Below, one piece after another: positions 1 through 64,000 of a DNA stretch of 64,000 nt. Under the pieces are notes generated by a model. That model did not search any database. It was not told the DNA's origin and saw only the letters and a list, made by a program, of their open reading frames with translations. Position 1 is the first letter of the stretch, and each line of letters starts with the position of its first letter. The stretch lies in assembly GCF_025499425.1 (NCBI RefSeq), contig NZ_JAIMCB010000009.1, forward strand, positions 62,001 through 126,000. The letters are read 5' to 3'. A program made the translations under genes and the position numbers. The stretch comes from Acidiferrimicrobium sp. IK. GTDB taxonomy: Bacteria > Actinomycetota > Acidimicrobiia > Acidimicrobiales > Palsa-688.

Positions 1-1033
1 CGAAGAAGTCGCCCTCAAGGGCCGCGGCTCGACGCCCGTTGAACTCCAGAAAGCAGAAGCCCACCCCGTCGTACCGGCCGCCCGGGCCGGCCCCGATCTC
101 GGAGGCAATGTTCGCCCCGGCCACCTTGCCGAGCGCCTCGGCGAACACGCCCGCCCTCGGCAGGTTTTCCACCGCTGTGCAGTCACCGACCGCATAGACG
201 CCATCGAAGCCGGTGCGCCCCGTCTCGGGATCCGGCCAGATCCAGCCGTCCTCACCAGCCAACGGGCTGTCAGCGATCACCGCCGGCGGGGCCGCCTGCG
301 GTATTCCCAGTAGCAGCGCGTAGTCCATGGTGGCTCCGTCGGCGAAGGACAGGACTTTAGCGTCGGTGTCGACCTCTGCGATTTGCAGGCCGGTGCGCAA
401 GTCGATGCCCTGCCCAGCCAGTCCGTGGGCCACAAGCTCGTCAACGGCGGGTCCGGCCACCGGTAACGGTGAGGGCATCGGGGTGGTGATCACCACCTCG
501 ACACGTTCCCGCACCCCCTGGCGGCGAAGGAACTCCTCGACCAAGAACGCTGCCTCATACGGTGCAGGAGGGCACACATAGGGGACCCCGAGCACGCCAA
601 CGACCACCCTGCCGTCGTGGAGACTTCCTAGCTCGGCTCGCATCGCCGGTAGCCGGTCGGGGTCGTAAAGATCGTGTGCGCCACGCTCGGCTGACCCCAG
701 CTTCCGCCGGTCAGCCGCGGCGCCCAACGCCACGACCATGTAGTCCGCGTCGAACGAACCGGCGGACGTCTCGACCGCCCGACGGTCAGGGTCGATGGCG
801 GTGACCTGGGCGTGCACGAAACGAATTCCCCGCTCGTCGAGGGCGCTCAGCCGCCCAGTGCCCTGCACAAGGGAACGGGTGCCGACCAGGTCCCACAGTT
901 TGGCGTAACCGACGAAGAAGCGGTCGTCAGCCGCGAGGAGCGTGACCTCATGCTCCGGACCGAGCCGGCCCCTCAGCTCGTGCGCCGCGGCCAAACCCCC
1001 GAACCCTCCGCCCAGGATCATCACCTTCGCCAT
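1..1033 (-). CDS. FAD-dependent NAD(P)/sulfide:quinone oxidoreductase-like protein (partial)
   Basis: The reading frame starts at ATG 1033 behind a GGGAGG Shine-Dalgarno sequence and runs off the left edge, so about 344 residues are visible and the C-terminus is missing. The N-terminus has a dinucleotide-binding loop (VMILGGGFGGLAAAHEL). Near residue 170 is YVCPPAPYEAAF, and near residue 290 the second FAD motif YAVGDCTAV. This layout is typical of the type II NADH dehydrogenase / sulfide:quinone oxidoreductase superfamily, flavoproteins that pass electrons to quinone at the membrane. The CPPAPYE cysteine favours an SQR-like member. The C-terminus needed to see a second redox cysteine or membrane anchor is outside the window, so the substrate is open. 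It may be cargo of the mobile element to its right, but that element's left end is not visible. Confidence 0.8.
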   Translation of the reverse strand, partial: MAKVMILGGGFGGLAAAHELRGRLGPEHEVTLLAADDRFFVGYAKLWDLVGTRSLVQGTGRLSALDERGIRFVHAQVTAIDPDRRAVETSAGSFDADYMVVALGAAADRRKLGSAERGAHDLYDPDRLPAMRAELGSLHDGRVVVGVLGVPYVCPPAPYEAAFLVEEFLRRQGVRERVEVVITTPMPSPLPVAGPAVDELVAHGLAGQGIDLRTGLQIAEVDTDAKVLSFADGATMDYALLLGIPQAAPPAVIADSPLAGEDGWIWPDPETGRTGFDGVYAVGDCTAVENLPRAGVFAEALGKVAGANIASEIGAGPGGRYDGVGFCFLEFNGRRAAALEGDFF

Positions 1034-1224
1034 GTCTCAGCCTCCCTGATTTTTCGGTGTGTCGTCGTCATCGACCTTCTCCCCAAAGGATGAGCCGCGC
1101 TCGATGACCAGAAAAGGGATACGCACGGCCCGGTACCAGTAGAGAGCGGACGGTGGTCAACGGGCCCGCCACCCCAGCTCGCAGCACGGGCGTGCTCTCT
1201 CAACTGGGCCGGACCGCTGAGTGA

Positions 1225-1644
1225 TCAGCGCCGCACTTCCTGACCCGGTGGTGCCCAGTCCGCGGGGCGGCCGGTGCGGTTGGAGAACTCCACCGACCAC
1301 TGCCACCAACTGTGATCATCGGAGTGCCGCCACGCCGTCAGAATGCCCACCTCGCCACCAGCCAGCAGCACCGGTAGACCGTAGAGCTCCTCGTCTGGCC
1401 ACACCTCGCTTCGCTGGATACGACCGCCGTCGAGCTCGAGCAGCGTCATGGGCGAATAGTCGCCGTCTCGGTCGAGGTCGGCGCGGGCCACGACCTCGCC
1501 GTCATCGGCGATCGCCTCCACCGACGCCTGGGCGGGCGCCGCATGGACCAGCACCCGTGAGAACCCGCCGGCGGTGGTACAGCGGGCGAACTCCAGCCCG
1601 TTCATACCCCCATCCCGGGTACGGAGGTTCCAAGTCCAGTTCAT
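1225..1644 (-). CDS. Conserved small protein of unknown function
   Basis: This is a 139-residue protein starting at ATG 1644, with GGGAG about nine bases upstream. It contains no signal peptide or membrane segment and only one cysteine. The body (about residues 15-110) alternates short beta-like segments with acidic turns, and the end is rich in tryptophan (DHSWWQWSVEFSN). I do not recognise a named domain and assign no function. The base composition and codon use look like a genuine gene. It stands alone, 191 bp from the oxidoreductase gene and followed upstream by a long gene-free stretch. A short inverted repeat (GGTA-tag-TACC, 1707-1717) lies about 65 bp before the start and could be an operator. 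Confidence 0.6.
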   Translation of the reverse strand: MNWTWNLRTRDGGMNGLEFARCTTAGGFSRVLVHAAPAQASVEAIADDGEVVARADLDRDGDYSPMTLLELDGGRIQRSEVWPDEELYGLPVLLAGGEVGILTAWRHSDDHSWWQWSVEFSNRTGRPADWAPPGQEVRR

Positions 1645-2555
1645 GCGCAGGCTCCCATCCAGAAATTCGGCACCTCGACACGGCCCCGAGACAGCAACTA
1701 CTAGTCGGTATAGTACCCAGGCAACTGAGGCTCACACCACCACTCCTACCTTACTTAGGAGATCGGCCCGGAGCGCCCCCGATGGGGATTGAGATCGAAG
1801 CCTCGTAGCGTTGGGGTTCTGGGCCGTTCTAGAGTCCTGTTCTAGCCCTGTTCTAGCCCCCGAGAGTCGTGCAGCTTCCGTCAAACTCCGCAGCCTCGGT
1901 GTCCCCTGCGGCCCGGCGCCTGCCGACGCCACGCCGACGCCGCGGCGGCTCACCAATCCCTCCTCGGCACCTACGCTCCAGCATCTACGCCACGACCGAA
2001 CCACCAATCCCACCGACCACCGGCGCCGACGTGAGGAGGGGCGCCGGCGCCCCCTCACCTGGTTGGTCATAACGAACCGAACCGCGCCGGCTGGGCAGCC
2101 GTCGGGCTCGAGGCCGGCCCGCCTGGCGGCTACCGTCCCGCCGGCCACCGGGGCGCGCGGCCGTGTCGTCAGCCACGCGGCAGCGTCCGCCCGTTCACAC
2201 GGGTTTCCCACCCTCTTCCCCACTCCCGACCCCACGAGAGCGTTTATGGGGAAGGCCTCCCCTCCTTCCCTCGCTCCGCCGCTCTGGCATTCCCCACCCC
2301 CGTTCTGAACTGCGGCGACCAGCGCTGAGACAGGCAGAGGCCAGTTCCCCACCCCCCAGCCTTTCCTCCCCAGGCTCGCCACCCTCGCCTCCTCCAACCG
2401 GCTCTCTTGCTGACGTGCTCCGCGACGCCGGACCACAGACGACGGGCATCCAGGCTCACCGCGGTCGCCCGATCGGCTTGAGCCCGGCCGGAGCCGGTGG
2501 TCGCCGGGATCAGTCGCCGCCGCGCTCACCACGTTTCGGGTTCGCCAAGATCAGA
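1645..2555. other. Gene-free stretch of about 0.9 kb left of the insertion sequence
   Basis: I see no convincing gene on either strand. Open frames exist because of the high GC content, but their translations are low-complexity Arg/Pro/Ser/Gly strings without any recognisable motif. The stretch holds three copies of GTTCTAG (1826, 1839, 1850) and a purine/pyrimidine-skewed block at about 2200-2390 rich in GGGGAA/TTCCCC. Together with the bases right of the insertion sequence (4307-4638) it would originally have formed one intergenic region of about 1.2 kb ahead of the relaxase gene, where a transfer or replication origin could lie. That role is inference. Confidence 0.5.
1826..1856. repeat. 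Three short direct repeats GTTCTAG
   Basis: GTTCTAG occurs at 1826-1832, 1839-1845 and 1850-1856, and the last two copies share the longer word CTGTTCTAGCC. Spacing is 13 and 11 bases. CTAG is a rare tetranucleotide in GC-rich actinobacterial DNA, so the cluster stands out. It could be a small iteron-like or regulator-binding array, or chance. Confidence 0.4.
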
Positions 2556-2570
2556 CCCTGATATTGCAGC
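2556..2570. repeat. IS1380-family left terminal inverted repeat
   Basis: CCCTGATATTGCAGC is matched perfectly, in inverted orientation, by 4287-4301. The two bases outside on each side also pair (GA/TC), but the target duplication TCAGA fixes the boundary at 2556. Confidence 0.9.
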
Positions 2571-2788
2571 GAGGTCCGGGATAGCCAGGTTCGGGTCGGG
2601 GAGCCGACGGGAAGAGCGGTATTGGGGGGCTTCGCCGACGTGTGGGGGTGCGCGGCGATGCGGGAGCGCTCCGAGGAGGTCGTGAGGGACCGTTCGAACG
2701 GTGCTCGGCGGTGCTCGGCGGTGCCATGGACGTGGGGGGGCCGCCCCTGGTGGGTTGAGGGCTTCGTGGCTGTCAGCGGGAGGGTAGA

Positions 2789-4183
2789 TCAGGCGAAGTG
2801 TGGCAAGGCTCGCAGCTTGGCGAGCCCGGCGATGAAGGCCTCGGCGTGGGTGTAGGCGCGGGGTAACCGCAGCGTCAGGCGTCGTCCGTGACGGACGACC
2901 TTGGCCGCCACGTTGAGAAACGCCAGCCGCAGCCGCTTGCCCCGGCAGGTGGCGAACGCCTCGGGGAGCGCCAGCACCCGTATCCAGCGGGCCACGTTGT
3001 AGGCGAGCGCGGCGGCGTGCCACCACAGCCAGTTCCCGAAGAAGTTGGCGACCGGGGCGTGGCAGAGACCGAAATCGCCCTTCAGCTGGCGGATAGCTTC
3101 TTCTGGTCCGCCGCCGCGCAGGCGATGATGGTGTTCGACTTCAGCCACGGTGCGCAGGCGCGAGTCGATGTTGGTGATGATCGCGTGGAACCGCCACCCG
3201 TCGAGATCATCGAGGGATAGCTGCTCACCAGCGGAGGTGCGCTGGCGGCGCACGATCATCCGCAGGTGCCGCCCGGCGAAGTCGAAGTCGCACTCGGCGA
3301 TCTCCGAGCCGGTCTTCGCCTCCGCACCCAACGCTGGCACCCAGGCAGTGGAGGTGTCGGCGGCGAGCGCATGAACGGCGGCGGCCACCCTGGTGGTCTT
3401 CTTGACTGTGATCGTAAAGACCATGTTGTGACGCTCGGCCGCTTCGATCACTTCTGCCTGGTAGCCGGCGGAGTCCACCCGCAGCAACAGCTGGTATCGG
3501 CCCCGGAGCGGAACGGGAACAGCGCTTACGCACTCGTCGACGAAACTGGCCAAGCCCCGCCCCGCGTTCGCGTTGCCGCCCCGGGCCCGCAGCCCGAGGA
3601 CATCGCCGGTCTCGCCGCACACCCCGACCATCGGGGACAGACCGACCTCGTGCTTGTAGGAGAACGCCGCTCCCTCCTTGTGGCGTCCCGAGGTCTCGAT
3701 CCACGTGGCATCAGGATCGATGGTCAAGATCCCCGGGGCCGGCGCCGCGCCCATCGCCCACGCCCGTCGAAGCATCGCACGGTTGACCGCGGCGGCCTTC
3801 TGCGCACGTCCGAGATCGGCACCGGCGATGAAACGATCAAGGGTCGAATGCGACGGCAGCACATGACCGCCTCGCAAGCGGGCGGTCGCCTCATCAGCGA
3901 GCAGCGACCGGTCGGAGAGGAACTCGCCGCCAGCCAGCTGGGTCTCCACCACCGCCCGATAGCACTCCCCGCCGGTGTAGCCACCCGGGCCGATCGGTCG
4001 CAGGCCGCGACGGTCACCCTCGGCCACCACACCGAGACGGTCGAGCATCTCCCCCCATAACGCCACCCCAGCCACGCCGGTCACCGAGTCCTCCGATGCT
4101 TCCACCACCGGATGAGCCACCGAGCGCTCCGCCCCGCCCACCACTCGGTCCCCCAGCTCGAAAACCAGCGCGTTACACTTCAC
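2789..4183 (-). CDS. IS1380-family DDE transposase
   Basis: This 464-residue protein cuts and joins the ends of the insertion sequence. Catalytic acidic residues appear in the expected order: TIDPDATWIE near residue 156, LLRVDSAGYQ near 236, and the glutamate of GGGPEEAIRQLKGDFG near 362. The spacer between the second and third residues contains the long beta-rich insertion usual for IS1380. Further family marks are SYKHEVGLSPMVGVC and GNANAGRGL after the first aspartate, and WWHAAALAYNVARW near the end. Length matches the usual 430-480 residues and no frameshift or stop is seen, so it is probably functional. It starts at ATG 4183 about 100 bp inside the right inverted repeat. Confidence 0.93.
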   Translation of the reverse strand: MKCNALVFELGDRVVGGAERSVAHPVVEASEDSVTGVAGVALWGEMLDRLGVVAEGDRRGLRPIGPGGYTGGECYRAVVETQLAGGEFLSDRSLLADEATARLRGGHVLPSHSTLDRFIAGADLGRAQKAAAVNRAMLRRAWAMGAAPAPGILTIDPDATWIETSGRHKEGAAFSYKHEVGLSPMVGVCGETGDVLGLRARGGNANAGRGLASFVDECVSAVPVPLRGRYQLLLRVDSAGYQAEVIEAAERHNMVFTITVKKTTRVAAAVHALAADTSTAWVPALGAEAKTGSEIAECDFDFAGRHLRMIVRRQRTSAGEQLSLDDLDGWRFHAIITNIDSRLRTVAEVEHHHRLRGGGPEEAIRQLKGDFGLCHAPVANFFGNWLWWHAAALAYNVARWIRVLALPEAFATCRGKRLRLAFLNVAAKVVRHGRRLTLRLPRAYTHAEAFIAGLAKLRALPHFA

Positions 4184-4286
4184 CCGACAGGTGCTCCTCT
4201 CCAGCGATCATGCGGTATTTGGCGATTCGCATTCTCGCAGGTGAAGGAGCATCTGCCGCGTCTTCCAGCCCGTCAGGCCACACCCA

Positions 4287-4301
4287 GCTGCAATATCAGG
4301 G
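4287..4301. repeat. IS1380-family right terminal inverted repeat
   Basis: GCTGCAATATCAGGG is the exact inverse of 2556-2570 and is followed directly by the TCAGA copy of the target duplication. It lies about 100 bp upstream of the transposase start, so the transposase promoter probably lies between the two. Confidence 0.9.
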
Positions 4302-4306
4302 TCAGA

Positions 4307-4638
4307 ACGCACGCAGTCACGTCAAGTTGCGCTCCTCGGCAAGCGCGGCGGTCTCTTTACCGTCCCCAACAGTTTGGCTCGAGGAGGCTCGCCTGCACCC
4401 AGGGAGCCACGACACACGCCATGCTGCTCACCCCCCGCCAGCACAGCGCAGCCCGGCAACGCGTTGACCCCGACGAGGGCAAGGACGGGGTTCGGGAAGG
4501 CGGGTGGCGTAAGCCGCACCCTTGCATTGCCAATGATCCCGGAGGGCCGGCCCGGCGCCTCCGGCGCCGGGTAGAAGCTGGCCCGGCGGCGCGGGGAGTT
4601 CGCGACAGGTGTCGGTCTGGCTGCCCGGTATGGGGTGG
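4307..4638 (+). other. Leader region of the relaxase gene, possible transfer origin
   Basis: No gene is visible here. The stretch carries a perfect 9-bp inverted repeat (4551-4571) 68 bp before the relaxase start, plus shorter direct and inverted words around 4460-4530. In MobF elements the origin of transfer normally lies next to the relaxase gene and contains hairpins beside the nick site, so this is the best place to look for oriT. The assignment rests on position and hairpin alone. Confidence 0.4.
4551..4571. repeat. Perfect hairpin ahead of the relaxase gene
   Basis: CCCGGCGCC, three loop bases TCC, then GGCGCCGGG form a 9-bp perfect stem. No T-run follows, so it is a poor intrinsic terminator. 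It is better read as a structural element of a transfer origin or of the mRNA leader. Confidence 0.5.
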
Positions 4639-7600
4639 ATGCTCACCATCGGACGGATCTTCGCCGGCCAGGGCTGGCGATACCTGTGGGACCAGGTCGC
4701 CGGCGACGCCGGCGACTACTACCTCGTCGACGTCGGCCGGGGAGAGGCACCCGGCCGGTGGGGCGGCGCCGCCGCCGAGCCTGAGCTGGGCCTGGAGGGC
4801 AGGGTCAGCGAGGAGCAGATGCGCCGTACCTTCGGCCGGCTCGCCCACCCCGCCACCGGAGCCCCGCTGGGGCGACCGCCGCGCCAGTTTCGCAGCATCG
4901 AGGAGCGCCTGAGCGCGGCCCGCGCCGTCCACGATCAGACCGAGACGGCCCGTTGGGTCGAGCGCGAACTCGCCCTGGTCGGCACCGGGACCGAGCGGGA
5001 GCGGATCGAGGCCGAAGTGGTCGCGTTCCGTTCCCGGGCCGACGAGCACTGGGCTGCCACCGAGGCGGCCATCCGCCGCGGCGGGCAACGTCAAGCCGTC
5101 GCCGGGTTCGACTTGACTTTCAGCCCACCGAAGTCCGTCAGCGTGCTGTGGGCCGCCGCCTCAGCCGAGGGACGCCAGAAGATCTGGGACGCTCACCACG
5201 AAGGGGTGGCGGCGGCGATGCGTTTCGTGGAGCGCGAAGCGGCCCTGTCCAGGACGGGGTATGACGGGGTGCGACACGTCGATACCACCGGGCTGGTCAC
5301 CGCCTCGTTCGATCATCGGATGTCGAGGGCTGGTGACGTGCATGTCCACACGCATACGGCCACGCTCAACCGGGTCCGCTGCGCCGATGGGGAATGGCGG
5401 GCCCTGGACGGCCGGGCTCTCTACCGCGTTGCGGCCGCCGCGGGGGCGATCTACGACCGGGTCCGCGAGACGGCGTTGGAACGCGACCTCGGGGTCCGTC
5501 ACCACGTAGACCCGGTCAGCGGCGCCCGCGAGATCGTCGGCGTCGACGCCGAGGTACGCCGGCTGTTCTCGACCCGGCGGGTGCAGATCGAAGGTCGCCT
5601 CGACGAACTGGTCGCCGCCTGGCGGGCCGAGCACGGCACGGACCCGTCGGAGTGGATGGTCACCCGGATGGCCGAATGGGCCCGCCTGGAGACCCGCGCC
5701 CCCAAAGGCCCGGACGAGACCACCCAAGCGGCGCTAGGACGGTGGGACGCCCAGTGCCGAACCGGGCTGGGACGATCCCTCGCCTCGGTGTGGCACGCGG
5801 CCACCAATCCCGACGGGTCAGGTCACCCCGACGATCCCGGAAGCCCGGCCGGCGGCGATGACCTGCTCGCCAGCGCGGTGCGAGCGGTCGATCAGGCCCG
5901 CTCGACCTGGACCCGCTACGACCTGGCCCGGGAACTGACCCGGCGCCTCCGGCTCGACCCGGCCCAGCCGGTCGATGCCGCCCTGGGCCAGGTCGACCAA
6001 CTCATCGCAAAGGCCCTCGCCCCCGGCAACCGGTGCGGGATCGTCTCCCTCGCCGCCCCGCCCGCCTTCGTCTCCCCGACGTCGTTGCGCCGGGCCAGCG
6101 ACGACACCTCCGTCTACACCGAGCACGGCGCCGACCGATACACCACCAACGTCGGGTTGGCAATCGAACGGCGCCTGCTCGCCACCGCCAGCGACACCAG
6201 CGGCCGACGTCTCGATGCCGACGCCGCCGCAGCCGTGGGGAGTGGTTTGGACGGTGACCAGGGGAGAGCGGTGGCCGCGGTCCTCACGTCCGGTCAGCGC
6301 CTGGATATCCTGGTCGGCCCGGCGGGGACGGGCAAGACGACCACCATGGGCGCGGTCGCCCAAGCGTGGACTAATGCGGGCGGGCAGGTGCTGGGAGTGT
6401 CGATCGCCGAGAACGCCACCCGGGTCCTCGCCGGCCACGCCGGCATCCAGGCGGTCAACGCGGCCAAGCTGATCTTCGAGTACACCAAACGCGCTCCCCA
6501 CCGGCGTGGGGAACGTTGGTGGCAGGACACCTACGCCATCCACCCCGGCGCCCTCGTGATCCTCGACGAGGCCGGCATGGCGTCACGACAGACCATCGAC
6601 GCCCTCGCCGCCATCTGCGCCCAAACCGACGCCAAGCTGCTGCTCGTCGGGGACCCCGAGCAGCTCCCCTCCCCCGACGCCGGGGGGACCTTCGAGCTCA
6701 TTGCCACCCAGACGGGCGCCGCCACCCTCGGCCAAGTCCGCCGGTTCCGCCACCCCTGGGAACGGGCGGCCAGCCTCCGACTACGCGCCGGGGACGCCAC
6801 GGTGCTCGCCGAGTACGACCGGCGGGCGCGGATCACCGGAGGCAGCGCGGCGGAAGCCGAAGACGCGGCGTTCGCCGCGGCGACGGCCGACCGGGCCCGC
6901 GGGCTCGACGTGTACCTCCTCGCCGATACCAACGACGTCGCCGCCCGCCTGGCCCGCCGAGTCCGCGACCAGCTCGTCGCCGCCGCAGCGGTGGACGACA
7001 CCCGCACCGTCACCCTGGCCGACGGGAGCCACGCAGGCGTCGGCGACCAGATCGTCACCCGCGACAACGATCGCCTCAACAGGACCGGCGACGGGCGGTT
7101 CGTCGCCAACCGAGACCTGTGGACCGTCCAAGCCATCGCCGACAGCGGCGGGCTACGCGTTACCCGGGTCGACACCGACCAGACCGTCGACCTCGACGGA
7201 GCGTACGTGGCCGACCGGGTCCAACTGGCCTACGCGTCGACGATCCATGCCGCCCAGGGCGGCACCCGCGACGTCGCCCACACCGTGCTCACGCCCCGCT
7301 CCACCCGGACTAGCGCCTATGTCGGCCTCACCCGCGGCCGCGACGCGAACCACGCCTACATCGTCTGCACCCGACCCGAAGGCGCCGACACCGACGGCCC
7401 GGCCAACGACCCTCTCGCCGTGCTCACCGACATCCTGGAACGAACCGACCCCCCTGAAGGTACCGCCGCTCTCACCACCCAGACCGACGAAGCCACCCGA
7501 GCCGTCAGCCTGGGCACCCTGTACCCGATCTGGCAGGACCTCCTCGCCCACCATGGCGCTCGGCACGCCGAGACCGCCCTATATGCGATTGGCGGTGCCG

Positions 7601-9177
7601 ATCTCGCTACCGCCACCATCGCCTCCCCCGCCTGGCCAGCACTCGCCGCCCGGCTCCGCCGGCTCGAGGCCGCCGGCATCGACTCCGCCGCCGCCCTCGC
7701 CGGCGCGGCCGCGCAACAGCCCCTCGACGACGCCGAGGACCTCGCCGCGGTGTTGCACTGGCGGCTCCGCCACACCGAGACCACCGCCACCGACCCGGCG
7801 CTGTCGTTCGCCCAGCTGAGCCCCAAAGGCCAAGGCGACGTGCCCGAGACCGCCCGGCAGGTCGCCGCCGCCATGGACCACCGCACCACCGTCCTCGCCC
7901 GCCAAGTCGAGGCCAACCCGCCCACCTGGGTCGACGCCCTCGGCGAACACCCCTCCGACAACGCCGAACATCACCGGGGCTGGCTGGCCCGGGCCGGGGT
8001 GGTCGCCGGCTACCGCGAAGCCTTCGGTATCACCACCGTCGACGACCCCATCGGTCCAGCCCCCACCGAGGACCGCGTCGACGCCCACGCCTGGTGGACC
8101 CGCGCCGCCGCCGCGCTCACCAACAGCGAAGCCCGCGCCCTCGCCGCCCTCCCCGCCGAGCGCCTCGAAGCCATCATCGACCAAGCGCACGCCCACCTCG
8201 CCCAAGCACCCCCTCCTGTGGCCGACCAGCTGCGCCGCACAGCCATCGCCCTCCGCGACGCCCACACCCGCCAAGGGACTGCCGTCGCCCACGGTGACAC
8301 CGCTGCAGCGCGCACCGCCGCAGCCGACGCAGCCCGCCTCGCCCCGCAACTCGGCCGGCTCGAGCACGCCCAAGGCCTCCGGGACCGCTGGAGTCTCACC
8401 GCCGCCCGACTCGACGCCCAAGGCGCCGCATCGGAGGCGATACTCGCTGGCCGTCGGGCCGCACAAAAGGCCCGGCCGTACAACCAGGTCAACACCGAGA
8501 CCCTCGTCCGGCAGCTCCGCACCGCGCGGGTTCGGGTCAACCAGGCCAACGCCACCGCGGAGCGCTACGACCACCAGGCCGAGCAGACCGCCGCCGGGAT
8601 CGCCGTCCTGCTAGCCGAGATCGACCACACCGCCACCGTCGGGCCAGCACAAAGCCAAGCCCGCCAAACCGTCATCGCCGAACAACAAGCCGCCGCCCGC
8701 ATCGCCGGCATCGACGCCGCCCTCGACGCCACCCGCCTCGGCCATCACACGATCCGCGGTGACCAGCGAGCCCGGCTCACCGCCGAACTCAACCAGCTCA
8801 GACACCACCACCCCGGCCTGGGCGGCAATGACCCAGCCCTCCGGTGGGACACCCTGATCGCTGACGGCAGAACCGCCGACCTCGACACCCTCGCCCAGCT
8901 CCGATCCCGCCACGACCAGGCAGCCACCGACCTCGACTGGTACCGCAACACCGCCACCCTGCTCCGAGCCGACGCCGACGAACAATCAAACGTTGTGACG
9001 GAAATCAAGGCCGAACTCACTGCTCGTACCAGCACTCCCCAAGACCCGGCACCAACACGCCAGCCCTCACCCCAAACCGCTCCGCACCCGGCAACACGCG
9101 CCGCCGTAGAACAGGACCACGTCACCACCACGTCGCCCAAGCCGTCCCAGGACTCGCCTCGAGCCGGACCCGTTTAG
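4639..9177 (+). CDS. traA: MobF-family conjugative relaxase with RecD/TraI-type helicase
   Basis: This very large protein (about 1512 residues) would nick the transfer origin and unwind the strand to be moved. The N-terminal TrwC-like relaxase domain begins MLTIGRIFAGQGWRY and has a paired Tyr-Tyr at residues 27-28 as likely nucleophiles. A three-histidine metal motif DVHVHTHTATLNR lies near residue 235. The helicase part has Walker A GPAGTGKTTT near 560, Walker B VILDEAGMAS near 639 and the C-terminal motifs STIHAAQGGTRD and YVGLTRGRDANHAY. The last 500 residues are Ala/Arg-rich, predicted helical or coiled-coil, ending in a Pro/Thr tail. I chose ATG 4639 because family members begin MLTI; an upstream GTG at 4609 would add ten residues. 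No LPD or secretion partner genes are nearby. Confidence 0.93.
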   Translation: MLTIGRIFAGQGWRYLWDQVAGDAGDYYLVDVGRGEAPGRWGGAAAEPELGLEGRVSEEQMRRTFGRLAHPATGAPLGRPPRQFRSIEERLSAARAVHDQTETARWVERELALVGTGTERERIEAEVVAFRSRADEHWAATEAAIRRGGQRQAVAGFDLTFSPPKSVSVLWAAASAEGRQKIWDAHHEGVAAAMRFVEREAALSRTGYDGVRHVDTTGLVTASFDHRMSRAGDVHVHTHTATLNRVRCADGEWRALDGRALYRVAAAAGAIYDRVRETALERDLGVRHHVDPVSGAREIVGVDAEVRRLFSTRRVQIEGRLDELVAAWRAEHGTDPSEWMVTRMAEWARLETRAPKGPDETTQAALGRWDAQCRTGLGRSLASVWHAATNPDGSGHPDDPGSPAGGDDLLASAVRAVDQARSTWTRYDLARELTRRLRLDPAQPVDAALGQVDQLIAKALAPGNRCGIVSLAAPPAFVSPTSLRRASDDTSVYTEHGADRYTTNVGLAIERRLLATASDTSGRRLDADAAAAVGSGLDGDQGRAVAAVLTSGQRLDILVGPAGTGKTTTMGAVAQAWTNAGGQVLGVSIAENATRVLAGHAGIQAVNAAKLIFEYTKRAPHRRGERWWQDTYAIHPGALVILDEAGMASRQTIDALAAICAQTDAKLLLVGDPEQLPSPDAGGTFELIATQTGAATLGQVRRFRHPWERAASLRLRAGDATVLAEYDRRARITGGSAAEAEDAAFAAATADRARGLDVYLLADTNDVAARLARRVRDQLVAAAAVDDTRTVTLADGSHAGVGDQIVTRDNDRLNRTGDGRFVANRDLWTVQAIADSGGLRVTRVDTDQTVDLDGAYVADRVQLAYASTIHAAQGGTRDVAHTVLTPRSTRTSAYVGLTRGRDANHAYIVCTRPEGADTDGPANDPLAVLTDILERTDPPEGTAALTTQTDEATRAVSLGTLYPIWQDLLAHHGARHAETALYAIGGADLATATIASPAWPALAARLRRLEAAGIDSAAALAGAAAQQPLDDAEDLAAVLHWRLRHTETTATDPALSFAQLSPKGQGDVPETARQVAAAMDHRTTVLARQVEANPPTWVDALGEHPSDNAEHHRGWLARAGVVAGYREAFGITTVDDPIGPAPTEDRVDAHAWWTRAAAALTNSEARALAALPAERLEAIIDQAHAHLAQAPPPVADQLRRTAIALRDAHTRQGTAVAHGDTAAARTAAADAARLAPQLGRLEHAQGLRDRWSLTAARLDAQGAASEAILAGRRAAQKARPYNQVNTETLVRQLRTARVRVNQANATAERYDHQAEQTAAGIAVLLAEIDHTATVGPAQSQARQTVIAEQQAAARIAGIDAALDATRLGHHTIRGDQRARLTAELNQLRHHHPGLGGNDPALRWDTLIADGRTADLDTLAQLRSRHDQAATDLDWYRNTATLLRADADEQSNVVTEIKAELTARTSTPQDPAPTRQPSPQTAPHPATRAAVEQDHVTTTSPKPSQDSPRAGPV

Positions 9178-9323
9178 GACCGGCGGCATAGGACCGATTG
9201 CCGAATCGCTCATCAATATGGCGCCACACGTCGGTTTCCGACAGTCAGGCTTGCTGAAGGCTTCCGACGCAAACGAAGGACCGACGCGTCGACCGTCCTG
9301 TGCCAGCCAGGAACCGGCGCCAC

Positions 9324-10688
9324 CTAGTCGGGCAGATGGCTCCTGGGGACGGACGGGTTGAGTGCCCGCCAGGTCAGCGACCGGCCCGAAGCCTCATGAA
9401 GTATCCCGGTCTGAGCCAGGACGACCTGGCGCCCGTTAGGGAACCGGGCGACAACCATGCTGGGCTTCGTTGCGCGTACGGCCGCAATCAGCTCGAGGTC
9501 AGCCTTCGGTTGTGGTCCGCCTGAGTTCGCCGGCGTGTCGAAGGACGGGCCGGGCAGCGTGCAACCCAGCACCAGGATGCCGTTCTCCGTCGTAATGTCG
9601 GTAACCGCTGCCGTGACGTCCGTCCCCCACGAGACAGCCACATACGCGCCGTCGACTGGCTTGGTAGCCGCCAGTTCTTCGGCCAAGTCAGCCGACACTG
9701 CTCGCTCCAGTCGGTCCACGAGTAGGCCGACGCAGTCACCCCCCGTGATCGTCTCGATGCTGGCTGCCTGAACCCCAAGATGCTCCAGCTGCCTGCACAC
9801 ATCTTCGGGGCGCGGGTTGACCACAACGAGCCTCGTCTCCGGCGTCAACCGCTCGCGGAGCATTCCGACTGTCACCATGTCGGTACGCGGGAGGCTGTAG
9901 CCGACCAAGTACACCTCGTCGGCGGACTCAACCGCCTGCGCTGCCCGCCGCCACAGTTCTCGGGTCAGCGGGTTGGCATAGAAGGCTGACTTCAACGCGT
10001 TCGGCGGAACGATGAAGCGAGATCGCCCGGGCAGCTCTCGCTCTCGCTCAGCGAGTCCCTTGGGCTCGGGCCGCTCGATTCCGGTTGTGACCCAACGATT
10101 GATCGTGCCACCCGTCGAGTCTCCCGGCACCCACCACCAGTTCAGGGAGCCATGAAGCTTCAGGAGCCGGAAGGTCTCCTCGTGCGATTCTGCCCAGCGC
10201 ATGTTCGCAGCCGGACGCATCGGCATGTGGTCGAGGGCGTCGGAGTGCTCTGCTCGGCGGTTCGCCTCCCAGTCCCAGAGACAATGCTCATCGACCGCCT
10301 GCTCGACCAAGGTGTCGTAGTTGAACGACACCACCGTCGATCGCCACGCGTGCATCACAGCAACGAACCTGAGCAATATCCCTATAGCCGGCGGGGTTGA
10401 CCACCACACCTCACGTTGCCGCTCCTCCACCACGTCGCCAATCGCCCGGGAGAGCTGAGCGAAGACCGCCCGTTGCTGGAAGTTCTCCGCTTCATCCAAG
10501 TCCGGCTGGTCCTCGGCCAAGCGTGACAACCACTCCTCGAATGTGCCCCCCACGAAAGTCATCGGCACTCGCACCGTCGTCGTAGGGAGGCGAGCAACCG
10601 CCAGCTCCCCCAACTCGTCGGTGATCGGCATACGCGACGAAAACGCCACCGAGAACCCAGCACCGAGGATGAACACTCGTTTCGTCAT
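9324..10688 (-). CDS. SIR2-like NAD-binding protein, candidate defence effector
   Basis: This 454-residue protein starts MTKRVFILGAGFSVAFSS, whose GAGFS is the NAD-binding loop of the SIR2_2 type. Further SIR2 marks follow in order: VVSFNYDTLVEQ (Asn and Asp of the active site), LLKLHGSLNWWW (catalytic His) and VYLVGYSLPRTD with VVNPRP. Such domains occur in sirtuin-fold NADases of bacterial immune systems (ThsA, DSR and related proteins), where NAD depletion stops infected cells. The last 120 residues form a beta-rich tail that I do not recognise and that may be a sensor. The frame is open far upstream and joins a cold-shock-domain remnant (10689-10919), so the true N-terminus may be longer. 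It lies downstream of the TcmP/DUF5131 pair on the same strand, in a mobile element. The NADase role is inferred from fold and context. Confidence 0.82.
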   Translation of the reverse strand: MTKRVFILGAGFSVAFSSRMPITDELGELAVARLPTTTVRVPMTFVGGTFEEWLSRLAEDQPDLDEAENFQQRAVFAQLSRAIGDVVEERQREVWWSTPPAIGILLRFVAVMHAWRSTVVSFNYDTLVEQAVDEHCLWDWEANRRAEHSDALDHMPMRPAANMRWAESHEETFRLLKLHGSLNWWWVPGDSTGGTINRWVTTGIERPEPKGLAERERELPGRSRFIVPPNALKSAFYANPLTRELWRRAAQAVESADEVYLVGYSLPRTDMVTVGMLRERLTPETRLVVVNPRPEDVCRQLEHLGVQAASIETITGGDCVGLLVDRLERAVSADLAEELAATKPVDGAYVAVSWGTDVTAAVTDITTENGILVLGCTLPGPSFDTPANSGGPQPKADLELIAAVRATKPSMVVARFPNGRQVVLAQTGILHEASGRSLTWRALNPSVPRSHLPD

Positions 10689-10919
10689 CAACCGTGACGG
10701 TACCGCCGCTCCGTCGGGTCGACCCGCACCCAGGTTGCCGGGCATCACGGACCGGAACGAGATTGCCTGACCGTCGGCCAGCTCCCGGTAGCCGGGCATC
10801 TCGACGCCGGAGAAGTTGAGCGAAGACCGTCCCCTTGACACTCGGCGGGACGAGAACTCCCCATCCTTCGTTCGCGTGCCACACCTGACGGTTCCCGCAG
10901 CCGACTGGTCGACGCTCAC
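10689..10919 (-). pseudogene. Cold-shock-domain sequence with two compensating frameshifts, in frame with SIR2
   Basis: Translated in two alternating frames, the minus strand reads as a cold-shock domain. GTVR is in the SIR2 frame, WHANEGWGVLVPP and the following residues to VFA are in the next frame, then FSGVEMPGYRELADGQAI is back in the SIR2 frame. The GWGVL, VFA(H)FS and GYR-L--GQ words match the RNA-binding cold-shock pattern. One base appears to be lost near 10886 and one gained near 10816 (an extra A in CAACTTC). A GTG at 10919 fits as start and leaves 77 residues ahead of the SIR2 methionine with no stop between. It is either a dead gene, a damaged CSD-SIR2 fusion, or a fusion with two base-calling errors. 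Confidence 0.6.
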
Positions 10920-11054
10920 GCGCCTCACGCCAAGCACGATAGGCAAAAGATCCTTGCCGTCACCGCCGAGTGTCGCTCCGGTACCTGCGACGGATCCGAA
11001 AGGTCGTTCCACCCCAGGGTCCACGCTCGGCGGTCGATGATGTCAACCTTGCGA

Positions 11055-12131
11055 TCAGAACAGGGCGACGGGAGCCAACCGCACGACCACGCCTTCGTGG
11101 CTCTTCGCGCTGGTCCGCTCCACCCGCCCCTCGTCAGCCAGCTGGCGCACGGCTGGGTCTACGTGTGTCTTCTTAAACACCGTTTGGAGGAGTGCGTGGT
11201 CCTTCAGGGCTGCCAGAGATCGCTCTCCCCCGTCCAGGAGATCCATGATCTGCCGTCGCAGGAGGGTCAGGTCGGGGTTGTTGTTCACTACCTCGAAGGA
11301 GAGTTGGTTCACGTCGCGAGGATCGCGAAATCGCTGGCCGTTCACCTTGTCGACCGACCACATGGCGTTCTTCATCTTGTCGACGCCAAGGGAGCTCGTG
11401 GTGCCGAACACGAGCAGCAGCTCGTGGCCGCCCTCGTCGACCATCTCGAAGGTGAGTGTGTGCGGGAACCCCGCGTCAGCGAGCCGGGCCAGATAGTGGC
11501 TGACGAGGAACGACTTCTTCGACTCGGTCGGCAGGTCGGCCACGGCCCGCCAATCCGTGCTCCCGAAGACGAGATCGCCGGCTGTGACGTCGTCGAGTGA
11601 CGCGAACCGAGTGAACCATTGAGTCTGGACGGTGACCAAAACCTCGCTGGACCGATTCTTCCCGACCCGCTCCACGATCGCGTATGGCGTGTCGACGCCC
11701 CAGCCGTCGAGGTTGACGAACATCGGGCCACCCCATGCCCCTGCCGCTTCGAGCACCGGCAGGAGTGACTCCTGGCAGCGGGCGTTTACGGTGGTGAGCT
11801 TGGTCCGGTGACTACTGAGCTGGCAGCGCTCGATCAGGCCCGTCAGGTGGTCGAGTCGGTCGGCGCGCTCCTCGATGAAGACCATCCGAAGCTCCGTCTC
11901 ATGACCGGACACGCCGGGTGCGGTCGCCGCTCGAAGCGCTATGACCGGCGACCCCCAGCCACCGTCGGTGTACTCACCCGGACCGGCGAACGCGTCGACG
12001 TAGGTAATGCCTGTGCTCGCCCAGCTCGACGCCATGATCGGAAACCACGCCTTGAGGTATTCGGCGAGCATGGCGTGCTTCGCCTCGGTGTGTGGGTCTC
12101 GATTCCACAGAACCTCCGAGGGCAGGGCCAT
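11055..12131 (-). CDS. tcmP: TcmP-like partner protein of the DUF5131 (three-Cys-motif) family
   Basis: A 358-residue protein starting MALPSEVLWNRDPHTEAKHAMLAEYL. The body looks like a Rossmann methyltransferase fold: a glycine-rich loop TYVDAFAGPGEYTDGG near residue 45, an acidic strand end MVFIEERADR near 85 and a motif-IV-like FVNLDGWGVDTPYAI near 135. In relatives the latter reads closer to DPxG, so catalysis is uncertain. The C-terminal 90 residues look like a winged-helix DNA-binding region. The ATG overlaps the stop of the upstream DUF5131 gene (TGATG), so the two are translationally coupled, as this protein pair typically is. Longer upstream frames only shadow the DUF5131 gene. Its biochemical function is not known to me; location beside a SIR2 gene on a mobile element suggests genome conflict. 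Confidence 0.85.
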   Translation of the reverse strand: MALPSEVLWNRDPHTEAKHAMLAEYLKAWFPIMASSWASTGITYVDAFAGPGEYTDGGWGSPVIALRAATAPGVSGHETELRMVFIEERADRLDHLTGLIERCQLSSHRTKLTTVNARCQESLLPVLEAAGAWGGPMFVNLDGWGVDTPYAIVERVGKNRSSEVLVTVQTQWFTRFASLDDVTAGDLVFGSTDWRAVADLPTESKKSFLVSHYLARLADAGFPHTLTFEMVDEGGHELLLVFGTTSSLGVDKMKNAMWSVDKVNGQRFRDPRDVNQLSFEVVNNNPDLTLLRRQIMDLLDGGERSLAALKDHALLQTVFKKTHVDPAVRQLADEGRVERTSAKSHEGVVVRLAPVALF

Positions 12132-12871
12132 CACACGGCCAAGGCAACAGGCATTTCGTCCCACGTCCTGCCGTCCAGCTCCCTCCCGCCCGACTTGGGG
12201 GTGTGACCGCCCCATTGCTTGAAGAAGAAAGCCGTCCTCGCCTCGGCGCACGCGTCCCGCAGCGCTCTCGCCCAGGTCGTCGACAACGGTCGAGCGCCGT
12301 GACCGGATTCTCCACCAGCGATCAACCAGTCGATCCCGTCGAGGTCGAGTTCGACTGGGCCGATCAGCGGCTCGGCCGATACGAACCTGACGGCGGATCC
12401 GACCGACCGGAGATGGTTGACCCTGAAGGCGTAGCTCTGTGACTCCACCGATACGCCCATCCACACGTTCGGCGGCCAGTCGAGCGAATCGGCCAAATTG
12501 GCCAGGCGTTTCGACCGCTTCGTGAGCACTTGGTAGGTATGGCGGGGAGTTGCAGCCATGACCTCGAACACCCGCCGGATGTAGTCGTCCGTGACCCGCT
12601 CGTGGAAGAGGTCGGACATCGAGTTCACGAATACGACCCGCGGGCGAGCCCACGAGTGCGGCAGCCCGAGGGTCTCGGGGTGAAGGGTGAGCCCGAATCC
12701 CGGTCCACTGGTCCGTGGGTCCCCGTCCGCCTGGTACTTCTCCTGACCCATCGCCTTCAGACGCTTCGCCAGAGTCAGGGCATAACAGTGGTCGCATCCT
12801 GGAGACGTCCGGTCGCATCCGGTCGTCGGGTTCCAGGTCAGCTCAGTCCACTCGATTGCAGACTCGGCCAT
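12131..12871 (-). CDS. DUF5131 (phage Gp37/Gp68) three-Cys-motif protein
   Basis: This 246-residue protein starts MAESAIEWTELTWNPTTGCDRT. The family signature is the cysteine cluster C-x6-C-x2-C in GCDRTSPGCDHCYALTLAKR (residues 18-28), resembling the Fe-S loop of radical SAM proteins but with unusual spacing. Other conserved words are VFVNSMSDLFHE, YQVLTKRSKR, VWMGVSVESQ and WLIAGGESGHGARP, followed by FFFKQWGG near the end. The arrangement resembles a partial TIM barrel and is common in phages and mobile elements. I chose ATG 12871 because AAGGAAGG lies at a proper distance upstream; a GTG at 12883 would overlap that ribosome site. It is the first gene of the coupled pair with tcmP. A weak promoter (CTGACG, 18 bp, TAGGGT) lies at 12912-12941. 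Confidence 0.88.
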   Translation of the reverse strand: MAESAIEWTELTWNPTTGCDRTSPGCDHCYALTLAKRLKAMGQEKYQADGDPRTSGPGFGLTLHPETLGLPHSWARPRVVFVNSMSDLFHERVTDDYIRRVFEVMAATPRHTYQVLTKRSKRLANLADSLDWPPNVWMGVSVESQSYAFRVNHLRSVGSAVRFVSAEPLIGPVELDLDGIDWLIAGGESGHGARPLSTTWARALRDACAEARTAFFFKQWGGHTPKSGGRELDGRTWDEMPVALAV

Positions 12872-13004
12872 GAGCGCGGACACCTTCCTTCAAGGGTCTC
12901 CGCCCCGGCTAACCCTATCGGGCGCTGTCATCGACCGTCAGGTCCGACCCAGCCCGACATCGTCGTCTCGCTCCGGCCAGTGCCGGTGCTGACGGTGAAG
13001 TGGA

Positions 13005-13295
13005 TCAGCTCGGGGAGCGTTCGACGAACCGGAGCTCCGCCCCCAAGGCGTCACCAATACGAGCGAGGGTCCGCTCGGTCGGATTGGCCGAGCCGCGCTC
13101 GATGCGGCTGATGTCGCCCTGGTTGATCCCGGTACGCTCAGCCAGGTCCCCCTGGGTTAGCCCCCGGCGCTCCCGGAGTGCGGTGACCTGCCCGGCGATG
13201 CTGTAGACCCGCTCGAAGACTGCCTGTTGGGCCTGAGCGGCACCCGACAGACGGCTCCGGCGTTCGACGGTTGCGTCCTCGTAACTACGGCTCAT
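13005..13295 (-). CDS. higA: XRE-type HTH antitoxin (HigA-like)
   Basis: A 96-residue protein with a helix-turn-helix in its C-terminal half (ALRERRGLTQGDLAERTGIN, then QGDISRIERGSANPTERTLARIGDAL). It is expected to neutralise the toxin encoded just upstream and to repress its own promoter. Three ATG codons stand in a row at the start; the last (13295) is eight bases from a GGAGGAG ribosome site and is preferred, giving MSRSYEDATVERR. A promoter with a 9-bp palindrome lies 20 bp ahead of it inside the toxin-antitoxin gap. Toxin-first order is typical of HigBA modules. Confidence 0.88.
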   Translation of the reverse strand: MSRSYEDATVERRSRLSGAAQAQQAVFERVYSIAGQVTALRERRGLTQGDLAERTGINQGDISRIERGSANPTERTLARIGDALGAELRFVERSPS

Positions 13296-13314
13296 CATCA
13301 TCTCCTCCAGCACC

Positions 13315-13345
13315 CAGTATGGGGTACGTCCCATACTGATGTCAA
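13315..13345 (-). promoter_or_regulatory. Antitoxin promoter with palindromic operator
   Basis: On the minus strand TTGACA (13345-13340), 18 bp, and CATACT (13321-13316) form a good sigma-70-like promoter for the antitoxin gene. A palindrome with 9-bp perfect arms, CAGTATGGG and CCCATACTG separated by six bases (13315-13338), covers the spacer and the -10 box. This is the expected placing for an autoregulatory site of the XRE antitoxin. Confidence 0.7.
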
Positions 13346-13373
13346 GGCTGGCGCTGTCGTCGGGGCATTCCCG

Positions 13374-13907
13374 TCAGTGTCGAGAGCGTCGAGTGCTGTC
13401 CCCGCCCGCGCGTCCCCGGCCCGCGGCCTTCTGTCTGCGCTTCTGCTGCTCGTTCCAGGCCGTGAGGTACTTCCGGGCCTGAGTGATATCGCGTTCTTGG
13501 CGTTTCGCCGAGGGGTCCTTGGCCTTGTCGTAACCGGAGAGCAGGAGGACGACCTTGTCTCCGTAGAAGTGCACGAAGACGCGTAGCAGGATCGCCCGGG
13601 GAGGGCTGATCGCGTTGGCCGCCTCGTCGGCGTCGACCCCGCCGAACATTTGCTCGATCTCCGCAGCATCATGTCGGACACGGAACTCGTGGAGCCCGGT
13701 TCCAAGAGGCTTGAGCCACTCGGTCCGCACGAGGTCGAGGCCTCGAGGGGCAAGAACGGCCCTCAGCGCAGCATCAAGGGCCGCCCAGGTGAAGTCGTCG
13801 AGGTTGTCAGCAAACGTCGTAAAGGGCTCAGCCCCATCGTCGGTCGCAAACACCTCCAGCTTCCACGGCGCCGTTGGGTCTCTCGGTGGGTGCGCGGCGC
13901 CCGGCAT
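13374..13907 (-). CDS. higB: HigB/RelE-type toxin (phage Gp49-like)
   Basis: A 177-residue protein beginning MPGAAHPPRDPTAPWKLEVF. The core FTTFADNLDDFTWAALDAAL ... GLHEFRVRHD ... LLRVFVHFYGDKVVLLLSGYDKAKDPS ... RDITQARKYL follows the HigB/Gp49 pattern of ribosome-dependent mRNA interferases, with the helical C-terminal region DITQARKYL usual in this group. It lies 78 bp ahead of the antitoxin gene on the same strand. Several GTG or ATG codons upstream are possible starts; 13907 fits the family length best, though no strong ribosome site is seen. An unusual feature is the charged low-complexity tail. Likely role: element maintenance or phage response. Confidence 0.8.
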   Translation of the reverse strand: MPGAAHPPRDPTAPWKLEVFATDDGAEPFTTFADNLDDFTWAALDAALRAVLAPRGLDLVRTEWLKPLGTGLHEFRVRHDAAEIEQMFGGVDADEAANAISPPRAILLRVFVHFYGDKVVLLLSGYDKAKDPSAKRQERDITQARKYLTAWNEQQKRRQKAAGRGRAGGDSTRRSRH

Positions 13908-14052
13908 CACGAGCACCGTATCCGGACGCGGCAACCCCAACGGCGAGCGAGAGGTAGCCGAAGAGTTCCTTTCGGCATCGTTCCTCCAACCAACAGGCTT
14001 CAGCCTGCCCGGTACCAGGTGAGCTTCAACACCGACCGACCCGGGAGATCCA

Positions 14053-14316
14053 GTGACCATCATCGCCCAACCAACCGCCGCCAATCCGGCCAAGCTGCTC
14101 GATTATCAGGAGCTGAGCACTTGGCTCAACGACAGCGTCCGCCATCTCCGTCGCCTCGTCAATGAGCGGCGCATCCCCTATGTCAAGGTCGGTCACTTCG
14201 TGCGGTTCGACCCCGAACAAGTTCGCCGTTGGCTTGAGGACAATGCCAACGCGGCAATCACGATGCCGGTACCCGCTGCGGCCCTTCCTCGCAGCCGTCC
14301 ACCCGCCCGACACTGA
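14053..14316 (+). CDS. xis: Excisionase-type helix-turn-helix protein
   Basis: An 87-residue protein starting at GTG 14053 behind GGGAG. Residues 15-61 form the MerR-like winged helix used by excisionases and DNA-binding domains of the same family (LLDYQELSTWLNDSVRHLRRLVNERRIPYVKVGHFVRFDPEQVRRWLEDN is the complete domain by position). It lies directly beside the integrase gene, tail to tail with an 8-bp gap, so it most likely directs excision of the element. It is divergent from the HigBA operon. Confidence 0.88.
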   Translation: MTIIAQPTAANPAKLLDYQELSTWLNDSVRHLRRLVNERRIPYVKVGHFVRFDPEQVRRWLEDNANAAITMPVPAAALPRSRPPARH

Positions 14317-14324
14317 CCGTCGGG

Positions 14325-15743
14325 TCACGCAGCGTCGCCTGCGGTTGCCGCTTGGCCGCTCTCACGCCTGGGAGCGGCACGACGCTTCGGCCCCTTCTTG
14401 GGCCCGGCCAGCGCGGCGCTGATCCGCTTGTTGCCGAGCGCTTCGTCGCCCTCCAAGACGCCGGCGTAGGTCGAGACCAGCGTCTCGACACTGTGGCCCA
14501 TGCGCTTCGCGACCTCGCCGAGGGGGACCCCGGCTCGCAGCCAGGTTGTCGCTGCGGCGTGCCGGCAGTCGTAGACGCGCAGTTCTGGGCAGCCGCATTC
14601 CCGCTGCGCCCTGTGCAGGGTCCGGGCCCAGTTCGATCGCGTCGGAGGCGCACCGGTGCGGGTCCGGAAGAGTAAGTCGTCGCCGGAGAAACCGCTGTCG
14701 TCTATCCATGCTCGAAGCAGGCCGACCAACTCGGGTGGGATCGGCACCGTCCGGGGTCCCGTCTTCGGTTCCCCCGGCTCGTCGAAGGAGACGTCTGCCT
14801 CCGTTACGTGCAGGCGACCCCATCCTCTTTTCGGGAGCTCGAGTGCGTGAGCGCGCAGCATGACGACTTCGGACGGACGAAGTCCGGCGTAGTAAGCGAC
14901 GGCGGTCATAACCCGGTACTTGCGGCTCCCGGGCTGGTGGCTGACGATGGCATCGAGGATGCGCGCCATCGCGGGCGGGTCGGGCAAGTTGCGGACCGCT
15001 ACCGCTTTCTTGACCCGGGTTGCCTTTCGCTTGGATCGGCCTCGGGGCGCGGGCGGCCACGGATCGGCGGGAATGATCCCCACGTCCACCGCTCGCTGGA
15101 TGCAGGCTTTGGACACCTTCCGGTACCGGGCCGACGTGGACGGGGCGAGAGGTTTCCCTACGACGCTCACGCCCAGACCACCGTCCACATCTATCCCCGC
15201 GAGCATTGGCCGGGTGAGCTGTCCGAGTTGGAGGCTCCACTGCTCCAACCATCGTCCTGCTGCGTCGTCGACCCGAGGACCGTCCGGCGCCAGCGACGAC
15301 GCAAGGTGAGCGCGCAGCGTGGCCGGGGGCGGCGGTGCCATCGGAGCGACTAGGAGGGGTACCAGGCGGGCGATAGCTTCGACAGCCGAGACTCGGGTGC
15401 GCGGTGCCCACTCCGGCCACTGCTCCGCCAGCCACCGCCGAGCCCACTGATGAACCTGGATCTCGTCGGGTGCCGGCTGCCAGGACATCGGCTCGCCCGT
15501 CGCCGCATCGAACGGCTCGCCATGCTGCACGGCCACCAGCAGGGCCGTGCGGAACCGCTCGGCTTCGCCCTTGGTGCGGTAGGAGCGGGCGAAGAAGCGT
15601 CCGTTCAGCTTCCAGCGGACGATGTGCGGCTTCTTGTGGCGGTCGCCGGAGCGGTGCTGGATGGACCACACGGCGACATCTGCCAGGGGTCGCCCGCTAG
15701 GTACCACGCTTCGCGGGAGGGACGCGGGAGGAACTGCACTCAT
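14325..15743 (-). CDS. int: Tyrosine site-specific integrase
   Basis: A 472-residue recombinase expected to integrate the element at tRNA-Arg. The N-terminal arm-binding and SAM-like parts (residues 30-220) are followed by the catalytic domain: Arg in AGLRPSEVVML near 288, CRHAAATTWLRAG near 393, MGHS near 416 and the nucleophile tyrosine in VSTYAGVLEGDEA near 425. All catalytic residues are present. It starts at ATG 15743; TATCAT lies five bases ahead (15749-15754), suggesting a leaderless transcript. The gene begins 47 bp from the displaced tRNA half (15790-15838), the usual position for a tRNA integrase. A decayed relative is found at 18157-18511. Confidence 0.95.
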   Translation of the reverse strand: MSAVPPASLPRSVVPSGRPLADVAVWSIQHRSGDRHKKPHIVRWKLNGRFFARSYRTKGEAERFRTALLVAVQHGEPFDAATGEPMSWQPAPDEIQVHQWARRWLAEQWPEWAPRTRVSAVEAIARLVPLLVAPMAPPPPATLRAHLASSLAPDGPRVDDAAGRWLEQWSLQLGQLTRPMLAGIDVDGGLGVSVVGKPLAPSTSARYRKVSKACIQRAVDVGIIPADPWPPAPRGRSKRKATRVKKAVAVRNLPDPPAMARILDAIVSHQPGSRKYRVMTAVAYYAGLRPSEVVMLRAHALELPKRGWGRLHVTEADVSFDEPGEPKTGPRTVPIPPELVGLLRAWIDDSGFSGDDLLFRTRTGAPPTRSNWARTLHRAQRECGCPELRVYDCRHAAATTWLRAGVPLGEVAKRMGHSVETLVSTYAGVLEGDEALGNKRISAALAGPKKGPKRRAAPRRESGQAATAGDAA

Positions 15744-15789
15744 GCTTGATGATACCGCCTATCACCTGGGCTTTTGTAAATTAAGGACA

Positions 15790-15838
15790 CCGGCCTCCGG
15801 AGCCGGTTGCGGAGGTTCGAATCCTCCCGGGGGCACCA
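15790..15838 (+). repeat. Attachment site: displaced 3' half of tRNA-Arg(CCG)
   Basis: The sequence reads as the anticodon arm (CCGGC, loop CTCCGGA with anticodon CCG at 15797-15799, GCCGG), a 4-base variable loop, the T arm (GGAGG, TTCGAAT, CCTCC), the 3' acceptor strand CGGGGGC, and ACCA. No D arm or 5' acceptor strand (GCCCCCG expected) lies upstream, so this is not a functional tRNA gene. It is the 3' portion left at one end of an element that integrated into tRNA-Arg(CCG). The last 31 bases recur at 18514-18544 with one mismatch. Confidence 0.85.
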
Positions 15839-15848
15839 TGGAATGAGG

Positions 15849-15877
15849 CCCTGACCAGCACCACGTGCAGGTCAGGG
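15849..15877 (+). terminator. Hairpin downstream of the tRNA-Arg remnant
   Basis: CCCTGACC and GGTCAGGG form an 8-bp perfect stem around a 13-base loop that can pair further (CAC/GTG). It sits eleven bases after the CCA end and is probably the original tRNA terminator. No long T-run follows. A near-identical hairpin follows the second tRNA remnant (18557-18586). Confidence 0.6.
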
Positions 15878-15886
15878 TCTTCTGTA

Positions 15887-16114
15887 GTGAAACGGTCCGT
15901 TTCCATCGACGCCGAAATCGCGGTGGCTGCAGAAGCTGCTGCCGCCGGGAATGGGGTGTCCTTCAGCGCCTGGCTGTCCGATGCGACTCATCGGCAGTTG
16001 CTCGTACGCGAGGGCCTGCGTGGAGTCGCCGGGTGGGAGGCGACGGCTGGCCCCCTGTGGCCACCGACCTACGACACCGGCGCGTTGGTGGGCGCCGAGC
16101 GCAAGACGTTCCCG
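15887..16114 (+). pseudogene. Collapsed VapBC-type toxin-antitoxin remnant
   Basis: From GTG 15887 the frame reads VKRSVSIDAEIAVAAEAAAA ... FSAWLSDATHRQLLVREGL ... GWEATAGPL, which looks like the N-terminal three quarters of a VapB-type antitoxin. Directly after it, in the same frame, comes PTYDTGALVGAERK, the first residues of a PIN-domain toxin including its first catalytic aspartate. The antitoxin end, the intergenic junction and the remaining PIN domain are missing. The frame then runs into the antisense 3' end of the DinB gene. This is an internal deletion plus truncation, so no active toxin is expected. Confidence 0.6.
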
Positions 16115-16609
16115 TTACGACAAACTGCGACCGGTGATGTCGAGGAGGTGGTGCTGCACCTCGTGGGCGTTGCGGCGGAGTATGTCGATCGCTGCCAGTT
16201 CGCCGAACAGGTCGTGGCGGGTGGTCAGATCCTGTGGTGTCGTCGTAGCGGTGGTGACCCAGTTGGCGGTGGCCTGACGCAGCGCGTGCAGGCCGACGGG
16301 GATGGACAACATTGAGTAGTTGCGAGCTGCAGCCAAGCCGTTTTCGTCCCAGCATGGGATGCCGGTGTCGGGATCGAGGGTGATCGTCCAGAGCCGTTCC
16401 ACGCCGATGTGCAGAACGTCCACGACATGCCAGAGGTACATGCCTGCCGACCACCGCCCGTTTTCGGCCGCTGGTCGCGGGCTGACCCCGGCGAGCGCGG
16501 CTGCATAAGTGGCGGGGCAGGCGGCCACGATGTCGATCGCGCTGGATGCCGGAACGGCCCAGTCGAACCCGCACTCAGCGCAGACTGGGTTTTCTGGCCC
16601 CCACCGCAT
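16115..16609 (-). CDS. DinB-family protein
   Basis: A 164-residue protein starting MRWGPENPVCAECGFDW. It has the DinB/YfiT four-helix pattern with metal-binding histidines in YLWHVVDVLHIGVERLW (about residue 58) and RRNAHEVQHHLLDI near the C-terminus. DinB-fold enzymes are metal-dependent thiol transferases or related; the substrate is unknown. The CxxC near the N-terminus is common in actinobacterial relatives. ATG 16609 is preferred, but a TTG at 16669 in the same frame would add 20 residues. It abuts the VapBC remnant tail to tail, which suggests it came in with the rearrangement. Confidence 0.75.
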   Translation of the reverse strand: MRWGPENPVCAECGFDWAVPASSAIDIVAACPATYAAALAGVSPRPAAENGRWSAGMYLWHVVDVLHIGVERLWTITLDPDTGIPCWDENGLAAARNYSMLSIPVGLHALRQATANWVTTATTTPQDLTTRHDLFGELAAIDILRRNAHEVQHHLLDITGRSLS

Positions 16610-16847
16610 GCGTGGGAGGGTAGTGCCTGCTAGCAAATGGGACGCTCGCTGTCTCCGCAAGCGCTCCAAGCCGGTCGTTCACGCTGGTGTCAGCTCTCAG
16701 CCGATGGCTTGAAGCCAACCGTCCGCCCAGCAACCACCGTGGTGCCTGACACGCAGTTGTTCATGCCTCTTGGCGGGCGCTCCGGTCGCGGCGTGCGATG
16801 GCCGTGGCAGAAAGGGAAGCAACCTCACCTCTGGGATAAGTACGTCG

Positions 16848-16853
16848 TATGAT
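16848..16853 (+). promoter_or_regulatory. -10 box of a leaderless toxin-antitoxin transcript
   Basis: TATGAT is followed by exactly six bases and then the GTG start of the Xre-type antitoxin (16860), the spacing at which transcription begins on the start codon. An inverted repeat GTCGTA (16844-16849) / TACGAC (16865-16870) brackets the start and could be the autoregulatory operator. Confidence 0.6.
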
Positions 16854-16859
16854 GGCGAC

Positions 16860-17513
16860 GTGACTACGACAGCGATTGATTGGCGTGGCCTCGCCGACGA
16901 CGTTGGCATTGCCGCCGAGGCGCTGCGCCGGTCGGAGGTCGTCCCGCCCGAGGTCGAGCAGCTGGTTGACGGACTCGGCGACCGGTTGTCTGCGGACCGG
17001 CCGATGCATCTGATCGCTGATCCCTACCTCACGACGTCGTTGTTCGCAGCGGCCTACATGGCCGAGAAGGCGCTGCGCCATGATGACGAGAGGTTGCGGC
17101 GACGGGACCTTCGTGTGGCGCTGGAGCGCGTCCGCCGTGCCCTTCGTGACATCGACTCCAACCGGCCGTTCTCGCCGGAGGTCCCAGTCCGGGATGTCCT
17201 CGCTGCGACCGTCGACGCCCTTTCAGCTTCGCAGGGTGATCTAGCGGCGCTGTTGCGGGTGTCGGTCCGCCAGCTCCAGCGGTGGCTGGCCGACGACGGA
17301 GTGCAGCCCGCCGGGAACGACGAAGCCCGAGTCCGAATCGTCGGTCAGACCGTCAACCAGCTCCGCCACGTGTTCACCGGTCCCGGCGTCCTGGCGTGGT
17401 TCGGGCGAACCCACCCCACACTTCACGAACCCCCCGCAGTGCTGCTGGCCGACCCGGTCCGGTATCCGGAGCTCTTGGCGGCCGCGACGGGGGCTCGCAG
17501 CATGACCGGGTGA
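16860..17513 (+). CDS. Xre/ParS-type antitoxin of a RES toxin
   Basis: A 217-residue protein starting VTTTAIDWRGLADDVG. The middle carries a helix-turn-helix (DALSASQGDLAALLRVSVRQLQRWLADD is the region by position, residues 120-147) followed by a short C-terminal domain ending in HPTLHEPPAVLLADPVRYPELLAAA, where a leucine/proline-rich word like this contacts the toxin in MbcA/ParS-type antitoxins. The N-terminal 100 residues are helical and specific to this subgroup. GTG 16860 is chosen because a TATGAT box lies six bases upstream; the gene would be leaderless. Its stop overlaps the toxin start (GTGA). Confidence 0.8.
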   Translation: MTTTAIDWRGLADDVGIAAEALRRSEVVPPEVEQLVDGLGDRLSADRPMHLIADPYLTTSLFAAAYMAEKALRHDDERLRRRDLRVALERVRRALRDIDSNRPFSPEVPVRDVLAATVDALSASQGDLAALLRVSVRQLQRWLADDGVQPAGNDEARVRIVGQTVNQLRHVFTGPGVLAWFGRTHPTLHEPPAVLLADPVRYPELLAAATGARSMTG

Positions 17514-18118
17514 AGGTGGAGGTCACCGCCTACCGCCACGCCGCCTACGACACCCCGTGGTGGGCGGCGCCGAGCAGCCGCGCCGGCCGGTTTCACCGGG
17601 CCTCCGACGCCACGGTCCAGTACCTAGCACTGCACCCACTAGGACCGGCCGCAGAGGTCCTCCGCCACAACGTCGGCCCCGAGGGTAATCCCGACGATGT
17701 CCGCCTCAACCTGTGGGCAGTCCGCGTCGAGCTTGACGGCGTCCTGACCATTGGCTTCGACCGCTGCCCCGAGTACGCCATCACCCCCGACGAATTGGTC
17801 GGCGACGACTACGGCCCCACGCAGCGTCTGGCCGACACGCTCCGCAACCGTGGCGCAGGCGGTGTGCGGGTGCCCTCTGCAGCCCTGCCTGGGACCGACA
17901 ACCTCGTCCTGTTCGGGCCGCGCCTGCTCATCCCCTACATGGCAGAGCCGACCGACGACATCGACGCGCCCTCCGGCCATCTGACCGATCGAGGCCGACC
18001 TCCCGGCGAGGTCGCGTCGGTGGTCCGGTGGTTCGGGCACCGGCACCAGGGCCTCGAGCAGTGGAGGAGCGAGGGCCGAGTCGAGGCGTTGGAGGATCCC
18101 CGCCCGACTCGCTGGTGA
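17510..18118 (+). CDS. RES-domain toxin
   Basis: A 202-residue protein starting VKVEVTAYRHAAYDTPWW at a GTG that overlaps the antitoxin stop by four bases. The RES fold is seen in the first arginine (YRHA), SSRAGRFHRASDATVQYLALHP with the second arginine and the tyrosine, and the later PSAALPGTDNLVLFG, whose serine is a conserved family residue. RES toxins such as MbcT degrade NAD+ (phosphorolysis or hydrolysis) when free of antitoxin. The 40-residue C-terminal tail (after PYMAEP) is longer than usual. The pair looks intact although its surroundings are decayed. Confidence 0.85.
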   Translation: MKVEVTAYRHAAYDTPWWAAPSSRAGRFHRASDATVQYLALHPLGPAAEVLRHNVGPEGNPDDVRLNLWAVRVELDGVLTIGFDRCPEYAITPDELVGDDYGPTQRLADTLRNRGAGGVRVPSAALPGTDNLVLFGPRLLIPYMAEPTDDIDAPSGHLTDRGRPPGEVASVVRWFGHRHQGLEQWRSEGRVEALEDPRPTRW

Positions 18119-18156
18119 CAAGCCGCCGAGCCCGGTACGGGCGGCCTGATCGGGAG

Positions 18157-18511
18157 CTAGACCCCGGAACGCAGTGCTCCTCCAAGCGCAGCCTCGATGC
18201 GCTCGTTCGCCAATGGCTCGCCACCTTCGAGAGCGCCGGTGTAGGTCGACACCAGGGTCTCGACGCTGTGCCCCATCCGTTTGGCTACGTCGCCGAGCGG
18301 GACACCCACCCGGAGCCATGTCGTCGCCGCAGCGTGGCGGCAGTCGTAGATCCATCACCTGATAGGTCCGACTTGCCGGCTGGTGGCTCGCATTGCCTCG
18401 ATGAACTGCGCCATCGTGGCCGGCGATGGGAGGTTGCGGATCGAGACCGCCCTCCGGACGCGGGGCAGATTTGCGGGTCGACCGGCCCCGGGGTGCCGGT
18501 GGCCATGGATC
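18157..18511 (-). pseudogene. Truncated, frameshifted tyrosine integrase remnant
   Basis: Read on the minus strand, the stretch begins with DPWPPAPRGRS, the hinge also present in the intact integrase at 14325-15743. It continues with AVSIRNLPSPATMAQF, then in the next frame SRTYQVM, and after a deletion YDCRHAAATTWLRVGVPLGD, AKRMGHSVETLVSTYTGALE, ending with a stop at 18157. The N-terminal half, the region with the catalytic arginine and much of the catalytic core are missing, and at least one frameshift is present. It is not functional. Its place beside the second tRNA-Arg remnant marks the end of an older insertion. Confidence 0.85.
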
Positions 18512-18513
18512 GG

Positions 18514-18544
18514 TGCGGAGGTTCGAATCCTCCCCGGGGCACCA
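18514..18544 (+). repeat. Second copy of the tRNA-Arg 3' end (attachment site)
   Basis: This 31-bp segment (T arm, acceptor strand and CCA) matches 15808-15838 at 30 of 31 positions; the difference is C for G in the acceptor strand. The anticodon arm is not present. It is the right boundary of the accessory region; chromosomal genes follow. Confidence 0.85.
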
Positions 18545-18556
18545 CCACCAAGCGGA

Positions 18557-18586
18557 CCCTGACCAGCACATAGGTGCAGGTCAGGG
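18557..18586 (+). terminator. Hairpin after the second tRNA remnant
   Basis: CCCTGACC and GGTCAGGG stems with a 14-base loop duplicate the hairpin at 15849-15877. The shared similarity thus extends beyond the tRNA, through its terminator. It also lies 17 bp beyond the 3' end of the convergent TetR gene. Confidence 0.6.
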
Positions 18587-18603
18587 TCTGGTGGCGTTAG
18601 ACC

Positions 18604-19341
18604 TCACGACGCCCGGTTGGGTCGCTCCGGCAGCATCGACGCCAACCCGTCGAGCACCAGCTCCAGCCCCCGGCGAAACGCGGTCTCCAGCCGATCGGGG
18701 TCGTGGGGGGCTTCGGCGTCGATGATCACCCGGCTGAGCAGCGGGTACCGGCCGCTTTCGACCAGCTCGCGGACGTAGGGGGCTTGCTGGCGCATCCACG
18801 CGTCGTTGTCCAGCCCCGATCGACGTATCGCGTCCCGGTCGCCGATCTCCTCGAGGGCTCGGCCGCGGGTGAAAGCGTCGACCGTCTCGACCATCGTCAG
18901 CATGTCGTCGATGCCGACGCCGAGCCCGTCGAGGCCGCGCAGCACCCGCTCGAAGGTCGCCGCAGTGTTGGGCCCGAGGCTGGTGCGCCCTGCGCCCTCG
19001 ACGACCATCCACGGGTGCTTTTGGATCATGGCCCGAAGCGCCCGGGCGTAGGACCGTAGGTGGGAGCGCCAGTCGCGCCCGGCGCGGATCCGCATGTCGG
19101 AGCCCATCACGGCGTCGGCCATCAACTCGATCAGCTCGTCTTTGCTCTCGACGTAACGGTAGAGGGACGCGGCGCCGACTCCGAGATCGGCTGCGAGGCC
19201 CCGCATGGACAGGTCCTCGAGGCCCTCGGCGTCGGCCAGCCGGACGGCAGCCGCCGCGATCTCCTGGCGGGTGAGCGACGGCGCGGGGCCGCGAGACGCT
19301 CGCGCCGGGCGGTTCCAGATCACCTCGGGCACAGAAGTCAT
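18604..19341 (-). CDS. TetR/AcrR-family repressor
   Basis: A 245-residue regulator starting MTSVPEVIWNRPARASRGP. The N-terminal TetR helix-turn-helix is clear (SLTRQEIAAAAVRLADAEGL, MRGLAADLGVGAASLYRYV, residues 23-70), followed by an all-helical ligand-binding domain of the Tn10 TetR/TetR_C type (AMIQKHPWMV, FERVLRGLDGLG). It is divergent from an MFS exporter gene 83 bp away and almost certainly controls it. ATG 19341 is preferred because a TACAGT box lies seven bases upstream. Two 19-bp direct repeats in the intergenic region are likely operators. Confidence 0.9.
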   Translation of the reverse strand: MTSVPEVIWNRPARASRGPAPSLTRQEIAAAAVRLADAEGLEDLSMRGLAADLGVGAASLYRYVESKDELIELMADAVMGSDMRIRAGRDWRSHLRSYARALRAMIQKHPWMVVEGAGRTSLGPNTAATFERVLRGLDGLGVGIDDMLTMVETVDAFTRGRALEEIGDRDAIRRSGLDNDAWMRQQAPYVRELVESGRYPLLSRVIIDAEAPHDPDRLETAFRRGLELVLDGLASMLPERPNRAS

Positions 19342-19401
19342 TGCGAACACTGTACCCAGTCGTGTACCGTCTTCACCATAACTGCGAACGCTGTACTCAG
19401 T
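19342..19401. promoter_or_regulatory. Divergent promoter with two 19-bp direct repeats
   Basis: TGCGAACACTGTACCCAGT (19342-19360) and TGCGAACGCTGTACTCAGT (19383-19401) differ at two positions and lie between the TetR and MFS genes. The first copy contains the likely -10 box of the tetR gene (TACAGT on the minus strand). They are the best candidates for the repressor's binding sites. Confidence 0.65.
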
Positions 19402-19424
19402 AACAGCCCGGAGAGGAGACATTC

Positions 19425-20858
19425 GTGACCGCAGGCACATCGCCCCCCGTACCGATCGCCGTGGCCGAGGGTCGCGTCGCGCTCCGATGGGTCATCTTCG
19501 CCGTCGTCCTCGCGGCCAACGTCATGGACCTGATGGACGCCACCATCGTCAACGTTGCCGGCCCCTCCATCCGTTCGGCTCTCGGTGGCAGCCCGTCGAC
19601 GTTGCAGTGGCTACCCGCCGGGTACACGCTGGCGCTGGCCGTCCTCCTGATCACCAGCGGCAGGCTCGGCGACATGTTCGGCCGGCGGCGGATGTTCCTC
19701 GTCGGTTCTGCCGGCTTCACCTTCTTCTCGGCCGCCTGCGCGGCTGCGCCGTCGATGGGCGTCCTGATCGGCCTGCGCGTCCTGCAAGGGGCGTTCGGGG
19801 CGATGATGATCCCGCAGGGTTTCGGCATGCTGAAGGAATCCTTCGCGGAGGATGAGATGGCGAAGGTCTTCGGCGCCTTCGGTCCGACGATGGGGCTGTC
19901 GATGCTCGCGGCGCCGATCCTCGCCGGCGGCTTGATCGAGGCCAACCTGTGGGGCACCGGCTGGCGACTGCTGTTTCTCATCAACGTCCCGATCGGCGTG
20001 GCTACCTTCGCCGGCGGGGTGCGGGTCCTGCCCCGCACCGTCACCCACCCCGGCATCGGCCTCGACGTCCTTGGCACCGCGCTGGTCGGCATGGCCCTGA
20101 CCGCCCTGATCTACCCCCTCATCGAGGGTCGCTCCGACGGGTGGCCGGCGTGGACCTTCGTCATGCTCGCCGCCGGCGTGGTCCTGCTCGGAGGCTTCGT
20201 GCTCTCGGGCCGCCGTCGCGGCATCGACCCGCTGATCCAGCCGTCGCTGCTGACCAACCGGTCCTACACCAGCGGCGTGCTCGTCGCGCTGGCGTTCTTC
20301 GGGACCTTTGCCGGGCTGCTCCTCTGCGTTTCCGTTTTCGTCCAACTCGGCGAAGGATTCTCGCCGATCCGGGCCGGCCTGACCCTGCTCCCGATGGTGG
20401 TCGGGATGATCGCCGGGATGGCGGGCGGGTTGGCGCTCGTCAAGCCGCTCGGCCGGCGCGTCCTGCACCTGGGGATCGCGGTGGTCGCCGCCGGCACCGT
20501 CACCTTGGCCGTCACGATGTCAGGGCTGCACCACGCGTCGATCCGGGACCTGGCCCCGGCGCTGGTGCTCATCGGGCTCGGCTTCGGCGGGAGCACCGGG
20601 CAGCTGTTCGAGTTCCTGCTCGCCGGGGTCAGCATGGACGAGGTCGGCTCGGCGTCCGGTGTCCTCGAGGCGGTGCAGCAGTTCTCCAGCGCGGCGGGCG
20701 TCGCAGCCCTCGGCACGGTGTTCTTTGGCGCCTACGCCCACCACGTCCCCACCCATGCCCTCGCGCTCACCGCGTGGGCCTGCCTCGTCCCGATCGCAGC
20801 CACGTTCGGACTGGTGTTCATGCTCCCGGAGCGACCCCTCGAATCGACGGTCACATGA
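19425..20858 (+). CDS. MFS drug exporter, DHA2 family (14 TM)
   Basis: A 477-residue membrane protein starting at GTG 19425 behind GGAGAGGAG. It has MFS motif A (SGRLGDMFGRRRMF, about residue 80), an early membrane motif LMDATIVNVAGPSI typical of EmrB/QacA proton-driven exporters, and motif C-like GPTMGLSMLAAPILAGGL. Fourteen hydrophobic segments can be counted. It would export hydrophobic compounds from the cytoplasmic membrane. The divergent TetR repressor suggests induction by its substrate. It lies just outside the tRNA-flanked accessory region. Confidence 0.9.
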   Translation: MTAGTSPPVPIAVAEGRVALRWVIFAVVLAANVMDLMDATIVNVAGPSIRSALGGSPSTLQWLPAGYTLALAVLLITSGRLGDMFGRRRMFLVGSAGFTFFSAACAAAPSMGVLIGLRVLQGAFGAMMIPQGFGMLKESFAEDEMAKVFGAFGPTMGLSMLAAPILAGGLIEANLWGTGWRLLFLINVPIGVATFAGGVRVLPRTVTHPGIGLDVLGTALVGMALTALIYPLIEGRSDGWPAWTFVMLAAGVVLLGGFVLSGRRRGIDPLIQPSLLTNRSYTSGVLVALAFFGTFAGLLLCVSVFVQLGEGFSPIRAGLTLLPMVVGMIAGMAGGLALVKPLGRRVLHLGIAVVAAGTVTLAVTMSGLHHASIRDLAPALVLIGLGFGGSTGQLFEFLLAGVSMDEVGSASGVLEAVQQFSSAAGVAALGTVFFGAYAHHVPTHALALTAWACLVPIAATFGLVFMLPERPLESTVT

Positions 20859-21001
20859 CCGGTCGGGCCGCCCCGCCCTGACGGGCATCGGGGCAGTCCC
20901 TTATGTTCTGGCTGACGATGACCGATTGCTTCGGTGAGTTAGCCACGGCATCGCTCGGGTACTGGTACCGCCGGCGCCACTGACCCGCGGAGACGCGACC
21001 C

Positions 21002-22015
21002 ATGCACACAACCCACGCCGCGGCGACCGTGTCCGCCGACAGGCTCAGCGGCGCGACCCTCCCCCGGGTCGTAGCGGCCTGGCAGCGCCCCTCCGCTCGG
21101 CGGAAGCTGCAGGTGGCGCTGGGGGTGGCCTGGCTAGTCGACGCCGCCCTCCAGTACCAGCCCTCCATGTTCGCCCGGGCCTTCGTCACCGACACCATCG
21201 AACCCACCGCCAGCGGTGCGCCGTGGGTCGTGGCCCACCCGACCCTGTGGGCGTCGCACCTCATGATCCACCACATCGCGGTCTACAACAGCGTCTTCGC
21301 CACCGTGCAGCTGGTCATCGCCCTGGCGATCTTCCACCGGCCGCTGGTCCGATTCGGGCTCGGGCTGTCGGTCGCGTGGGGCCTAGGGGTGTGGTGGCTG
21401 GCCGAGGGCATCGGTGGGATCTTCGACAACGCGTCCCCGCTCACGGGGGCCCCCGGAGCGGTGCTGCTCTACGTCGTGGTCGCGCTGCTCGTGTGGCCGC
21501 GCCCGGCCGGGGGCGCCGAGCCCGGCGCGTCGGTCGCGGAGCAGGGGGCGCTCGGGGCGCGTCCCTCGAGGCTGGCGTGGAGCGCCCTGTGGGCCGGTTT
21601 CGTCCTGCTCGTGCTGGAGCGAACCAATCGGGCGCCCTCGGCCGTCCATGACCTGATCCTCGGCGGCGAGCGCGGGGAGCCGGCGTGGATCAAGGCGATC
21701 GACCGGGTACTCGCCGCGCTGGCCGCCCACCACGGCAACGAGATCTCGATCGGGCTGGCCGTCGCGTTCGCGGCGGTCGGGCTGTCGGTTTGGGACCGGC
21801 GCACCGCCCGCGCCGGGGTGCTGGTGGCCGCCGCGCTCGGGTTGGTCATCTGGCTGGTCGAGGACCTCGGCGCCATCGCCACCGGTGCGGGGACCGATCT
21901 CAATTCCGGGCCGCTCCTGATCCTCCTGGCAGCCTGCTTTTGGCCCCTGCCGGAGGCGGCAGGTCAGCTGCCTCCGCGTGATCCCGGCGCCGGAGGCCCG
22001 TCCACGCCTAGATAG
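21002..22015 (+). CDS. Multi-pass membrane protein of unknown function
   Basis: A 337-residue protein with about eight hydrophobic segments, starting at ATG 21002 with GGAG nine bases upstream. After a basic N-terminus (RRKLQVALGVAWLVDAALQYQP) comes a histidine-rich stretch SHLMIHHIAVYNSVFATVQ near residue 85, and a second similar block (AAHHGNEISIGLAVAFA) near 245, so the protein may be two related halves. Homologues with the LVDAALQYQP-type first helix are common in actinobacteria without assigned function, as far as I know. Its 3' end overlaps the convergent SRPBCC gene by 52 bp. Confidence 0.7.
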   Translation: MHTTHAAATVSADRLSGATLPRVVAAWQRPSARRKLQVALGVAWLVDAALQYQPSMFARAFVTDTIEPTASGAPWVVAHPTLWASHLMIHHIAVYNSVFATVQLVIALAIFHRPLVRFGLGLSVAWGLGVWWLAEGIGGIFDNASPLTGAPGAVLLYVVVALLVWPRPAGGAEPGASVAEQGALGARPSRLAWSALWAGFVLLVLERTNRAPSAVHDLILGGERGEPAWIKAIDRVLAALAAHHGNEISIGLAVAFAAVGLSVWDRRTARAGVLVAAALGLVIWLVEDLGAIATGAGTDLNSGPLLILLAACFWPLPEAAGQLPPRDPGAGGPSTPR

Positions 22016-22467
22016 GCATAGAGGTTCTCAGCGAACTTCTGGCCGGCGCGAGCCATCATCGTGGCCATCACCCCTTCGACTGCGCGTCGCGACACCGACG
22101 GCAACGGCAGCTCGATGTGCAAGGTGAGGTGGACCGAGAGATGGGTGCCGCCGCCGGGGAGATCGGAGAGGGTGTAGGTCCCCTGGGCGCCGGCCCGCTC
22201 CCGCGACCCCGGCGGCGGGCGGTGCTCGTAAGTCAGGCGGCGGCCCTCGTCGAAGGTCATCTCCTCGGTGAACGACGGGACGACCCGGGCGCCCAGCGCG
22301 GCGATCGGCTTCAGCTGCCAGCACCAGCGATCACCGTCGGCGGAGATCCGGTCGATCACCGGCGTCAGCTCGGCGAGCCGGTCGGGGGAGGTCACGACGT
22401 CCCAGATCTTCTCTCGCGGGGCCGGGACGTCGGCTTCCGACACGTTGGTCGACTCGAACCTTGCCAT
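21964..22467 (-). CDS. SRPBCC (START/polyketide-cyclase-like) family protein
   Basis: A 167-residue protein reading MARFESTNVSEADVPAPREK, then IWDVVTSPDRLAELTPVIDRI, the standard opening of the helix-grip SRPBCC fold. Later strands LTYEHRPPPGSRE and GTHLSVHLTLHIELPLP and the long C-terminal helix (AVEGVMATMMARAGQKFAENL) complete it. Such proteins bind hydrophobic ligands; the ligand here is unknown. The start could also be ATG 22476 (MGWMARF). The 3' end overlaps the convergent membrane-protein gene, and it is divergent from the lipoprotein gene. Confidence 0.82.
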   Translation of the reverse strand: MARFESTNVSEADVPAPREKIWDVVTSPDRLAELTPVIDRISADGDRWCWQLKPIAALGARVVPSFTEEMTFDEGRRLTYEHRPPPGSRERAGAQGTYTLSDLPGGGTHLSVHLTLHIELPLPSVSRRAVEGVMATMMARAGQKFAENLYAYLGVDGPPAPGSRGGS

Positions 22468-22565
22468 CCACCCCATGTACCCCGTTGCGGCCGGTCCCAC
22501 CGCCTCGGCCGCCGGCGCCGGCTTCACCCGCACCTCGCCTGGCCCTATCGGTAGTGTCGGGTCCG

Positions 22566-23264
22566 ATGCCGCCCCGGAGACGACTCGTGTTCACCCTCTG
22601 CGCCGCGGCCTGCGTCGCCGTGGCCGGATGCGGCGGCTCGACGGCGTCGCCCGCGTCGAGCAACCCCCGGACCCTGCTGAGCGACGCCAAGGCGGTCCTC
22701 GACCGCAGCCCGTCCGTGCACTTCGTGCTGACCAGCGCCGGCGCGACCGGGTCGGGGACGATCATCACCGGCGGCAGCGGCGACATCGCCCGTCCCGACA
22801 CCATGCAGGGACAGTTCACCGTCGAGCAGTCCGGGTTCTCCGCGTCGATCGGCATCCTCGCCAAAGGCGCCCAGTTCTACGCCAAGCTGCCGTTCTCCTC
22901 GCGCTACACCGCGACCAACCCGGCGACCTACGGGGTGGGCAACCCGGCGCAGCTGATCTCCCCCACCAGCGGGCTGAGCAGCCTGCTGCTGGTGATCAGC
23001 CAACCCCGCCTGGGGCCGACGACACGCATCGGCTCCGAGGTCGTCGACCAGGTGGAGGGCACCGTGCCAGGCAGCGCGGTGCCGGTGCTGCCCGACGCCA
23101 ACCGCTCCGTGCCCGTCGCGGTCACCGCCGCGATCGTCCCGAGCAGCCACCAGCTTCGGCGCATCACCCTGCAAGGGCCCTTCACCTCCGCCGCGCAGTC
23201 CACCTACACCGTGGTGCTGTCCAACTACGGCGAAGCGGTGCACGTGACGCTTCCTGGTGGATGA
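22566..23264 (+). CDS. lprG: LppX/LprG-family lipoprotein
   Basis: A 232-residue lipoprotein starting MPPRRRLVFTLCAAACVAVAG with lipobox VAGC at about residues 19-22, so it is anchored outside the membrane. The mature part matches the LppX/LprAFG fold: TLLSDAKAVLDRSPSVHFVLT, then GSGDIARPDTMQGQFTV, and the VVDQVEGTVPGSAVPV region. This fold has a hydrophobic cavity that carries triacylated lipids in mycobacteria (LprG, LppX). The next gene is an MFS transporter starting inside its last codons, the same order as lprG-p55 (Rv1411c-Rv1410c). By analogy it would hand lipids from the transporter to the envelope; substrate here is inference. Confidence 0.85.
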   Translation: MPPRRRLVFTLCAAACVAVAGCGGSTASPASSNPRTLLSDAKAVLDRSPSVHFVLTSAGATGSGTIITGGSGDIARPDTMQGQFTVEQSGFSASIGILAKGAQFYAKLPFSSRYTATNPATYGVGNPAQLISPTSGLSSLLLVISQPRLGPTTRIGSEVVDQVEGTVPGSAVPVLPDANRSVPVAVTAAIVPSSHQLRRITLQGPFTSAAQSTYTVVLSNYGEAVHVTLPGG

Positions 23265-25221
23265 ACCCGGTCCGTCCGGGGCCATGACCGCCGCCCGGGC
23301 GGTCACCCGGTGGCAGCTGGCGTTCGCCGCGGGGGCGGTACTGCTGGCCGCGGCCGACACCTACGTCGTGGTCGTGGCGCTGCCGTCGATCATGACCGGG
23401 GTCGGCCTCGGCATCGACCACCTGGAACGGGCCACGCCGATCGTCAGCGGCTTCCTCCTCGGATACGTCGCCATGCTCCCGTTGCTCGGCCGCCTCTCCG
23501 ACCTGGTCGGCAGGACGCCCGTGTTCGTCGGGTGCCTGCTGGCCTTCGGGAGCGGCTCGCTGCTGACCGCCACCGCGCACTCGCTCTCGGTGGTGGTGGC
23601 CGGGCGGGCCGTCCAAGGTCTCGGCGGGGGCGGCCTGGTGCCGGTGACCCTGGCGCTGGTCGCCGAGCGCTGGCCACCGGAGACGAGGGGCCTGCCGCTC
23701 GGCGTGGTGGGAGCGGTGCAAGAGCTCGGCAGCGTCCTCGGGCCGCTCTACGGGGCAGCGATCGTCACCGCCGCCAGCTGGCGGACGATCTTCTGGATCA
23801 ACCTCCCGCTCTCCGCCGCCCTCGGGATCGCCTTCCTCGCCGCCGGTGCCGGCAGGCAGCGGGCCACCGGCGGCCAGCAGGCGAGCGGCGGGCAGGAGGC
23901 AGCCGGGCAGCGGTCAGCCGGGCAGCGGTCAGCCGGGCAGCGGTCAGCCGGGCAGCAGAGCGGGATGCGGTCGGGCAGTCACGGCCCGGGAAGCGACGGG
24001 CGGCCCGACTCGGTCGGCGCAGTCCTGGCTCTAGGCGGTGCCGGGCTCATCGGCTTGGGGCTGTGGGCACCGGCGTCGCTGGTCGACTCGGTCCGCTGGG
24101 GCGGGTACTGGACCCCCGAAGTCGGCGGCAGCGCGTGGGTCGGGCTGACCACGCCCGTCGCCCTTGCGGGGGTGGCGGCGCTCGGCGCGTTTGTCGTGTG
24201 GGAGCTGGCAGCACCCGCCACCTTCCGGCGGCTCTGCGACCTGCGCCGCCTCCCTGCGGTGCTGGCCGGAGCCGATCTGCCGGGAGCGGCGCTGCTCGCC
24301 GGGCTCCTGGCGTGCGTGGTCATCTCGTTCTCCACCGCGGACCCGACCAAGCAGGTCACCGCCAGCAGCACCCCGGTGCTGGCGCCGCTGGCGGTGGTGC
24401 TCGCAGCCGCCTTCGTGTGGCGCCAGCGGCGGGCCCGCAACCCGCTGTTGGAGCTGGGAGCGCTCCGCCGGCGCGGCGCGTGGGGGGCCATGGCGGTCAA
24501 CCTGGCTCTCGGCGGGGCGTTGATGGCCGCCCTCGTCGACGTCCCGTTCTTCGCCCGGACGACCCGCTACCCGCACTCCCAGGTCGGCGCGGCGCTGGTG
24601 CTGGTCCGCTTCCTCGTCGCCGTCCCCGTCGGCGCCCTCGCCGGCGGGGTGTTGTGCCGCCGGCGCTCGTGGGGGCCCGCGGTCGCCGCCGGCGGCGCCA
24701 CGGTGGCGGCGCTGGCCTTCGCGGCGATGAGCGGCTGGGGGACCGCAGCGCTCTCCACCCCGCTGCACGTCGGGGGCAGCTCCATCGGGTTCGGTGCCAC
24801 AGACGTCGAGCTGGCGGTGTGCGGTTTGGGTTTCGGTCTGGCCATCGCCCCGGTCAACGCGGCCGTGCTCGATTCGGTCGCCCCCCGCCTTCACGGCGTG
24901 GCCAGCGCGCTGGTCGTCGTGGCCCGCAGCGTGGGCATGCTCGCAGGCCTCTCCGCTCTCACCGCTCTCGGGGTGCGCCGCTTCTACGAGGCACAAGCCC
25001 GCATCGGCACGCCGCTGACCCTGTGCCCGGCGGACCCGGCCCACTGCCCCGCCTACGACCGGGCCACCAACGCCGCACTGCTCCAAGAGCTGCACACCGT
25101 CTTCGCCGGCGCCGCGGTTTGCGCCGGCATCGGGGCGGTCCTGGCGCTGGCCCTGCTCGGGGTCCGGCGGGAGGCATCGAAGGCCCCCGCCCCGGCCAGC
25201 GAGGCCCAGACGATCCCCTGA
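23257..25221 (+). CDS. P55-like MFS transporter partnered with LprG-type lipoprotein
   Basis: A 654-residue, 14-helix MFS protein. Early motifs are AADTYVVVVALPSIM, LLGRLSDLVGRTPVFVG (motif A), and GAVQELGSVLGPLYGAAI (motif C of drug:H+ antiporters). The central loop after helix 6 contains a 15-bp tandem repeat encoding SAGQR units. A late extracellular loop has two cysteines (LCPADPAHCPAYDRA). It overlaps the lipoprotein stop by eight bases (GTG 23257; ATG 23284 is an alternative), so the two are one operon. In mycobacteria the equivalent pair exports triacylglycerol-type lipids and affects drug tolerance. Confidence 0.85.
   Translation: MDEPGPSGAMTAARAVTRWQLAFAAGAVLLAAADTYVVVVALPSIMTGVGLGIDHLERATPIVSGFLLGYVAMLPLLGRLSDLVGRTPVFVGCLLAFGSGSLLTATAHSLSVVVAGRAVQGLGGGGLVPVTLALVAERWPPETRGLPLGVVGAVQELGSVLGPLYGAAIVTAASWRTIFWINLPLSAALGIAFLAAGAGRQRATGGQQASGGQEAAGQRSAGQRSAGQRSAGQQSGMRSGSHGPGSDGRPDSVGAVLALGGAGLIGLGLWAPASLVDSVRWGGYWTPEVGGSAWVGLTTPVALAGVAALGAFVVWELAAPATFRRLCDLRRLPAVLAGADLPGAALLAGLLACVVISFSTADPTKQVTASSTPVLAPLAVVLAAAFVWRQRRARNPLLELGALRRRGAWGAMAVNLALGGALMAALVDVPFFARTTRYPHSQVGAALVLVRFLVAVPVGALAGGVLCRRRSWGPAVAAGGATVAALAFAAMSGWGTAALSTPLHVGGSSIGFGATDVELAVCGLGFGLAIAPVNAAVLDSVAPRLHGVASALVVVARSVGMLAGLSALTALGVRRFYEAQARIGTPLTLCPADPAHCPAYDRATNAALLQELHTVFAGAAVCAGIGAVLALALLGVRREASKAPAPASEAQTIP
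23901..23955 (+). repeat. 15-bp tandem repeat inside the transporter gene
   Basis: The unit AGCCGGGCAGCGGTC is repeated three times exactly, followed by ten bases of a fourth. It is in frame and encodes the pentapeptide SAGQR, in the cytoplasmic loop between helices 6 and 7. Copy number could vary between strains without breaking the frame. Confidence 0.9.
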
Positions 25222-25250
25222 GCCGTCGCCCCCGACCGGCGGCGGCTGGG

Positions 25251-26063
25251 CTAGAGCTGGTGCGCCGGGCACCACCACGTGGTGCGCCCGCCGACGGTCG
25301 AGCGCCTCAGCGGGGCGCCGTCCCGGGGGCATCGGCCGCCCGGCCGGCGGGCGGCCATGAGGTCTCCGGTGTGGGAGCCGCCGCGGCGGATGAGCATCCT
25401 GAGGGTCGCTCCGAGACCGCGGTGCAGCCTGCGGACCTCGTCGTCGTCGAGGCCGCCGGCGGGTCGCTGGGGCGCCAGGGCGCTTCGCCACAGCAGCTCG
25501 TCGGCGACCAGGTTGCCGACGCCCGCGAGCCTGGCCTGATCGAGGAGCCGAGCCTTGAGGGCCACGGCCGCGCCCGCCAGGGCAGCGCGCACCTCCGGGA
25601 GCGTCGCTCGGAGGGCGTCGGGACCGAGGCGGGCCTCGGCGGGGTCGAGCTCCACCCCGCCGAGACGGCGGGGATCGTGCATCCGCAGATCGCCACCGTC
25701 GTCGAAGCGCACCACGAAGCGATCCCACCGCTCGGCGGTGGCCGCGGGCGCGTACAGCAGCCGGTCGATGGCGCTGCGGCCGTCGACCAGCAGCCGTCCG
25801 CTCATCCCGAAGTGCAAGCCGACCGCCCGGGGGACCGGTCCCGGCCCGCCGGCGGGCGTCGTCTCCAGGTCCGCGAGCAGCAGCTTGCCCCGCCGCCGGG
25901 CCGACACCAGCGACGCCCCGATCAACGCCGAGCGGGCGTCGGCGGCGGTGAGGCCCCGCTTTAGGTACCAGGCGTCCTCGGCGTCCACCCCCACGATCCG
26001 CCGGTTCAGGCCGTGATCGGCCAGGAGCTGCCGGTACTGCTCGACCTCCGGCAGCTCAGGCAC
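25251..26063 (-). CDS. Fpg/Nei-family DNA glycosylase
   Basis: A 270-residue repair enzyme that removes oxidised bases. The N-terminus MPELPEVEQYRQLLADHG supplies the catalytic Pro2 and Glu3, and Glu6 is present. The helix-two-turn-helix is seen in LLDQARLAGVGNLVADELLW near residue 172. The C-terminal zinc finger is altered: the usual four cysteines are Cys, Asp (CPRDG), Cys and His (CPAHQ), so it may bind zinc weakly or be zincless, while the finger arginine in GGRTTWW is kept. It is closer to actinobacterial Nei-like proteins than to MutM. It is convergent with the transporter gene. Confidence 0.92.
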   Translation of the reverse strand: MPELPEVEQYRQLLADHGLNRRIVGVDAEDAWYLKRGLTAADARSALIGASLVSARRRGKLLLADLETTPAGGPGPVPRAVGLHFGMSGRLLVDGRSAIDRLLYAPAATAERWDRFVVRFDDGGDLRMHDPRRLGGVELDPAEARLGPDALRATLPEVRAALAGAAVALKARLLDQARLAGVGNLVADELLWRSALAPQRPAGGLDDDEVRRLHRGLGATLRMLIRRGGSHTGDLMAARRPGGRCPRDGAPLRRSTVGGRTTWWCPAHQL

Positions 26064-26185
26064 GCAGTGTGGCTGACTGTGCGGTGGCAGTGACGGTCAG
26101 GGTGGGCATCCAGGAGTACGCTAAATCCAATGGGGACGGTCGGCATGTCCCGCCGAGGGCCGGGTGACCGGGGCGCGGCGGCCGG

Positions 26186-27040
26186 GTGGGGGCCGTGACC
26201 GCCTCCGCCGACCGGGCCGAAGCCGTCCTGGCAGTGCTCAAGGGGGCGTCGAGCGAGTCGGTGGCGGCCGGCCTGGAGGTCGAACCAGAGCTGGTCGAGC
26301 GGTGGGTCGAGCTGTTCATCGAGGGCGGCCGGTTGCGCCTAGCCGGCCGGCTCGACCCGTCGTCGTTCGAAGCCCGAGACCGGTTCTTGGTGCTCATCGC
26401 CCACGAGTTCCGCACCCCGCTCACCACCATCGGCGGGTGGGTCGAGACGATGCTCTCCGACGAGCTGACCCCCGAGCTGCGCCAGCAAGGCATGGAGGTG
26501 ATCCTCAAACAGGTCGCCCACCTGGAGCGCATCGCCAGCGATGCCCTGGACGCGGGCGCGGTCGCCCGGGGACAGCTGCGCCTCGTGGTCGGCCCGGTCA
26601 GGCTCCGGTCGCTGATCTGCGCCATTGCGGCGTCCGCCCGGGACGGCAACGTGAAGGTGGATGAGGGGGCGGAGGTGGAAATCGTCGCCGACGGCGCCCG
26701 CATGGAGCAGGTCATCGGCGACGTGGTGGCCCACGCAGTGCGGCTGGCGGCTGGCGGGCCGGTGGTGGCGACGATCGACGGCAGCCACCCGGCCCGGGTG
26801 ACCGTCACCGTGTCGGTCGCCGGCCGGAGTCTGTCCTACCAGGAGGCGTCCGAGCTGTTCGAGCCCTACCGGCGAAGCGACACGTCGGTCGGGACCGGGC
26901 TGGGCCTGTTCCTCAGCCGGGCGCTGCTGGCGGCCCACGGCGGTGAGATCGGCCTGCGCTCCGGCAATCAGGGGACCGAGTTTTGGTTCCGGGTGCCCCG
27001 CTCCGGGCCGGACCCGGGGCCCCTGGTCGACACGACCTGA
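26186..27040 (+). CDS. Sensor histidine kinase with N-terminal transposase-like HTH
   Basis: A 284-residue cytoplasmic protein. The first 50 residues (AVLAVLKGASSESVAAGLEV, EPELVERWVELFIEGGRLRL) resemble the helix-turn-helix of transposases and DUF1153/SciP rather than a sensor domain. Next come the phospho-acceptor region LVLIAHEFRTPLTTIGGWVE (His near residue 73) and an ATPase domain ending GTGLGLFLSRALLAAHGGEI. The N box reads EQVIGDVVAHAVRLA, with His where Asn is normal, so ATP binding may be impaired. No transmembrane segment or response regulator gene is nearby. GTG 26195 is an alternative start. Confidence 0.75.
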   Translation: MGAVTASADRAEAVLAVLKGASSESVAAGLEVEPELVERWVELFIEGGRLRLAGRLDPSSFEARDRFLVLIAHEFRTPLTTIGGWVETMLSDELTPELRQQGMEVILKQVAHLERIASDALDAGAVARGQLRLVVGPVRLRSLICAIAASARDGNVKVDEGAEVEIVADGARMEQVIGDVVAHAVRLAAGGPVVATIDGSHPARVTVTVSVAGRSLSYQEASELFEPYRRSDTSVGTGLGLFLSRALLAAHGGEIGLRSGNQGTEFWFRVPRSGPDPGPLVDTT

Positions 27041-27099
27041 CTTCCCCGTCCTGGGTCGGGCCGCTCACCTCGCCTGTCCCCTGCGGTCGCCCGCTCTAT

Positions 27100-27813
27100 T
27101 CAGTCGCGGCCCGCGAGAGCCGCGGCGCGGGCGATCACGGCGTCGAGCATGGGCTCGGTCAGGCGCCCGGTGAAGGTGTTCTGCTGGCTGGGGTGGAACG
27201 AGCACACCACCTGCAAGCCGCCCGGCGCTGCGGCCTCCACGCCGTGGCCGAAACGGGGTCGGGGCCGGATACCGAGTCGGCGGCCGACGACGTCGTAGGC
27301 GAACTGGCCGAGCACGATCACCACCCGAACCCGCTCGAGCAGGGCCATCTCCCGGTCGAGCCACGGCAGGCAGCGGTCCCGCTCCTCGACGGTCGGCTTG
27401 TTGGCGGGCGGCGCGCAGCGCACCGCGGCGGCGACGTACACGTCCTCGAGGCGCAGCCCGTCGTCGAGGCTGACGCTGGTCGCCTGGTTGGCCAGCCCGG
27501 CCCGGAACAGCGCACCGAAGAGCCAGTCGCCCGACCGGTCACCGGTGAACACCCGGCCGGTCCGGTTGCCGCCGTGGGCCGCCGGCGCCAGGCCGACGAT
27601 GAGGATCCGCGCGTCGGGGTCGCCGAAACCGGGGACCGGTAGGCCCCAGTACTCCTCGTCGCGGTACGCCGCCCGTCGGGTCGACGCCACCTCCTCCCTC
27701 CACGCGACCAGCCGGGGACAGGCCCGGCAGCCGACGATCTCGTCGCGGAGGGCGGCGAGCGCCGCCGGCTGGGATCTAGGCACGGTGTACACGGTAGGTT
27801 GACCGCCCGACAT
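27100..27813 (-). CDS. Uracil-DNA glycosylase, family 4/5 type
   Basis: A 237-residue protein with cysteines for a 4Fe-4S cluster ([14 protein letters not shown] near residue 30, then [14 protein letters not shown] and [13 protein letters not shown]). The uracil-recognition motif is [18 protein letters not shown] near 72 and the late motif is [15 protein letters not shown]. The GLAPAAHG form with Ala at the usual catalytic position suits family 5 (UdgB), which removes uracil and some deaminated purines. The ATG (27813) shares the palindrome CATG with the divergent phosphatase gene. Later GTG codons (27792) are possible starts and would free the overlap. Confidence 0.9.
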
Positions 27814-28492
27814 GGCGACATCCCCCAAACCCCGGCCTGCCCGCGCCAAACCGGCTCCTCCGACGCTGGTGTTGTTCGTGCGGCACGGGACCACGCCGAC
27901 CACCGGCAAGGTCCTTCCGGGCCGAGCCCCCGGCCTCCACCTCGCCGACGCCGGCCGTGAGCAGGCCGAGGCGGTGGCCGAGCGGCTGGGGTCGTGGGCG
28001 CCGGGTAGCGGTCCGGGGATCGTGGCGGTGTACGCCAGCCCTCTGGAGCGCACCCGGGAGACCGCCAAGCCCATCGCCGCCCGGCTCGGCTTGAAGGTGA
28101 CCGTCGAGCGGGGTCTGCTCGAGTGCGACTTCGGGGACTGGACCGGGAGGTCGTTGAAGGAGCTGATGAAATTGCCCGAGTGGACCACCGTCCAGCGCTA
28201 TCCCAGCGGCTTCCGGTTCCCTTCGGGCGAGTCCTTCGCCGGCATGCAGACCCGAATGACCGACACCGTCGCGAAGCTCTGCGCCCGCCATCGCGGCGAG
28301 ACCATCGTCGCGGTGTCCCACGCCGATCCGATCAAGGCTGCGGTGGCCGACGCGATGGGCACCCACCTCGACTTGTTCCAACGAGTCGTGATCTCCCCGT
28401 GCTCGGTTACCGCGGTGAGCTACGGACCGGCGGGACCCAGCGTGCTCGGGGTCAACTCGACACGGTCGCTCGACGAGCTGCGCCCGTCGTGA
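27812..28492 (+). CDS. Histidine phosphatase superfamily protein (MSMEG_4193 type)
   Basis: A 226-residue protein with the RHG motif [20 protein letters not shown] (His near residue 25) and the second histidine in [19 protein letters not shown] near 168. [15 protein letters not shown] and [13 protein letters not shown] are typical of phosphoglycerate-mutase-like phosphatases. The LPGR and the partner genes place it in the actinobacterial MSMEG_4193 subgroup; the natural substrate is unknown to me. It is the first of three genes (with DUF3090 and SCO1664-type proteins) that travel together across actinobacteria. Its ATG overlaps the divergent glycosylase start. Confidence 0.9.
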
Positions 28493-28523
28493 CGACCTCG
28501 ACCGCCCGGAGGTTGACAGGGCC

Positions 28524-29075
28524 GTGAGTTCATCGTTCGATCTTTCCGATCCCGACCGGGTAACCGTCGGCACCGTCGGGCCGGCCGGGGGCCGCACGTT
28601 CTACCTCCAGGCCCGCCAAGGCGACCGGCTGGTGACCCTCAAGCTCGAGAAGCAGCAGGTCGGCGCCCTCGCCGAGCTGCTCACCGAGCTGCTCTCGGAC
28701 CTCCCCGACCCCGAAGAGGTGCCCGCCACCGACACCCTGGAGCTCGAGGAGCCGGTGCTCGCCGAATGGGCTGTGGGCAGTATGCAGCTGGCGTTCGACG
28801 CCGGCGCCGACCGGATCGTGCTGATCGCCGAGGAGGTGACCGTCGATTCGCCGGCCGCGGCCGGCGAAGAGGAGGCCATCAGCGATGACCCCGCCGAGGC
28901 CGACGGCGCCATCGGACGCCTGGCGTTGACCCGGGCGCAGGCCGCGGCGATCATCGCGCGGGGCGTCGAGCTGGTCAGCGCCGGAAGGCCGCCCTGCCCC
29001 TTCTGCGGGTACCCGATGGACCCCGCCGGACACTCGTGCCCGAAGACCAACGGACACCGGGCGCCGACGCTCTGA
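28524..29075 (+). CDS. DUF3090 family protein (ParJ/SCO1662-like)
   Basis: A 183-residue protein beginning VSSSFDLSDPDRVTVGTVGPAGGRTFY by position 28524, with GGAGG eleven bases upstream. It is acidic in the middle (EEEAISDDPAEADG) and ends in a small zinc ribbon CPFCGYPMDPAGHSC. DUF3090 is restricted to actinobacteria; I believe it includes Streptomyces ParJ (SCO1662), which affects ParA polymerisation, but this link is from memory. It sits between the phosphatase and the kinase-like gene in the conserved trio, overlapping the latter by 40 bp. Confidence 0.85.
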   Translation: MSSSFDLSDPDRVTVGTVGPAGGRTFYLQARQGDRLVTLKLEKQQVGALAELLTELLSDLPDPEEVPATDTLELEEPVLAEWAVGSMQLAFDAGADRIVLIAEEVTVDSPAAAGEEEAISDDPAEADGAIGRLALTRAQAAAIIARGVELVSAGRPPCPFCGYPMDPAGHSCPKTNGHRAPTL

Positions 29076-29758
29076 GCATCCTGGCCTCGGGGCAGCTCGA
29101 GGTGCAGGGGCGGATGCCGTGGAGCTCGAACGGCACGTACCTAACGGTCGTGGCGGCCGACAACGGCACGCTCGAGGCCATCTACAAGCCGGGTCACGCC
29201 GAGCGCCCGCTCTGGGACTTCCCCGACGGGCTGTACCGGCGGGAGGTCGCGGCCTACGAACTGGCGTGCCGCCTGGGCTGGGATCTGGTCCCCGAGACGG
29301 TCCTTCGCGACGACGGCCCCCTCGGCGCCGGGTCGCTGCAGCGCTTCGTGGCCGCCGACTTCGAGCAGCACTACTTCACGCTGCTCGAAGAGGAGGCCCA
29401 TCACGACCAGCTGCGGCTGATGGCCGTGTTCGACGTGGTCGCCAACAACGCGGACCGCAAGGGCGGCCACTGCCTGATCGACGGCGCCGGCCACATCTGG
29501 GGCATCGACCACGGCCTGTGCTTCCACGAGAGCTTCAAGCTGCGCACCGTCATCTGGGACTTCGCCGGCGAGGAACTGGATGCGGCCACCCTCGACGCCT
29601 TGCGTGGCCTGATCGGTGACGGTCCCGGGCCGGCTCTCGAGCGACTGCTGAGCGCCACCGAGCTGGACGCCATGGAGCGCCGGGCCAGGGCACTGGTCCG
29701 GGCCGGCACGCTGCCCGAGCCCCGCTCCGAGCGCCCCTATCCCTGGCCCCTCGTGTAG
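29036..29758 (+). CDS. SCO1664-family PI3/4-kinase-like protein
   Basis: A 240-residue protein with the SCO1664 pattern: LEVQGRMPWSSNGTYL, then EAIYKPGHAERPLWDFPDGLYRREVAAYE by position (ATP-binding lysine near residue 55), LMAVFDVVANNADRKGGH as catalytic loop, and GIDHGLCFHESFKLRTVIWDF as the metal-binding loop. The aspartates and asparagines needed for phosphotransfer are present. Substrate is unknown. The GTG start at 29036 lies inside the end of the DUF3090 gene, so translation is coupled. Third gene of the conserved trio. Confidence 0.88.
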   Translation: MPEDQRTPGADALSILASGQLEVQGRMPWSSNGTYLTVVAADNGTLEAIYKPGHAERPLWDFPDGLYRREVAAYELACRLGWDLVPETVLRDDGPLGAGSLQRFVAADFEQHYFTLLEEEAHHDQLRLMAVFDVVANNADRKGGHCLIDGAGHIWGIDHGLCFHESFKLRTVIWDFAGEELDAATLDALRGLIGDGPGPALERLLSATELDAMERRARALVRAGTLPEPRSERPYPWPLV

Positions 29759-29797
29759 GCAGCCGCCCTCGAGCCGCCCGTCCGGGCCGGAGACCGC

Positions 29798-31171
29798 TCA
29801 GGCCGGGGGACGAGGGTCGAAGATCTGCGCCAGGTAGTCGTTGCCCCACATCCCGTCGGGGTCTACCCGGCTGCGCTGGTCCTGCCACCTGGACCACTGC
29901 GGGTAGTGAGGGGCGAGGTCCGCCGCGCTGCGGGTGTGGAGCTTCCCCCAGTGGGGGCGTCCGTCGAGATTGACCATCACCTCCTCCACCAGGTCGAAGT
30001 AGCGCCGGTAGGGCATCCCCTGGAACTGATGAACCGCGACGTAGCACGAGTCCCGGCCGTGAGACGTCGACAACCACACCTCTTCGGCGGGGGCGAAGCG
30101 GACCTCGATGGGAAACGCCACCCGTAACGCCTCGCGTTCGATCAGATCCCGGATCCTGCCCAGCGCCTCCCCGGCCGCGGCGCGGGGCAGTGCGTACTCC
30201 ATCTCCACGAAGGGGACCAGGCGGGGACTGGCGAAGATCCGGTAGCTGCGATCGACGATGTCCCGGTTTCCGCCGGCGGCCATCACCGGCGCCAGGCGCG
30301 GGGTCAGCTCAGGCCAGCGCCGCTCCACCCGGCACAGCCCACCGAACGCGACGTTCTCGAGCAGGACCCGGTCGGCGAACCGGCGCATCCGACCGCCGCG
30401 GGGTGCCTCGTCGCTGCGGTTGTTGCGCTTGGTGCGGGCTAGGTCTGTGTGGGGGACCCAGTAGAACTCGAAGTGGTCGTTGGCCGCGACGTCGTGGTCC
30501 AGCCCGGCCAGGACCCGCTCTAGGGGCTCGACCGCTTCTTGCGCCCGCAGGCTGAACGCGGGCACGGCCTGCAAGGTCACTGCGGTGATCACACCTAGGG
30601 CGCCCAGGCTGACCCGGGCGGCCTCGAACAGTTCGCGGTCGCGCTCCGGGGAGCAGGACCGAACCTCGCCGTCCGCGGTCACGATCTGCAGGCCGACCAC
30701 TTGCGCGGCCAGGCTCCCGGCCGCCGCCCCGGTCCCGTGAGTTCCCGTCGCCAGCGCCCCGGCCAGGGACTGGGCGTCTATGTCGCCCAGGTTGGGGAGG
30801 GCCAGGCCGGCCGCCGCCAGCACCTTGTTGAGCCGAGCCAGCGTCATCCCCGCCTCGACGGTCGCCAAACCGGTGTCGGCGTCGACGTCGAGGACCCGGC
30901 AGTGGCGGCCGAGATGGATCGCCACGCCGTCGGTGACGGCGGCGCCGGTGAAGGAATGCCCGCTGCCGACGACCTTCGCCCGCCGACCGCTGGCGGCGGC
31001 CGCGCCCACGACGGACACGACGTCGTCGAGCGTGACCGGAGACGCGGTCGCGCCAGGCAGGCAGCGCTGCGTCCCGGCCCAGTTGCGCCACTCCTCGGCG
31101 GCCGGCGCGAGCGTCGCGCCGGTCGCCGAGGGGCGGCCGGCGCGACGTCGTGCGGGACGCAGCTGGGACAA
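29798..31171 (-). CDS. FAD-linked sugar-lactone oxidase (ALO/GLO family)
   Basis: A 457-residue protein with an FAD_binding_4 domain ([22 protein letters not shown] near residue 65, [20 protein letters not shown] near 120) and a C-terminal ALO domain ending with [13 protein letters not shown] and [10 protein letters not shown]. The His of GSGHSF is the site where family members bind FAD covalently. Known relatives oxidise L-gulono-, D-arabinono- or galactono-lactones or alditols. It begins at TTG 31171, five bases after etfA, whose stop sits in a hairpin, so coupling to the Etf genes is possible but the start is not certain. Confidence 0.88.
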
Positions 31172-31188
31172 GCCCGCTACGAGCGGGC
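31172..31188 (-). terminator. Hairpin over the etfA stop codon
   Basis: GCCCGCT, loop ACG, AGCGGGC form a 7-bp perfect stem spanning the etfA stop codon and the bases just before the oxidase start. There is no T-run; it may attenuate readthrough into the oxidase gene. Confidence 0.4.
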
Positions 31189-32145
31189 CTTGAGCGCCTC
31201 GATGAGCTTGGGCAGCACCTTGTGGACGTCGCCCACGATCCCGAGGTCCGCGATCGAGAAGATCGGGGCTTCCTGGTCCTTGTTGATGGCGACGATGTTC
31301 TTGGAGTTCTTCATGCCCACCATGTGCTGGGTCGCCCCCGAGATGCCCGCCGCGATGTACACCGTCGGCTTGACCGTCTTGCCGGTCTGGCCCACCTGGT
31401 GCGAGTAGGGCACCCAGCCGGCGTCCACGATGGCCCGGGATGCACCGGCCGCGCCCTTGAGCAGCTTGGCCAGGTCCTCGATCATCGAGTACTTGTCCGC
31501 CTCGCCGAGGCCCCGGCCGCCGGAGACGACGACGGGGGCCTCGTCCAGCTTCGGGCCCTCGCTCTCCTCGACGTGGCGGTCGGTGATCTTGGCCCCGCCG
31601 GTCGCTCCGAGGTCGGGGACCTCCAGCGCGGAGACCGTCGCCGGGCCGCCGTCGCCGGCCTCGGCCGCGAACGACTTCGTGCGCACCACGTAGATGCCCG
31701 GGCCCTCGCCGGTGAAACGGGCCTTCAGCACCTCGGTCCCGCCGAAGATCGCGTGCTCGGTCACCAGACCGTCCCCGGCCTCTTCCAGGCCGACCACGTT
31801 GGTCAGCACCGGCCTGTCGATCTTCACCGACAGCCGGGCCGCGATGTCGCGCCCGTCGTAGTTGTGCGGAACCAGGATGGCGTCGGGCGCGTTACCGGCG
31901 CCGATCGCCGCGGCGAGGGCCGCAGCCACCGCGGGGCCCGGTAGGCCCCCGGCTAGATCGCCGACGTTGTGCAGCGTGGTCGCGCCGTAGCTGCCGACCT
32001 CCGCCGCGATGGCGTCGGCGTCGCCCCACGTCACACCCTCCACGGTGCCGCCGAGGCTGCGGGCCTTGGTGAGCAGCTCGAGGCTCAGCGGAGCGATCTT
32101 GTCGCCCTGCCGGTCGACGATGACCCAGATCTTGTTGACTGTCAT
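31177..32145 (-). CDS. etfA: Electron transfer flavoprotein alpha subunit
   Basis: A 322-residue protein that binds FAD and, with EtfB, passes electrons from acyl-CoA and related dehydrogenases to the quinone pool. The N-terminal adenine-nucleotide hydrolase-like domain is followed by the signature FAD domain with [21 protein letters not shown] by position (near residue 208), [25 protein letters not shown] and [19 protein letters not shown]. Length is standard. ATG 32145 has AGAGGAAAT upstream. It follows etfB by 41 bp in one operon. Confidence 0.97.
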
Positions 32146-32186
32146 GTTCGTTATTTCCTCTCGACCCTGTCGCTTGATCCGGACCC

Positions 32187-32966
32187 TCAGATGACCTTGA
32201 TCTGCTCGAGGAAGGCCACGATCTTCTCGTAGCCGTCTCCCTCGTCCACCACGATCTCGCCGGCCTTGCGAGCCTCGGCGGGCTCCACCGACACGACCTC
32301 CTGGCGGGCCCCGGCGGCGCCCACCTGACCCGGTTCGAGACCGAGGTCAGTGACCTTGAGCTCCTCGACCGGCTTGCCCTTGGCCGCCATGATGCCCTTG
32401 AACGACGGGTAGCGAGGCTCGACGACGCCGGCGGTCACCGTCACCAGCGCCGGGAGCGACACCTCAACGCTGTCGTAGCCGGTCTCGGTCTGGCGGTCGA
32501 CTTTGACCGTGCCGTCAGCCACCGCGACCTTCTTCGCGAAGCTGATCGACGGCCACCCGAGCACCTCGGCCACCTGCACCGGCGTGGTGCCGGTGTAACC
32601 GTCAGTGGACTCCGTCGCGGCTATGACCAAGTCGGGCTCGGCCCGCTTGATGGCCGCGGCCAGGACCTTCGCGGTGGAGAGGGCGTCGGAGCCGGCGAGG
32701 GCGTCGTCGCTCACCAGGATCGCCTTCGCTGCGCCCATGGCCAACGCGGTGCGCAGGCCGCTGGTCTCGCTGTGGGGAGCCATCGACACCAGGGTCACCT
32801 CGCCGCCCCCGGCTGCGTCGACCAGCTGGAGGGCCATCTCCACGCCGTACGCGTCGGAGTCGTCCAGGATCAACTTCCCGTCCCGGACGATCGTGTGGGT
32901 CTCGGACGTGAGCTTCCCGGGATTTGCCGGGTCGGGAATCTGCTTGACGCAGACGACGACGTTCAT
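32187..32966 (-). CDS. etfB: Electron transfer flavoprotein beta subunit
   Basis: A 259-residue protein starting MNVVVCVKQIPDPANPGKL. It contains the AMP-binding and family words LDDSDAYGVEMALQLVDA, VIAATESTDGYTGTTPVQVAEVLGWP by position and the C-terminal arm that wraps around EtfA. No genuine divergence is seen. First gene of the etfB-etfA-(oxidase) run; a 219-bp gap with no other gene separates it from the divergent rsbW-sigF operon and must hold both promoters. Confidence 0.97.
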   Translation of the reverse strand: MNVVVCVKQIPDPANPGKLTSETHTIVRDGKLILDDSDAYGVEMALQLVDAAGGGEVTLVSMAPHSETSGLRTALAMGAAKAILVSDDALAGSDALSTAKVLAAAIKRAEPDLVIAATESTDGYTGTTPVQVAEVLGWPSISFAKKVAVADGTVKVDRQTETGYDSVEVSLPALVTVTAGVVEPRYPSFKGIMAAKGKPVEELKVTDLGLEPGQVGAAGARQEVVSVEPAEARKAGEIVVDEGDGYEKIVAFLEQIKVI

Positions 32967-33185
32967 GGCGGAGATTCTTTCCCAGTCGTCGCGGTTTCCA
33001 CCACTTCCCGTGATCCGGGGCCGGCCACCCCCGGCCGCTCCGCTGGCGACCGGGCCCAGAAACCGGCCGGGGCGGTGTAGCGTGGAGAGGTCCCTGCCTC
33101 GCCTCGGGCGAAGCGAGGCGCCCCTCCCTGAGGTGCCGGAGTACCGGAGGGTGTCTTGCGCCGGCGAGTAGAAGGAGCGTTACAG

Positions 33186-33626
33186 GTGGCGACGTCCGAT
33201 GAGGTGCGCTTGGTCGTACCGGCCATGCCGGAATACCTACGCCTGGCGCGGGTGACCGCCGCTGGGCTGGCCAGCCGCCTCGGCTTCTCCTTCGACGAAG
33301 TCGAGGACCTGCGGCTGGCGATCGACGAGCTTTGCTACGGCCTGACCGGTAACACCGGACGGTCGGGGCGGGTCGAGGTGCGCTACCTAGTCGCCACCGA
33401 CAGCCTGCTCATCGAGGGCGAGGGGCACTTCGAAAGCGCCGGCGCCACCGGCCCGGCGGCCACCAACGTGGCACTCTCCGAGTTGTCGCAGGTCATCCTG
33501 GCCGCCCTGGTCGACGAGCACGCCCTCACCGACGGTCCCGACGGTCCCCGCTTCCGGCTGGTCAAGCGCCGCCACACCGGGGACGGCAGCGGCGCCGAGC
33601 AGGGGAGCACGTCGGCTACATCATGA
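33186..33626 (+). CDS. rsbW: RsbW-like anti-sigma factor / HATPase_c_2 protein
   Basis: A 146-residue protein starting at GTG 33186, eight bases after AAGGAG. It has the helical opening MPEYLRLARVTAAGLASRLG and VEDLRLAIDELCYGLTGNTG, as in RsbW/SpoIIAB switch kinases that hold a stress sigma factor. The N box asparagine is not present (IDELCYG) and the G1 motif reads IEGEGHF instead of DxGxG, so kinase activity may be weak or lost. Its stop overlaps the sigma-factor start (ATGA), so the two proteins are made together. No anti-anti-sigma gene is next to it. Confidence 0.85.
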   Translation: MATSDEVRLVVPAMPEYLRLARVTAAGLASRLGFSFDEVEDLRLAIDELCYGLTGNTGRSGRVEVRYLVATDSLLIEGEGHFESAGATGPAATNVALSELSQVILAALVDEHALTDGPDGPRFRLVKRRHTGDGSGAEQGSTSATS

Positions 33627-34375
33627 GCTTCCAGCCCGCACAGCGCGAGCAGCTGCGCGCCAAGTTCGTCGAGTTCGCCCGCACCGGGGACGTGACCCTC
33701 CGCGACGAGCTGGTCGCTGCCCACCTCGGCCTCGCCGAGTACCTGGCGCGCCGTTTCGCCAACCGGGGCGAGCCCCTCGACGACCTGGTGCAGGTCGCGT
33801 CGCTCGGCCTGCTCAAAGCCGTCGGCCGCTTCGACCCCGAACGGGGCGTCGAGTTCTCGACCTACGCCACCCACACCATCGTCGGCGAGCTGAAACGACA
33901 CTTCCGTGACCGCGGGTGGGCGATTCGCGCCCCGCGACGCATGCAGGAGCTGTACCTCCGCCTCGGCAAGGTCGTCGCCACCCTCGGACAGGAGCTAGGC
34001 CGCTCACCGACCATCGCGGAGCTGGCGGCGGAAGTCGAGGTGTCCGAGGAAGAGGTCCTCGAAGCCCTCGAGGCGGGGCAGGCATACCGCTTCGCCTCCC
34101 TCGACGCGCCGGCCCCCGGCGACAGCGAGGGCGAGTCGCTGGCCACCCGGCTCGGCGAGGACGATCCTGCGCTTTTAGGCGCGGAGCACCGCGCCACCCT
34201 TTCCCCGCTCCTCAGCAGGCTGCCCGAGCGGGAGCAGATGATCCTCCACCTGCGATTCTTCGAGGGGCTCACCCAGTCGGAGATCGCCACCCGCCTCGGC
34301 ATCTCACAGATGCACGTCTCGAGGCTCCTGGCTCGCAGCGTCGCGCAGCTGCGAGCCGCCGCCGAAGCGTCCTAA
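33623..34375 (+). CDS. sigF: SigB/SigF/SigG-type stress sigma factor
   Basis: A 250-residue sigma-70 group 3 protein. Region 2 is seen in LRDELVAAHLGLAEYLARRF, EPLDDLVQVASLGLLKAVGRFDP and EFSTYATHTIVGELKRHFRD (residues 25-95). Region 3 follows (RAPRRMQELYLRLGKV) and region 4 is LSRLPEREQMILHLRFFEGL with TQSEIATRLGISQMHVSRLL. It would direct RNA polymerase to stress or stationary-phase promoters, controlled by the coupled RsbW-like protein. Full length, no damage. Confidence 0.95.
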   Translation: MSFQPAQREQLRAKFVEFARTGDVTLRDELVAAHLGLAEYLARRFANRGEPLDDLVQVASLGLLKAVGRFDPERGVEFSTYATHTIVGELKRHFRDRGWAIRAPRRMQELYLRLGKVVATLGQELGRSPTIAELAAEVEVSEEEVLEALEAGQAYRFASLDAPAPGDSEGESLATRLGEDDPALLGAEHRATLSPLLSRLPEREQMILHLRFFEGLTQSEIATRLGISQMHVSRLLARSVAQLRAAAEAS

Positions 34376-34393
34376 GGCTGCCGCGCCAGCACC

Positions 34394-35323
34394 GTGCGGC
34401 TCCTCTTCATAGTCAACGCCTCGGCCTCGTCGGTCACCGCCCGAGCCCGAGTCGTCATCCAAAAGGCCCTCTCAGCCGACCACCAGGTCACCGTCGCTGA
34501 GACCAGCCGGCGGGGACACGCCACCCGGTTGGCCCAGGGCGCGGCGGCCGACGGCGCCGACGTGGTGGTGGTGCTCGGAGGCGACGGGACCCTCAACGAG
34601 GCGGCCAACGGGCTGGCGGGAACCGCCACCGCCCTCGGCGTCCTCCCGGGCGGCTCGACCAACGTGTTCGCCCGCACCCTGGGGATGACCAACGACCCGA
34701 TCGAGGCCACCGGGGAGCTGCTCGGCGCGCTCGGCCGGGGGTCGATCCGGCCCGTCGGCCTCGGCACGGTCAACGGCCGGGTGTTCCTCTTCCATGTCGG
34801 GTTCGGCTACGACGCCGCCGTGGTCGCCCAAGTCGAGCGGCGTGGGAGCCTGAAGCGCTACGCCGGTCACGCGCTTTTCCTCACCGCCGCGGTGAGCACC
34901 TGGTTCCGCCACTACGACCGGCGCCACCCGGCGTTCGGGCTGCGGGCCGAGCCTCGCGCCGCGACCGGCCCGGTCGACGAGCTCGACGACGGGTACTTCG
35001 GCATCTGCCTCAACACCAACCCATACACCTTCCTCGGGAACCGGCCGCTCAACGTCGCGCCCGGCACCGGCTTGGACTCCGGGCTGACCATGGTCACCCT
35101 GCGCCGGCTGGACATCCCAACGCTGTTGCCGCTCGTCGCCGGCGCCCTCCGGGGGCAGGGGGTGGAGGGCAGGCGGAACGTCGCGGTGTCCAGTGACCTG
35201 GCTCGCGTCAGCATCGAGGCCCACCACCCGCTCCCCTACCAGGTCGACGGGGACTACCTGGGGGAGGCGACCAGCTTCGATCTTCGCTATTGGGACGGAG
35301 CGATCCGCCTGGTCGTCCCCTGA
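34394..35323 (+). CDS. Diacylglycerol/lipid kinase (DAGK catalytic domain)
   Basis: A 309-residue cytoplasmic lipid kinase starting VRLLFIVNASASS at GTG 34394, 18 bp after sigF and probably co-transcribed. The nucleotide-binding motif VVVLGGDGTLNEAANGLAG lies near residue 60 and LGVLPGGSTNVFARTLGM near 82. The C-terminal lobe (YFGICLNTNPYTFLGNRPLN, YQVDGDYLGEATSFDLRYWDG by position) is the YegS/DgkB type. It would phosphorylate diacylglycerol or a related lipid. Confidence 0.92.
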   Translation: MRLLFIVNASASSVTARARVVIQKALSADHQVTVAETSRRGHATRLAQGAAADGADVVVVLGGDGTLNEAANGLAGTATALGVLPGGSTNVFARTLGMTNDPIEATGELLGALGRGSIRPVGLGTVNGRVFLFHVGFGYDAAVVAQVERRGSLKRYAGHALFLTAAVSTWFRHYDRRHPAFGLRAEPRAATGPVDELDDGYFGICLNTNPYTFLGNRPLNVAPGTGLDSGLTMVTLRRLDIPTLLPLVAGALRGQGVEGRRNVAVSSDLARVSIEAHHPLPYQVDGDYLGEATSFDLRYWDGAIRLVVP

Positions 35324-35380
35324 CCGCTCGGGCAGCGGCGCGGCTTCCGATACAGACTCCTCGACCTCTCGTCGCCTAGA

Positions 35381-35396
35381 TGTGGCACAGGTCACA
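35381..35396. promoter_or_regulatory. CRP-like box upstream of whiB
   Basis: TGTGGCACAGGTCACA matches the CRP/FNR pattern TGTGA-N6-TCACA with one mismatch. It lies about 105 bp upstream of the predicted -35 box of whiB. Confidence 0.5.
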
Positions 35397-35498
35397 GACG
35401 AACTCCGGCGCAGGGTGCCATAACGCGCCTACCGTGGTAACCGCCGTTAGTGAACCTCGCTGACCAGCACCTTTCCTCGAATTTTTGGTCGAGAGGGG

Positions 35499-35527
35499 TT
35501 GCCAGGGGCGGAGCACAGCTTTACGCT
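35499..35527 (+). promoter_or_regulatory. whiB promoter
   Basis: TTGCCA (35499-35504), 17 bp and TACGCT (35522-35527) form a sigma-70-type promoter. It leaves a leader of about 75 bases with a strong AGGAGG ribosome site before GTG 35609. Confidence 0.6.
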
Positions 35528-35571
35528 GTTGCAACGCTGCGGTGAACGGACCAGTTTTTGTTACACCCACA

Positions 35572-35587
35572 CGTGAACTGATTCACA
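35572..35587. promoter_or_regulatory. CRP-like box in the whiB leader
   Basis: CGTGAACTGATTCACA has perfect GTGA-N6-TCAC half-sites and lies about 40 bases after the predicted transcription start, where a bound regulator would block elongation or initiation. CRP control of whiB1 is known in mycobacteria. Confidence 0.55.
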
Positions 35588-35608
35588 ATCTTCGCCAGGA
35601 GGCGGCCA

Positions 35609-35899
35609 GTGGCCCTTACTTGGAGCCGCAACATCGAATGGGACGTGGACGACTGGCGGGACAACGCATCCTGCCGGGATACCGACCCCGACCTGTTCTT
35701 CCCCATCGGGACCACCGGTCCGGCAATCGAGCAGATCGAGTCGGCCAAGCGGGTCTGCTGCGCCTGCGAAGCGCAGGAGGCGTGCCTGGAGTTCGCGTTG
35801 GCGACCAACCAGGAGTCCGGGATCTGGGGCGGCACCTCGGAGGAAGAGCGCCGCAAGCTGCGCAAGTCCTGGCTCGCCCGCCAGCGCCGCGCCAGCTGA
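35609..35899 (+). CDS. whiB: WhiB1-like Fe-S transcription factor
   Basis: A 96-residue WhiB-family protein that binds a 4Fe-4S cluster through Cys22, Cys50 (or Cys51), Cys53 and Cys59 (NASCRDTDPDLFFP, RVCCACEAQEACLEFAL). The G-I-W-G-G turn (residues 71-75) and basic tail EEERRKLRKSWLARQRR follow. The DPDLFFPIGTTGPAIEQI stretch resembles WhiB1/WblE more than other paralogues. It starts at GTG 35609 behind AGGAGG. The extra adjacent cysteine (CC) is a local peculiarity. Its long intergenic region contains a promoter and two CRP-like boxes. Confidence 0.95.
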   Translation: MALTWSRNIEWDVDDWRDNASCRDTDPDLFFPIGTTGPAIEQIESAKRVCCACEAQEACLEFALATNQESGIWGGTSEEERRKLRKSWLARQRRAS

Positions 35900-35962
35900 C
35901 CGCCTCGCCAGTCTCGGGACCGACCCCCGGCGGACACCCCCGGCGGACGCCTCACCGGCCGG

Positions 35963-37438
35963 TCAGAGCTTCTCGAGGTCCTCGGGGCTGTTGTCCACTG
36001 GGATGACCAGCTCGACGATCGTGCCCCCGTCGGTGCGCATGTTGATGGTGCCGCCGAGCTGCGATCCGACCAGGCTGCGCACGATCGACAGCCCCAGGCT
36101 GGCGGTGTCTTCGATCACGAATCCCGGCGGTAGGCCCACGCCGTTGTCGCGGACGGTCACCCGGAGACTGGTCGGCGTGCGCTCTAGGTCGACGGTGACT
36201 CTTATGGTCTTGATGTCGACGGTCGACCCTTCGGGGAACGCGTGCTCGGCGGCGTTTTGCAGCAGCTCGGTGATGACCACCGCCAACGGCGTGGCCAGCG
36301 CGGCTTGAAGTTCCCCGGTCTCCCCGGTCGTGGTGATGTGGACCGGTCGGTCGCTGCTCCCCAGGTCCTCCGCCATCCGTACCAGTGAGGGCAGGATGTC
36401 GTTGAAGTCGACCTCGTCGGTCGTGTCGCGCGACAGGATCTCGTGCACCAAGGCGATCGAGCGGACTCTGCGCTCCGACTCCTCGAGAGCGTGACGGGCC
36501 TCCCCTTGGGGCAGCCGGCGCGACTGCAGGCGCAGGAGCGACGAGATGGTCTGCAGGTTGTTCTTCACCCGGTGGTGGACCTCGCGGATGGCGGCATCTT
36601 TGGACAGCAGCAGCCGGTCTCTCCGGCGCAGCTCGCTGACGTCGCGTAGCAGCACCAACGCCCCGGTGATGTTGCCCTTGTCGAGCAGCGGCACGCAGCG
36701 GAACACCATCGAGTCGCTGCCCTCGGTGACCTCCTCGGTGGCGGGAAGGCGAGTTGCGAACGCCACCTTGACCGCGGACTGGTCCAGGCCGGCCTCGTCC
36801 AGGCTGACACCTTCGATCCCCGAGTAGATGCCGAGACGGTGGAGGGCGTTGACTGCGTTAGGCGACGCGTAGTCGACCCGGGCGCTGGCGTCGAGGACGA
36901 GGACCCCGTCGCCGACGCGGGGCATCTCGCTGGTGACCACCTCGTCGATCGGGAAGGGGAACTCCCCCGCCGCGATCATCCGGGCCAGCCGATCGAAGAC
37001 CTCGACGTACACCCGCTCCAGCTCCCCCGGCCGGCGCCCCACCGACAGCGCCGACTCCCGGGTCATGAGCGCCACCAACTCGTCCTGCCACCGCACCGGG
37101 ATCACCACCTGGCGTCCCCGCTCGTTGCGCGATGGGATCGACACCTCGCCCTCGACGACGCTCCCCAGCTGCCAGGCCCGAGCCAGCAGGGGTCGGTCGT
37201 CGACGCCCATCACCCGGCCCACCAGATCCTCGAGGTGCAGGGTCTGGTTGGTCGTCGGTCGGACCTGGCCCACGACGACGAAGCGGTCGTCGCTGCCGTC
37301 GACGGGCACGAACAAGAGGAGGTCGGCGAAGCACAGGTCCGACAGCGTTCCCCACGACCCGACCAGCCGCTGCAGGTGCGCGGTTACCGGCTGTTCCAGC
37401 TTGGTGTGCTCCCGGACCAACTCCGCCAGCGTCGCCAA
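35963..37438 (-). CDS. pdtaS: PdtaS-like sensor histidine kinase
   Basis: A 491-residue soluble kinase. Residues 1-150 form the PdtaS-type GAF domain (TLSDLCFADLLLFVPVDGSD), 160-265 a PAS domain (VLVLDASARVDYASPNAVNA), then the HisKA_2 dimerisation helix REVHHRVKNNLQTISSLLRL (His near 287) and an HATPase domain (TELLQNAAEHAFPEG, VTVRDNGVGLPPGF, LGLSIVRSLVGSQLGGTI). In mycobacteria the kinase partners the RNA-binding antiterminator PdtaR; no such regulator is in the window. It starts at TTG 37438. Motifs are complete, so it should be active. Confidence 0.93.
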   Translation of the reverse strand: MATLAELVREHTKLEQPVTAHLQRLVGSWGTLSDLCFADLLLFVPVDGSDDRFVVVGQVRPTTNQTLHLEDLVGRVMGVDDRPLLARAWQLGSVVEGEVSIPSRNERGRQVVIPVRWQDELVALMTRESALSVGRRPGELERVYVEVFDRLARMIAAGEFPFPIDEVVTSEMPRVGDGVLVLDASARVDYASPNAVNALHRLGIYSGIEGVSLDEAGLDQSAVKVAFATRLPATEEVTEGSDSMVFRCVPLLDKGNITGALVLLRDVSELRRRDRLLLSKDAAIREVHHRVKNNLQTISSLLRLQSRRLPQGEARHALEESERRVRSIALVHEILSRDTTDEVDFNDILPSLVRMAEDLGSSDRPVHITTTGETGELQAALATPLAVVITELLQNAAEHAFPEGSTVDIKTIRVTVDLERTPTSLRVTVRDNGVGLPPGFVIEDTASLGLSIVRSLVGSQLGGTINMRTDGGTIVELVIPVDNSPEDLEKL

Positions 37439-37502
37439 TGTGGTCTCTTTTCTCCGTCGTGTCAGCCGGGTGCGGGCGTCAGTCTCGCGCCGTCGCCGCG
37501 CG

Positions 37503-38663
37503 TCAACCCCAGATGGCCTCGCCCAAGCGCATCAGGCCGGCCAGGTCGTGGATGTCGTCGTCGAACTCGGGGACCGCGGCCACCACGTCCGGCATCTTCG
37601 CCAGGTCGCTGCGCTGGGCCGCCTCGCGCTGCGCGACCACCGAGAAGTTCTGGAAGTTGTCTCCCATCTCGGTCAGGACCCGGGCCACCTGGCTGGGGTC
37701 GGCGCCGATCACCGCCGCCAGCTCCCCGGCGAGGACGTCGGCCTCGGCGACCAGGCGCCCGGCCCGCAGGTGGGCGGCGTCGTCGAGGAGGTACGGGGGC
37801 AGGACCCGGTTGAGCACCAGCGCGCCCAGGTGCAGCTTCTTCGAGGACAGCACGTCGATGAAGAACTCCGCCTCGCGCACCGGCGCAGCCTCCAGGGTCG
37901 AGATGACCATGAACGTGGTGCGGTTGTCGCGCAGCAGCCGCTCGACGGCCCGAGCCCGCGTCACGAACCCCGAGTACATGGTCTGGAACAAGATGAAGAA
38001 CTCGGCGATGTCGGCCAGGAACTGCGAGCCGAGGATCCGGTCGGCGACCTGGTAGAACGGCCGGGACGCCATGTTGACCACCCGGCTGCGGTAGGGGACG
38101 ATCAGCAGCCGCAGAAGCCGCGACGAGAAGAACTCCGCCATGCGAGCCGGCGCCTCGATGAAGTCGACCGCGTTGCGCGTCGGCGGGGTGTCGACGACGA
38201 TCAGGTCGAAGCGGCCCTCCGAGTGGATCTCGTAGAGGCGCTCCATGGCGATGTAGTCGTGGCTCTGCACGAACTTGCCGGAGATGTTCTGATATAGCGG
38301 GTTCTCGAGGATCCGGTCCCGGGTGTCGGCGTCGGGGGCGTGCCGGCGGACCAGCGCGTCCCAGCTCTGCTTGGTGTCGAGCATGGCGGCCCACAGCTCG
38401 CCTCGTGGTTGCACGCCGGCCGCGGCGAACGCCGAGGCGGGGACTCGCTTCTCCGAGTTGCCAAAACCGCTCAGCCCGAGCGCGTTGGCCAACCGTTTCG
38501 CGGGGTCGACGGTGACGACGAGGACCTTGCCGCCGTGATGCACCGCTGCCATGGCCGCGGCCGCAGCCGCGGTGGTCGTTTTCCCCACCCCTCCCGAACC
38601 GCAGGCGATGGCGATCTCCTTGGACGCCAGCAGCGAGTCGATCGACCCGGCCCGATCGGCCAT
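37503..38663 (-). CDS. ArsA/GET3-family ATPase (second of pair)
   Basis: A 386-residue ATPase with the deviant Walker A motif ACGSGGVGKTTTAAAAAAMA near residue 20, VVTVDPAKRLANALGL, and the switch region FDLIVVDTPPTRNAVDFIEA near 155. It resembles mycobacterial Rv3680. Such pairs are ATP-driven proteins with a GET3-like fold; the mycobacterial complex has been linked to glycerol metabolism and nitric-oxide tolerance, from memory. The ATG directly abuts the stop of the preceding ArsA gene (TAGATG). The C-terminal half (residues 240-386) has no methionine-rich arsenite site. Confidence 0.9.
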   Translation of the reverse strand: MADRAGSIDSLLASKEIAIACGSGGVGKTTTAAAAAAMAAVHHGGKVLVVTVDPAKRLANALGLSGFGNSEKRVPASAFAAAGVQPRGELWAAMLDTKQSWDALVRRHAPDADTRDRILENPLYQNISGKFVQSHDYIAMERLYEIHSEGRFDLIVVDTPPTRNAVDFIEAPARMAEFFSSRLLRLLIVPYRSRVVNMASRPFYQVADRILGSQFLADIAEFFILFQTMYSGFVTRARAVERLLRDNRTTFMVISTLEAAPVREAEFFIDVLSSKKLHLGALVLNRVLPPYLLDDAAHLRAGRLVAEADVLAGELAAVIGADPSQVARVLTEMGDNFQNFSVVAQREAAQRSDLAKMPDVVAAVPEFDDDIHDLAGLMRLGEAIWG

Positions 38664-39614
38664 CTAGTACCCGAGCTCCGCGGAGAGGGCCTCGGCCACC
38701 TGCCGGGTGGCCCGCAGCCCGTGGGAACGGAAGAACAGGTACGGCACGTAAAGCATCGGCACCTTGCCGTCGACCGCGCCGCGGAGGCGCTCGAGGTGCT
38801 CGGTGCGGCTGCGGCGCATGGTCACCGTCAGCCGGGCGGCGTCGAGCAGCGGCCGGGCCGGGCCGCCGAGCGCTCGGTCAAGGAACTCGGCCGCTGGACG
38901 CTCCTCCAGCTGGTCGAAGATGTCCTCTTCGCCCCGCGAGAACAGCTCCGGCAGGACTCGGTTGACGACCACCGCGGCCAGATCCACGTTGGTTTCTGCT
39001 GCCACCCGGTCGCGAAGCTCCAGGGTCTCGCTGACCGGCATCTCCGCCGGGATGGCCACGATCACCAGCCCGGTCTGCAGCGGATCCCCGAGGATGTCGA
39101 GCATCCAACCGGTCTGCTGGCGGACCAGGCCGACTTGCACCAGCTCGTTGATCGCTTGAGGGGCGGCCAACTGGCTGACTATGTGTCCGCTCGCCGCGGC
39201 GTCGACGATCACGATGTCGTAGTGGCGCTCGCGCACCTCCCAGCACAGCTTGCCGACGGTGACGATCTCCTTGACCCCGGGCGCGGCCGACGCGACGAAG
39301 TCGAACATCTTCGCCAGCGGGCCGACCCTGGCGACGAGCGGCAGCTTCAGCTGCAGGGCCAGGTACTGGCGAAGCGACGCCTCGGTGTCCATCGACATCG
39401 CCCACAGGCGCGGCGAGATCTCCCGCTCCTCGAAGCGGGTGGGCCCGGTCTCGTAGAAGTCGGCCAGGTTGCCCTTCGCATCGACCTCGCAGACCAACGT
39501 CTTCTTGCCCCGGTCGGCCGCGAGCGACGCCAGCGCGGCGGCGACGGTCGTCTTGCCGACGCCGCCCTTACCGGTGACGAAAAGGAGCTTCCGGTCGAGG
39601 AGGTCGACCGCCAC
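38664..39614 (-). CDS. ArsA/GET3-family ATPase (first of pair)
   Basis: A 316-residue ATPase starting VAVDLLDRKLLFVTGKGGVG with Walker A GKGGVGKTTVAAALASLAA near residue 16 and VCEVDAKGNLADFYE. The switch II region is DIVIVDAAASGHIVSQLAAP near 150, where most relatives read DxPxxGH; the later VVVNRVLPELF word is conserved. It resembles mycobacterial Rv3679, the partner of Rv3680. GTG 39614 is chosen because upstream residues translate to Arg/Gly-rich noise antisense to DUF3107. It lies 14 bp after DUF3107 and is followed without gap by the second ArsA gene. Confidence 0.9.
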   Translation of the reverse strand: MAVDLLDRKLLFVTGKGGVGKTTVAAALASLAADRGKKTLVCEVDAKGNLADFYETGPTRFEEREISPRLWAMSMDTEASLRQYLALQLKLPLVARVGPLAKMFDFVASAAPGVKEIVTVGKLCWEVRERHYDIVIVDAAASGHIVSQLAAPQAINELVQVGLVRQQTGWMLDILGDPLQTGLVIVAIPAEMPVSETLELRDRVAAETNVDLAAVVVNRVLPELFSRGEEDIFDQLEERPAAEFLDRALGGPARPLLDAARLTVTMRRSRTEHLERLRGAVDGKVPMLYVPYLFFRSHGLRATRQVAEALSAELGY

Positions 39615-39628
39615 GTCCGGCGAGCTGC

Positions 39629-39871
39629 TCAGTGAACGACGGACCCGAAGCCGACGCGCCGGTCGTCGCCCTTGGCGTCGATCTCGATGTAGGCGACCTT
39701 GGCCGCCGGCACCCCGACCCGCCGGCCCCGCCGGTCGGTCAGCCACAAAACGGCCGTCTCCGAGCCGAGGGTCTCCTCTATCTGCTTCGAGAGGGCATCG
39801 GCGTCGGTACCGTCGGGGAGCTCGAGATCGATCTCCTTCGGGGTGTTGGTGACCCCTATGCGCACATCCAC
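39629..39871 (-). CDS. DUF3107 family protein
   Basis: An 80-residue actinobacterial protein starting VDVRIGVTNTPKEIDLELPD at GTG 39871. It has a compact alpha/beta pattern (ALSKQIEETLGSETAVLWLT, then AKVAYIEIDAKGDDRRVGFG) and no catalytic motif. Relatives include the mycobacterial antigen TB9.4 (Rv3208A), where it is not next to the ArsA genes as I recall. Here it heads an operon with two ArsA-type ATPases, spaced by only 14 bp. Role unknown. Confidence 0.88.
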   Translation of the reverse strand: MDVRIGVTNTPKEIDLELPDGTDADALSKQIEETLGSETAVLWLTDRRGRRVGVPAAKVAYIEIDAKGDDRRVGFGSVVH

Positions 39872-39974
39872 GTTCCTGGTTCTCCCTGTCTTCGGCTGCA
39901 CGGTGTTCGCCGACACGTTCCTGAGCTGCACTGCCGTCGGCTCGCCTGACTGTCGTCAGCGTGCGGGCCCACTG

Positions 39975-39993
39975 TAGGGACTCGCGGTCCCTA
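39975..39993. terminator. Hairpin after the WYL regulator gene
   Basis: TAGGGAC, loop TCGCG, GTCCCTA form a 7-bp perfect stem 18 bp beyond the 3' end of the minus-strand WYL gene. No T-run is present; it is a plausible terminator separating it from the DUF3107 operon. Confidence 0.5.
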
Positions 39994-40010
39994 GACGGGA
40001 GTGCAGGCGC

Positions 40011-40994
40011 TCAGCGGACGGCTCGCGCTCTGGCCGGCGGGGCCGCCGGCGAGTACCGAGCGACGAGGCGTGCTCCCACCTCGGCCAGTTCGAGGCGCAG
40101 CTCGTCGGGCTCGATCACCTCGACGGTGTCGCCGAAGCAGGCCAGCTCCGAGGCCAGCGACATGACGCTGTGGCCTCGGACCTCTATGTCGACCCGGCCG
40201 TCGGCGCCGGCCGGCCCGATCTGCACCCGGGTCCCGAACTGGGCCCGGCACCGCCAGAGCACGCACGCCTCGGCCAACGCCCGTGCCCGGACTGGGCTCC
40301 GGCGCTGGTCGATCTCCTCGGTGATCGACCGCCACGCCTCCCGCATGTCGAAGCCATCGGGGCGGACCACCTTCTCGCCCGTCGGGTGGACCGCCTCGAT
40401 GCGATCCACCCGGAAGGTGCGCTGCCCGGCATCGGTCCCCGCGACCAGGTACCAGGTCTCGCCCTTGGCGGCCAGCCCCAGCGGGTGCACCACCCGGCTG
40501 GTCGCGGTCCGGGTCCGGTCGATGTAGTCGAGGCGGACCTGCGTTCCGGTCACGACCGCTTGCTGCACTGCGTCGAGCAAGGGAGGCGGCGGTCGCACGC
40601 CGGCCGCCCGACCCCACCCGGCGCGGTCGACCACGACCGCGCTCGTCGTGGCTTCGGCTTCCTCCCGGAACGGCTCGGGGAGTGCGTGGACCAGCTTGCG
40701 CAGCGCCGCCTTCACCTCGGGCGTGGCCGACGACGCCGGGCCGGCTACCAGGAACAAGGCTCGGGCCTCGGGACCGGTGAGACCGCTCAGATCGGTCCGG
40801 CCGCGCCCGGCCAGGCGCCAGCCACCGCCCTTCCCCTGCTGCGAGTAGACCGGGATGCCGGCCATGCCCAGCGCGTCGAGGTCGCGCCGGGCGGTGCGGG
40901 GCGACACCTCCAGCTCCCGGGCGACCTCCGCGGCGGTGACATGGCCGCGCGCCTGGAGCAGGAGCAGGGTGGCGACGAGCCGGTCGGCGCGCAT
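40011..40994 (-). CDS. HTH-WYL-WCX transcriptional regulator
   Basis: A 327-residue regulator starting MRADRLVATLLLLQARGHVT. An HTH_11 domain (AAEVARELEVSPRTARRDLD, residues 20-40) is followed by the WYL ligand domain (AVVTGTQVRLDYIDRTRTAT, HPLGLAAKGETWYLVAGTDA near residue 165, FRVDRIEAVHPTGEKV) and the WCX C-terminal extension (VQIGPAGADGRVDIEVRG). WYL proteins sense nucleic-acid-type or nucleotide ligands and often control repair or defence genes. It is not adjacent to a clear target. A longer upstream frame and an overlapping one in the next phase are shadows. Confidence 0.9.
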   Translation of the reverse strand: MRADRLVATLLLLQARGHVTAAEVARELEVSPRTARRDLDALGMAGIPVYSQQGKGGGWRLAGRGRTDLSGLTGPEARALFLVAGPASSATPEVKAALRKLVHALPEPFREEAEATTSAVVVDRAGWGRAAGVRPPPPLLDAVQQAVVTGTQVRLDYIDRTRTATSRVVHPLGLAAKGETWYLVAGTDAGQRTFRVDRIEAVHPTGEKVVRPDGFDMREAWRSITEEIDQRRSPVRARALAEACVLWRCRAQFGTRVQIGPAGADGRVDIEVRGHSVMSLASELACFGDTVEVIEPDELRLELAEVGARLVARYSPAAPPARARAVR

Positions 40995-41050
40995 CGGCGC
41001 GAGTCTCGCGCGCCGGCGCCGGGTGGCTGCCGTCGAACCCCTGCTTCGAG

Positions 41051-41086
41051 GTCCAGTTGGCCACGCCCCTCGGTGGAGAGCTGGAC
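41051..41086. repeat. 36-bp palindromic intergenic repeat, copy 1
   Basis: GTCCAGTT ... GAGAGCTGGAC. Outer arms GTCCAG/CTGGAC pair, and the spacing and inner words (CCACG, CTCGGTGG) match copy 3 at 43595-43630. It lies in the intergenic region upstream of the WYL gene. Confidence 0.55.
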
Positions 41087-41152
41087 GTCGGAGCGCGGCG
41101 GCGAGGCCAGCGCCGTCGGGACGCCGGCCCCTCACTGCGAGTCGCGCTCGAT

Positions 41153-41188
41153 GTCCAGTCCGCCACCGCAGGCGGTGTTGAAGTGGCC
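41153..41188. repeat. 36-bp palindromic intergenic repeat, copy 2 (degenerate)
   Basis: GTCCAGTCCGCCACCG ... GGTGTTGAAGTGGCC. It has the same 36-base layout with GCCACC/GGTGG-type inner arms and is followed by GTCGG like copy 1. It lies between the WYL gene and the dGTPase gene. Confidence 0.45.
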
Positions 41189-41271
41189 GTCGGCGCCACG
41201 CCGGCACTCCGTGACGCGCCACGCCGGCGCTCCGTGACCAGCCGCCGGCGCGCTCGTGACCAGCCGCCGGC

Positions 41272-42432
41272 CTAGCCGGCGTCGACTGCTACAGGGAGAC
41301 GGGCCGGGTCCCACCCGAGGTCGGCCACCGCAGTGCGGAAGGCGAATCGATCGGTCATCCCGCCGACGTAGGTCACCGCTGCTCGCAGCGCCGCCTCGCT
41401 GCCCGCCCTCGCGGCGCCACCGTCAGCCCTCGCTCCGGGCAGGCGCCCCGGGTGATCCGCGAAGTGCTCCACGAGCGCGCGCAGCACCGCGATCACCGCG
41501 CTGGCCTGGGCCACCGACGCCGGGCGCATGTAGATGTGGCGGTAGTTCGCGGCTCGCATCTGGGCCAACGCCTCGGCGGTATCGGCATCCATGCTCACGT
41601 GCCCGTCGCGGGCGGTGCTCGTCACCACGGCCCGGACGAAGGTGTCGAGTTGCTCACGGCGGGTCTCGCCGCATCGCAGCAACACGTCGGCGGGGAGTAC
41701 GCCGGGGTCGACGATGCCGGCAGCGACGGCGTCCTCGAAGTCGTGGCAGACGTACGCGATGCGGTCGGCCCAGCTCACCACCTCCCCCTCGGCTGTCATC
41801 GGGGCCGGGCGCGACCACGAGTGGCACCGGACGCCGTCGAGCGTCTCAGCGCACAGGTTGAGGCCGGCCAGGACCACGTCTGCGCCCCACACCGCGTGGT
41901 CGTACCCCTCGGCGACGTACGGTCCGAGGGCGTCCTCGCTGGCGTGGCCGCCGGGCCCGTGGCCGCAGTCGTGGCCAAGGGCGATGGCCTCGACCAGGGC
42001 CACGTTGAGGCGGAGGGCCCTGGCGATTGCGGTGGCCACCTGGGCGACCTCGAGAGCGTGGGTCAGACGGGTGCGTTGATGGTCGGCGGGGTGCACGAAC
42101 ACCTGGGTCTTGCCGGCCAGCCGCCTGAACGCCGCCGAGTGCAGGATGCGATCGCGGTCCCGCTCGAAGCAGGTCCGCCAGTCGTCGGGCTCCTCTTCGA
42201 CGGCCCGCCGGCCGGCGCCGATCGCCCGGCTGGCGCCGGCGGCCAGCGCCGCGTCCTCCGCCGCCTCCCGCTCCTCGCGCCCGAGCATGAAAGGCGCGCC
42301 GACGCCGGGGGTGGGGTCGCTGTGGGCCCGACGAACCGCGCCAGCGGTGGTGCCGGCCATGGTCGCCGCCCACTGCTCGGCCCGCCTCGAGCCGAGAGCC
42401 GCGGCGTGCGATCCGACGGGGGCGGGGTCCAT
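41272..42432 (-). CDS. dgt: Deoxyguanosinetriphosphate triphosphohydrolase-like protein
   Basis: A 386-residue HD-domain enzyme that cleaves dNTPs to nucleoside and triphosphate. The phosphohydrolase motif is HQRTRLTHALEVAQVATAIA (first His near residue 125) with ALGHDCGHGPGGHASEDALG supplying the HD pair near 157, and WADRIAYVCHDFEDAVAAGI near 220 giving the last metal aspartate. FRRLAGKTQVFVHPADH precedes. ATG 42432 is the first methionine after a repeat-rich stretch. The frame stays open upstream through six GDRAGL repeats, so a longer N-terminus is possible. The first 60 residues are poorly conserved and Ala/Arg-rich. Confidence 0.93.
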   Translation of the reverse strand: MDPAPVGSHAAALGSRRAEQWAATMAGTTAGAVRRAHSDPTPGVGAPFMLGREEREAAEDAALAAGASRAIGAGRRAVEEEPDDWRTCFERDRDRILHSAAFRRLAGKTQVFVHPADHQRTRLTHALEVAQVATAIARALRLNVALVEAIALGHDCGHGPGGHASEDALGPYVAEGYDHAVWGADVVLAGLNLCAETLDGVRCHSWSRPAPMTAEGEVVSWADRIAYVCHDFEDAVAAGIVDPGVLPADVLLRCGETRREQLDTFVRAVVTSTARDGHVSMDADTAEALAQMRAANYRHIYMRPASVAQASAVIAVLRALVEHFADHPGRLPGARADGGAARAGSEAALRAAVTYVGGMTDRFAFRTAVADLGWDPARLPVAVDAG

Positions 42433-42464
42433 ATCCCTCACGGTACCGACGGCCAGCGACCATG

Positions 42465-42580
42465 CCCGATCATCCAACCCAGCCCGATCACCCAACCCAG
42501 CCCGATCACCCAACCCAGCCCGATCACCCAACCCAGCCCGATCACCCAACCCAGCCCGATCACCCAACCCAGCCCGATCA
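42465..42580. repeat. 18-bp tandem repeat upstream of dgt (6.4 copies)
   Basis: The unit CCCGATCACCCAACCCAG is repeated six times (the first copy has ATCATCC) plus eight bases. It fills the space between dgt and the next gene. Read on the minus strand in the dgt frame, each unit encodes GDRAGL and no stop interrupts it. Confidence 0.95.
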
Positions 42581-42594
42581 CGCGGGCCGTCCGA

Positions 42595-43524
42595 TCATCC
42601 CGCCAGGTCCCGTCGCCGTTGGGTCCAAAGGGAATGGACGGCCGCGCAGATCCGCTCCGGCGACGAGCGCGAGGTGAAGTCGAGCAACCACCACCCCACC
42701 GTCGCCAGATCGGCTCGCCGATCGCTGTCGGCGTCGAAGCGACTGCGCGAGCCGTGGTATTCGTAGCCGTTCCAGTCGACCGCGATGCGCTCTGCGACGA
42801 TCGCCCGGTCCGGGCGGTAGGTGCCTCCCGGCGTCACGATCTCGTACTGGCGCACCGCCGGCGGCAGCCCCCAGGCTTCCCAGCGGTTGTCCATCGTCCG
42901 CTCCCACGCGCTGTCACCGGGGTCGTAGCCCGGGAGCCGGTCGGCGAGGACTTCCTCTAGCCGCCCGGCGCCTAGCGGACGCCGGCCGCTGACCCCGACC
43001 GAAAGGCCGTCCACATGCCGGCGCAACTGCTCCAGCCCGATGACGCGAAGGCGCAGCGCCTCGTCGGTGAGGCGCCCCAATCGGGCTACGTCCACGGTCC
43101 CGGCGAGATCCGTCAGGGTCCTTGGAACGGTGGTCACGGGGATCAGGAGGCGGGTGGTGCGCTCCGCGGGAGGCACCTCCCGGTAGTGGACCCGCGCCCC
43201 TCTCATGCGAACCCTGCCGCCCGAGAGGTGGATCCCGCCCGTCCCTCTCGCATCGTCCAGTCCCCACAGCCGGACCGCGCTGTGGGAGGAGGCGACCAGC
43301 CTTCCCCGGCTGGCCAGCACCGCGGCCATCAGCCTTACCTCCCAGGTCACGTGGATGCCCGCCAGCCGATATACGCCACGCCGGACCGGCACCAGCCGTC
43401 CCTCCGCAACCCAGCGATCGACCTGCCGGCGGCTCAACCCCAGGCCGCACAGCTGCCAGATGGTCACCAGGCCCAGCTGAGCGGCGCCGAGGCCGTCCAC
43501 CTGGTGGCCTGGGGTCGGGCTCAT
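42595..43524 (-). CDS. AbiEi-type antitoxin-domain protein with DUF559-like C-terminus
   Basis: A 309-residue protein. The N-terminus (TIWQLCGLGLSRRQVDRWVA, EGRLVPVRRGVYRLAG) is the winged helix of AbiEi/AbrB-like type IV antitoxins. The C-terminus (YRPDRAIVAERIAVDWNGYE, RFDADSDRRADLATVGWW, LLDFT) resembles the DUF559/Vsr-like nuclease fold, with the Asp and Glu/Tyr of the core retained in IAVDWNGYEYHG. No AbiEii toxin gene is adjacent. Such solitary proteins are common in actinobacteria; a role in defence is inference. ATG 43524 is preceded at six bases by TAAATT, suggesting a leaderless transcript. Confidence 0.82.
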   Translation of the reverse strand: MSPTPGHQVDGLGAAQLGLVTIWQLCGLGLSRRQVDRWVAEGRLVPVRRGVYRLAGIHVTWEVRLMAAVLASRGRLVASSHSAVRLWGLDDARGTGGIHLSGGRVRMRGARVHYREVPPAERTTRLLIPVTTVPRTLTDLAGTVDVARLGRLTDEALRLRVIGLEQLRRHVDGLSVGVSGRRPLGAGRLEEVLADRLPGYDPGDSAWERTMDNRWEAWGLPPAVRQYEIVTPGGTYRPDRAIVAERIAVDWNGYEYHGSRSRFDADSDRRADLATVGWWLLDFTSRSSPERICAAVHSLWTQRRRDLAG

Positions 43525-43594
43525 GTCATCAATTTACATGAAAACTACTCGAACATGAGCAAATCCCTGGTGGCAGGACCTGTCCCTTTTCGAC

Positions 43595-43630
43595 GTCCAC
43601 TTCCCCACGGAGCTCGGTGGGGAACTGGAC
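43595..43630. repeat. 36-bp palindromic intergenic repeat, copy 3
   Basis: GTCCACTTCCCCACGG at the left pairs with the right half ending GTGGGGAACTGGAC around a central GAGCTC; only two pairs are mismatched, and CGA/TCG pairs extend it outward. It is the best-conserved copy and lies between the AbiEi-like gene and the aminotransferase gene. Confidence 0.7.
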
Positions 43631-43787
43631 ATCGAGCTGGGCGGCGCCGCAAGTCGGCCCCCGGGCGGCGCCGCGAGTCGGCCCCGGGCGCCGGCCGAAC
43701 CGGGCGGATCGGGCGCAGGCCGAACCGGGCCGGGTACAGGCGTGCGCCGGCCGTTGCCTTCCGGGGTCTCAAGGGGCAAGCTGAGGT

Positions 43788-45107
43788 ATGAGCAAATCCG
43801 ACGAGGGAGCCCACGCCGAGCTGCTGGCCCGGCACGCAAAGGTGATGCCTTCGTGGCTGTCGCTGTACTACGAGGAGCCCATCGAGTTGGTGTCGGGTCA
43901 GGGGCGGCATGTGACCGACGCTGAGGGCCGGACCTACCTGGACTTCTTCGGCGGGATCCTCACGACGATGACCGGGCACGCGGTGCCGGAGGTGGTCGAC
44001 GCCATCCGCACCCAAGCCGGGAGGATGGTTCACACCTCGACGCTCTACCTGATCCGCCCGATGGTCGAGCTGGCCGAGCGGATCGCTGGTTTGTCCGCCA
44101 TCCCCGACGCCAAGGTGTTCCTGGTGAACTCCGGTACCGAGGCCAACGACACCGCCCTCCAGCTGACCTGTACCGCCCGCCAGTCCAACCAGGTGCTGGC
44201 CCTGCGCAACAGCTACCACGGACGTTCGTTCGCCTCCATGGCGATCACCGGCATCCGCTCGTGGTCGTCGTCGTCGCTGACGCCAGTCGACGTTCACTAC
44301 GTCCACGGCGGTTACCGCTACCGGAGCCCCTTCGGCCATCTCCCCGACGAGGAGTTCGCGCGCGCGGCCGCAGACGACCTGCGCGACATCCTCGAGACCG
44401 CGACCGCTGGCGACGTGGCGTGCCTCATCGCCGAGCCGATCCAGGGTGTCGGCGGGTTCATCACCCCTCCCGACGGGTTCTTCGCTCCGATGAAGGCGGT
44501 GGCCGACGAGTACGGGGTCCTCTGGGTGTCCGACGAGGTCCAGACCGGATGGGGCCGCACCGGCGAGCATTTCTGGGGATACCAGGCCCACGGCATCACG
44601 CCGGATCTCCTCACGTTCGCGAAGGGAATCGGCAACGGGTTGGCCATCGGCGGGGTAGTCGGGCGCGGCGAACTGATCGACTCAGTCCACGCCAACTCCA
44701 TCTCGACCTTCGGCGGCAACCCCCTTGCGACCGCCGGCGCGTTGGCCAACCTCGAGTACCTCTTGAGCCAGGATCTGCAGGGCAACGCCCTGGCCCGTGG
44801 TCGCCAGCTGATGGACCACCTTGCCCCGCTGGTCGACAAGTTCCCGATTGTGGGGGAAGTGCGGGGCAAGGGCTTGATGATCGGCATCGAGCTCGTCGAG
44901 GCGGGCAGCGACGGTGCAACCCCCGGGAGGCCGGCGCCGGCCAAGGCCGGCGCGGTGTTGGAAGCGGCCCGAGACCGGGGTTTGCTGGTGGGCAAAGGCG
45001 GGATCAAGGGGAACGTGTTGCGCCTGGCCCCTCCCCTGTCGCTCACCGCAGAAGAGGCCGATGAGGGCGCAGCCATGCTCATCGACGCCATCGCCGCCGC
45101 GAGCTGA
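43788..45107 (+). CDS. Class III aminotransferase, probably beta-alanine/3-aminoisobutyrate
   Basis: A 439-residue PLP enzyme starting MSKSDEGAHAELLARHAKVM. The fold-type I marks are LVNSGTEANDTALQLTC near residue 108, NSYHGRSFASMAITG, LIAEPIQGVGGFITPPDGFF near 217, WVSDEVQTGWGRTGEHFWG near 245 and the PLP lysine in LLTFAKGIGNGLAIGG near 283. It resembles AGXT2-type aminotransferases. The next two genes make beta-alanine or 3-aminoisobutyrate from pyrimidines, so transfer of that amino group is the likely job, giving malonate or methylmalonate semialdehyde. Substrate is inferred from context. Confidence 0.85.
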   Translation: MSKSDEGAHAELLARHAKVMPSWLSLYYEEPIELVSGQGRHVTDAEGRTYLDFFGGILTTMTGHAVPEVVDAIRTQAGRMVHTSTLYLIRPMVELAERIAGLSAIPDAKVFLVNSGTEANDTALQLTCTARQSNQVLALRNSYHGRSFASMAITGIRSWSSSSLTPVDVHYVHGGYRYRSPFGHLPDEEFARAAADDLRDILETATAGDVACLIAEPIQGVGGFITPPDGFFAPMKAVADEYGVLWVSDEVQTGWGRTGEHFWGYQAHGITPDLLTFAKGIGNGLAIGGVVGRGELIDSVHANSISTFGGNPLATAGALANLEYLLSQDLQGNALARGRQLMDHLAPLVDKFPIVGEVRGKGLMIGIELVEAGSDGATPGRPAPAKAGAVLEAARDRGLLVGKGGIKGNVLRLAPPLSLTAEEADEGAAMLIDAIAAAS

Positions 45108-45202
45108 CAGCCACCCACCGACAGCCACCCAGCTGGGAGCCCACTGACATCCACTGACAACCACTGACAAATACCCCACTGACAGCCACCCAGCTGAGAG
45201 TC
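45108..45202 (+). repeat. Short repeats between aminotransferase and ureidopropionase genes
   Basis: The spacer is built from reiterated CCACTGACA/ACAGCCACCCA words; CAGCCACCCAGCTG occurs twice (about 45122 and 45182) followed by GGAG or AGAG, and CACTGACA occurs four times. CAGCTG-centred copies may form hairpins. No gene is present. Confidence 0.75.
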
Positions 45203-45254
45203 CCGCTACCGAGACGCCTGCGAGCCCCGTAGAAGTCAACCGACTGGAGGACCA

Positions 45255-46097
45255 TTGAGCGAGATCGTCCGTGCTGCACTCATCCAGGCATCGTGGACCG
45301 GGGACAAGTCCACGATGATCGAATCCAACGTGGCCATGGCCCGGGAGGCCGCCTCTGCGGGAGCCCAGGTCGCGTGCTTCCAGGAGTTGTTCTACGGCCC
45401 GTACTTCTGCCAGGTGCAGGACTCGCAGTTCTTCTCCTACACCGAGGGGATCCCTGACGGCGAGACCACCCGCCTCATGTGCGAGGTGGCCGCGGAGACG
45501 GGGATGGTGCTGGTCGTCCCCATGTACGAGGAGGAGCAGCCGGGCGTCTATTACAACACCGCCGCGGTCATCGACGCCGACGGGCGGTACCTGGGCAAGT
45601 ACCGCAAGCATCACCTGCCGCAGGTGAAAGGATTCTGGGAGAAGTACTACTTCCGGCCCGGCAACCTGGGCTACCCGGTGTTCCAGACCGCGGTGGGCCC
45701 GATCGGCGTGTACATCTGCTACGACCGGCACTTCCCGGAGGGCTGGCGGGCATTGGGACTCGGCGGGGCCCGCATCGTGTTCAACCCGTCGGCTACCAGC
45801 CGGGGGTTGTCGTCGTACCTGTGGCAGCTGGAGCAGCCGGCAGCGGCGGTGGCCAACGAGTTCTTCGTCGGCGCGATCAACCGGGTCGGCACCGAGCCGC
45901 TCGGCGACAACGACTTCTACGGCACCACCTATTTCGCTGATCCGCGCGGCCAGATCGTCGGCGGTGCGGCGTCGGACACCAAAGACGAGGTCGTGGTGCG
46001 CGACCTCGACATGGAAATGATCACCGAGGTCCGCCAGCTGTGGCAGTTCTACCGGGACCGCCGGCCCGAGAGCTACGGCCAGCTGGTCGAGCCGTGA
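45255..46097 (+). CDS. pydC: Beta-ureidopropionase (N-carbamoyl-beta-alanine amidohydrolase)
   Basis: A 280-residue nitrilase-superfamily enzyme hydrolysing N-carbamoyl-beta-alanine to beta-alanine, CO2 and ammonia. The catalytic triad is in CFQELFYGPYFCQV (Glu near residue 42), YRKHHLPQVKGFWEKYYFRP (Lys near 119) and GVYICYDRHFPEGWRALGLG (Cys near 156). It starts at TTG 45255, five bases after GGAGG. Its stop overlaps the dihydropyrimidinase start (GTGA). Length and motifs fit the PydC/N-carbamoylputrescine amidase group; the neighbouring gene decides for pyrimidine breakdown. Confidence 0.92.
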   Translation: MSEIVRAALIQASWTGDKSTMIESNVAMAREAASAGAQVACFQELFYGPYFCQVQDSQFFSYTEGIPDGETTRLMCEVAAETGMVLVVPMYEEEQPGVYYNTAAVIDADGRYLGKYRKHHLPQVKGFWEKYYFRPGNLGYPVFQTAVGPIGVYICYDRHFPEGWRALGLGGARIVFNPSATSRGLSSYLWQLEQPAAAVANEFFVGAINRVGTEPLGDNDFYGTTYFADPRGQIVGGAASDTKDEVVVRDLDMEMITEVRQLWQFYRDRRPESYGQLVEP

Positions 46098-47500
46098 GCC
46101 GCGTCCTCGTCGCCGGCGGGACGGTGGTGGGGGCCGAAGGGTCGGTGCGCGCCGACGTGCTCGTCGACGGGGAGACCATCGTGGCTCTGCTGGCGCCGGG
46201 AACCGAGCTGGCGGCCGCGGCAGCGGCCGGCGCGGAGCGGACCGTCGACGCCACAGGCAAGCTGGTGCTGCCGGGCGGCATCGACGTGCACACCCACATG
46301 GAGATGCCGTTCGGGGGCACCTTCTCTCACGACACGTTCGAGACCGGCACCGTCGCCGCTGCTTGGGGGGGTACCACCACCATCGTCGACTTCGCCATCC
46401 AGTCCAAGGGCTCGACGCTCGGGGCGGCGCTCGACGCCTGGCACGCGAAGGCCGACGGCAATTGCGCGGTGGACTACGGGTTCCACATGATCGTGTCGGA
46501 TGTCAACGACACCACGTTGAAAGAAATGGACACGATGCTCGGCGAGGGCATCAGCAGCTTCAAGCTGTTCATGGCTTACCCCGGGGTCTTCTACTCGACC
46601 GACGGCGAAATACTCCAGGCCATGCAAAAGGCGGCCGACACCGGCGCCACGATCATGATGCACGCCGAGAACGGCATCGCCATAGACGTGCTGGTGGCCC
46701 AAGCTTTGGCTCGGGGCCACACCGATCCCCGCTTTCACGGCGTGACCCGCCCGTCGGCTCTGGAGGGAGAGGCGACGTTCCGGGCGATCCAGCTGGCGAA
46801 GGTGGCCGGGTCGCCGGTGTATTTCGTGCACTTGTCGGCGACCGAGGCACTCGTCGAGGTTGCTCGGGCCCGCGCCGACAACGGGAACGTGTGGGCCGAG
46901 ACCTGCCCCCAATACTTGTACCTGACCGACGACGCGATGGAGGGCCCCGGTTTCGAAGGGTCCAAGTACGTGTGCTCGCCGCCGATCCGTCCGGCCGGTC
47001 ACGGCGCCCACCTGTGGCGGGGGCTGGCGACCGAGACGCTGTCGGTCGTGTCGACCGACCACTGCCCGTTCTGCTTCAAGGAGCAAAAGGAGCTCGGCGT
47101 CGGCGACTTCTCCAAGATCCCAAACGGCCTTCCCGGCGTCGAGCACCGGATGAACTTGATCCACGCGGGCGTGGCGGCCGGCCACCTCTCGACCGAGCGG
47201 TTCGTCGAGCTGACCGCGGCGGCGCCGGCCAGGCTGTTCGGGATGTATCCGCGCAAAGGCGTGGTGGCTCCCGGCTCCGACGCCGACATTGTCGTCTATG
47301 ACCCAGCCGCTACCGACACTATTTCTGCGACTACCCACCACATGAACGTGGACTATTCCGCCTTCGAAGGCCAGACGGTCACCGGACGGGTCGACACCGT
47401 GCTGTCGCGGGGCTCGTTCGTCATCGACGGGGGCCGCTTCGTCGGGCGGGCCGGTCACGGACGTTTCGTGCGCCGCGGACTCAACCAGATGCTGCGCTGA
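46094..47500 (+). CDS. hydA: Dihydropyrimidinase (hydantoinase)
   Basis: A 468-residue amidohydrolase that opens the ring of dihydrouracil/dihydrothymine. The binuclear metal site is given by GGIDVHTHMEMPFGGTFS (HxH near residue 60), the carbamylated lysine in SSFKLFMAYPGVF near 156, MMHAENG near 190, YFVHLSATEAL near 245 and STDHCPF near 320. The dihydropyrimidinase subgroup is supported by ETCPQYLYLTDD and KIPNGLPGVEHRM. GTG 46094 overlaps the previous stop, and its stop overlaps the LLM gene start (TGATG), so three enzymes are translated as one unit. Confidence 0.95.
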   Translation: MSRVLVAGGTVVGAEGSVRADVLVDGETIVALLAPGTELAAAAAAGAERTVDATGKLVLPGGIDVHTHMEMPFGGTFSHDTFETGTVAAAWGGTTTIVDFAIQSKGSTLGAALDAWHAKADGNCAVDYGFHMIVSDVNDTTLKEMDTMLGEGISSFKLFMAYPGVFYSTDGEILQAMQKAADTGATIMMHAENGIAIDVLVAQALARGHTDPRFHGVTRPSALEGEATFRAIQLAKVAGSPVYFVHLSATEALVEVARARADNGNVWAETCPQYLYLTDDAMEGPGFEGSKYVCSPPIRPAGHGAHLWRGLATETLSVVSTDHCPFCFKEQKELGVGDFSKIPNGLPGVEHRMNLIHAGVAAGHLSTERFVELTAAAPARLFGMYPRKGVVAPGSDADIVVYDPAATDTISATTHHMNVDYSAFEGQTVTGRVDTVLSRGSFVIDGGRFVGRAGHGRFVRRGLNQMLR

Positions 47501-48513
47501 TGGGTATCGACGTCGGCGTGGTCCTGCAGACCGACCCGCCGGCCAGCGCGGTCGTCGAGCGGGCGGTGGCCGCCGAGGCCGCCGGTTTCAGCCACGTCTG
47601 GACCTTCGATTCGGTGGTGCTGTGGCAGGAGCCGTTCGTGATCTTCTCGCAGATCCTCGCCCGCACGGAGCGGGTGACGGTGGGACCGATGGTCACCAAC
47701 CCGGTGACCCGAGACTGGTCAGTGACGGCATCGCTTTTCGCCACCCTCAACTCGATGTTCGGGCCGCGGACGGTGTGCGGCATCGGCAGAGGCGACTCTG
47801 CGGTCCGGGTGATCGGCGGGCGTCCAGCCACGTTGGGCATGTTGCGCGACAGCGTGATCGCGATCCGGGACCTGGCCAACGGCCGGGCCGTCCAGGCGGA
47901 CGGCAAGGAAGTCGCGATCCCGTGGGCGTCCGACACCGGGATCGAAGTGTGGGTCGCAGCGTACGGTCCGAAGGCGCTGGCCGTCGCCGGGTCAGTCGGT
48001 GACGGGCTGATCCTGCAACTGGCCGACCCGTACCTGGTGGAGTGGTCGATCAAGACCGCGAGGGACGCCGCGGCGGCTGCCGGACGGGACCCCGACTCGT
48101 TGAAGGTGTGCGTGGCCGCTCCCGCCTACATCGGCACCGACCTGGCCCACCAACGCGACCAAGTACGGTGGTTCGGGGGCATGGTCGGCAACCACGTGGC
48201 CGATCTGGTGGCCCGGTACGGAGCGCAGTCGGGGTCGGTTCCCGCTGCCCTCACCGACTACATCGCGGGGCGGCACGGATACGACTACGCCCATCACGGG
48301 CGGGCCGGCAACCCGAGCACCGACTTCGTGCCCGACGACGTGATCGACCGGTTCTGTCTCCTCGGCCCGGCCCCGGCGCACGTGGCCCGACTGCAGGAGC
48401 TGGCCGCGCTCGGTGCTGACCAGTTCGCGCTGTACCTGATGCACGACCAGGCCGGCCCGACCCTGGAGGCCTACGGGCGCGACGTCATCCCTGCGGTGGC
48501 CGGTCCCGGCTGA
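47500..48513 (+). CDS. LLM-class F420-dependent oxidoreductase (CPS_4043 type)
   Basis: A 337-residue TIM-barrel protein of the luciferase-like family. The opening MGIDVGVVLQTDPPASAVVE, AGFSHVWTFDSVVLWQEPFV and ERVTVGPMVTNPVTRDWSV are typical of F420-binding members, and TVCGIGRGDSAVRVIGGRPA is characteristic of the group found beside hydantoinase genes. The reaction is unproven. In an operon with dihydropyrimidinase it could reduce uracil/thymine with reduced F420, replacing dihydropyrimidine dehydrogenase, or act on a later product. Its ATG overlaps the dihydropyrimidinase stop by one base. Confidence 0.88.
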   Translation: MGIDVGVVLQTDPPASAVVERAVAAEAAGFSHVWTFDSVVLWQEPFVIFSQILARTERVTVGPMVTNPVTRDWSVTASLFATLNSMFGPRTVCGIGRGDSAVRVIGGRPATLGMLRDSVIAIRDLANGRAVQADGKEVAIPWASDTGIEVWVAAYGPKALAVAGSVGDGLILQLADPYLVEWSIKTARDAAAAAGRDPDSLKVCVAAPAYIGTDLAHQRDQVRWFGGMVGNHVADLVARYGAQSGSVPAALTDYIAGRHGYDYAHHGRAGNPSTDFVPDDVIDRFCLLGPAPAHVARLQELAALGADQFALYLMHDQAGPTLEAYGRDVIPAVAGPG

Positions 48514-48565
48514 GTCGCGCCGGGTCTCGACGCGGGCGTGGCCGGGCGTGCCACCATGGGGCGCC

Positions 48566-49237
48566 GTGGACATCGCCCGCACCCGCGCCGGCATCGCCGG
48601 CATCATCGACCACACTCTGCTCGCTCCCGAGTCGACCGACGCTCAGGTGGCCTCGCTGTGCCTGGAGGCCATCGACCTCGAGGTGGCAGCGGTGTGCATC
48701 AACGCGACCCGGCTGCCGCTCAGCGTTCAGCTGCCCCCGGGTCTGCAAGTCGCCGCCGTGGTCGGGTTCCCGTCCGGGGCGCACCCGACGTCGGTCAAGG
48801 TGGTCGAGGCGGAGGCGGTGGTCGCCGGCGGCGCCACCGAGGTGGACGTGGTGGTCGACCTGGCCGCCGCGGTCAGCGGCGACTGGGCGGCCGTCGCCCG
48901 GGAGCTGACAGCCATCCGCGCCGCGATCGGGCCGGCGGTCACGATCAAGGCGATCCTCGAGACCGCCCTGCTCACCCCCGCGGCCATCGCAGAGGGATGC
49001 CGGGCCGTGGAGGACGCCGGCGGCGACTTCGTGAAGACCTCCAGCGGCTTCCACCCCGCGGGCGGGGCGTCGGTGGAGGCCGTCGAGGTGATGGCCGCGA
49101 CCGTCGGCGGCCGCCTCGGGATCAAGGCGGCCGGCGGTATCCGCACCGCGGAGACCGCCCTGCGGATGGTCGATGCCGGCGCCACCCGGCTGGGTTGCTC
49201 GGCTTCCGCCGCCGTCCTGGCCGGCCTCCCGGCCTGA
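48566..49237 (+). CDS. deoC: Deoxyribose-phosphate aldolase
   Basis: A 223-residue class I aldolase splitting 2-deoxyribose 5-phosphate into acetaldehyde and glyceraldehyde 3-phosphate. Motifs are GIIDHTLLAPESTDAQ (Asp near residue 14), VVGFPSGAHPTSVKVVEAE, TIKAILETALL, the Schiff-base lysine in GGDFVKTSSGFHPAGGAS near 155 and GIKAAGGIRTAETAL near 190. GTG 48566 is preferred; GTG 48548 would add six residues. The stop codon lies inside the first unit of a 25-bp tandem repeat. It serves the thymidine phosphorylase/PNP pathway encoded further right. Confidence 0.93.
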   Translation: MDIARTRAGIAGIIDHTLLAPESTDAQVASLCLEAIDLEVAAVCINATRLPLSVQLPPGLQVAAVVGFPSGAHPTSVKVVEAEAVVAGGATEVDVVVDLAAAVSGDWAAVARELTAIRAAIGPAVTIKAILETALLTPAAIAEGCRAVEDAGGDFVKTSSGFHPAGGASVEAVEVMAATVGGRLGIKAAGGIRTAETALRMVDAGATRLGCSASAAVLAGLPA

Positions 49238-49294
49238 GGGACAAGCCGGCCTCCCGGCCTGAGGGACAACCCGGCCTCCCGGCCTGAGCGATCG
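49221..49294 (+). repeat. 25-bp tandem repeat over the deoC end
   Basis: Three units beginning CCGGCCTCCCGGCCTGAG (49221, 49246, 49271); the first two continue GGACAA and the third diverges to CGATCG. The deoC stop TGA is inside the first unit. CCGG-rich units can fold into hairpins and may act as a transcription barrier between the convergent deoC and phosphomutase genes. Confidence 0.85.
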
Positions 49295-49328
49295 CCCGGC
49301 GTGGAGTGGTCGCTGCCGGCCGGGACGC

Positions 49329-51062
49329 TCAGCCGTCGAGCAGCCCGGCCACGCCAGCCGCGACCCGGTCGAGGACGGCGTCGGCGCCGGCTCGGGCGGC
49401 CGCGAGATCCGGGGTCGGTGGCTGGCGGGCCTCCAGGTAGGCCTTGATCTTCGGTTCGGTGCCGCTGGGGCGGACCACGACCCGGCACCCTTCGAGCTGG
49501 AAGACGATGGCGTCGGTAGGCGGCAGGCGGCCGCCGCGCGAGAGATCCTCGACCGACAACACCTTCACGCCGCCGATGTCGGCTGGCGGTGCGCTTCTCA
49601 GCTTGGCCGCCACCGTCTCGGCAGCCGGGGCGGAGGGCAGGCGGCGGGACACCTGGCGGGTGGCGTGCACCCCGTAGCGTCGCTCGATGTCGTCGACGCG
49701 GTGGAGGAGCGTCCTTCCCCGAGCGCGGTCGGCGGCGGCCAAAGCCAAGACGGCGAGCGCGGCCCCGATGCCGTCCTTGTCGGCTACCGCGTCGCCGACC
49801 AAGTACCCGAGGGCCTCCTCGTAACCGAACACCAGGCGGCCGCCCGCCACGCCGGCCGCGCCCCGCGCGATCCACTTGAAGCCGGTGAGGGTCTCCACCC
49901 AGGTGGCTCCGGCGTCGGCCGCTATCGCCGCCAGCATGGTGGAGGACACCAGGGAGCTGGCCACGACCCGCTGCTCGGCGGCCCCGCCCGCGAGACCGGG
50001 CCCGACCTCCCCGGCGAGCACCGCGGCGCCGAGCAGCGCGCCGAGCTGGTCGCCGGTCATCACCCGCCATCCTCCCTGAGCGGCCGGCTCCGCGACCGCG
50101 ACCGCCAGGCGGTCGCCGTCGGGGTCGTTGGCCAAGACCAAGTCGGCGCCGAGAAGGCGGGCGTCGGCTAGGGCCAGGTCCATGGCCCCGGGCTCCTCGG
50201 GGTTGGGGAACGCCACGGTCGGGAAGTCCGGGTCGGGGGCGGCCTGAGCGGCGACGTGGTGGACAGGCGGGTGGCCGGCGCGGGCGACGGCCGCGTCGAA
50301 CAGACCGGTGGACACCCCGTGCATGGCTGTGTGGACGACTCGCAGCAACCCGGCGCCGTCTGGGGCTGGGGCCATCGCGGCCACCGAGTCGAGGTACGCG
50401 TCGGTCACTGACCGGGGGACGGTCACGATGCGAGGGTCGCCGGCGGGGGCGACCGGGACCCCGGCGAGAGGCCCGACCGCGGCGATGGCCGCCTCGACGG
50501 CGTCGGCGGGAGACGGAAGGATCTGGGCGCCGTCGCCGACGTAGAGCTTGTAGCCGTTGTCGGCGGCGGGGTTGTGGCTGGCGGTGATCATGATGCCGGC
50601 CGCGGCGCCGAGGTGGCGGGTGGCGAAGGCCAGGAGAGGCGTCGGCTGGGCCGGGGCGAGGACCAAGGCGGGGATCCCGGCGCCGGCCAGCACCGCCGCG
50701 GTCTCCTCCCACAGTTCCCGTGAACGGTGGCGAGCATCGCATCCCACGACGACGCCCCGAGTGGCGGCGTCGGGCGTTTCGGCCCGCAGCCAGGCAGCCA
50801 CGCCGGCGGTGGTGGCCCGGACCACCGCCCGGTTGAGACGGGCCGGGCCGGCGCCGACTGGGGCTCGCAGCCCGGCGGTGCCGAAGTGGAGCCCGCCGGC
50901 GAAGCGAGCCGCGAGGTCGGCAGCGGCGTCGTCACCCGCCGGTCCCCCGGCCGACGCCGCGGCGAGCAGGTCCTTCAAGAAGCGGCGGTCGCCTTCGTCG
51001 GGATCGTCCGCGATCCACGCTTGCGCCTTCCGGCGCAAACCGGGGTCGACGGGGAGTTTCAC
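49329..51062 (-). CDS. pmmB: Phosphoglucomutase/phosphomannomutase family, likely phosphopentomutase
   Basis: A 577-residue alpha-D-phosphohexomutase. The phosphoserine loop is [20 protein letters not shown] near residue 145, the metal loop [15 protein letters not shown] near 305, the sugar-binding loop [12 protein letters not shown] near 390 and the phosphate loop [17 protein letters not shown] near 530. GTG 51062 overlaps the PNP stop (GTGA); longer upstream frames are antisense noise. The same pairing with purine nucleoside phosphorylase occurs in mycobacteria (Rv3307-Rv3308). Next to PNP, DeoC and thymidine phosphorylase it most likely converts (deoxy)ribose 1-phosphate to the 5-phosphate. 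Confidence 0.92.
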
Positions 51063-51931
51063 CGGGCCGCGGCGACGTCGACGGCGACCGCCAGCAGCCT
51101 CCCGAGGTCGGCGGTGGCCGCGGTGCCAGCGGCGACCACTTCGGCGTGGTCGAGGGCCTCGCCGGTCACTCCGGCGGCCGCGTTGGTGACCAGCGATATC
51201 CCGAGCACCGCGGCGCCGCCGTGGCGGGCGGCGATGGCCTCGTGGACCGTCGACATGCCGACCAGGTCGGCGCCGAGCGTGCGCAGCATGCGGATCTCGG
51301 CCGGTGTCTCGTAGTGGGGGCCGGGCAGGCCGGCATAGACCCCTTCGGCCAGCGTGGCCGGACCGCCGGGAGGCAGACCCCTGGACGCGGCGGCCACCGC
51401 GACCTGGGCGCGCAGCGAGGCGCTGTAGAGGTCGGTGAGGTCGACGAAGCGCGGTCCGTGCGGCTCGGGCGGCGCCGGCCCCGACAGCGGGGAGCGTCCG
51501 GTCAGGTTGAGGTGGTCGCTGATCAGCACCGCCTGCCCAACCCGGTACGTCGGGTTGATCCCGCCGGCTGCGTTGGTGAGCACGACGGTCCGGCACCCCG
51601 CGGCCAGCGCGGTGCGAACCGCGTGGACGACGGCGTGGAGGGGGTGACCCTCGTACGCGTGGACCCGCCCGACGAACACCAGCGCCCGCCCCTCGCCGCG
51701 AGCCACCGACCGCACGGTCCCCGAGTGGCCGGCGACGCTGGCGGCGCGTCCGCCCAGGTCGGCCATCGCCATCTCCATGCTGGGCGGGCCGAGGGCGTCG
51801 GCGGCCGGCGCCCATCCCGAGCCGAGGATCACCGCAACGTCGTGGGCGGCGACACCGCTGCGGGCCGCCAGGGTGGCCGCAGCCTCCTCGGCGTGCTCGT
51901 AGGGGTCGAAATTGTCGTCGGCGCCGGTCAT
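51059..51931 (-). CDS. punA: Purine nucleoside phosphorylase
   Basis: A 290-residue trimeric-type PNP splitting purine nucleosides with phosphate into base and sugar 1-phosphate. The conserved words are [18 protein letters not shown] (residues 32-49), [60 protein letters not shown] by position and [16 protein letters not shown], then [11 protein letters not shown]. The active-site His (VHAYEG), Glu (HYETPAE), Met (VGMST) and Asn (VTNAAAG) are all present. It overlaps the permease upstream and the mutase downstream by four bases each. Confidence 0.95.
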
Positions 51932-53217
51932 GACTTCACGTACGGCCGTCCGTCGGCTGCCGGCGCCCGGACCTTGCCGACCAGCCCGGCGACCACCAGG
52001 ATCGTCGCGGCGTACGGCAGCATCAGCAGCACGTCCGAAGGGATGGGCGTGCCGAGGATCGACAGGACGTTTTGCAGGGCGTCGGCGAAGCCGAACACCA
52101 GCGCCGCTCCGACCGCTCCGAGCGGGGTCCAGCGGCCGAAGATCAGCGCCGCGAGCGCGATGTAGCCCTTCCCGGAGGAGATGTCCTTGCCGAAAGCCCC
52201 CACCGAGCCGATGGTCAGGTAGGCCCCGCCCAGACCGGCGACCAGGCCGCCGAGTATGACGTTGCGGTACCGGGTGGCGAGCACCCTGATGCCGACGGTC
52301 TCCGCGGCGACTGGATGCTCACCGACGGCTCGTACCCGCAAACCCCACCGGGTGTGGAACAAGAACGCCTGCACCAGGAACAGGGCGCCATACGTGAGGT
52401 ACAAGAACACGTTGGAGTCGAAGAACACCGGTCCGATTATGGGGATGTCACCGAGGACGGGCACCTTCCAGTTGCGAAACACCGGGGGCTGGTTGAGGGT
52501 CCGCTGGTAGGTCACCAGGATCCGGTCGTAGAGGTAACCGGTCAGCCCGGACGCGAAGACGTTGAGGACCACTCCTAGCACCACCTGGTCGACCACGAAG
52601 GCGATGGCGAAAGCGGCGAGCATCGCCGCGAGGAGGCCGCCGGCCAACGAACCGGTGAGCAGCCCGACCCACAGGTTGCCGGTGGCGCTGGCCGCGACCG
52701 CGGCCACGAACGCCCCGAGCAGCAGCTGGCCTTCGATGGCGATGTTGATCACCCCGGCCCGCTCGCAGAGGCACCCGGCCAGCGCTCCCAGCACGATCGG
52801 GATCGACCGGGTGGCGGTGCTCTGCAGCAAGCCGACCAGGCTCAGCGTCTGGCCGGCGGCGGCCCAGCAGAGGAACGAGACCAGGAACAGTCCGATGGCG
52901 GCCCCCATCGTGGTCCGCCGCAACGCCGGCGAGAGGTCGAGGCGGATGCGCAGTGCGCCGAGGACGATCGAGATCGCTCCGGCGACGATAGGGGTGCCAC
53001 GGGCCGGGAGGGAGAGGTCGGGGACGTGGACCGACGCGCCGGCTAGGGACATACCGAACTTGGCGGTGCCGGTGTGGCCGGCCAGGCCGAACAGCGCCAG
53101 GTCCATGACCCCGAGGAGGGCCAGGGTGACGCCGGCTGCCAGCTGGCGGTCGACGGTCCGCCTACCGGTGGGGATCAGCGTGGCGGCCGTCATGGTCGCA
53201 GGCTCACAGGCGGGCAC
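51928..53217 (-). CDS. Nucleoside ABC transporter permease (second)
   Basis: A 429-residue membrane protein with about ten segments, of the BPD_transp_2 family. The core [29 protein letters not shown] by position, [18 protein letters not shown] and [19 protein letters not shown] are typical of BmpC/YufQ-type nucleoside importers. The first 110 residues add extra helices. Start GTG 53217 lies two bases after the previous permease stop; ATG 53193 (MTAATLIP) is an alternative. It couples to PNP downstream by a four-base overlap, linking uptake with breakdown. Confidence 0.93.
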
Positions 53218-53218
53218 C

Positions 53219-54508
53219 TCACGGCTCGGTCACCACCGCCGGCGCGGCGAGGAGGGGCACGGCTTCTGCCTGCTTGGGGGTTCGCAGCCGGAACAAAGCC
53301 CGCACCAGCGGTGGAGCAGCGACGAACAAGACGATGACGCTTTGGATCACCGTGACGATCTCGATCGGCGTCTGGGTCGCCGCGACCATGGTCACCCCGC
53401 CCGCGTGGAGGGCGCCGTAGAGCAGCGACGCCAGCACCACCCCGAGCGGGGTGCCCCGCCCGAGCAGGGCGATGGTGATGGCGTCGATGCCGTAGGTACC
53501 GTAGATCTGGGGGTCGACGGTGTAGTTGGTGCCGAGCACCACGCTGGCGGCCGCCAGCCCGGCCAGGCCGCCGGCGATGAGCATCACGAGGATGTAGCCG
53601 CGCTCGACGTTCATCCCGGCGCCGCGCGCGGCGCGGGCGTTGGCGCCCACGGCGCGGATCTCGAAGCCGAGAGTGCTGCGCTTGAGCAGCCACGACACCG
53701 CTGCCGCGGCGGCCAGCGCCACCAGGATCCCGGCGTTGATCCGCAGCGACGCCCCGGCCAGGTGAGGCAGGCGGGCGGTGCCGTGCATGAACGGGGTGAT
53801 GGGGTCGCTGCGCCCCGGACGGCGGAACGGGGAGGTACCGAGGACGTAGAGCAGGAAGTACTCCGCGACGTAGTTGAGCATGATCGTGACGATCACCTCG
53901 TTGGCGCCGGTCCGGGCCCGGAGGAAGCCGACGAACCAGCCCACCGCGGCGCCGCCGGCGAACCCGCCCGCGACGGCCACCACCACGTGGATGAACGGCG
54001 GGAGCGAGACGGCGAAGCCCAGGTACCCGGCGACGATCGCCCCGCCGATGAACTGGCCGGTGGCGCCGATGTTGAACAGGCCGGCCCGGAACGGAAGCAT
54101 CACCGCCAGGCCGGCGAAGATCAACGGGGTAGCGTTGACGATGGTCTCGGAGATCGGGTTGAACACGGCGGTCACCGACCCGCCGCGAGAGGCGGCTGAG
54201 ACCGTGTGGAAGTTGACGATCGCCCCGCGGAACATGGCCGAGTAGGCGGCGCTGGCCGAGTCCCACGCCGCGCCCAGCGCGGCGCCCGGCGCCGAGAAGA
54301 AGTGGCCCATCTTCCCCAGCACGTGCGGGTCGGAGAAGGCGATGAGGATCCCGCCGATCACGATGGCAGCCACGACTGCCAGGACGGTGACCGTCGTCGA
54401 GCTGCCCTCCACGATCGCCTCGACAAAGGCCGCCACGAAACCCTTGGGCCCCTCGGCGGGATGCTCCCCCGACGGCCGGGGGTCGGTGGCGGGCGCGGCG
54501 GCGGTCAC
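53219..54508 (-). CDS. Nucleoside ABC transporter permease (first)
   Basis: A 429-residue BPD_transp_2 permease. After a Pro-rich cytoplasmic N-terminus comes VTVLAVVAAIVIGGILIAFS, then the signature ATPLIFAGLAVMLPFRAGLF and NIGATGQFIGGAIVAGYLG, GANEVIVTIMLNYVAEYF and GTYGIDAITIALLGRGTPLG. It resembles BmpB/YufP. With the other permease it forms the channel for nucleosides across the inner membrane. GTG 54508 start; 28 bp after the ATPase gene. Confidence 0.93.
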   Translation of the reverse strand: MTAAAPATDPRPSGEHPAEGPKGFVAAFVEAIVEGSSTTVTVLAVVAAIVIGGILIAFSDPHVLGKMGHFFSAPGAALGAAWDSASAAYSAMFRGAIVNFHTVSAASRGGSVTAVFNPISETIVNATPLIFAGLAVMLPFRAGLFNIGATGQFIGGAIVAGYLGFAVSLPPFIHVVVAVAGGFAGGAAVGWFVGFLRARTGANEVIVTIMLNYVAEYFLLYVLGTSPFRRPGRSDPITPFMHGTARLPHLAGASLRINAGILVALAAAAAVSWLLKRSTLGFEIRAVGANARAARGAGMNVERGYILVMLIAGGLAGLAAASVVLGTNYTVDPQIYGTYGIDAITIALLGRGTPLGVVLASLLYGALHAGGVTMVAATQTPIEIVTVIQSVIVLFVAAPPLVRALFRLRTPKQAEAVPLLAAPAVVTEP

Positions 54509-54536
54509 GACCCGGCCCCGCTCACGACGCGCCAGG

Positions 54537-56087
54537 TCACGACGCGGCCTCGGCCGGCGCGTCGCGGTGGGCGCCGCTCATCAGGAGGCCGAGCTCCTCC
54601 CGGCTGACCGTCGGCGGCCGGATGCCGATGATCCGCCCGTCGCTCATGACCGCGATGCGATCGGCCAGGGCGTAGATCTCGTCGAGCTCGGAGGACACGA
54701 TCAACACGCCGGCGCCGCCGTCGCGCGCCGCGACGATCCGCTTGTGGACGAACTCGATGGAGCCGATGTCGAGGCCGCGCGTCGGCTGCGACGCGACGAG
54801 CAGGTTGACCGGGCGCGACAGCTCCCGGGCCAGGATGACCTTCTGCTGGTTGCCGCCCGACAGTGTGCGCACCGGCACCTCCGACGAGCGGGTCCGGACG
54901 TCGAACTCGGCGATCTGGCGGGCGGCGATGTCCCGAAGGGCGTCGAGGCGCAGCGCCGGCCCCCGGGAGTAGGGGGCCTGGTCGTATACGTCGAGAGCCA
55001 GGTTTTCGGCGATGGTGAAGTCACCGACCAGGCCGTCGTCCTGGCGGTCCTCGGGGACGTAGCCGACGCCGGCACGCAGCACTGTCCTGGTGTCGGCGCC
55101 GGTGAGGTCGTCACCGGCGATGGTCACGGTGCCGGCCAGCGCAGGGCGAAGGCCGAGGAGCGACTCGCACAGCTCGGTCTGCCCGTTGCCCTGCACGCCG
55201 GCTATGCCGACGATCTCCCCCCGGCGCACCTCCAGCGAGAAGTCGTTGACCGCCGTGCCGCCCAGGTCGTCGGCCACCGTCAGGCCGCTGATCGCGAGCA
55301 CCACCTCCCCCGGCGCGGCCGGGCCCTTCTCGACGCGGAGGCGGACCTCCCGCCCGACCATCGCCGCGGCCAGCTGCGCGTCGGTGGCGGTCGGCGCCAG
55401 GTGCTCGACGACCTTCCCCTGCCGGATGACCGTCACCTGGTCGGCGACGGCCTGCACCTCCCGCAGCTTGTGGGTGATGAAGACCACCGACCGCCCGCTC
55501 GCCTGCAGCGACTTGAGGATGGCGAACAGCTCGTCGGTCTCGCCGGGGGTGAGCACCGCGGTCGGCTCGTCGAGGATGAGCACCTCCGCCTGACGGGCCA
55601 GGGACTTGATGATCTCCACCCGTTGCTGGGTGCCCACCGGCAGGTGCTCGACGACCGCGTCGGGGTCGACGTCGAGGTTGTAGCGGGCCGACAGCTCCTT
55701 CACCTCGCGCCGGGCCCGGCGCCGGTCGAGCAGCCCGAGGCGGCCGGCCACGCGGAGGTGGGGCAGGGACCGGACCGGTTCGATGCCGAGCGTGACGTTC
55801 TCCGCGACGGTGAAGACCGGGACCAGCATGAAGTGCTGGTGAACCATCCCGATGCCGGCCGCGATGGCGTCTTTGGGGTTGGCGAACGAGACCGGCTTGC
55901 CGTCGATGACGATCTGGCCCTCGTCGGGCTCGTAGAGCCCGTAGAGCACGTTCATCAGCGTCGACTTGCCGGCCCCGTTCTCACCGAGCAGGGCGTGGAT
56001 CTGCCCCGGTTCTACGTCCAGGTCGATGTGGTCGTTGGCGACCAGCGACCCGAACCGCTTGGTGATGCCTCGCAGTTCGAGGTGCAA
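54537..56087 (-). CDS. Nucleoside ABC transporter ATP-binding protein (double ABC)
   Basis: A 516-residue protein with two ABC domains, as in RbsA/YufO. The first has Walker A LLGENGAGKSTLMNVLYGL near residue 34, signature LPVGTQQRVEIIKSL and Walker B VLILDEPTAVLTPGE. The second has IAGVQGNGQTELCESLLG near 290, signature RTLSGGNQQKVILARELS and LLVASQPTRGLDIGS, where the Walker B glutamate is replaced as usual for this family. It powers nucleoside import. It starts at ATG 56087, 15 bp after the binding-protein gene. Confidence 0.95.
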   Translation of the reverse strand: MHLELRGITKRFGSLVANDHIDLDVEPGQIHALLGENGAGKSTLMNVLYGLYEPDEGQIVIDGKPVSFANPKDAIAAGIGMVHQHFMLVPVFTVAENVTLGIEPVRSLPHLRVAGRLGLLDRRRARREVKELSARYNLDVDPDAVVEHLPVGTQQRVEIIKSLARQAEVLILDEPTAVLTPGETDELFAILKSLQASGRSVVFITHKLREVQAVADQVTVIRQGKVVEHLAPTATDAQLAAAMVGREVRLRVEKGPAAPGEVVLAISGLTVADDLGGTAVNDFSLEVRRGEIVGIAGVQGNGQTELCESLLGLRPALAGTVTIAGDDLTGADTRTVLRAGVGYVPEDRQDDGLVGDFTIAENLALDVYDQAPYSRGPALRLDALRDIAARQIAEFDVRTRSSEVPVRTLSGGNQQKVILARELSRPVNLLVASQPTRGLDIGSIEFVHKRIVAARDGGAGVLIVSSELDEIYALADRIAVMSDGRIIGIRPPTVSREELGLLMSGAHRDAPAEAAS

Positions 56088-56102
56088 CCGGCGTCCCCGC
56101 GC

Positions 56103-57221
56103 CTAGCTCGACGCCGGTGCGCTCGGCGACGCCACCTTGATGCTGCCGCTGATGATGCCCTGCTTGACGGTGGCCAGCTCGGTTTGCAGGGACTGGGGGA
56201 CGTCCTTGGCGTAGGGCGCCAACCCAACGCCGTTGTTGGCCAGGGTCCCGACGTAGTTGCCGCCCGTGAAGCTGCCCTTGGCCGCGTCGGTCGCGGCCTT
56301 GGCCACCGCCACCGAGATGCCCTTGACGACGCTCGAGTAGAAGAGGCTGCAGTACTGCGGGGCGCTCACGCACCCGTCGGTGTCGACCCAGAGCAGGTGA
56401 ACGCCGTTGCCGTTTTGCTGGGCGGCCGCCGCGGCACCCAGGCCGACGTTGCCGGCGACGGGGAAGATGATGTCGGCTCCCTGCTGGATGAACGCCAGGG
56501 TGTCGGACTTGCCCTTGCTCTGGTCGGTGAAGTCACCGGTGAAGGTCCCGTTCTGGGTCGCTTCGTTCCATCCGAGGACCTTGACGTGCTTGCCGTGCTG
56601 GGAGTTGTAGTACTGCACCCCGTCGTAGAAGCCGTCCATGTACACCGTCACCGTCGGCAGCTTCTGGCCGCCGAAGGTGGCGACCGTGCCGGTCTTGGTC
56701 ATGCCGGCCGCCAGGTAACCGCCGAGGAACCCGGCCTGGGCGGTGTTGAAGATCAAGCCGAGCACGTTCGGAAGCGGCGGCGAGTAGTTGTAGTCGACGA
56801 TCGCGAACTTCTGGTTGGGGTTGGCCTTGGCCGCGGCCTGGGTGGCGTCGCCCATCAAGAACCCGACGGTGACGATGATGCCGCAGCCCTTCTGGACCAG
56901 GCTGTTGATGTTGGGGGTGTAGTCGCTCTCCGTCGTGGAGGGCACGTAAGAGGGGACGATCGCCGGGTCGGAGGCCGCGGCGTCCTTCAGGCCCTGGTAG
57001 GAGGAGGCGTTGAACGACCGGTCGTCGATGCCGCCGGTGTCGGTGACCATGCACGCCTGGAACTTGGTGCCGCCGGACCCGCCGCTCGAGGCCGCGGTCG
57101 TCGCGGTGGTGGCGCCGGCCGCGGTGGTCGCCGGCGTGGACGACGGCTTGGAACTGCCGCATGCGGTCGCCACCAGCCCGGCGACTGCGACAACGGACGC
57201 AACTCTCGTAAACCGTCTCAC
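56103..57221 (-). CDS. bmpA: BMP-family nucleoside-binding lipoprotein
   Basis: A 372-residue secreted lipoprotein starting [20 protein letters not shown] at GTG 57221, six bases after AAGGAGG. The lipobox is VATAC (Cys near residue 21), followed by a Ser/Thr/Ala linker and the Bmp/Med periplasmic-binding fold: [57 protein letters not shown] and [20 protein letters not shown]. It would catch purine and pyrimidine nucleosides outside the membrane and deliver them to the permeases. First gene of the minus-strand importer operon and divergent from adenosine deaminase. Confidence 0.94.
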
Positions 57222-57306
57222 GTGCGACCTCCTTGCGACGGCACCCCACAGCGCCGCTCGGCCAAACATAGCCACCGCGTCGGGAGCCCGGCGCGATGAG
57301 CGGGCC

Positions 57307-57312
57307 TACCAT
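57307..57312 (+). promoter_or_regulatory. -10 box of a leaderless add transcript
   Basis: TACCAT is followed by exactly six bases and the GTG start of adenosine deaminase (57319). No ribosome-binding sequence lies in between, fitting a leaderless transcript for the add-cdd-deoA operon. Confidence 0.55.
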
Positions 57313-57318
57313 GAGGCG

Positions 57319-58413
57319 GTGACCGAGCCCCGACCGACGCTCGAGCAGATCCGGCGGGTGCCGAAGGTGCTGCTCCACGATCATCTCGACGGCGGGCTGC
57401 GAGCCCAGACGGTCATCGAGCTGGCCGACGAGATCGGCTACCGGGACCTGCCGACCGACGACCCGGTCCTCCTGGCCCAGTGGTTCACCGACGGCGCTGA
57501 CCGTCAGGACCTGCCGAAGTACCTCGACGGGTTCCGCCACACCGTCGCGGTCATGCAGAGCGCCGACGCCCTCGCGAGGGTGGCGCGCGAGTGCGCCGAG
57601 GACCTGGCCGACGACGGCGTCGCCTACGCCGAGATACGCTACGCCCCGGAATTGCACCAAAGCGGCGGCCTCGGCCTCGACGAGGTGGTGGAGGCGGTGA
57701 CCGCCGGTTTCGCTGAAGGGTCGGCCGGCCGGCCGATCACCGTCTACAGCCTGCTGACCGCCATGCGCACCGCGGCGCAGTCGCTGTCGATCGCCGAGGT
57801 CGCGGTCCGCCACCGCGACTCGGGGGTGGTCGGCTTCGACATCGCCGGGGCCGAGGCCGGCAGCCCGCCGACCCGGCACCTAGACGCGTTCGACTTCGTC
57901 CGCCACTCGAACTTCCACATCACCATCCACGCCGGCGAAGGGTTCGGCCTGCCGTCGATCTGGGAGGCGCTGCAGTGGTGCGGCGCCGAGCGCCTCGGCC
58001 ACGGCGTCCGGCTCATCGACGACATCTCGCTCGACGACGCCGGGCACGCCACGCTCGGTCCGCTGGCGTCGTACGTGCGCGACCGGCGCATCCCCCTCGA
58101 GATGTGCCCGACGTCCAACGTCCACACCGGCGCGGCCGCGTCGCTGCACACCCATCCGATCGGCTTGCTGCGCCGGCTGGGGTTCCGGGTCACGGTCAAC
58201 ACCGACAACCGTCTGATGAGCGGGGTGACGGTGAGCGGCGAGCTGCAGCAGATGGTCGAGCAGTTCGACTACGGGTGGGACGACCTGCAGTGGCTCACCA
58301 TCAACGCCATGAAGAGCGCTTTCGCCCACTTCGACGAACGCCTGGCGCTGATCAACGGGCGCATCAAGCCGGGCTTCGCGGCGGTGCGCGCCGAGGCGGC
58401 CCTGCCGGCGTGA
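57319..58413 (+). CDS. add: Adenosine deaminase
   Basis: A 364-residue zinc enzyme converting (deoxy)adenosine to (deoxy)inosine. Motifs: [19 protein letters not shown] (HxH zinc ligands; HDHL in place of the usual HxHLDG spacing is normal for this group), [16 protein letters not shown] near 170, [18 protein letters not shown] near 199, [12 protein letters not shown] near 225, [16 protein letters not shown] near 260 and [19 protein letters not shown] near 285. GTG 57319 is chosen from the leaderless -10 box and the alignment of [10 protein letters not shown]. It overlaps cytidine deaminase by four bases. Confidence 0.95.
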
Positions 58414-58856
58414 ACGGCACCGTCGGGCCGGGACCGGCGACGCCGGACTGGGAGCGGCTGCGCGGCGCGGCGCGGGAGGTGGCCGGCCGGGCTCACGCCC
58501 CCTGGTCGGGCCTGTCGGTAGGCGCCGCGGGCCTGTCGGACGACGGGACGCTGCTGGCCGCGTGCAACGTCGAGAACGCCTCGTACGGGCTGACCCTCTG
58601 CGCGGAGTGCGGGCTGGTCTCGATGCTGCGCGCCGGGGGCGGTCACGCACTGGTGGCGCTCAGCGTGGTGGCCGGCGACGGCGGGCCGCTGACGCCGTGC
58701 GGGCGGTGCCGTCAGGTCCTGATGGACAACGGCGGCCCGGAGATGCTGGTGGACGCCGGGCCCGGCGCGGACCCGGTCCGCCTGGCCGATCTGCTACCCG
58801 GGGCGTTCGATGCCGCGGCGCTCACCGCCCGCCGGCAGCGCGGGCCGGCGCAGTGA
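58410..58856 (+). CDS. cdd: Cytidine deaminase
   Basis: A 148-residue tetrameric-type enzyme converting (deoxy)cytidine to (deoxy)uridine. Zinc ligands and the catalytic glutamate are in the typical words [18 protein letters not shown] (Cys near residue 70) and [15 protein letters not shown] (two Cys near 95). [17 protein letters not shown] is the usual N-terminal motif. The start is GTG 58410, overlapping add by GTGA; the stop overlaps deoA the same way. The C-terminus carries a short extension after LLPGAFD. Confidence 0.95.
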
Positions 58857-60130
58857 GCGCGCTGGACCCGGTGGCGGTCATCGCCGCCAAACGCGACGGC
58901 GGCCGGCTGCCCGACGAGACGATCCGGTGGCTCTTCGACGCCTACCTGGCCGGCCAGGTGGCGGAGGAGCAGATGGCGGCACTGCTGATGGCCATCGTGT
59001 GGCGGGGCATGGAGCCAGCCGAGCTGGCCGCCTGGACCGGGGCCATGATCGACTCCGGTGTCCGCCTCGACCTGTCGGGGATCGGCCGCCCTACGGTCGA
59101 CAAGCACTCGACCGGCGGCGTCGGGGACAAGATCTCGCTGATCCTGGTGCCGCTGGTCGCGGCGCTCGGCGCCGCGGTGCCGCAGCTGTCGGGCCGGGGC
59201 CTCGGCCACACCGGTGGCACCCTGGACAAGCTGGAGTCGATCCCCGGGTGGCGCGCCGACCTTCCGCTGAGCGAGGTGCGCGCCTCGCTGGCCGAGCTGG
59301 GCGGGGTGATCTGCGCGGCGAGCGCCGACCTGGCTCCCGCCGACCGTCGGCTCTACGCCCTGCGCGACGTAACTGCGACCGTCGAGTCGATCCCGCTGAT
59401 CGCCAGTTCGATCATGTCGAAGAAGATCGCCGAGGGTACCGAGGCGTTGCTGCTCGACGTGAAGGTGGGCAGCGGTGCGTTCATGACCGAGCTGGGCGCG
59501 GCCCGGCGGCTGGCGGAGACCATGATCGCCCTGGGGGAGGCCCACGGCGTGCGGACCGCGGCTCTGCTCACCGCGATGGACACCCCCCTCGGCGAGGCGG
59601 CCGGCAACGCGGTGGAGGTCGCGGAGTCCCTCGAGGTGCTCTCCGGGCGCGGCCCGGCAGACGTGCGGGCGCTGGTCGTGGCCGAGGCCGAGGTCATGCT
59701 CCGCCTAGCGGGCATCGACGCAGACCCCGCCGCGGCCCTCGACGACGGGCGGGCGCTGGCCAAGTGGCGGGAGCTGATCGGCCGCCAGGGCGGCGACCCC
59801 GACGCGCCGCTACCGGCCGGGCGGGAGCTGGCGGTGGTCACGGCGCCGGCCTCGGGGTACGTGACCCGTCTCGACGCCCGGGCCGTGGGGGTGGCGGCGT
59901 GGCGGTTGGGGGCCGGCCGGGCCCGCCCGGGCGATTCGGTTTCGGCCACAGCCGGCGTGCTCTGCGTCGCCAAACCGGGGGCGGAGGTGGAGAAAGGAGC
60001 GCCGGTGCTGCGCCTGGTCGGCGACGACCCGAGCCGGGTGGACGCGGCCCTCGACGCGCTGCGCGGGGCGATAGGTATCGGACCCGAGCTTCCCCCGCCG
60101 GCGCCGCTGGTCATCGAGTCTCTCGGGTGA
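58853..60130 (+). CDS. deoA: Thymidine phosphorylase
   Basis: A 425-residue pyrimidine-nucleoside phosphorylase. The signature is SGRGLGHTGGTLDKLESIPG near residue 118; other conserved words are VDKHSTGGVGDKISLILVPL near 82, ALRDVTATVESIPLIASSIM near 168 and LLDVKVGSGAFMTELGAAR. The C-terminal PYNP domain (VTAPASGYVTRLDARAVGVA) is complete. It yields thymine or uracil, feeding the reductive pathway encoded at 43788-48513, and deoxyribose 1-phosphate for the mutase and DeoC. Last gene of the add-cdd-deoA operon. Confidence 0.96.
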   Translation: MSALDPVAVIAAKRDGGRLPDETIRWLFDAYLAGQVAEEQMAALLMAIVWRGMEPAELAAWTGAMIDSGVRLDLSGIGRPTVDKHSTGGVGDKISLILVPLVAALGAAVPQLSGRGLGHTGGTLDKLESIPGWRADLPLSEVRASLAELGGVICAASADLAPADRRLYALRDVTATVESIPLIASSIMSKKIAEGTEALLLDVKVGSGAFMTELGAARRLAETMIALGEAHGVRTAALLTAMDTPLGEAAGNAVEVAESLEVLSGRGPADVRALVVAEAEVMLRLAGIDADPAAALDDGRALAKWRELIGRQGGDPDAPLPAGRELAVVTAPASGYVTRLDARAVGVAAWRLGAGRARPGDSVSATAGVLCVAKPGAEVEKGAPVLRLVGDDPSRVDAALDALRGAIGIGPELPPPAPLVIESLG

Positions 60131-60148
60131 GGCGCCGCTGGCGGCGGG

Positions 60149-60817
60149 TCACTCCGCCCCGTCGTCGACCTCTTGCAGCCATCCCCGGGCGTGGGCCCGG
60201 GCCCAGCGCCGGCTGACGGTCCCCCGCCACATGGAGCGAAGCGCCTCGGGGTCGCGCACCGCGTAGGTGACGTGGCCGGCCACGACGGCGACCACTGCGG
60301 CGGCCAGCCAGTCGTGGGTGTAGGTGGCGCCGGTCCGCCACGACAGCGGCCACGGATGGAACCAGAACATGATCACCCCGGTGGCGAGCATCACCGCGAC
60401 GACCCCGGCGGTGAACGCCGCGTTGAGCTTCTGGCCGGCGTTGAACTTCCCGTCGAGGAGAGTGGCGCGCCCCGCGGTCCGGGACCGCCGGCCGGCCAGC
60501 GCCAAGCGCAACCACACCCTGTCGTCGACGCTCCACCGGTTGAAACGGCGCAGATCGGCCCGGTACCGCCGGCTGGCCAGGCCGGCCAGCAGCGGGATCG
60601 GCGCCGCGAGCCCGGCGCCCAGGTGGATGTCCTCGACCAGCCGGCGTCGGCCGACCAACGCCATGAGCGGCGAGAAATACAGCGCCGCGGCGGTGACGAT
60701 GAGCACCCCGAACACCGCCGCGTTGGCCCAGTGAACCGCCCGCTCCGCCCGGTCGAAACGCTCGACCGGCGTGTCGCCGGCGGCGGGATCAGCTCGTTGC
60801 CGGATCGTCTCGGCCAT
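60149..60817 (-). CDS. Cytochrome b561-type membrane protein
   Basis: A 222-residue protein with four hydrophobic segments and histidines placed for b-type haem: RAERAVHWANAAVFGVLIVT near residue 27, VEDIHLGAGLAAPIPLLAG near 62, and [20 protein letters not shown] near 170. It matches the Ni/Fe-hydrogenase / formate dehydrogenase gamma cytochrome b domain. It overlaps the 3' end of the molybdopterin oxidoreductase gene by about 30 bp on the same strand, so it is the likely membrane electron partner of that enzyme. GTG 60826 is an alternative start. Confidence 0.82.
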   Translation of the reverse strand: MAETIRQRADPAAGDTPVERFDRAERAVHWANAAVFGVLIVTAAALYFSPLMALVGRRRLVEDIHLGAGLAAPIPLLAGLASRRYRADLRRFNRWSVDDRVWLRLALAGRRSRTAGRATLLDGKFNAGQKLNAAFTAGVVAVMLATGVIMFWFHPWPLSWRTGATYTHDWLAAAVVAVVAGHVTYAVRDPEALRSMWRGTVSRRWARAHARGWLQEVDDGAE

Positions 60818-61574
60818 TGCTTCCACCTACCCAGGCGTTCACGTCGTAGTTGCCGACCGTCTCCCAATACCCGGGTTCGACCTGGTCGGTGACGGTGATT
60901 CGCGACAGCCACTTGCAGGACTTGTAGCCGTACATCGGCGCCACGTACAGGCGGACCGGGCCGCCGTGCGCTCGGCTGACCGGGCCGCCGAGCATCGAGT
61001 ACGCGACGATCACGTCCGGGCGGCGGGCCTGGTCGAGGGTCAGGCTCTCGGTGTAGGTCCCGTCGAAGGACTCGAAGCGCAGCGCGCTGCCCGACGGCTG
61101 CACCCCGGCCCGCTCGAGCAGGTCGGCCACGGTCACCCCCTGCCAGTGCACGGCCGGCACCCGCCAGCCCGTGACGCACTGGAAGTCCTTGACCAGCGTG
61201 GTGGCCGGCATCGCCTGCAGGTCGGCGATGCTCAGCTGCAGCGGGGCGGCGACGCGCCCGTCGACCCGCAGCCGGTAGGTGGAGGGGTCAGCGGCCGGGT
61301 AGCCGTCGGTGACGGTGTAGATCTGGAAGTTGTCGCCGCCGGGGAGCAGCGCGCTGAGCCCGGTCGGGTCGCGGCTGGTGAGCGGGCGGAGGGCGGCGTC
61401 GACGCCGCGCTGGATCCGGGACCCGGCGACGACGCCGAGCGCTCCGACGCCGAGCATCCCGAGCACCACCCGGCGTCCCACCGGTTTGGGCGCCGGGGCG
61501 CCGGGAGTCCCCTCCCCGGCCGGCGCCGGTCTGGGCCCGGCATCCGCCGGATCGAGCGCGTCGCCCCTTTTCAC
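60789..61574 (-). CDS. Sulfite-oxidase-fold molybdopterin oxidoreductase (MsrP/YedY-like)
   Basis: A 261-residue protein starting at GTG 61574. A twin-arginine-type signal (PVGRRVVLGMLGVGALGVVA, residues 31-50) indicates export by Tat, with no clear cleavage site. The molybdenum-ligand cysteine is in VKDFQCVTGWRVPAVHWQGV near residue 133, and GGPVRLYVAPMYGYKSCKWL near 220 is the typical cofactor-binding region. It lacks the haem domain of sulfite oxidase. With the cytochrome b encoded downstream it resembles MsrPQ-type two-gene systems that repair oxidised methionine in the envelope, though the cytochrome is not a clear MsrQ. Confidence 0.88.
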   Translation of the reverse strand: MKRGDALDPADAGPRPAPAGEGTPGAPAPKPVGRRVVLGMLGVGALGVVAGSRIQRGVDAALRPLTSRDPTGLSALLPGGDNFQIYTVTDGYPAADPSTYRLRVDGRVAAPLQLSIADLQAMPATTLVKDFQCVTGWRVPAVHWQGVTVADLLERAGVQPSGSALRFESFDGTYTESLTLDQARRPDVIVAYSMLGGPVSRAHGGPVRLYVAPMYGYKSCKWLSRITVTDQVEPGYWETVGNYDVNAWVGGSNGRDDPATS

Positions 61575-61616
61575 AACTCCAGTTGTACGACTATCCCGGA
61601 GTGCGGTGGCGCCACG

Positions 61617-62807
61617 TCACCGAATCGTAAGCTCCGGACGGAAGATCCGGGTCCGGCCGCGGGCCACGATCTCCTTGGCCAGGGCCGCGAACGCTTCGGC
61701 GACCTCGCCGGCCTGGTCGGCGACGGTGACCGGCTGCCCGCTGTCGCCTCCCTGGCGCAGCGCGGTGGCCAGCGGGATCTGCCCGAGCAGGGGAACGCCC
61801 AGCTCGCCGGCCAGTTCCTGGCCTCCCCCGGCGCCGAAGAGCTCGTAGCGCTTGCCGTCGTCGCCGGTGAACCAGCTCATGTTCTCGATGACGCCGCGGA
61901 GCGGGAGGTTGATCTTCTTGGCCATGTACGCGGTGCGCTGCGCGACCCGCTTCGCCGCCTCCTGCGGGGTCGTCACGACGTAGATCTCCGAGCTCGGCAG
62001 GTACTGGGCCATCGACAGGGCGACGTCGCCGGTGCCGGGCGGCATGTCGATGAGCAGGAAGTCCGGCGTCCCCCACTCGACGTCGACTAGGAACTGCTCC
62101 AGCGCCTTGTGCAGCATCGGCCCGCGCCACATCACCGGCTGGTCCTCGTCGACGAAGAACCCGACCGACATGCACCGCACGCCGTACGCGACCGGCGGGA
62201 CCATCTTGTTGTCGCGTACCGTCGGGTCGGCGTCGATGCCGAGCATCCCGGGGATGGAGAAGCCGTAGACGTCGGCGTCGAGGATGGCGACGTCGAAGCC
62301 GGCCTTCACCAGCGAGATGGCCAGGTTGACGGTGACCGACGACTTTCCGACCCCGCCCTTGCCGGAGGTGATCCCGATGACCCGGGTCGGGCTGGCCGGG
62401 TCCTGGAACGGGTTGGCCTTGCCTTCCTCGTGACCGAGGGGCTGCTGGCCGCCGGCCGGCGCCTGGGTGCCGTGGCTGTGGCCGGCGTGGCTCTGGCCGG
62501 CCTGGCCTTGGGCGCCATGCATCGCCTGCATGCGCTGGCGGACCCGGTCCAGCTCGTCGGGGGTCATCACCGTCAGCTCGACGGTGACACCCTTGACTCC
62601 GGGCAGGGGGGACACCGCCGCGGTCACCCGGCGGGTGATCTCGTCGCGCAGAGGGCAGCCCGGCACGGTGAGCGCCACGGTCACCGCCACCCGCCCCCGT
62701 TTGATGTCCACGGCTCGCACCATGTCCAACTCGACGATGCTGACGTGCAGCTCGGGATCGGTCACCGGACGGAGGGCGTCGATCACCTGCTCTTGGCTCA
62801 GGCCCAT
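61617..62807 (-). CDS. mrp: Mrp/NBP35-type Fe-S carrier ATPase
   Basis: A 396-residue protein starting MGLSQEQVIDALRPVTDPEL with an N-terminal MIP18 (DUF59) domain ending near residue 90, a His/Gln-rich linker (HAGHSHGTQAPAGGQQPLGH) and a ParA-type ATPase: ITSGKGGVGKSSVTVNLAIS near 148, LDADVYGFSIPGMLG, DFLLIDMPPGTGDVALSMAQ near 250. It would assemble or carry Fe-S clusters to target proteins. The usual CxxC bridge near the C-terminus of NBP35 is not apparent, as in many actinobacterial Mrp proteins. Divergent from the SufR-like regulator. Confidence 0.93.
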   Translation of the reverse strand: MGLSQEQVIDALRPVTDPELHVSIVELDMVRAVDIKRGRVAVTVALTVPGCPLRDEITRRVTAAVSPLPGVKGVTVELTVMTPDELDRVRQRMQAMHGAQGQAGQSHAGHSHGTQAPAGGQQPLGHEEGKANPFQDPASPTRVIGITSGKGGVGKSSVTVNLAISLVKAGFDVAILDADVYGFSIPGMLGIDADPTVRDNKMVPPVAYGVRCMSVGFFVDEDQPVMWRGPMLHKALEQFLVDVEWGTPDFLLIDMPPGTGDVALSMAQYLPSSEIYVVTTPQEAAKRVAQRTAYMAKKINLPLRGVIENMSWFTGDDGKRYELFGAGGGQELAGELGVPLLGQIPLATALRQGGDSGQPVTVADQAGEVAEAFAALAKEIVARGRTRIFRPELTIR

Positions 62808-62870
62808 GGCTCCTCGGGGGGTGCTGTGTCGTCGGTTTGCCGGCCCCGTAGTGGCGCCGGCGCTTTTGCA

Positions 62871-62889
62871 CTACCCGCGTAGGTAGAAT
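62871..62889 (+). promoter_or_regulatory. sufR promoter with palindrome over the -10 box
   Basis: TAGAAT (62884-62889) lies six bases before GTG 62896, so the transcript is probably leaderless. The palindrome CTACC-N6-GGTAG (62871-62886) overlaps the -10 box, a good place for autorepression by the SufR-like product. Confidence 0.6.
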
Positions 62890-62895
62890 ACCCGT

Positions 62896-63702
62896 GTGGC
62901 ACAGCTAGCCCCCATCCCGGGGGACACCGACCAGGTTGACCCGGCCGCGGTCGTCGCGAACCTGGACGGCCCGGACGGCGGCGCGGCGCTGACCGACTCG
63001 GAGTTCTCCGCGGCGGTCGCCGCGGTGACCTCGGCGTTCGGGGATCCGACCCGCCGGCAGATCTATCTGTTCGTGCGGGACCGGGCCGGCGGCGTGACCG
63101 CCTCGGACGTGGCGGCCCACTTCGGTCTCCACGCCAACGTCGCCCGCCACCACCTCGACAAGCTGTCCGCCGGCGGGTACGTGGAGGTGTTCGTGCACCG
63201 CCCCGGATCCCCGGACGCCGCGGCCAAAGGCGCCGGGCGGCCCTCCAAGCGTTACCGGGCTTCGGCGGCGCGCGCCACCGGCCTCGGCGTCCCGCACCGC
63301 ACCGACGACCTGCTGATCGTGCTGCTCGGGCGGGCTCTGGCGCTGGTCCCGGTCGCGGAGGCCGAGAGCATGGCCGAGTCGGTCGGCGAGGAGTACGGCC
63401 GGCGGCTGGCGTCGCAGATGTCCTGCGGGGAGGGGCAGCGGTCGTTCAGGGCTGCGCTGCACGCCATCGCGGAGGCGCTCACCGCTCACGGGTTCGCGGC
63501 CCACGCCGAGGCTAGAGGCGGGGGTCTGGCTCTGATCAAAGACACCTGCCCGTTCTTCGACACGGCCAAGTCCAACCCGGTGGTGTGCGCCGTCGACCGG
63601 GGCATGGTCAAGGGCATGCTGGCCGGCCTCTACGGCGAGGCCGTCCCGGCGAGCGAGTCGTCCCGGGCCCTCGGCGACGCCGCCTGCGTCACCGTGGTGT
63701 GA
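62896..63702 (+). CDS. sufR: SufR-like Fe-S-sensing transcriptional repressor
   Basis: A 268-residue regulator starting at GTG 62896. The winged helix is VTSAFGDPTRRQIYLFVRDR, VTASDVAAHFGLHANVARHH and LDKLSAGGYVEV (residues 40-95), typical of ArsR/SufR proteins. The C-terminal domain contains SQMSCGEGQ, LIKDTCPFFDTAKSNPVVCA, the likely Fe-S cysteines. SufR represses Fe-S assembly genes when its cluster is intact. The next gene overlaps it and encodes a cysteine desulfurase, which supports the role, and the divergent gene is an Fe-S carrier. Confidence 0.9.
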   Translation: MAQLAPIPGDTDQVDPAAVVANLDGPDGGAALTDSEFSAAVAAVTSAFGDPTRRQIYLFVRDRAGGVTASDVAAHFGLHANVARHHLDKLSAGGYVEVFVHRPGSPDAAAKGAGRPSKRYRASAARATGLGVPHRTDDLLIVLLGRALALVPVAEAESMAESVGEEYGRRLASQMSCGEGQRSFRAALHAIAEALTAHGFAAHAEARGGGLALIKDTCPFFDTAKSNPVVCAVDRGMVKGMLAGLYGEAVPASESSRALGDAACVTVV

Positions 63703-64000
63703 CCGCCGGGCGGGCCTACCTCGACCACGCGTCGACGTCGATGCTGCGGCCCGCTGCGCTGGACGCGATGGTCCCGTGGCTGAGCGCGGCGGACCCGGGC
63801 CGGGTGCACACCGAAGGGCGGATGGCCCGCGCCGCGCTGGAAGACGCCCGGGAGCAGGTGGCGTCGCTTCTCGGGACCCGGCCCCGCCAGGTGGTGTTCA
63901 CTTCCGGCGCGACCGAGTCGATCAACGCCGCGGTGCACGGCGCCTTGGCCCGGGCCGGGGACGGCCGGTCCGAGGTGGTCGGCCCGGCGGTGGAGCATTC
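63699..64000 (+). CDS. Cysteine desulfurase (partial)
   Basis: The first 100 residues of a PLP enzyme, cut by the window end. It starts at GTG 63699, overlapping the sufR stop by four bases. AYLDHASTSMLRPAALDAM near residue 6 is the usual opening of NifS/IscS-type desulfurases, and VVFTSGATESINAAVHGAL near 65 is the PLP-phosphate-binding word. It would supply sulfur for Fe-S clusters or tRNA thiolation. The catalytic lysine and cysteine lie outside the window, so IscS versus SufS type cannot be decided, though the N-terminus looks IscS-like. Confidence 0.9.
   Translation, partial: MTAGRAYLDHASTSMLRPAALDAMVPWLSAADPGRVHTEGRMARAALEDAREQVASLLGTRPRQVVFTSGATESINAAVHGALARAGDGRSEVVGPAVEH

What the first reader, a model, noticed from the sequence alone, without database searches (positions are those of the whole stretch)
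10689..10919. Hidden cold-shock domain with compensating frameshifts, in frame with SIR2
A cold-shock domain can be read across the stretch only by switching frame at about 10886 and back at about 10816. The two shifts cancel, and the frame then continues without stop into the SIR2 protein. Either a CSD-SIR2 fusion was damaged twice, or two base errors hide a real fusion in which an RNA-binding domain would be the sensor of the SIR2 effector.
Basis: seen in the sequence. Interest (0 to 1): 0.62.

Follow-up and report, generated by a model that had tools for sequence, protein, structure and literature searches.

The report
Decayed cold-shock gene beside SIR2
A real but frame-broken cold-shock (RNA-binding) gene relic sits directly upstream of an intact SIR2 anti-phage-type enzyme gene; it is most likely a decaying neighbour gene rather than the hidden sensor half of a fusion protein, so it is mostly ordinary.

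Summary
A divergent actinobacterial cold-shock domain (CSD) is encoded at about 10895-10728 (-). It reads as one CSD only with a one-base loss near 10881-10886 and a one-base gain near 10817-10820. A frameshift-aware alignment scores 87, against 17 +/- 2.5 (maximum 27) for shuffles. Two pieces in two frames hit exactly adjoining model positions (5-27 and 28-52). The frame is then open into SIR2.

Base errors are unlikely: 100 ABC domains of the same genome are unbroken. Open reading into SIR2 proves little, since 42 codons stay open by chance about half the time here. Twelve SIR2 relatives all start 2-16 residues before VFILGAGFS, as the ATG at 10688 does, and none has an N-terminal domain. 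No CSD lies in any of 42 related SIR2 loci. A TGA in the third frame overlaps the SIR2 ATG (TGATG), the same junction that joins DUF5131 to TcmP upstream. Codon usage of the last 50 bases weakly favours that frame.

Best reading: a decayed separate CSD gene, probably once translationally coupled to an intact SIR2 NADase gene beside a DUF5131-TcmP pair on a mobile element. A former fusion is not excluded.

The parts
10689..10919 (-). Remnant of a divergent actinobacterial cold-shock domain gene; GTG at 10919 is the most likely old start. Matched core 10728-10895.
   Evidence: Frameshift-aware profile score 87 vs null maximum 27, traceback, HMM pieces, tblastn relatives
10879..10889 (-). First frame change (one base fewer than intact relatives), just after GTVR of strand beta-1
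   Evidence: Traceback, step of 2 bases to the codon starting at 10881
10814..10822 (-). Second frame change (one base more than intact relatives), inside the RNP2-type motif
   Evidence: Traceback, step of 4 bases to the codon starting at 10817
10691..10747 (-). Possible third frame change: the tail matches CSD strand 5 in no frame; codon usage of 10740-10691 weakly favours the frame that ends in TGA at 10690
   Evidence: suggestive only
10686..10690 (-). TGATG: a TGA stop overlapping the ATG start of SIR2; same junction type as DUF5131/TcmP at 12129-12133
9324..10688 (-). Intact SIR2 family protein, 454 aa, with invariant GAGFS, N123-Y-D and K-L-H179-G-S
   Evidence: Pfam SIR2_2, PADLOC SIR2, alignment, fold match to SIR2-HerA and DSR2 SIR2
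9324..11024 (-). The continuous 566-aa open frame as it stands: scrambled CSD region plus SIR2
   Evidence: ORF list
11055..12131 (-). TcmP (three-Cys-motif partner, PDC-M30A candidate defence protein), 358 aa
   Evidence: NCBIfam TIGR04474, PADLOC PDC-M30A, start
12131..12883 (-). DUF5131 protein (PDC-M30B / M41B candidate defence protein)
   Evidence: Pfam PF07505, 2.1e-97, PADLOC

Best explanation
A stand-alone gene for a divergent, mobile-element-type cold-shock domain lay directly upstream of, and probably translationally coupled to, a SIR2 gene in a defence-type cluster (DUF5131, TcmP, CSD, SIR2) between an integrase and a TrwC relaxase. The CSD gene has decayed in the genome itself: it lost one base near 10881-10886 and gained one near 10817-10820, and it probably suffered a third change near its end that removed the link to its own stop, whose TGA still overlaps the SIR2 start codon (TGATG). 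The out-of-frame stretch covers both nucleic-acid-binding motifs, so the CSD is dead as read. The SIR2 gene is intact and starts at the usual place, and by its fold and catalytic residues it most likely acts as a NAD-consuming abortive-infection effector. Shown: the CSD homology, the two shifts, the intact SIR2, the TGATG, and no CSD at related SIR2 loci. Inferred: separate cistron rather than fusion, the third shift, loss of CSD function, and NADase activity.
For: CSD significance and shift positions. Assembly quality: 100 ABC domains (about 44 kb) unbroken in the same genome. By my arithmetic the upper limit of the indel rate is about 7e-5 per base, so two errors within 190 bases have a probability near 1e-4. 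SIR2 relatives: 42 loci without a CSD within 5 kb where the contig allows, with detection controls positive; the closest relative, at about 50% identity (51%), has a PIN-type protein and an HTH-like protein upstream instead (by inspection). SIR2 start conserved at 10688 and no N-terminal fusion in 12 relatives. TGATG at 10690-10686 mirrors the DUF5131-TcmP junction. Codon usage of 10740-10691 favours the third frame over the SIR2 frame by 0.23 per codon; true coding windows are at or below -0.2 in 2.5% of cases. Stop-free run has about 50% chance. Related CSDs on Rhodococcus plasmids are small separate genes set 3 bases before, or overlapping by 4 bases, the next gene, and several are themselves frameshifted.
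Against: The third frame change is not shown: no frame of the tail matches CSD strand 5 above chance, and with only two changes the CSD is in frame with SIR2. The SIR2 ATG has no clear Shine-Dalgarno by inspection, which suits either coupling or fusion. No intact copy of this locus was found, so the ancestral state is not observed. No reads could be examined.
Confidence: 0.66

Rival explanations
1. A true CSD-SIR2 fusion gene was damaged by two compensating indels. The second change was kept because it restored translation of the SIR2 part, so today a SIR2 with a scrambled N-terminal extension is made.
For: With two changes only, all CSD pieces and SIR2 share one frame. GC by codon position over 10816-10689 fits the SIR2 frame as a whole. 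A CSD of this subfamily is fused to a longer protein in Rhodococcus (L085 4554-5513), and CSDs are fused N-terminally to CoCoNuT defence GTPases (PMC11090510).
Against: No fusion in 42 SIR2 relatives; the SIR2 start is exactly where relatives start, leaving almost no linker; an open frame is expected by chance about half the time; codon usage of the last 50 bases points to another frame; TGATG at the junction.
Confidence: 0.24
2. Two assembly or base errors hide an intact CSD that is fused to, or coupled with, SIR2.
For: The two changes cancel, and the CSD is otherwise well preserved with no stop codons in the frames used.
Against: No broken frame among 100 ABC domains of the same assembly; the window holds long intact ORFs of 1522, 472 and 454 aa; neither site is a long homopolymer.
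Confidence: 0.06
3. Programmed ribosomal frameshifting (-1 and then +1 about 65 bases later) yields a working CSD-SIR2 protein.
For: Only that the sum of the shifts is zero.
Against: By inspection, no slippery heptamer at the first site and no shift-prone codon at the second; two opposite programmed shifts in one small domain would be without precedent to my knowledge.
Confidence: 0.01
4. The CSD resemblance is a chance match in GC-rich DNA.
For: Pfam alone gives 17.9 bits, below its cut-off.
Against: Far outside the shuffles, with adjoining model positions in two frames.
Confidence: 0.01

Closest known systems
Divergent actinobacterial cold-shock proteins (PF00313 relatives of the WH-x-E-x-GWGV type; Rhodococcus plasmids, Streptomyces)
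   Same: Motifs GTVR-W-EGWGV and GYRxL-GQ; small gene next to unrelated downstream genes on mobile elements; frameshifted copies also occur
   Different: Broken here in both nucleic-acid-binding motifs; upstream of SIR2, seen nowhere else in the loci examined
SIR2_2 / bacterial antiphage SIR2 effectors (SIR2 of SIR2-HerA, DSR2, KomC)
   Same: GAGFS, NYD and KLHGS motifs; fold match to SIR2-HerA (8uae, E 3.6e-8) and DSR2 (8wyb, 2.1e-5)
   Different: No HerA partner beside it and no DSR2-type C-terminal region; own low-confidence C-terminal part
DUF5131-TcmP pair (PADLOC PDC-M30)
   Same: Both genes present, coupled by TGATG
   Different: SIR2 and CSD are not found beside the pair in nine other loci looked at
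CoCoNuT type IV restriction systems (PMC11090510)
   Same: Precedent for a CSD at the N-terminus of a defence protein
   Different: There the CSD is fused to McrB/McrC-type proteins; SIR2 is not mentioned in that paper

Membership tests
Cold-shock domain (PF00313 superfamily) | Sequence similarity to CSD over most of the domain | tested here: met
   Frameshift-aware score 87 vs null maximum 27; HMM positions 5-52
Cold-shock domain (PF00313 superfamily) | Pfam gathering cut-off | tested here: not met
   17.9 bits vs 27; an intact annotated relative also fails with 17.7
Cold-shock domain (PF00313 superfamily) | One uninterrupted frame with RNP1 and RNP2 and five strands | tested here: not met
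   RNP1/RNP2 stretch out of frame; fifth strand not recognisable in any frame
CSD-SIR2 fusion | Both domains in one frame in at least one relative | tested here: not met
   0 of 42 SIR2 loci have a CSD
SIR2_2 antiphage-type NADase | Rossmann GAG motif and catalytic Asn and His | tested here: met
   G9-A-G-F-S, N123, H179 invariant in 12 sequences; SIR2_2 over its cut-off
SIR2_2 antiphage-type NADase | NAD hydrolysis on infection | not testable with these tools
   Needs an assay
PDC-M30 (TcmP + DUF5131) | Adjacent TcmP-like and DUF5131 genes | tested here: met
   TIGR04474 161 bits over a cut-off of 53; PF07505 325.8 bits

The most novel reading that the evidence does not exclude
An RNA-binding cold-shock domain once served, fused or as a coupled partner, as sensor or silencer of a SIR2 NADase. 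This lineage then lost the CSD by compensating frameshifts that spare SIR2 translation, a decoupling of sensor and effector caught in the act.
Probability: 0.12. Interest if true: 0.6.

Novelty: new member of a known kind. Interest (0 to 1): 0.27.

Why it matters
If the CSD had been a functional partner, it would be a new way of tying an RNA-binding domain to a NAD-depleting immune effector. As it stands, the case shows how a real domain can hide from annotation behind two small frame changes, and that an open frame in 65-70% GC DNA is no proof of fusion.

Tried and rejected
Searches of plasmids (DNA and protein) and viral contigs for the SIR2 or the CSD-SIR2 pair: no close relative; phage records for the CSD: none. 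DNA search of 32 genomes of the same family: only the DUF5131 gene is shared at length. Three-frame test of the CSD tail against strand 5: inconclusive in all frames; an apparent resemblance of the third-frame tail (ATWVRV) to L118 (RATWVRPL) did not exceed chance. Codon-usage Viterbi: too weak to place the shifts. Literature for CSD with SIR2 in phage defence: nothing. A whole-genome frameshift census was not possible, so ABC domains were used instead. Recurrent compensation: one Rhodococcus CSD copy has the same loss-then-gain pattern, but a relative shares only the gain, so I treat it as ordinary decay.

Full report
Observation. The minus strand between 10919 and 10689 reads GTVR in one frame, VWHANEGWGVLVPPSVKGTVFA in the next, and NFSGVEMPGYRELADGQAISF back in the first. 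A profile of 12 CSDs aligned with frameshifts allowed scores 87.3; without shifts 52.6; 150 codon shuffles give 17.4 +/- 2.5 with a maximum of 27.4. The traceback puts the shifts at codons starting 10881 (one base too few) and 10817 (one base too many), independent of the penalties tried. A plain HMM finds the two long pieces separately at adjoining positions 5-27 and 28-52. tblastn finds intact relatives. The finding is therefore real and not chance. The closest subfamily is the divergent actinobacterial CSD with the W-x-E-x-GWGV motif, common on Rhodococcus plasmids and present in other actinobacteria.

Errors or mutations. In the same 5.08 Mb, 47-contig assembly, 100 of 103 ABC_tran matches span nearly the whole domain in one frame with no stop. 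That is about 44 kb of coding sequence without an indel. Two errors within about 190 bases would then have a probability near 1e-4 (my arithmetic). The sites are not long homopolymers. The changes are most likely in the genome.

Fusion or neighbour. With two changes only, the CSD pieces lie in the SIR2 frame, and that frame is open. Stops are so rare here (1.6% per codon) that 42 codons stay open about half the time, so this carries no weight. Against fusion: the 42 SIR2 relatives found in genome contigs carry no CSD in any frame, while the same search finds CSDs in every control locus. The nearest relative, at about 50% identity, has a PIN-type protein and an HTH-like protein upstream. Twelve aligned SIR2 proteins start 2-16 residues before VFILGAGFS, as the ATG at 10688 does. 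The ATG at 10688 overlaps a TGA of the third frame as TGATG, exactly the junction type that joins DUF5131 to TcmP in the same cluster. Codon usage of 10740-10691 prefers that third frame by 0.23 per codon, a value that true coding windows reach in about 2.5% of cases. The tail itself resembles CSD strand 5 in no frame. I therefore favour a separate, coupled CSD gene with a third change near its end, and keep former fusion as the main rival.

Mechanism. The SIR2 protein keeps G9-A-G-F-S, N123-Y-D and K-L-H179-G-S, invariant in 12 relatives. An AlphaFold model (mean pLDDT 66; the C-terminal 75 residues unreliable) matches the SIR2 of SIR2-HerA best (E 3.6e-8), then DSR2. From established knowledge of those systems, it most likely depletes NAD on infection. 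The trigger is unknown. The CSD as read has its nucleic-acid-binding stretch out of frame and is very probably non-functional.

Surroundings. The cluster lies between a TrwC-type relaxase (4609-9177) and an excisionase/integrase pair (14053-15743) and holds DUF5131 and TcmP (candidate defence pair PDC-M30). In nine other TcmP or DUF5131 loci neither SIR2 nor a CSD is adjacent, so neither belongs to that pair as a rule.

Related decay. On Rhodococcus plasmids the same CSD subfamily is multi-copy (60 places in 30 records) and often broken. One copy in L178 shows a one-base loss at nearly the same alignment column and a one-base gain later; its relative in L185 has only the gain. This supports ordinary decay of mobile CSD genes. 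In three Rhodococcus loci the CSD gene is followed within 3 bases, or overlapped by 4 bases, by a 256-266 aa protein of unknown family, which shows that close coupling of this CSD to a following gene occurs elsewhere.

Verdict. Observation confirmed; interpretation partly supported; modest interest. The residual novel case is an RNA-binding regulator of a SIR2 effector lost in this lineage.

Noticed in passing
L178 3559-3800 (-) and L185 12302-12530 (+): Rhodococcus plasmid copies of the same CSD subfamily are frameshifted; one carries a loss-then-gain pair like the window, and its relative only the gain.
   Followed up: partly
L178 2486-3484, L179 2486-4062, L181 2486-4147: Divergent CSD gene set 3 bases before, or overlapping by 4 bases, a 256-266 aa protein with no Pfam family; in L179 and L181 this is followed by a DUF2716 gene. 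A possible CSD-led gene pair.
   Followed up: partly
L085 4554-5513: A CSD of this subfamily fused to about 240 aa of unknown function, next to a second stand-alone CSD gene.
   Followed up: no
window 11055-12883: Intact DUF5131-TcmP pair (PDC-M30 candidate defence system), genes joined by TGATG.
   Followed up: partly
L043 6645-10616 and L044 1972-3765: Two SIR2 relatives are followed by a large helicase-plus-methylase protein resembling single-chain restriction-modification enzymes (by inspection), a different partner for this SIR2 family.
   Followed up: no
L190 1459-3609: A TcmP relative (50% identity) in a frame open for over 700 aa, perhaps with an extra C-terminal domain.
   Followed up: no

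Follow-up and report, generated by a model that had tools for sequence, protein, structure and literature searches.

A predicted Rex operator in the leader of a whiB1 orthologue in a member of the Acidimicrobiia

Introduction

Upstream of a whiB1-like gene of Acidiferrimicrobium sp. IK lie two short boxes, each of which resembles a CRP site. The original prediction, made from the letters of the window (the whole 64,000-nucleotide stretch analysed here, positions 62,001 to 126,000 of contig NZ_JAIMCB010000009.1), placed both under CRP and proposed that cAMP control of this Fe–S regulator may be ancient. A Rex operator can be mistaken for a CRP box when only the raw sequence is seen, and the locus raises the question of which regulator reads each box. 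The mycobacterial precedent invoked for CRP holds for Mycobacterium tuberculosis (Mtb) whiB1 (PMC4117774), the product of which is described as essential and NO-sensing in that species (PMC9645806); the CRP side is covered by PMC9645806, PMC8026907 and PMC4117774. In the open-licence literature, the only paper found on Rex control of whiB1/wblE was PMC5355995, and we found no report there of a Rex–whiB1 link in Acidimicrobiia, of a fixed operator distance or of a loss in Mycobacterium.

The whiB1 locus and its two boxes

The locus comprises the following features (window coordinates).

34394–35323, + strand: diacylglycerol-kinase-family gene upstream of whiB1, conserved synteny
35381–35396, + strand: upstream box TGTGGCACAGGTCACA, candidate CRP site, at −228 from the GTG at 35609
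35571–35588, + strand: leader box ACGTGAACTGATTCACAA, predicted Rex operator, 12/14 matches to TTGTGAANNNNTTCACAA
35597–35602, + strand: ribosome-binding site AGGAGG of whiB1, from sequence
35609–35899, + strand: whiB1 orthologue, 96 aa, GTG start, PF02467, best PDB match Mtb WhiB1
35963–37438, − strand: PdtaS-type sensor histidine kinase gene convergent to whiB1, PF12282 (GAF_PdtaS), conserved synteny

The gene is indeed a whiB1/wblE orthologue: it encodes a WhiB domain, its best match among solved structures is M. tuberculosis WhiB1 (5oay, E = 5.3e-26), and it stands beside the PdtaS-type kinase gene in a conserved order. NCBIfam assigned no family to the protein. Of 140 distinct loci compared, 125 have at least one of the two neighbours, the lipid kinase or the PdtaS-type kinase. 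Identity to the closest named public whiB1 loci reaches 96% at best; three public records titled Acidobacteriota, Thermoanaerobacterales and Bifidobacterium breve (L238, L304 and L312), titles that may be wrong, contain loci 86%, 72% and 71% identical to that of the window. Upstream of the lipid kinase and whiB1, 33156–34375 holds two overlapping genes, a small anti-sigma-like one (HATPase_c_2) and one of the sigma-70 family with regions 2, 3 and 4.

Both boxes were found where the original prediction had placed them, TGTGG-N6-TCACA at 35381–35396 and GTGA-N6-TCAC at 35573–35586, the latter in the leader past a transcription start that is itself predicted. The leader-box 14-mer GTGAACTGATTCAC spans 35573–35586 and the 16-mer CGTGAACTGATTCACA spans 35572–35587, at −37 from the start codon. 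Upstream box and leader box each match 9 of the 10 positions of TGTGA-N6-TCACA. As a single pattern each box is weak, and as a pair they are unusual: the window holds one GTGA-N6-TCAC against 0.76 expected, and when the 285-bp intergenic region was dinucleotide-shuffled 5,000 times, 39 shuffles contained one or more sites with 9/10 matches and none contained two. Across the genome, GTGA-N6-TCAC occurs 97 times against 14 for its reversed control and the CRP-type pattern gives 26 sites against 11 in the control; TGTG-N8-CACA is not enriched (12 against 28 for its reversed control).

Among relatives, 48 of 57 whiB-like genes have a site with at least 9/10 matches no more than 140 bp from the start; among named public loci the figure is 70 of 80 when 300 bp are allowed, one of the 80 having just 52 bp of upstream sequence. 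Owing to this conservation across relatives, the leader box is beyond chance. The call for a comparison of upstream regions thus gave a divided answer, with the leader box widely kept and the upstream box common to the genus only. Between promoter and leader box lies a GTTACA (35560–35565) that is seen again in those genera of the alignment that are closest to the window's.

A near-constant distance between promoter and leader box

A consensus promoter scan of the whiB1 upstream region found nothing, and the promoter was taken from an alignment of 17 family members, in which the TTG and TA columns of one promoter stand out as TTGN3-N17-TAN3T.

35499–35504, + strand: −35 element TTGCCA of whiB1, aligned TTG in 17/17 family members chosen for alignment
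35522–35527, + strand: −10 element TACGCT (TANNNT) of whiB1, after a 17-bp spacer, from the family alignment

With the spacer allowed to vary (TTGN3-N16-18-TAN3T), the pattern is again matched by 17/17 aligned members. Transcription of whiB1 is predicted to start near 35533–35534, which would place the leader box at roughly +38 to +56. It therefore follows its promoter, as expected for a repressor site if the predicted start is right, and from such a position Rex could block elongation. A block of this kind was proposed by the S. avermitilis authors for Rex at the wblE site (PMC5355995).

Among 68 upstream regions bearing the box, such a promoter occurs at most 95 bp before it in 46 (in shuffles, 95 of 3,400), and in 43 of these 46 the box lies 37–55 bp past the −10 element. 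A larger set of 115 distinct upstream regions, from which 30 duplicates had been removed and in which the candidate nearest the box was taken (a choice arose in 1 of 75), has a promoter in 75 and the box 36–56 bp past the −10 element in 68 of them. In this set the distance from −10 element to box has a mean of 45.2 and an s.d. of 3.8, and that from box to start codon runs from −30 to −108 with an s.d. of 19.9. A constant promoter-to-box distance, seen mostly in the window's order, suits a roadblock repressor.

The leader box resembles the Rex operator of wblE

We take the leader box for a predicted Rex operator, probably part of a conserved Rex control of whiB1, and put the probability of this reading at about 0.85. 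In the whole genome (5.08 Mb) it is the sole match to the published Rex consensus TTGTGAANNNNTTCACAA (PMC5355995) at two mismatches or fewer, and the reversed control gives none. Outside the core by which the 48 sites in relatives were selected, A is found at position 6 in 73%, T at 11 in 73% and A at 17 in 85%; with these bases preferred, Rex half-sites fit the leader box. Against Rex, the left half departs from the consensus: Rex has T at position 0, and 83% of the sites in relatives carry A there.

The closest known counterpart is wblE of S. avermitilis, of which whiB1 is named as the Mtb homologue (PMC5355995). Rex binds and represses wblE there, as established by EMSA, ChIP, qRT-PCR and a footprint past the start site, and its binding is weakened by NADH (PMC5355995). 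The two systems share an orthologous gene, the operator type and a location past the start site, close to the start codon, and the window-type synteny is found at Streptomyces-like loci as well. The footprinted wblE site, TCGTGAAAGCGTTCACAT, is present letter for letter in the leader of the syntenic orthologue in seven Streptomyces-like genomes (family f56, the name being inferred). The two systems differ in that the wblE operator spans +108 to +135, has an additional half-site (PMC5355995) and is known from binding, whereas that of the window, predicted at +38 to +56, is known from sequence and stays almost equally far from the promoter in all relatives with few exceptions. The physiology of the Rex–wblE pair is not simple, because under oxygen limitation wblE drops in S. 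avermitilis with or without rex (PMC5355995).

Co-occurrence of the leader box with rex and crp

Distribution was compared over 125 loci with synteny, one per genome, of which 105 come from genomes at least 90% complete. Rex was called at a Pfam match (PF06971), one match at 2.4e-4 (G130) being scored as absent; CRP was called at E ≤ 1e-15 in relatives and E ≤ 1e-30 in the phylum sample, and the weak matches of G055 and G060 were scored as absent. Dropped from an initial 141 loci were one duplicate (L144) and 15 with neither neighbour in the fetched stretch. Among the latter, L146, L147 and L148 carry the box in genomes with rex and without crp, L171 lacks both box and rex, and 11 lack the box (L057, L177, L186, L189, L191, L195, L198, L205, L216, L222 and L223), six of them second whiB copies of Streptomyces-like genomes.

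Presence of the leader box tracks rex better than crp. By a stricter box rule, which fired in 1 of 2,500 shuffled upstream regions, the box occurs among the 105 loci in 54/89 with rex against 0/16 without (p = 2.3e-6), and in 36/63 with crp against 18/42 without (p = 0.17); it is found in 18/31 loci with rex and no crp and in 0/5 with crp and no rex. A criterion blind to the Rex flanks gives 49/89 against 0/16 for rex (p = 1.4e-5; 0.0013 collapsed by family) and 36/63 against 13/42 for crp (p = 0.0099; 0.27 collapsed), family f61 being divided into its two genera for the collapse. These p-values overstate independence, because the genomes share ancestry. By the stricter rule 35 of the 89 loci with rex have no box. 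Seven loci come from genomes less than 90% complete and without a detected rex; six of them carry the box, for which missing sequence is the likely explanation.

The box also occurs in five genomes of the window's order without a detected CRP orthologue at E ≤ 1e-15 (G040, G050, G051, G052 and G059), all of which have rex. CRP was rejected as the main reading of the leader box, given that the box follows rex and is missing from all five loci with crp and no rex. The proposal of a conserved CRP site in the leader is not supported on three counts: the box tracks rex better, resembles the wblE Rex operator and occurs without a detected CRP orthologue.

Rex in this genome and Rex-type sites in relatives

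The genome encodes Rex (G000:C1:438264-438407, PF06971, E = 5.3e-19), which matches solved Rex proteins (PDB 3ikv, 5.4e-45). On the 3′ side of rex are an apparent siroheme-synthase gene and then hemA, as judged from translations read by eye. No operator was found before rex itself (best 8/14), and no second site at two mismatches or fewer exists in the genome. With the leader box as its only strong operator and none at rex, the usual Rex regulon is not visible in this genome. Operators at classical Rex targets, absent here, are present in some relatives, where a site of at least 11/14 accompanies 11 of 30 rex loci, 10 of the 11 within about 100 bp before rex by estimated gene starts.

In relatives, Rex-type sites precede other genes as well. 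A perfect operator lies before a gene with an alternative oxidase domain (PF01786) in G059 (L133, 1500–1517), and a Rex-type operator lies before a second whiB-family gene in G038 (L137, 1500–1517). In G040 a further Rex-type operator (L135, 1500–1517) lies before a gene resembling AtpI/AtpZ, perhaps the first of an ATP synthase operon; the PF09527 match of this gene, at 23.7 bits, is under the cut-off of 26.6.

CRP and the upstream box

A CRP homologue, which the original prediction had asked for, is encoded in the genome (SRERVNKAIAAF aligned to Mtb SRETVNKALADF). Its gene lies between CarD-like and DisA-like genes, both on the opposite strand (L001, 834–3150; translations read by eye). The upstream box is common to two species of the genus, as TGTGGCACACGTCACA in G001; 15 of its 16 bases are identical in the sister species, in a surrounding intergenic alignment that is 69% identical. 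It is not family-wide: in five other family genomes the CRP-like sites, at −210 to −232, differ from it. Some 145 bp separate the upstream box from the start that the conserved promoter predicts downstream of it. The box may be a genus-level CRP site, separate from the leader box.

Mycobacterium-like genomes

Family f61 includes a Mycobacterium-like genus, g95, with WhiB1 identical to the Mtb fragment at 70–74 of 74 positions in the four genomes compared. All four carry crp and lack the box, and none has a credibly scoring rex. Upstream of TTGACA they carry a CRP-type site, AGTGAGATAGCCCACG in L215 and L217 and variants of it in L220 and L221. In two genomes of a second genus of the family, g102, rex and the box are both present: the predicted operator TCGTGAAAGCATTCACAA accompanies a site at the place of the Mycobacterium CRP site, at the same gene. 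At the place of the operator, g95 reads TGTGAAA and then departs from it in the right half, which leaves half an operator only. The simplest reading of these four and two genomes is that Rex control was lost and CRP control kept in the Mycobacterium-like genomes; alternatively, the operator may have been gained in g102 rather than lost in g95.

In Mtb itself the CRP (Rv3676) sites belong to the same gene, and CRP and Rex sites share TGTGA-N6-TCACA (PMC4117774, PMC9645806). One CRP site is centred at −57.5 from the start, and the sites are in tandem, one activating and one inhibitory (PMC4117774). In contrast to the window's genome, the Mycobacterium-like genomes sampled lack both rex and an intact Rex operator.

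Discussion

By analogy with wblE, Rex would bind about 40–55 bp below the whiB1 transcription start when NADH is low, and bound Rex would stop RNA polymerase early in the transcript. A rise in NADH, as when respiration is limited, would release Rex, and the Fe–S regulator WhiB1 would be made. Binding, repression and the direction of the response in this organism are all inferred.

The same sequences could also be read as two CRP sites, the upstream one activating and the leader one repressing whiB1 in response to cAMP. Such an arrangement has a model in the tandem sites of Mtb whiB1 (PMC4117774), each box is one base short of the full CRP pattern, the genome encodes a CRP homologue, and the criterion blind to the Rex flanks links crp presence to the box before family collapse (p = 0.0099). 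We nevertheless consider it very improbable, given the leader boxes in genomes without a detected CRP orthologue, their absence from all five loci with crp and no rex, the Rex-like bases at positions 6, 11 and 17 outside the core, and an upstream box that is not family-wide. Dividing the boxes between two regulators is compatible with the Rex reading of the leader box: CRP would act from the upstream box on a distal promoter (TACCGT, 35430–35435), and whiB1 would integrate cAMP and NADH. The near-identity of the upstream box in a less conserved region of the sister species, the CRP-like sites of five other family members and the paired sites of g102 argue for this division; the lack of enrichment of TGTG-N8-CACA and the roughly 145 bp to the predicted start argue against it, and the distal promoter is a guess. 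It is a possible arrangement, somewhat doubtful as a whole.

A further reading dispenses with Rex, the leader palindrome acting as an RNA hairpin in the 5′ leader or being recognised by another regulator that co-occurs with rex. The palindrome would be transcribed if the predicted start is right, and the site is unique in the genome. The outer pair sets C opposite A in the window and in many relatives, on which ground a hairpin was rejected as the main reading; the distance to the start codon also varies, and the comparable site of the orthologous gene binds Rex (PMC5355995). Little variation in the arms says little here, as the sites were picked for that core. We hold this reading to be very improbable.

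Rex control of the leader box remains our preferred reading, and the Rex–whiB1 link appears old in Actinomycetota, being shared by Streptomyces-like genomes, the rex-bearing genus g102 and many members of the window's order. Of the proposed ancient cAMP input, the part that is supported is an old control, which is more likely exerted by NADH through Rex than by cAMP. A broader history can be offered tentatively, at somewhat less than an even chance. Rex control of whiB1 would be ancestral in Actinomycetota, with the operator held almost fixed at about 45 bp past the −10 element and a geometry-set, promoter-proximal block in the window's order; the strong Rex targets of the genus would have shrunk to whiB1; and in Mycobacterium rex would have been lost and the operator would have decayed beside the CRP site, so that whiB1 passed from NADH to cAMP control.

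If this is true, whiB1 came under NADH-responsive Rex early in the phylum and the mycobacteria lost that input, a case of regulatory rewiring. In a deep branch of the Actinobacteria, an Fe–S redox regulator would be placed under a sensor of respiration.
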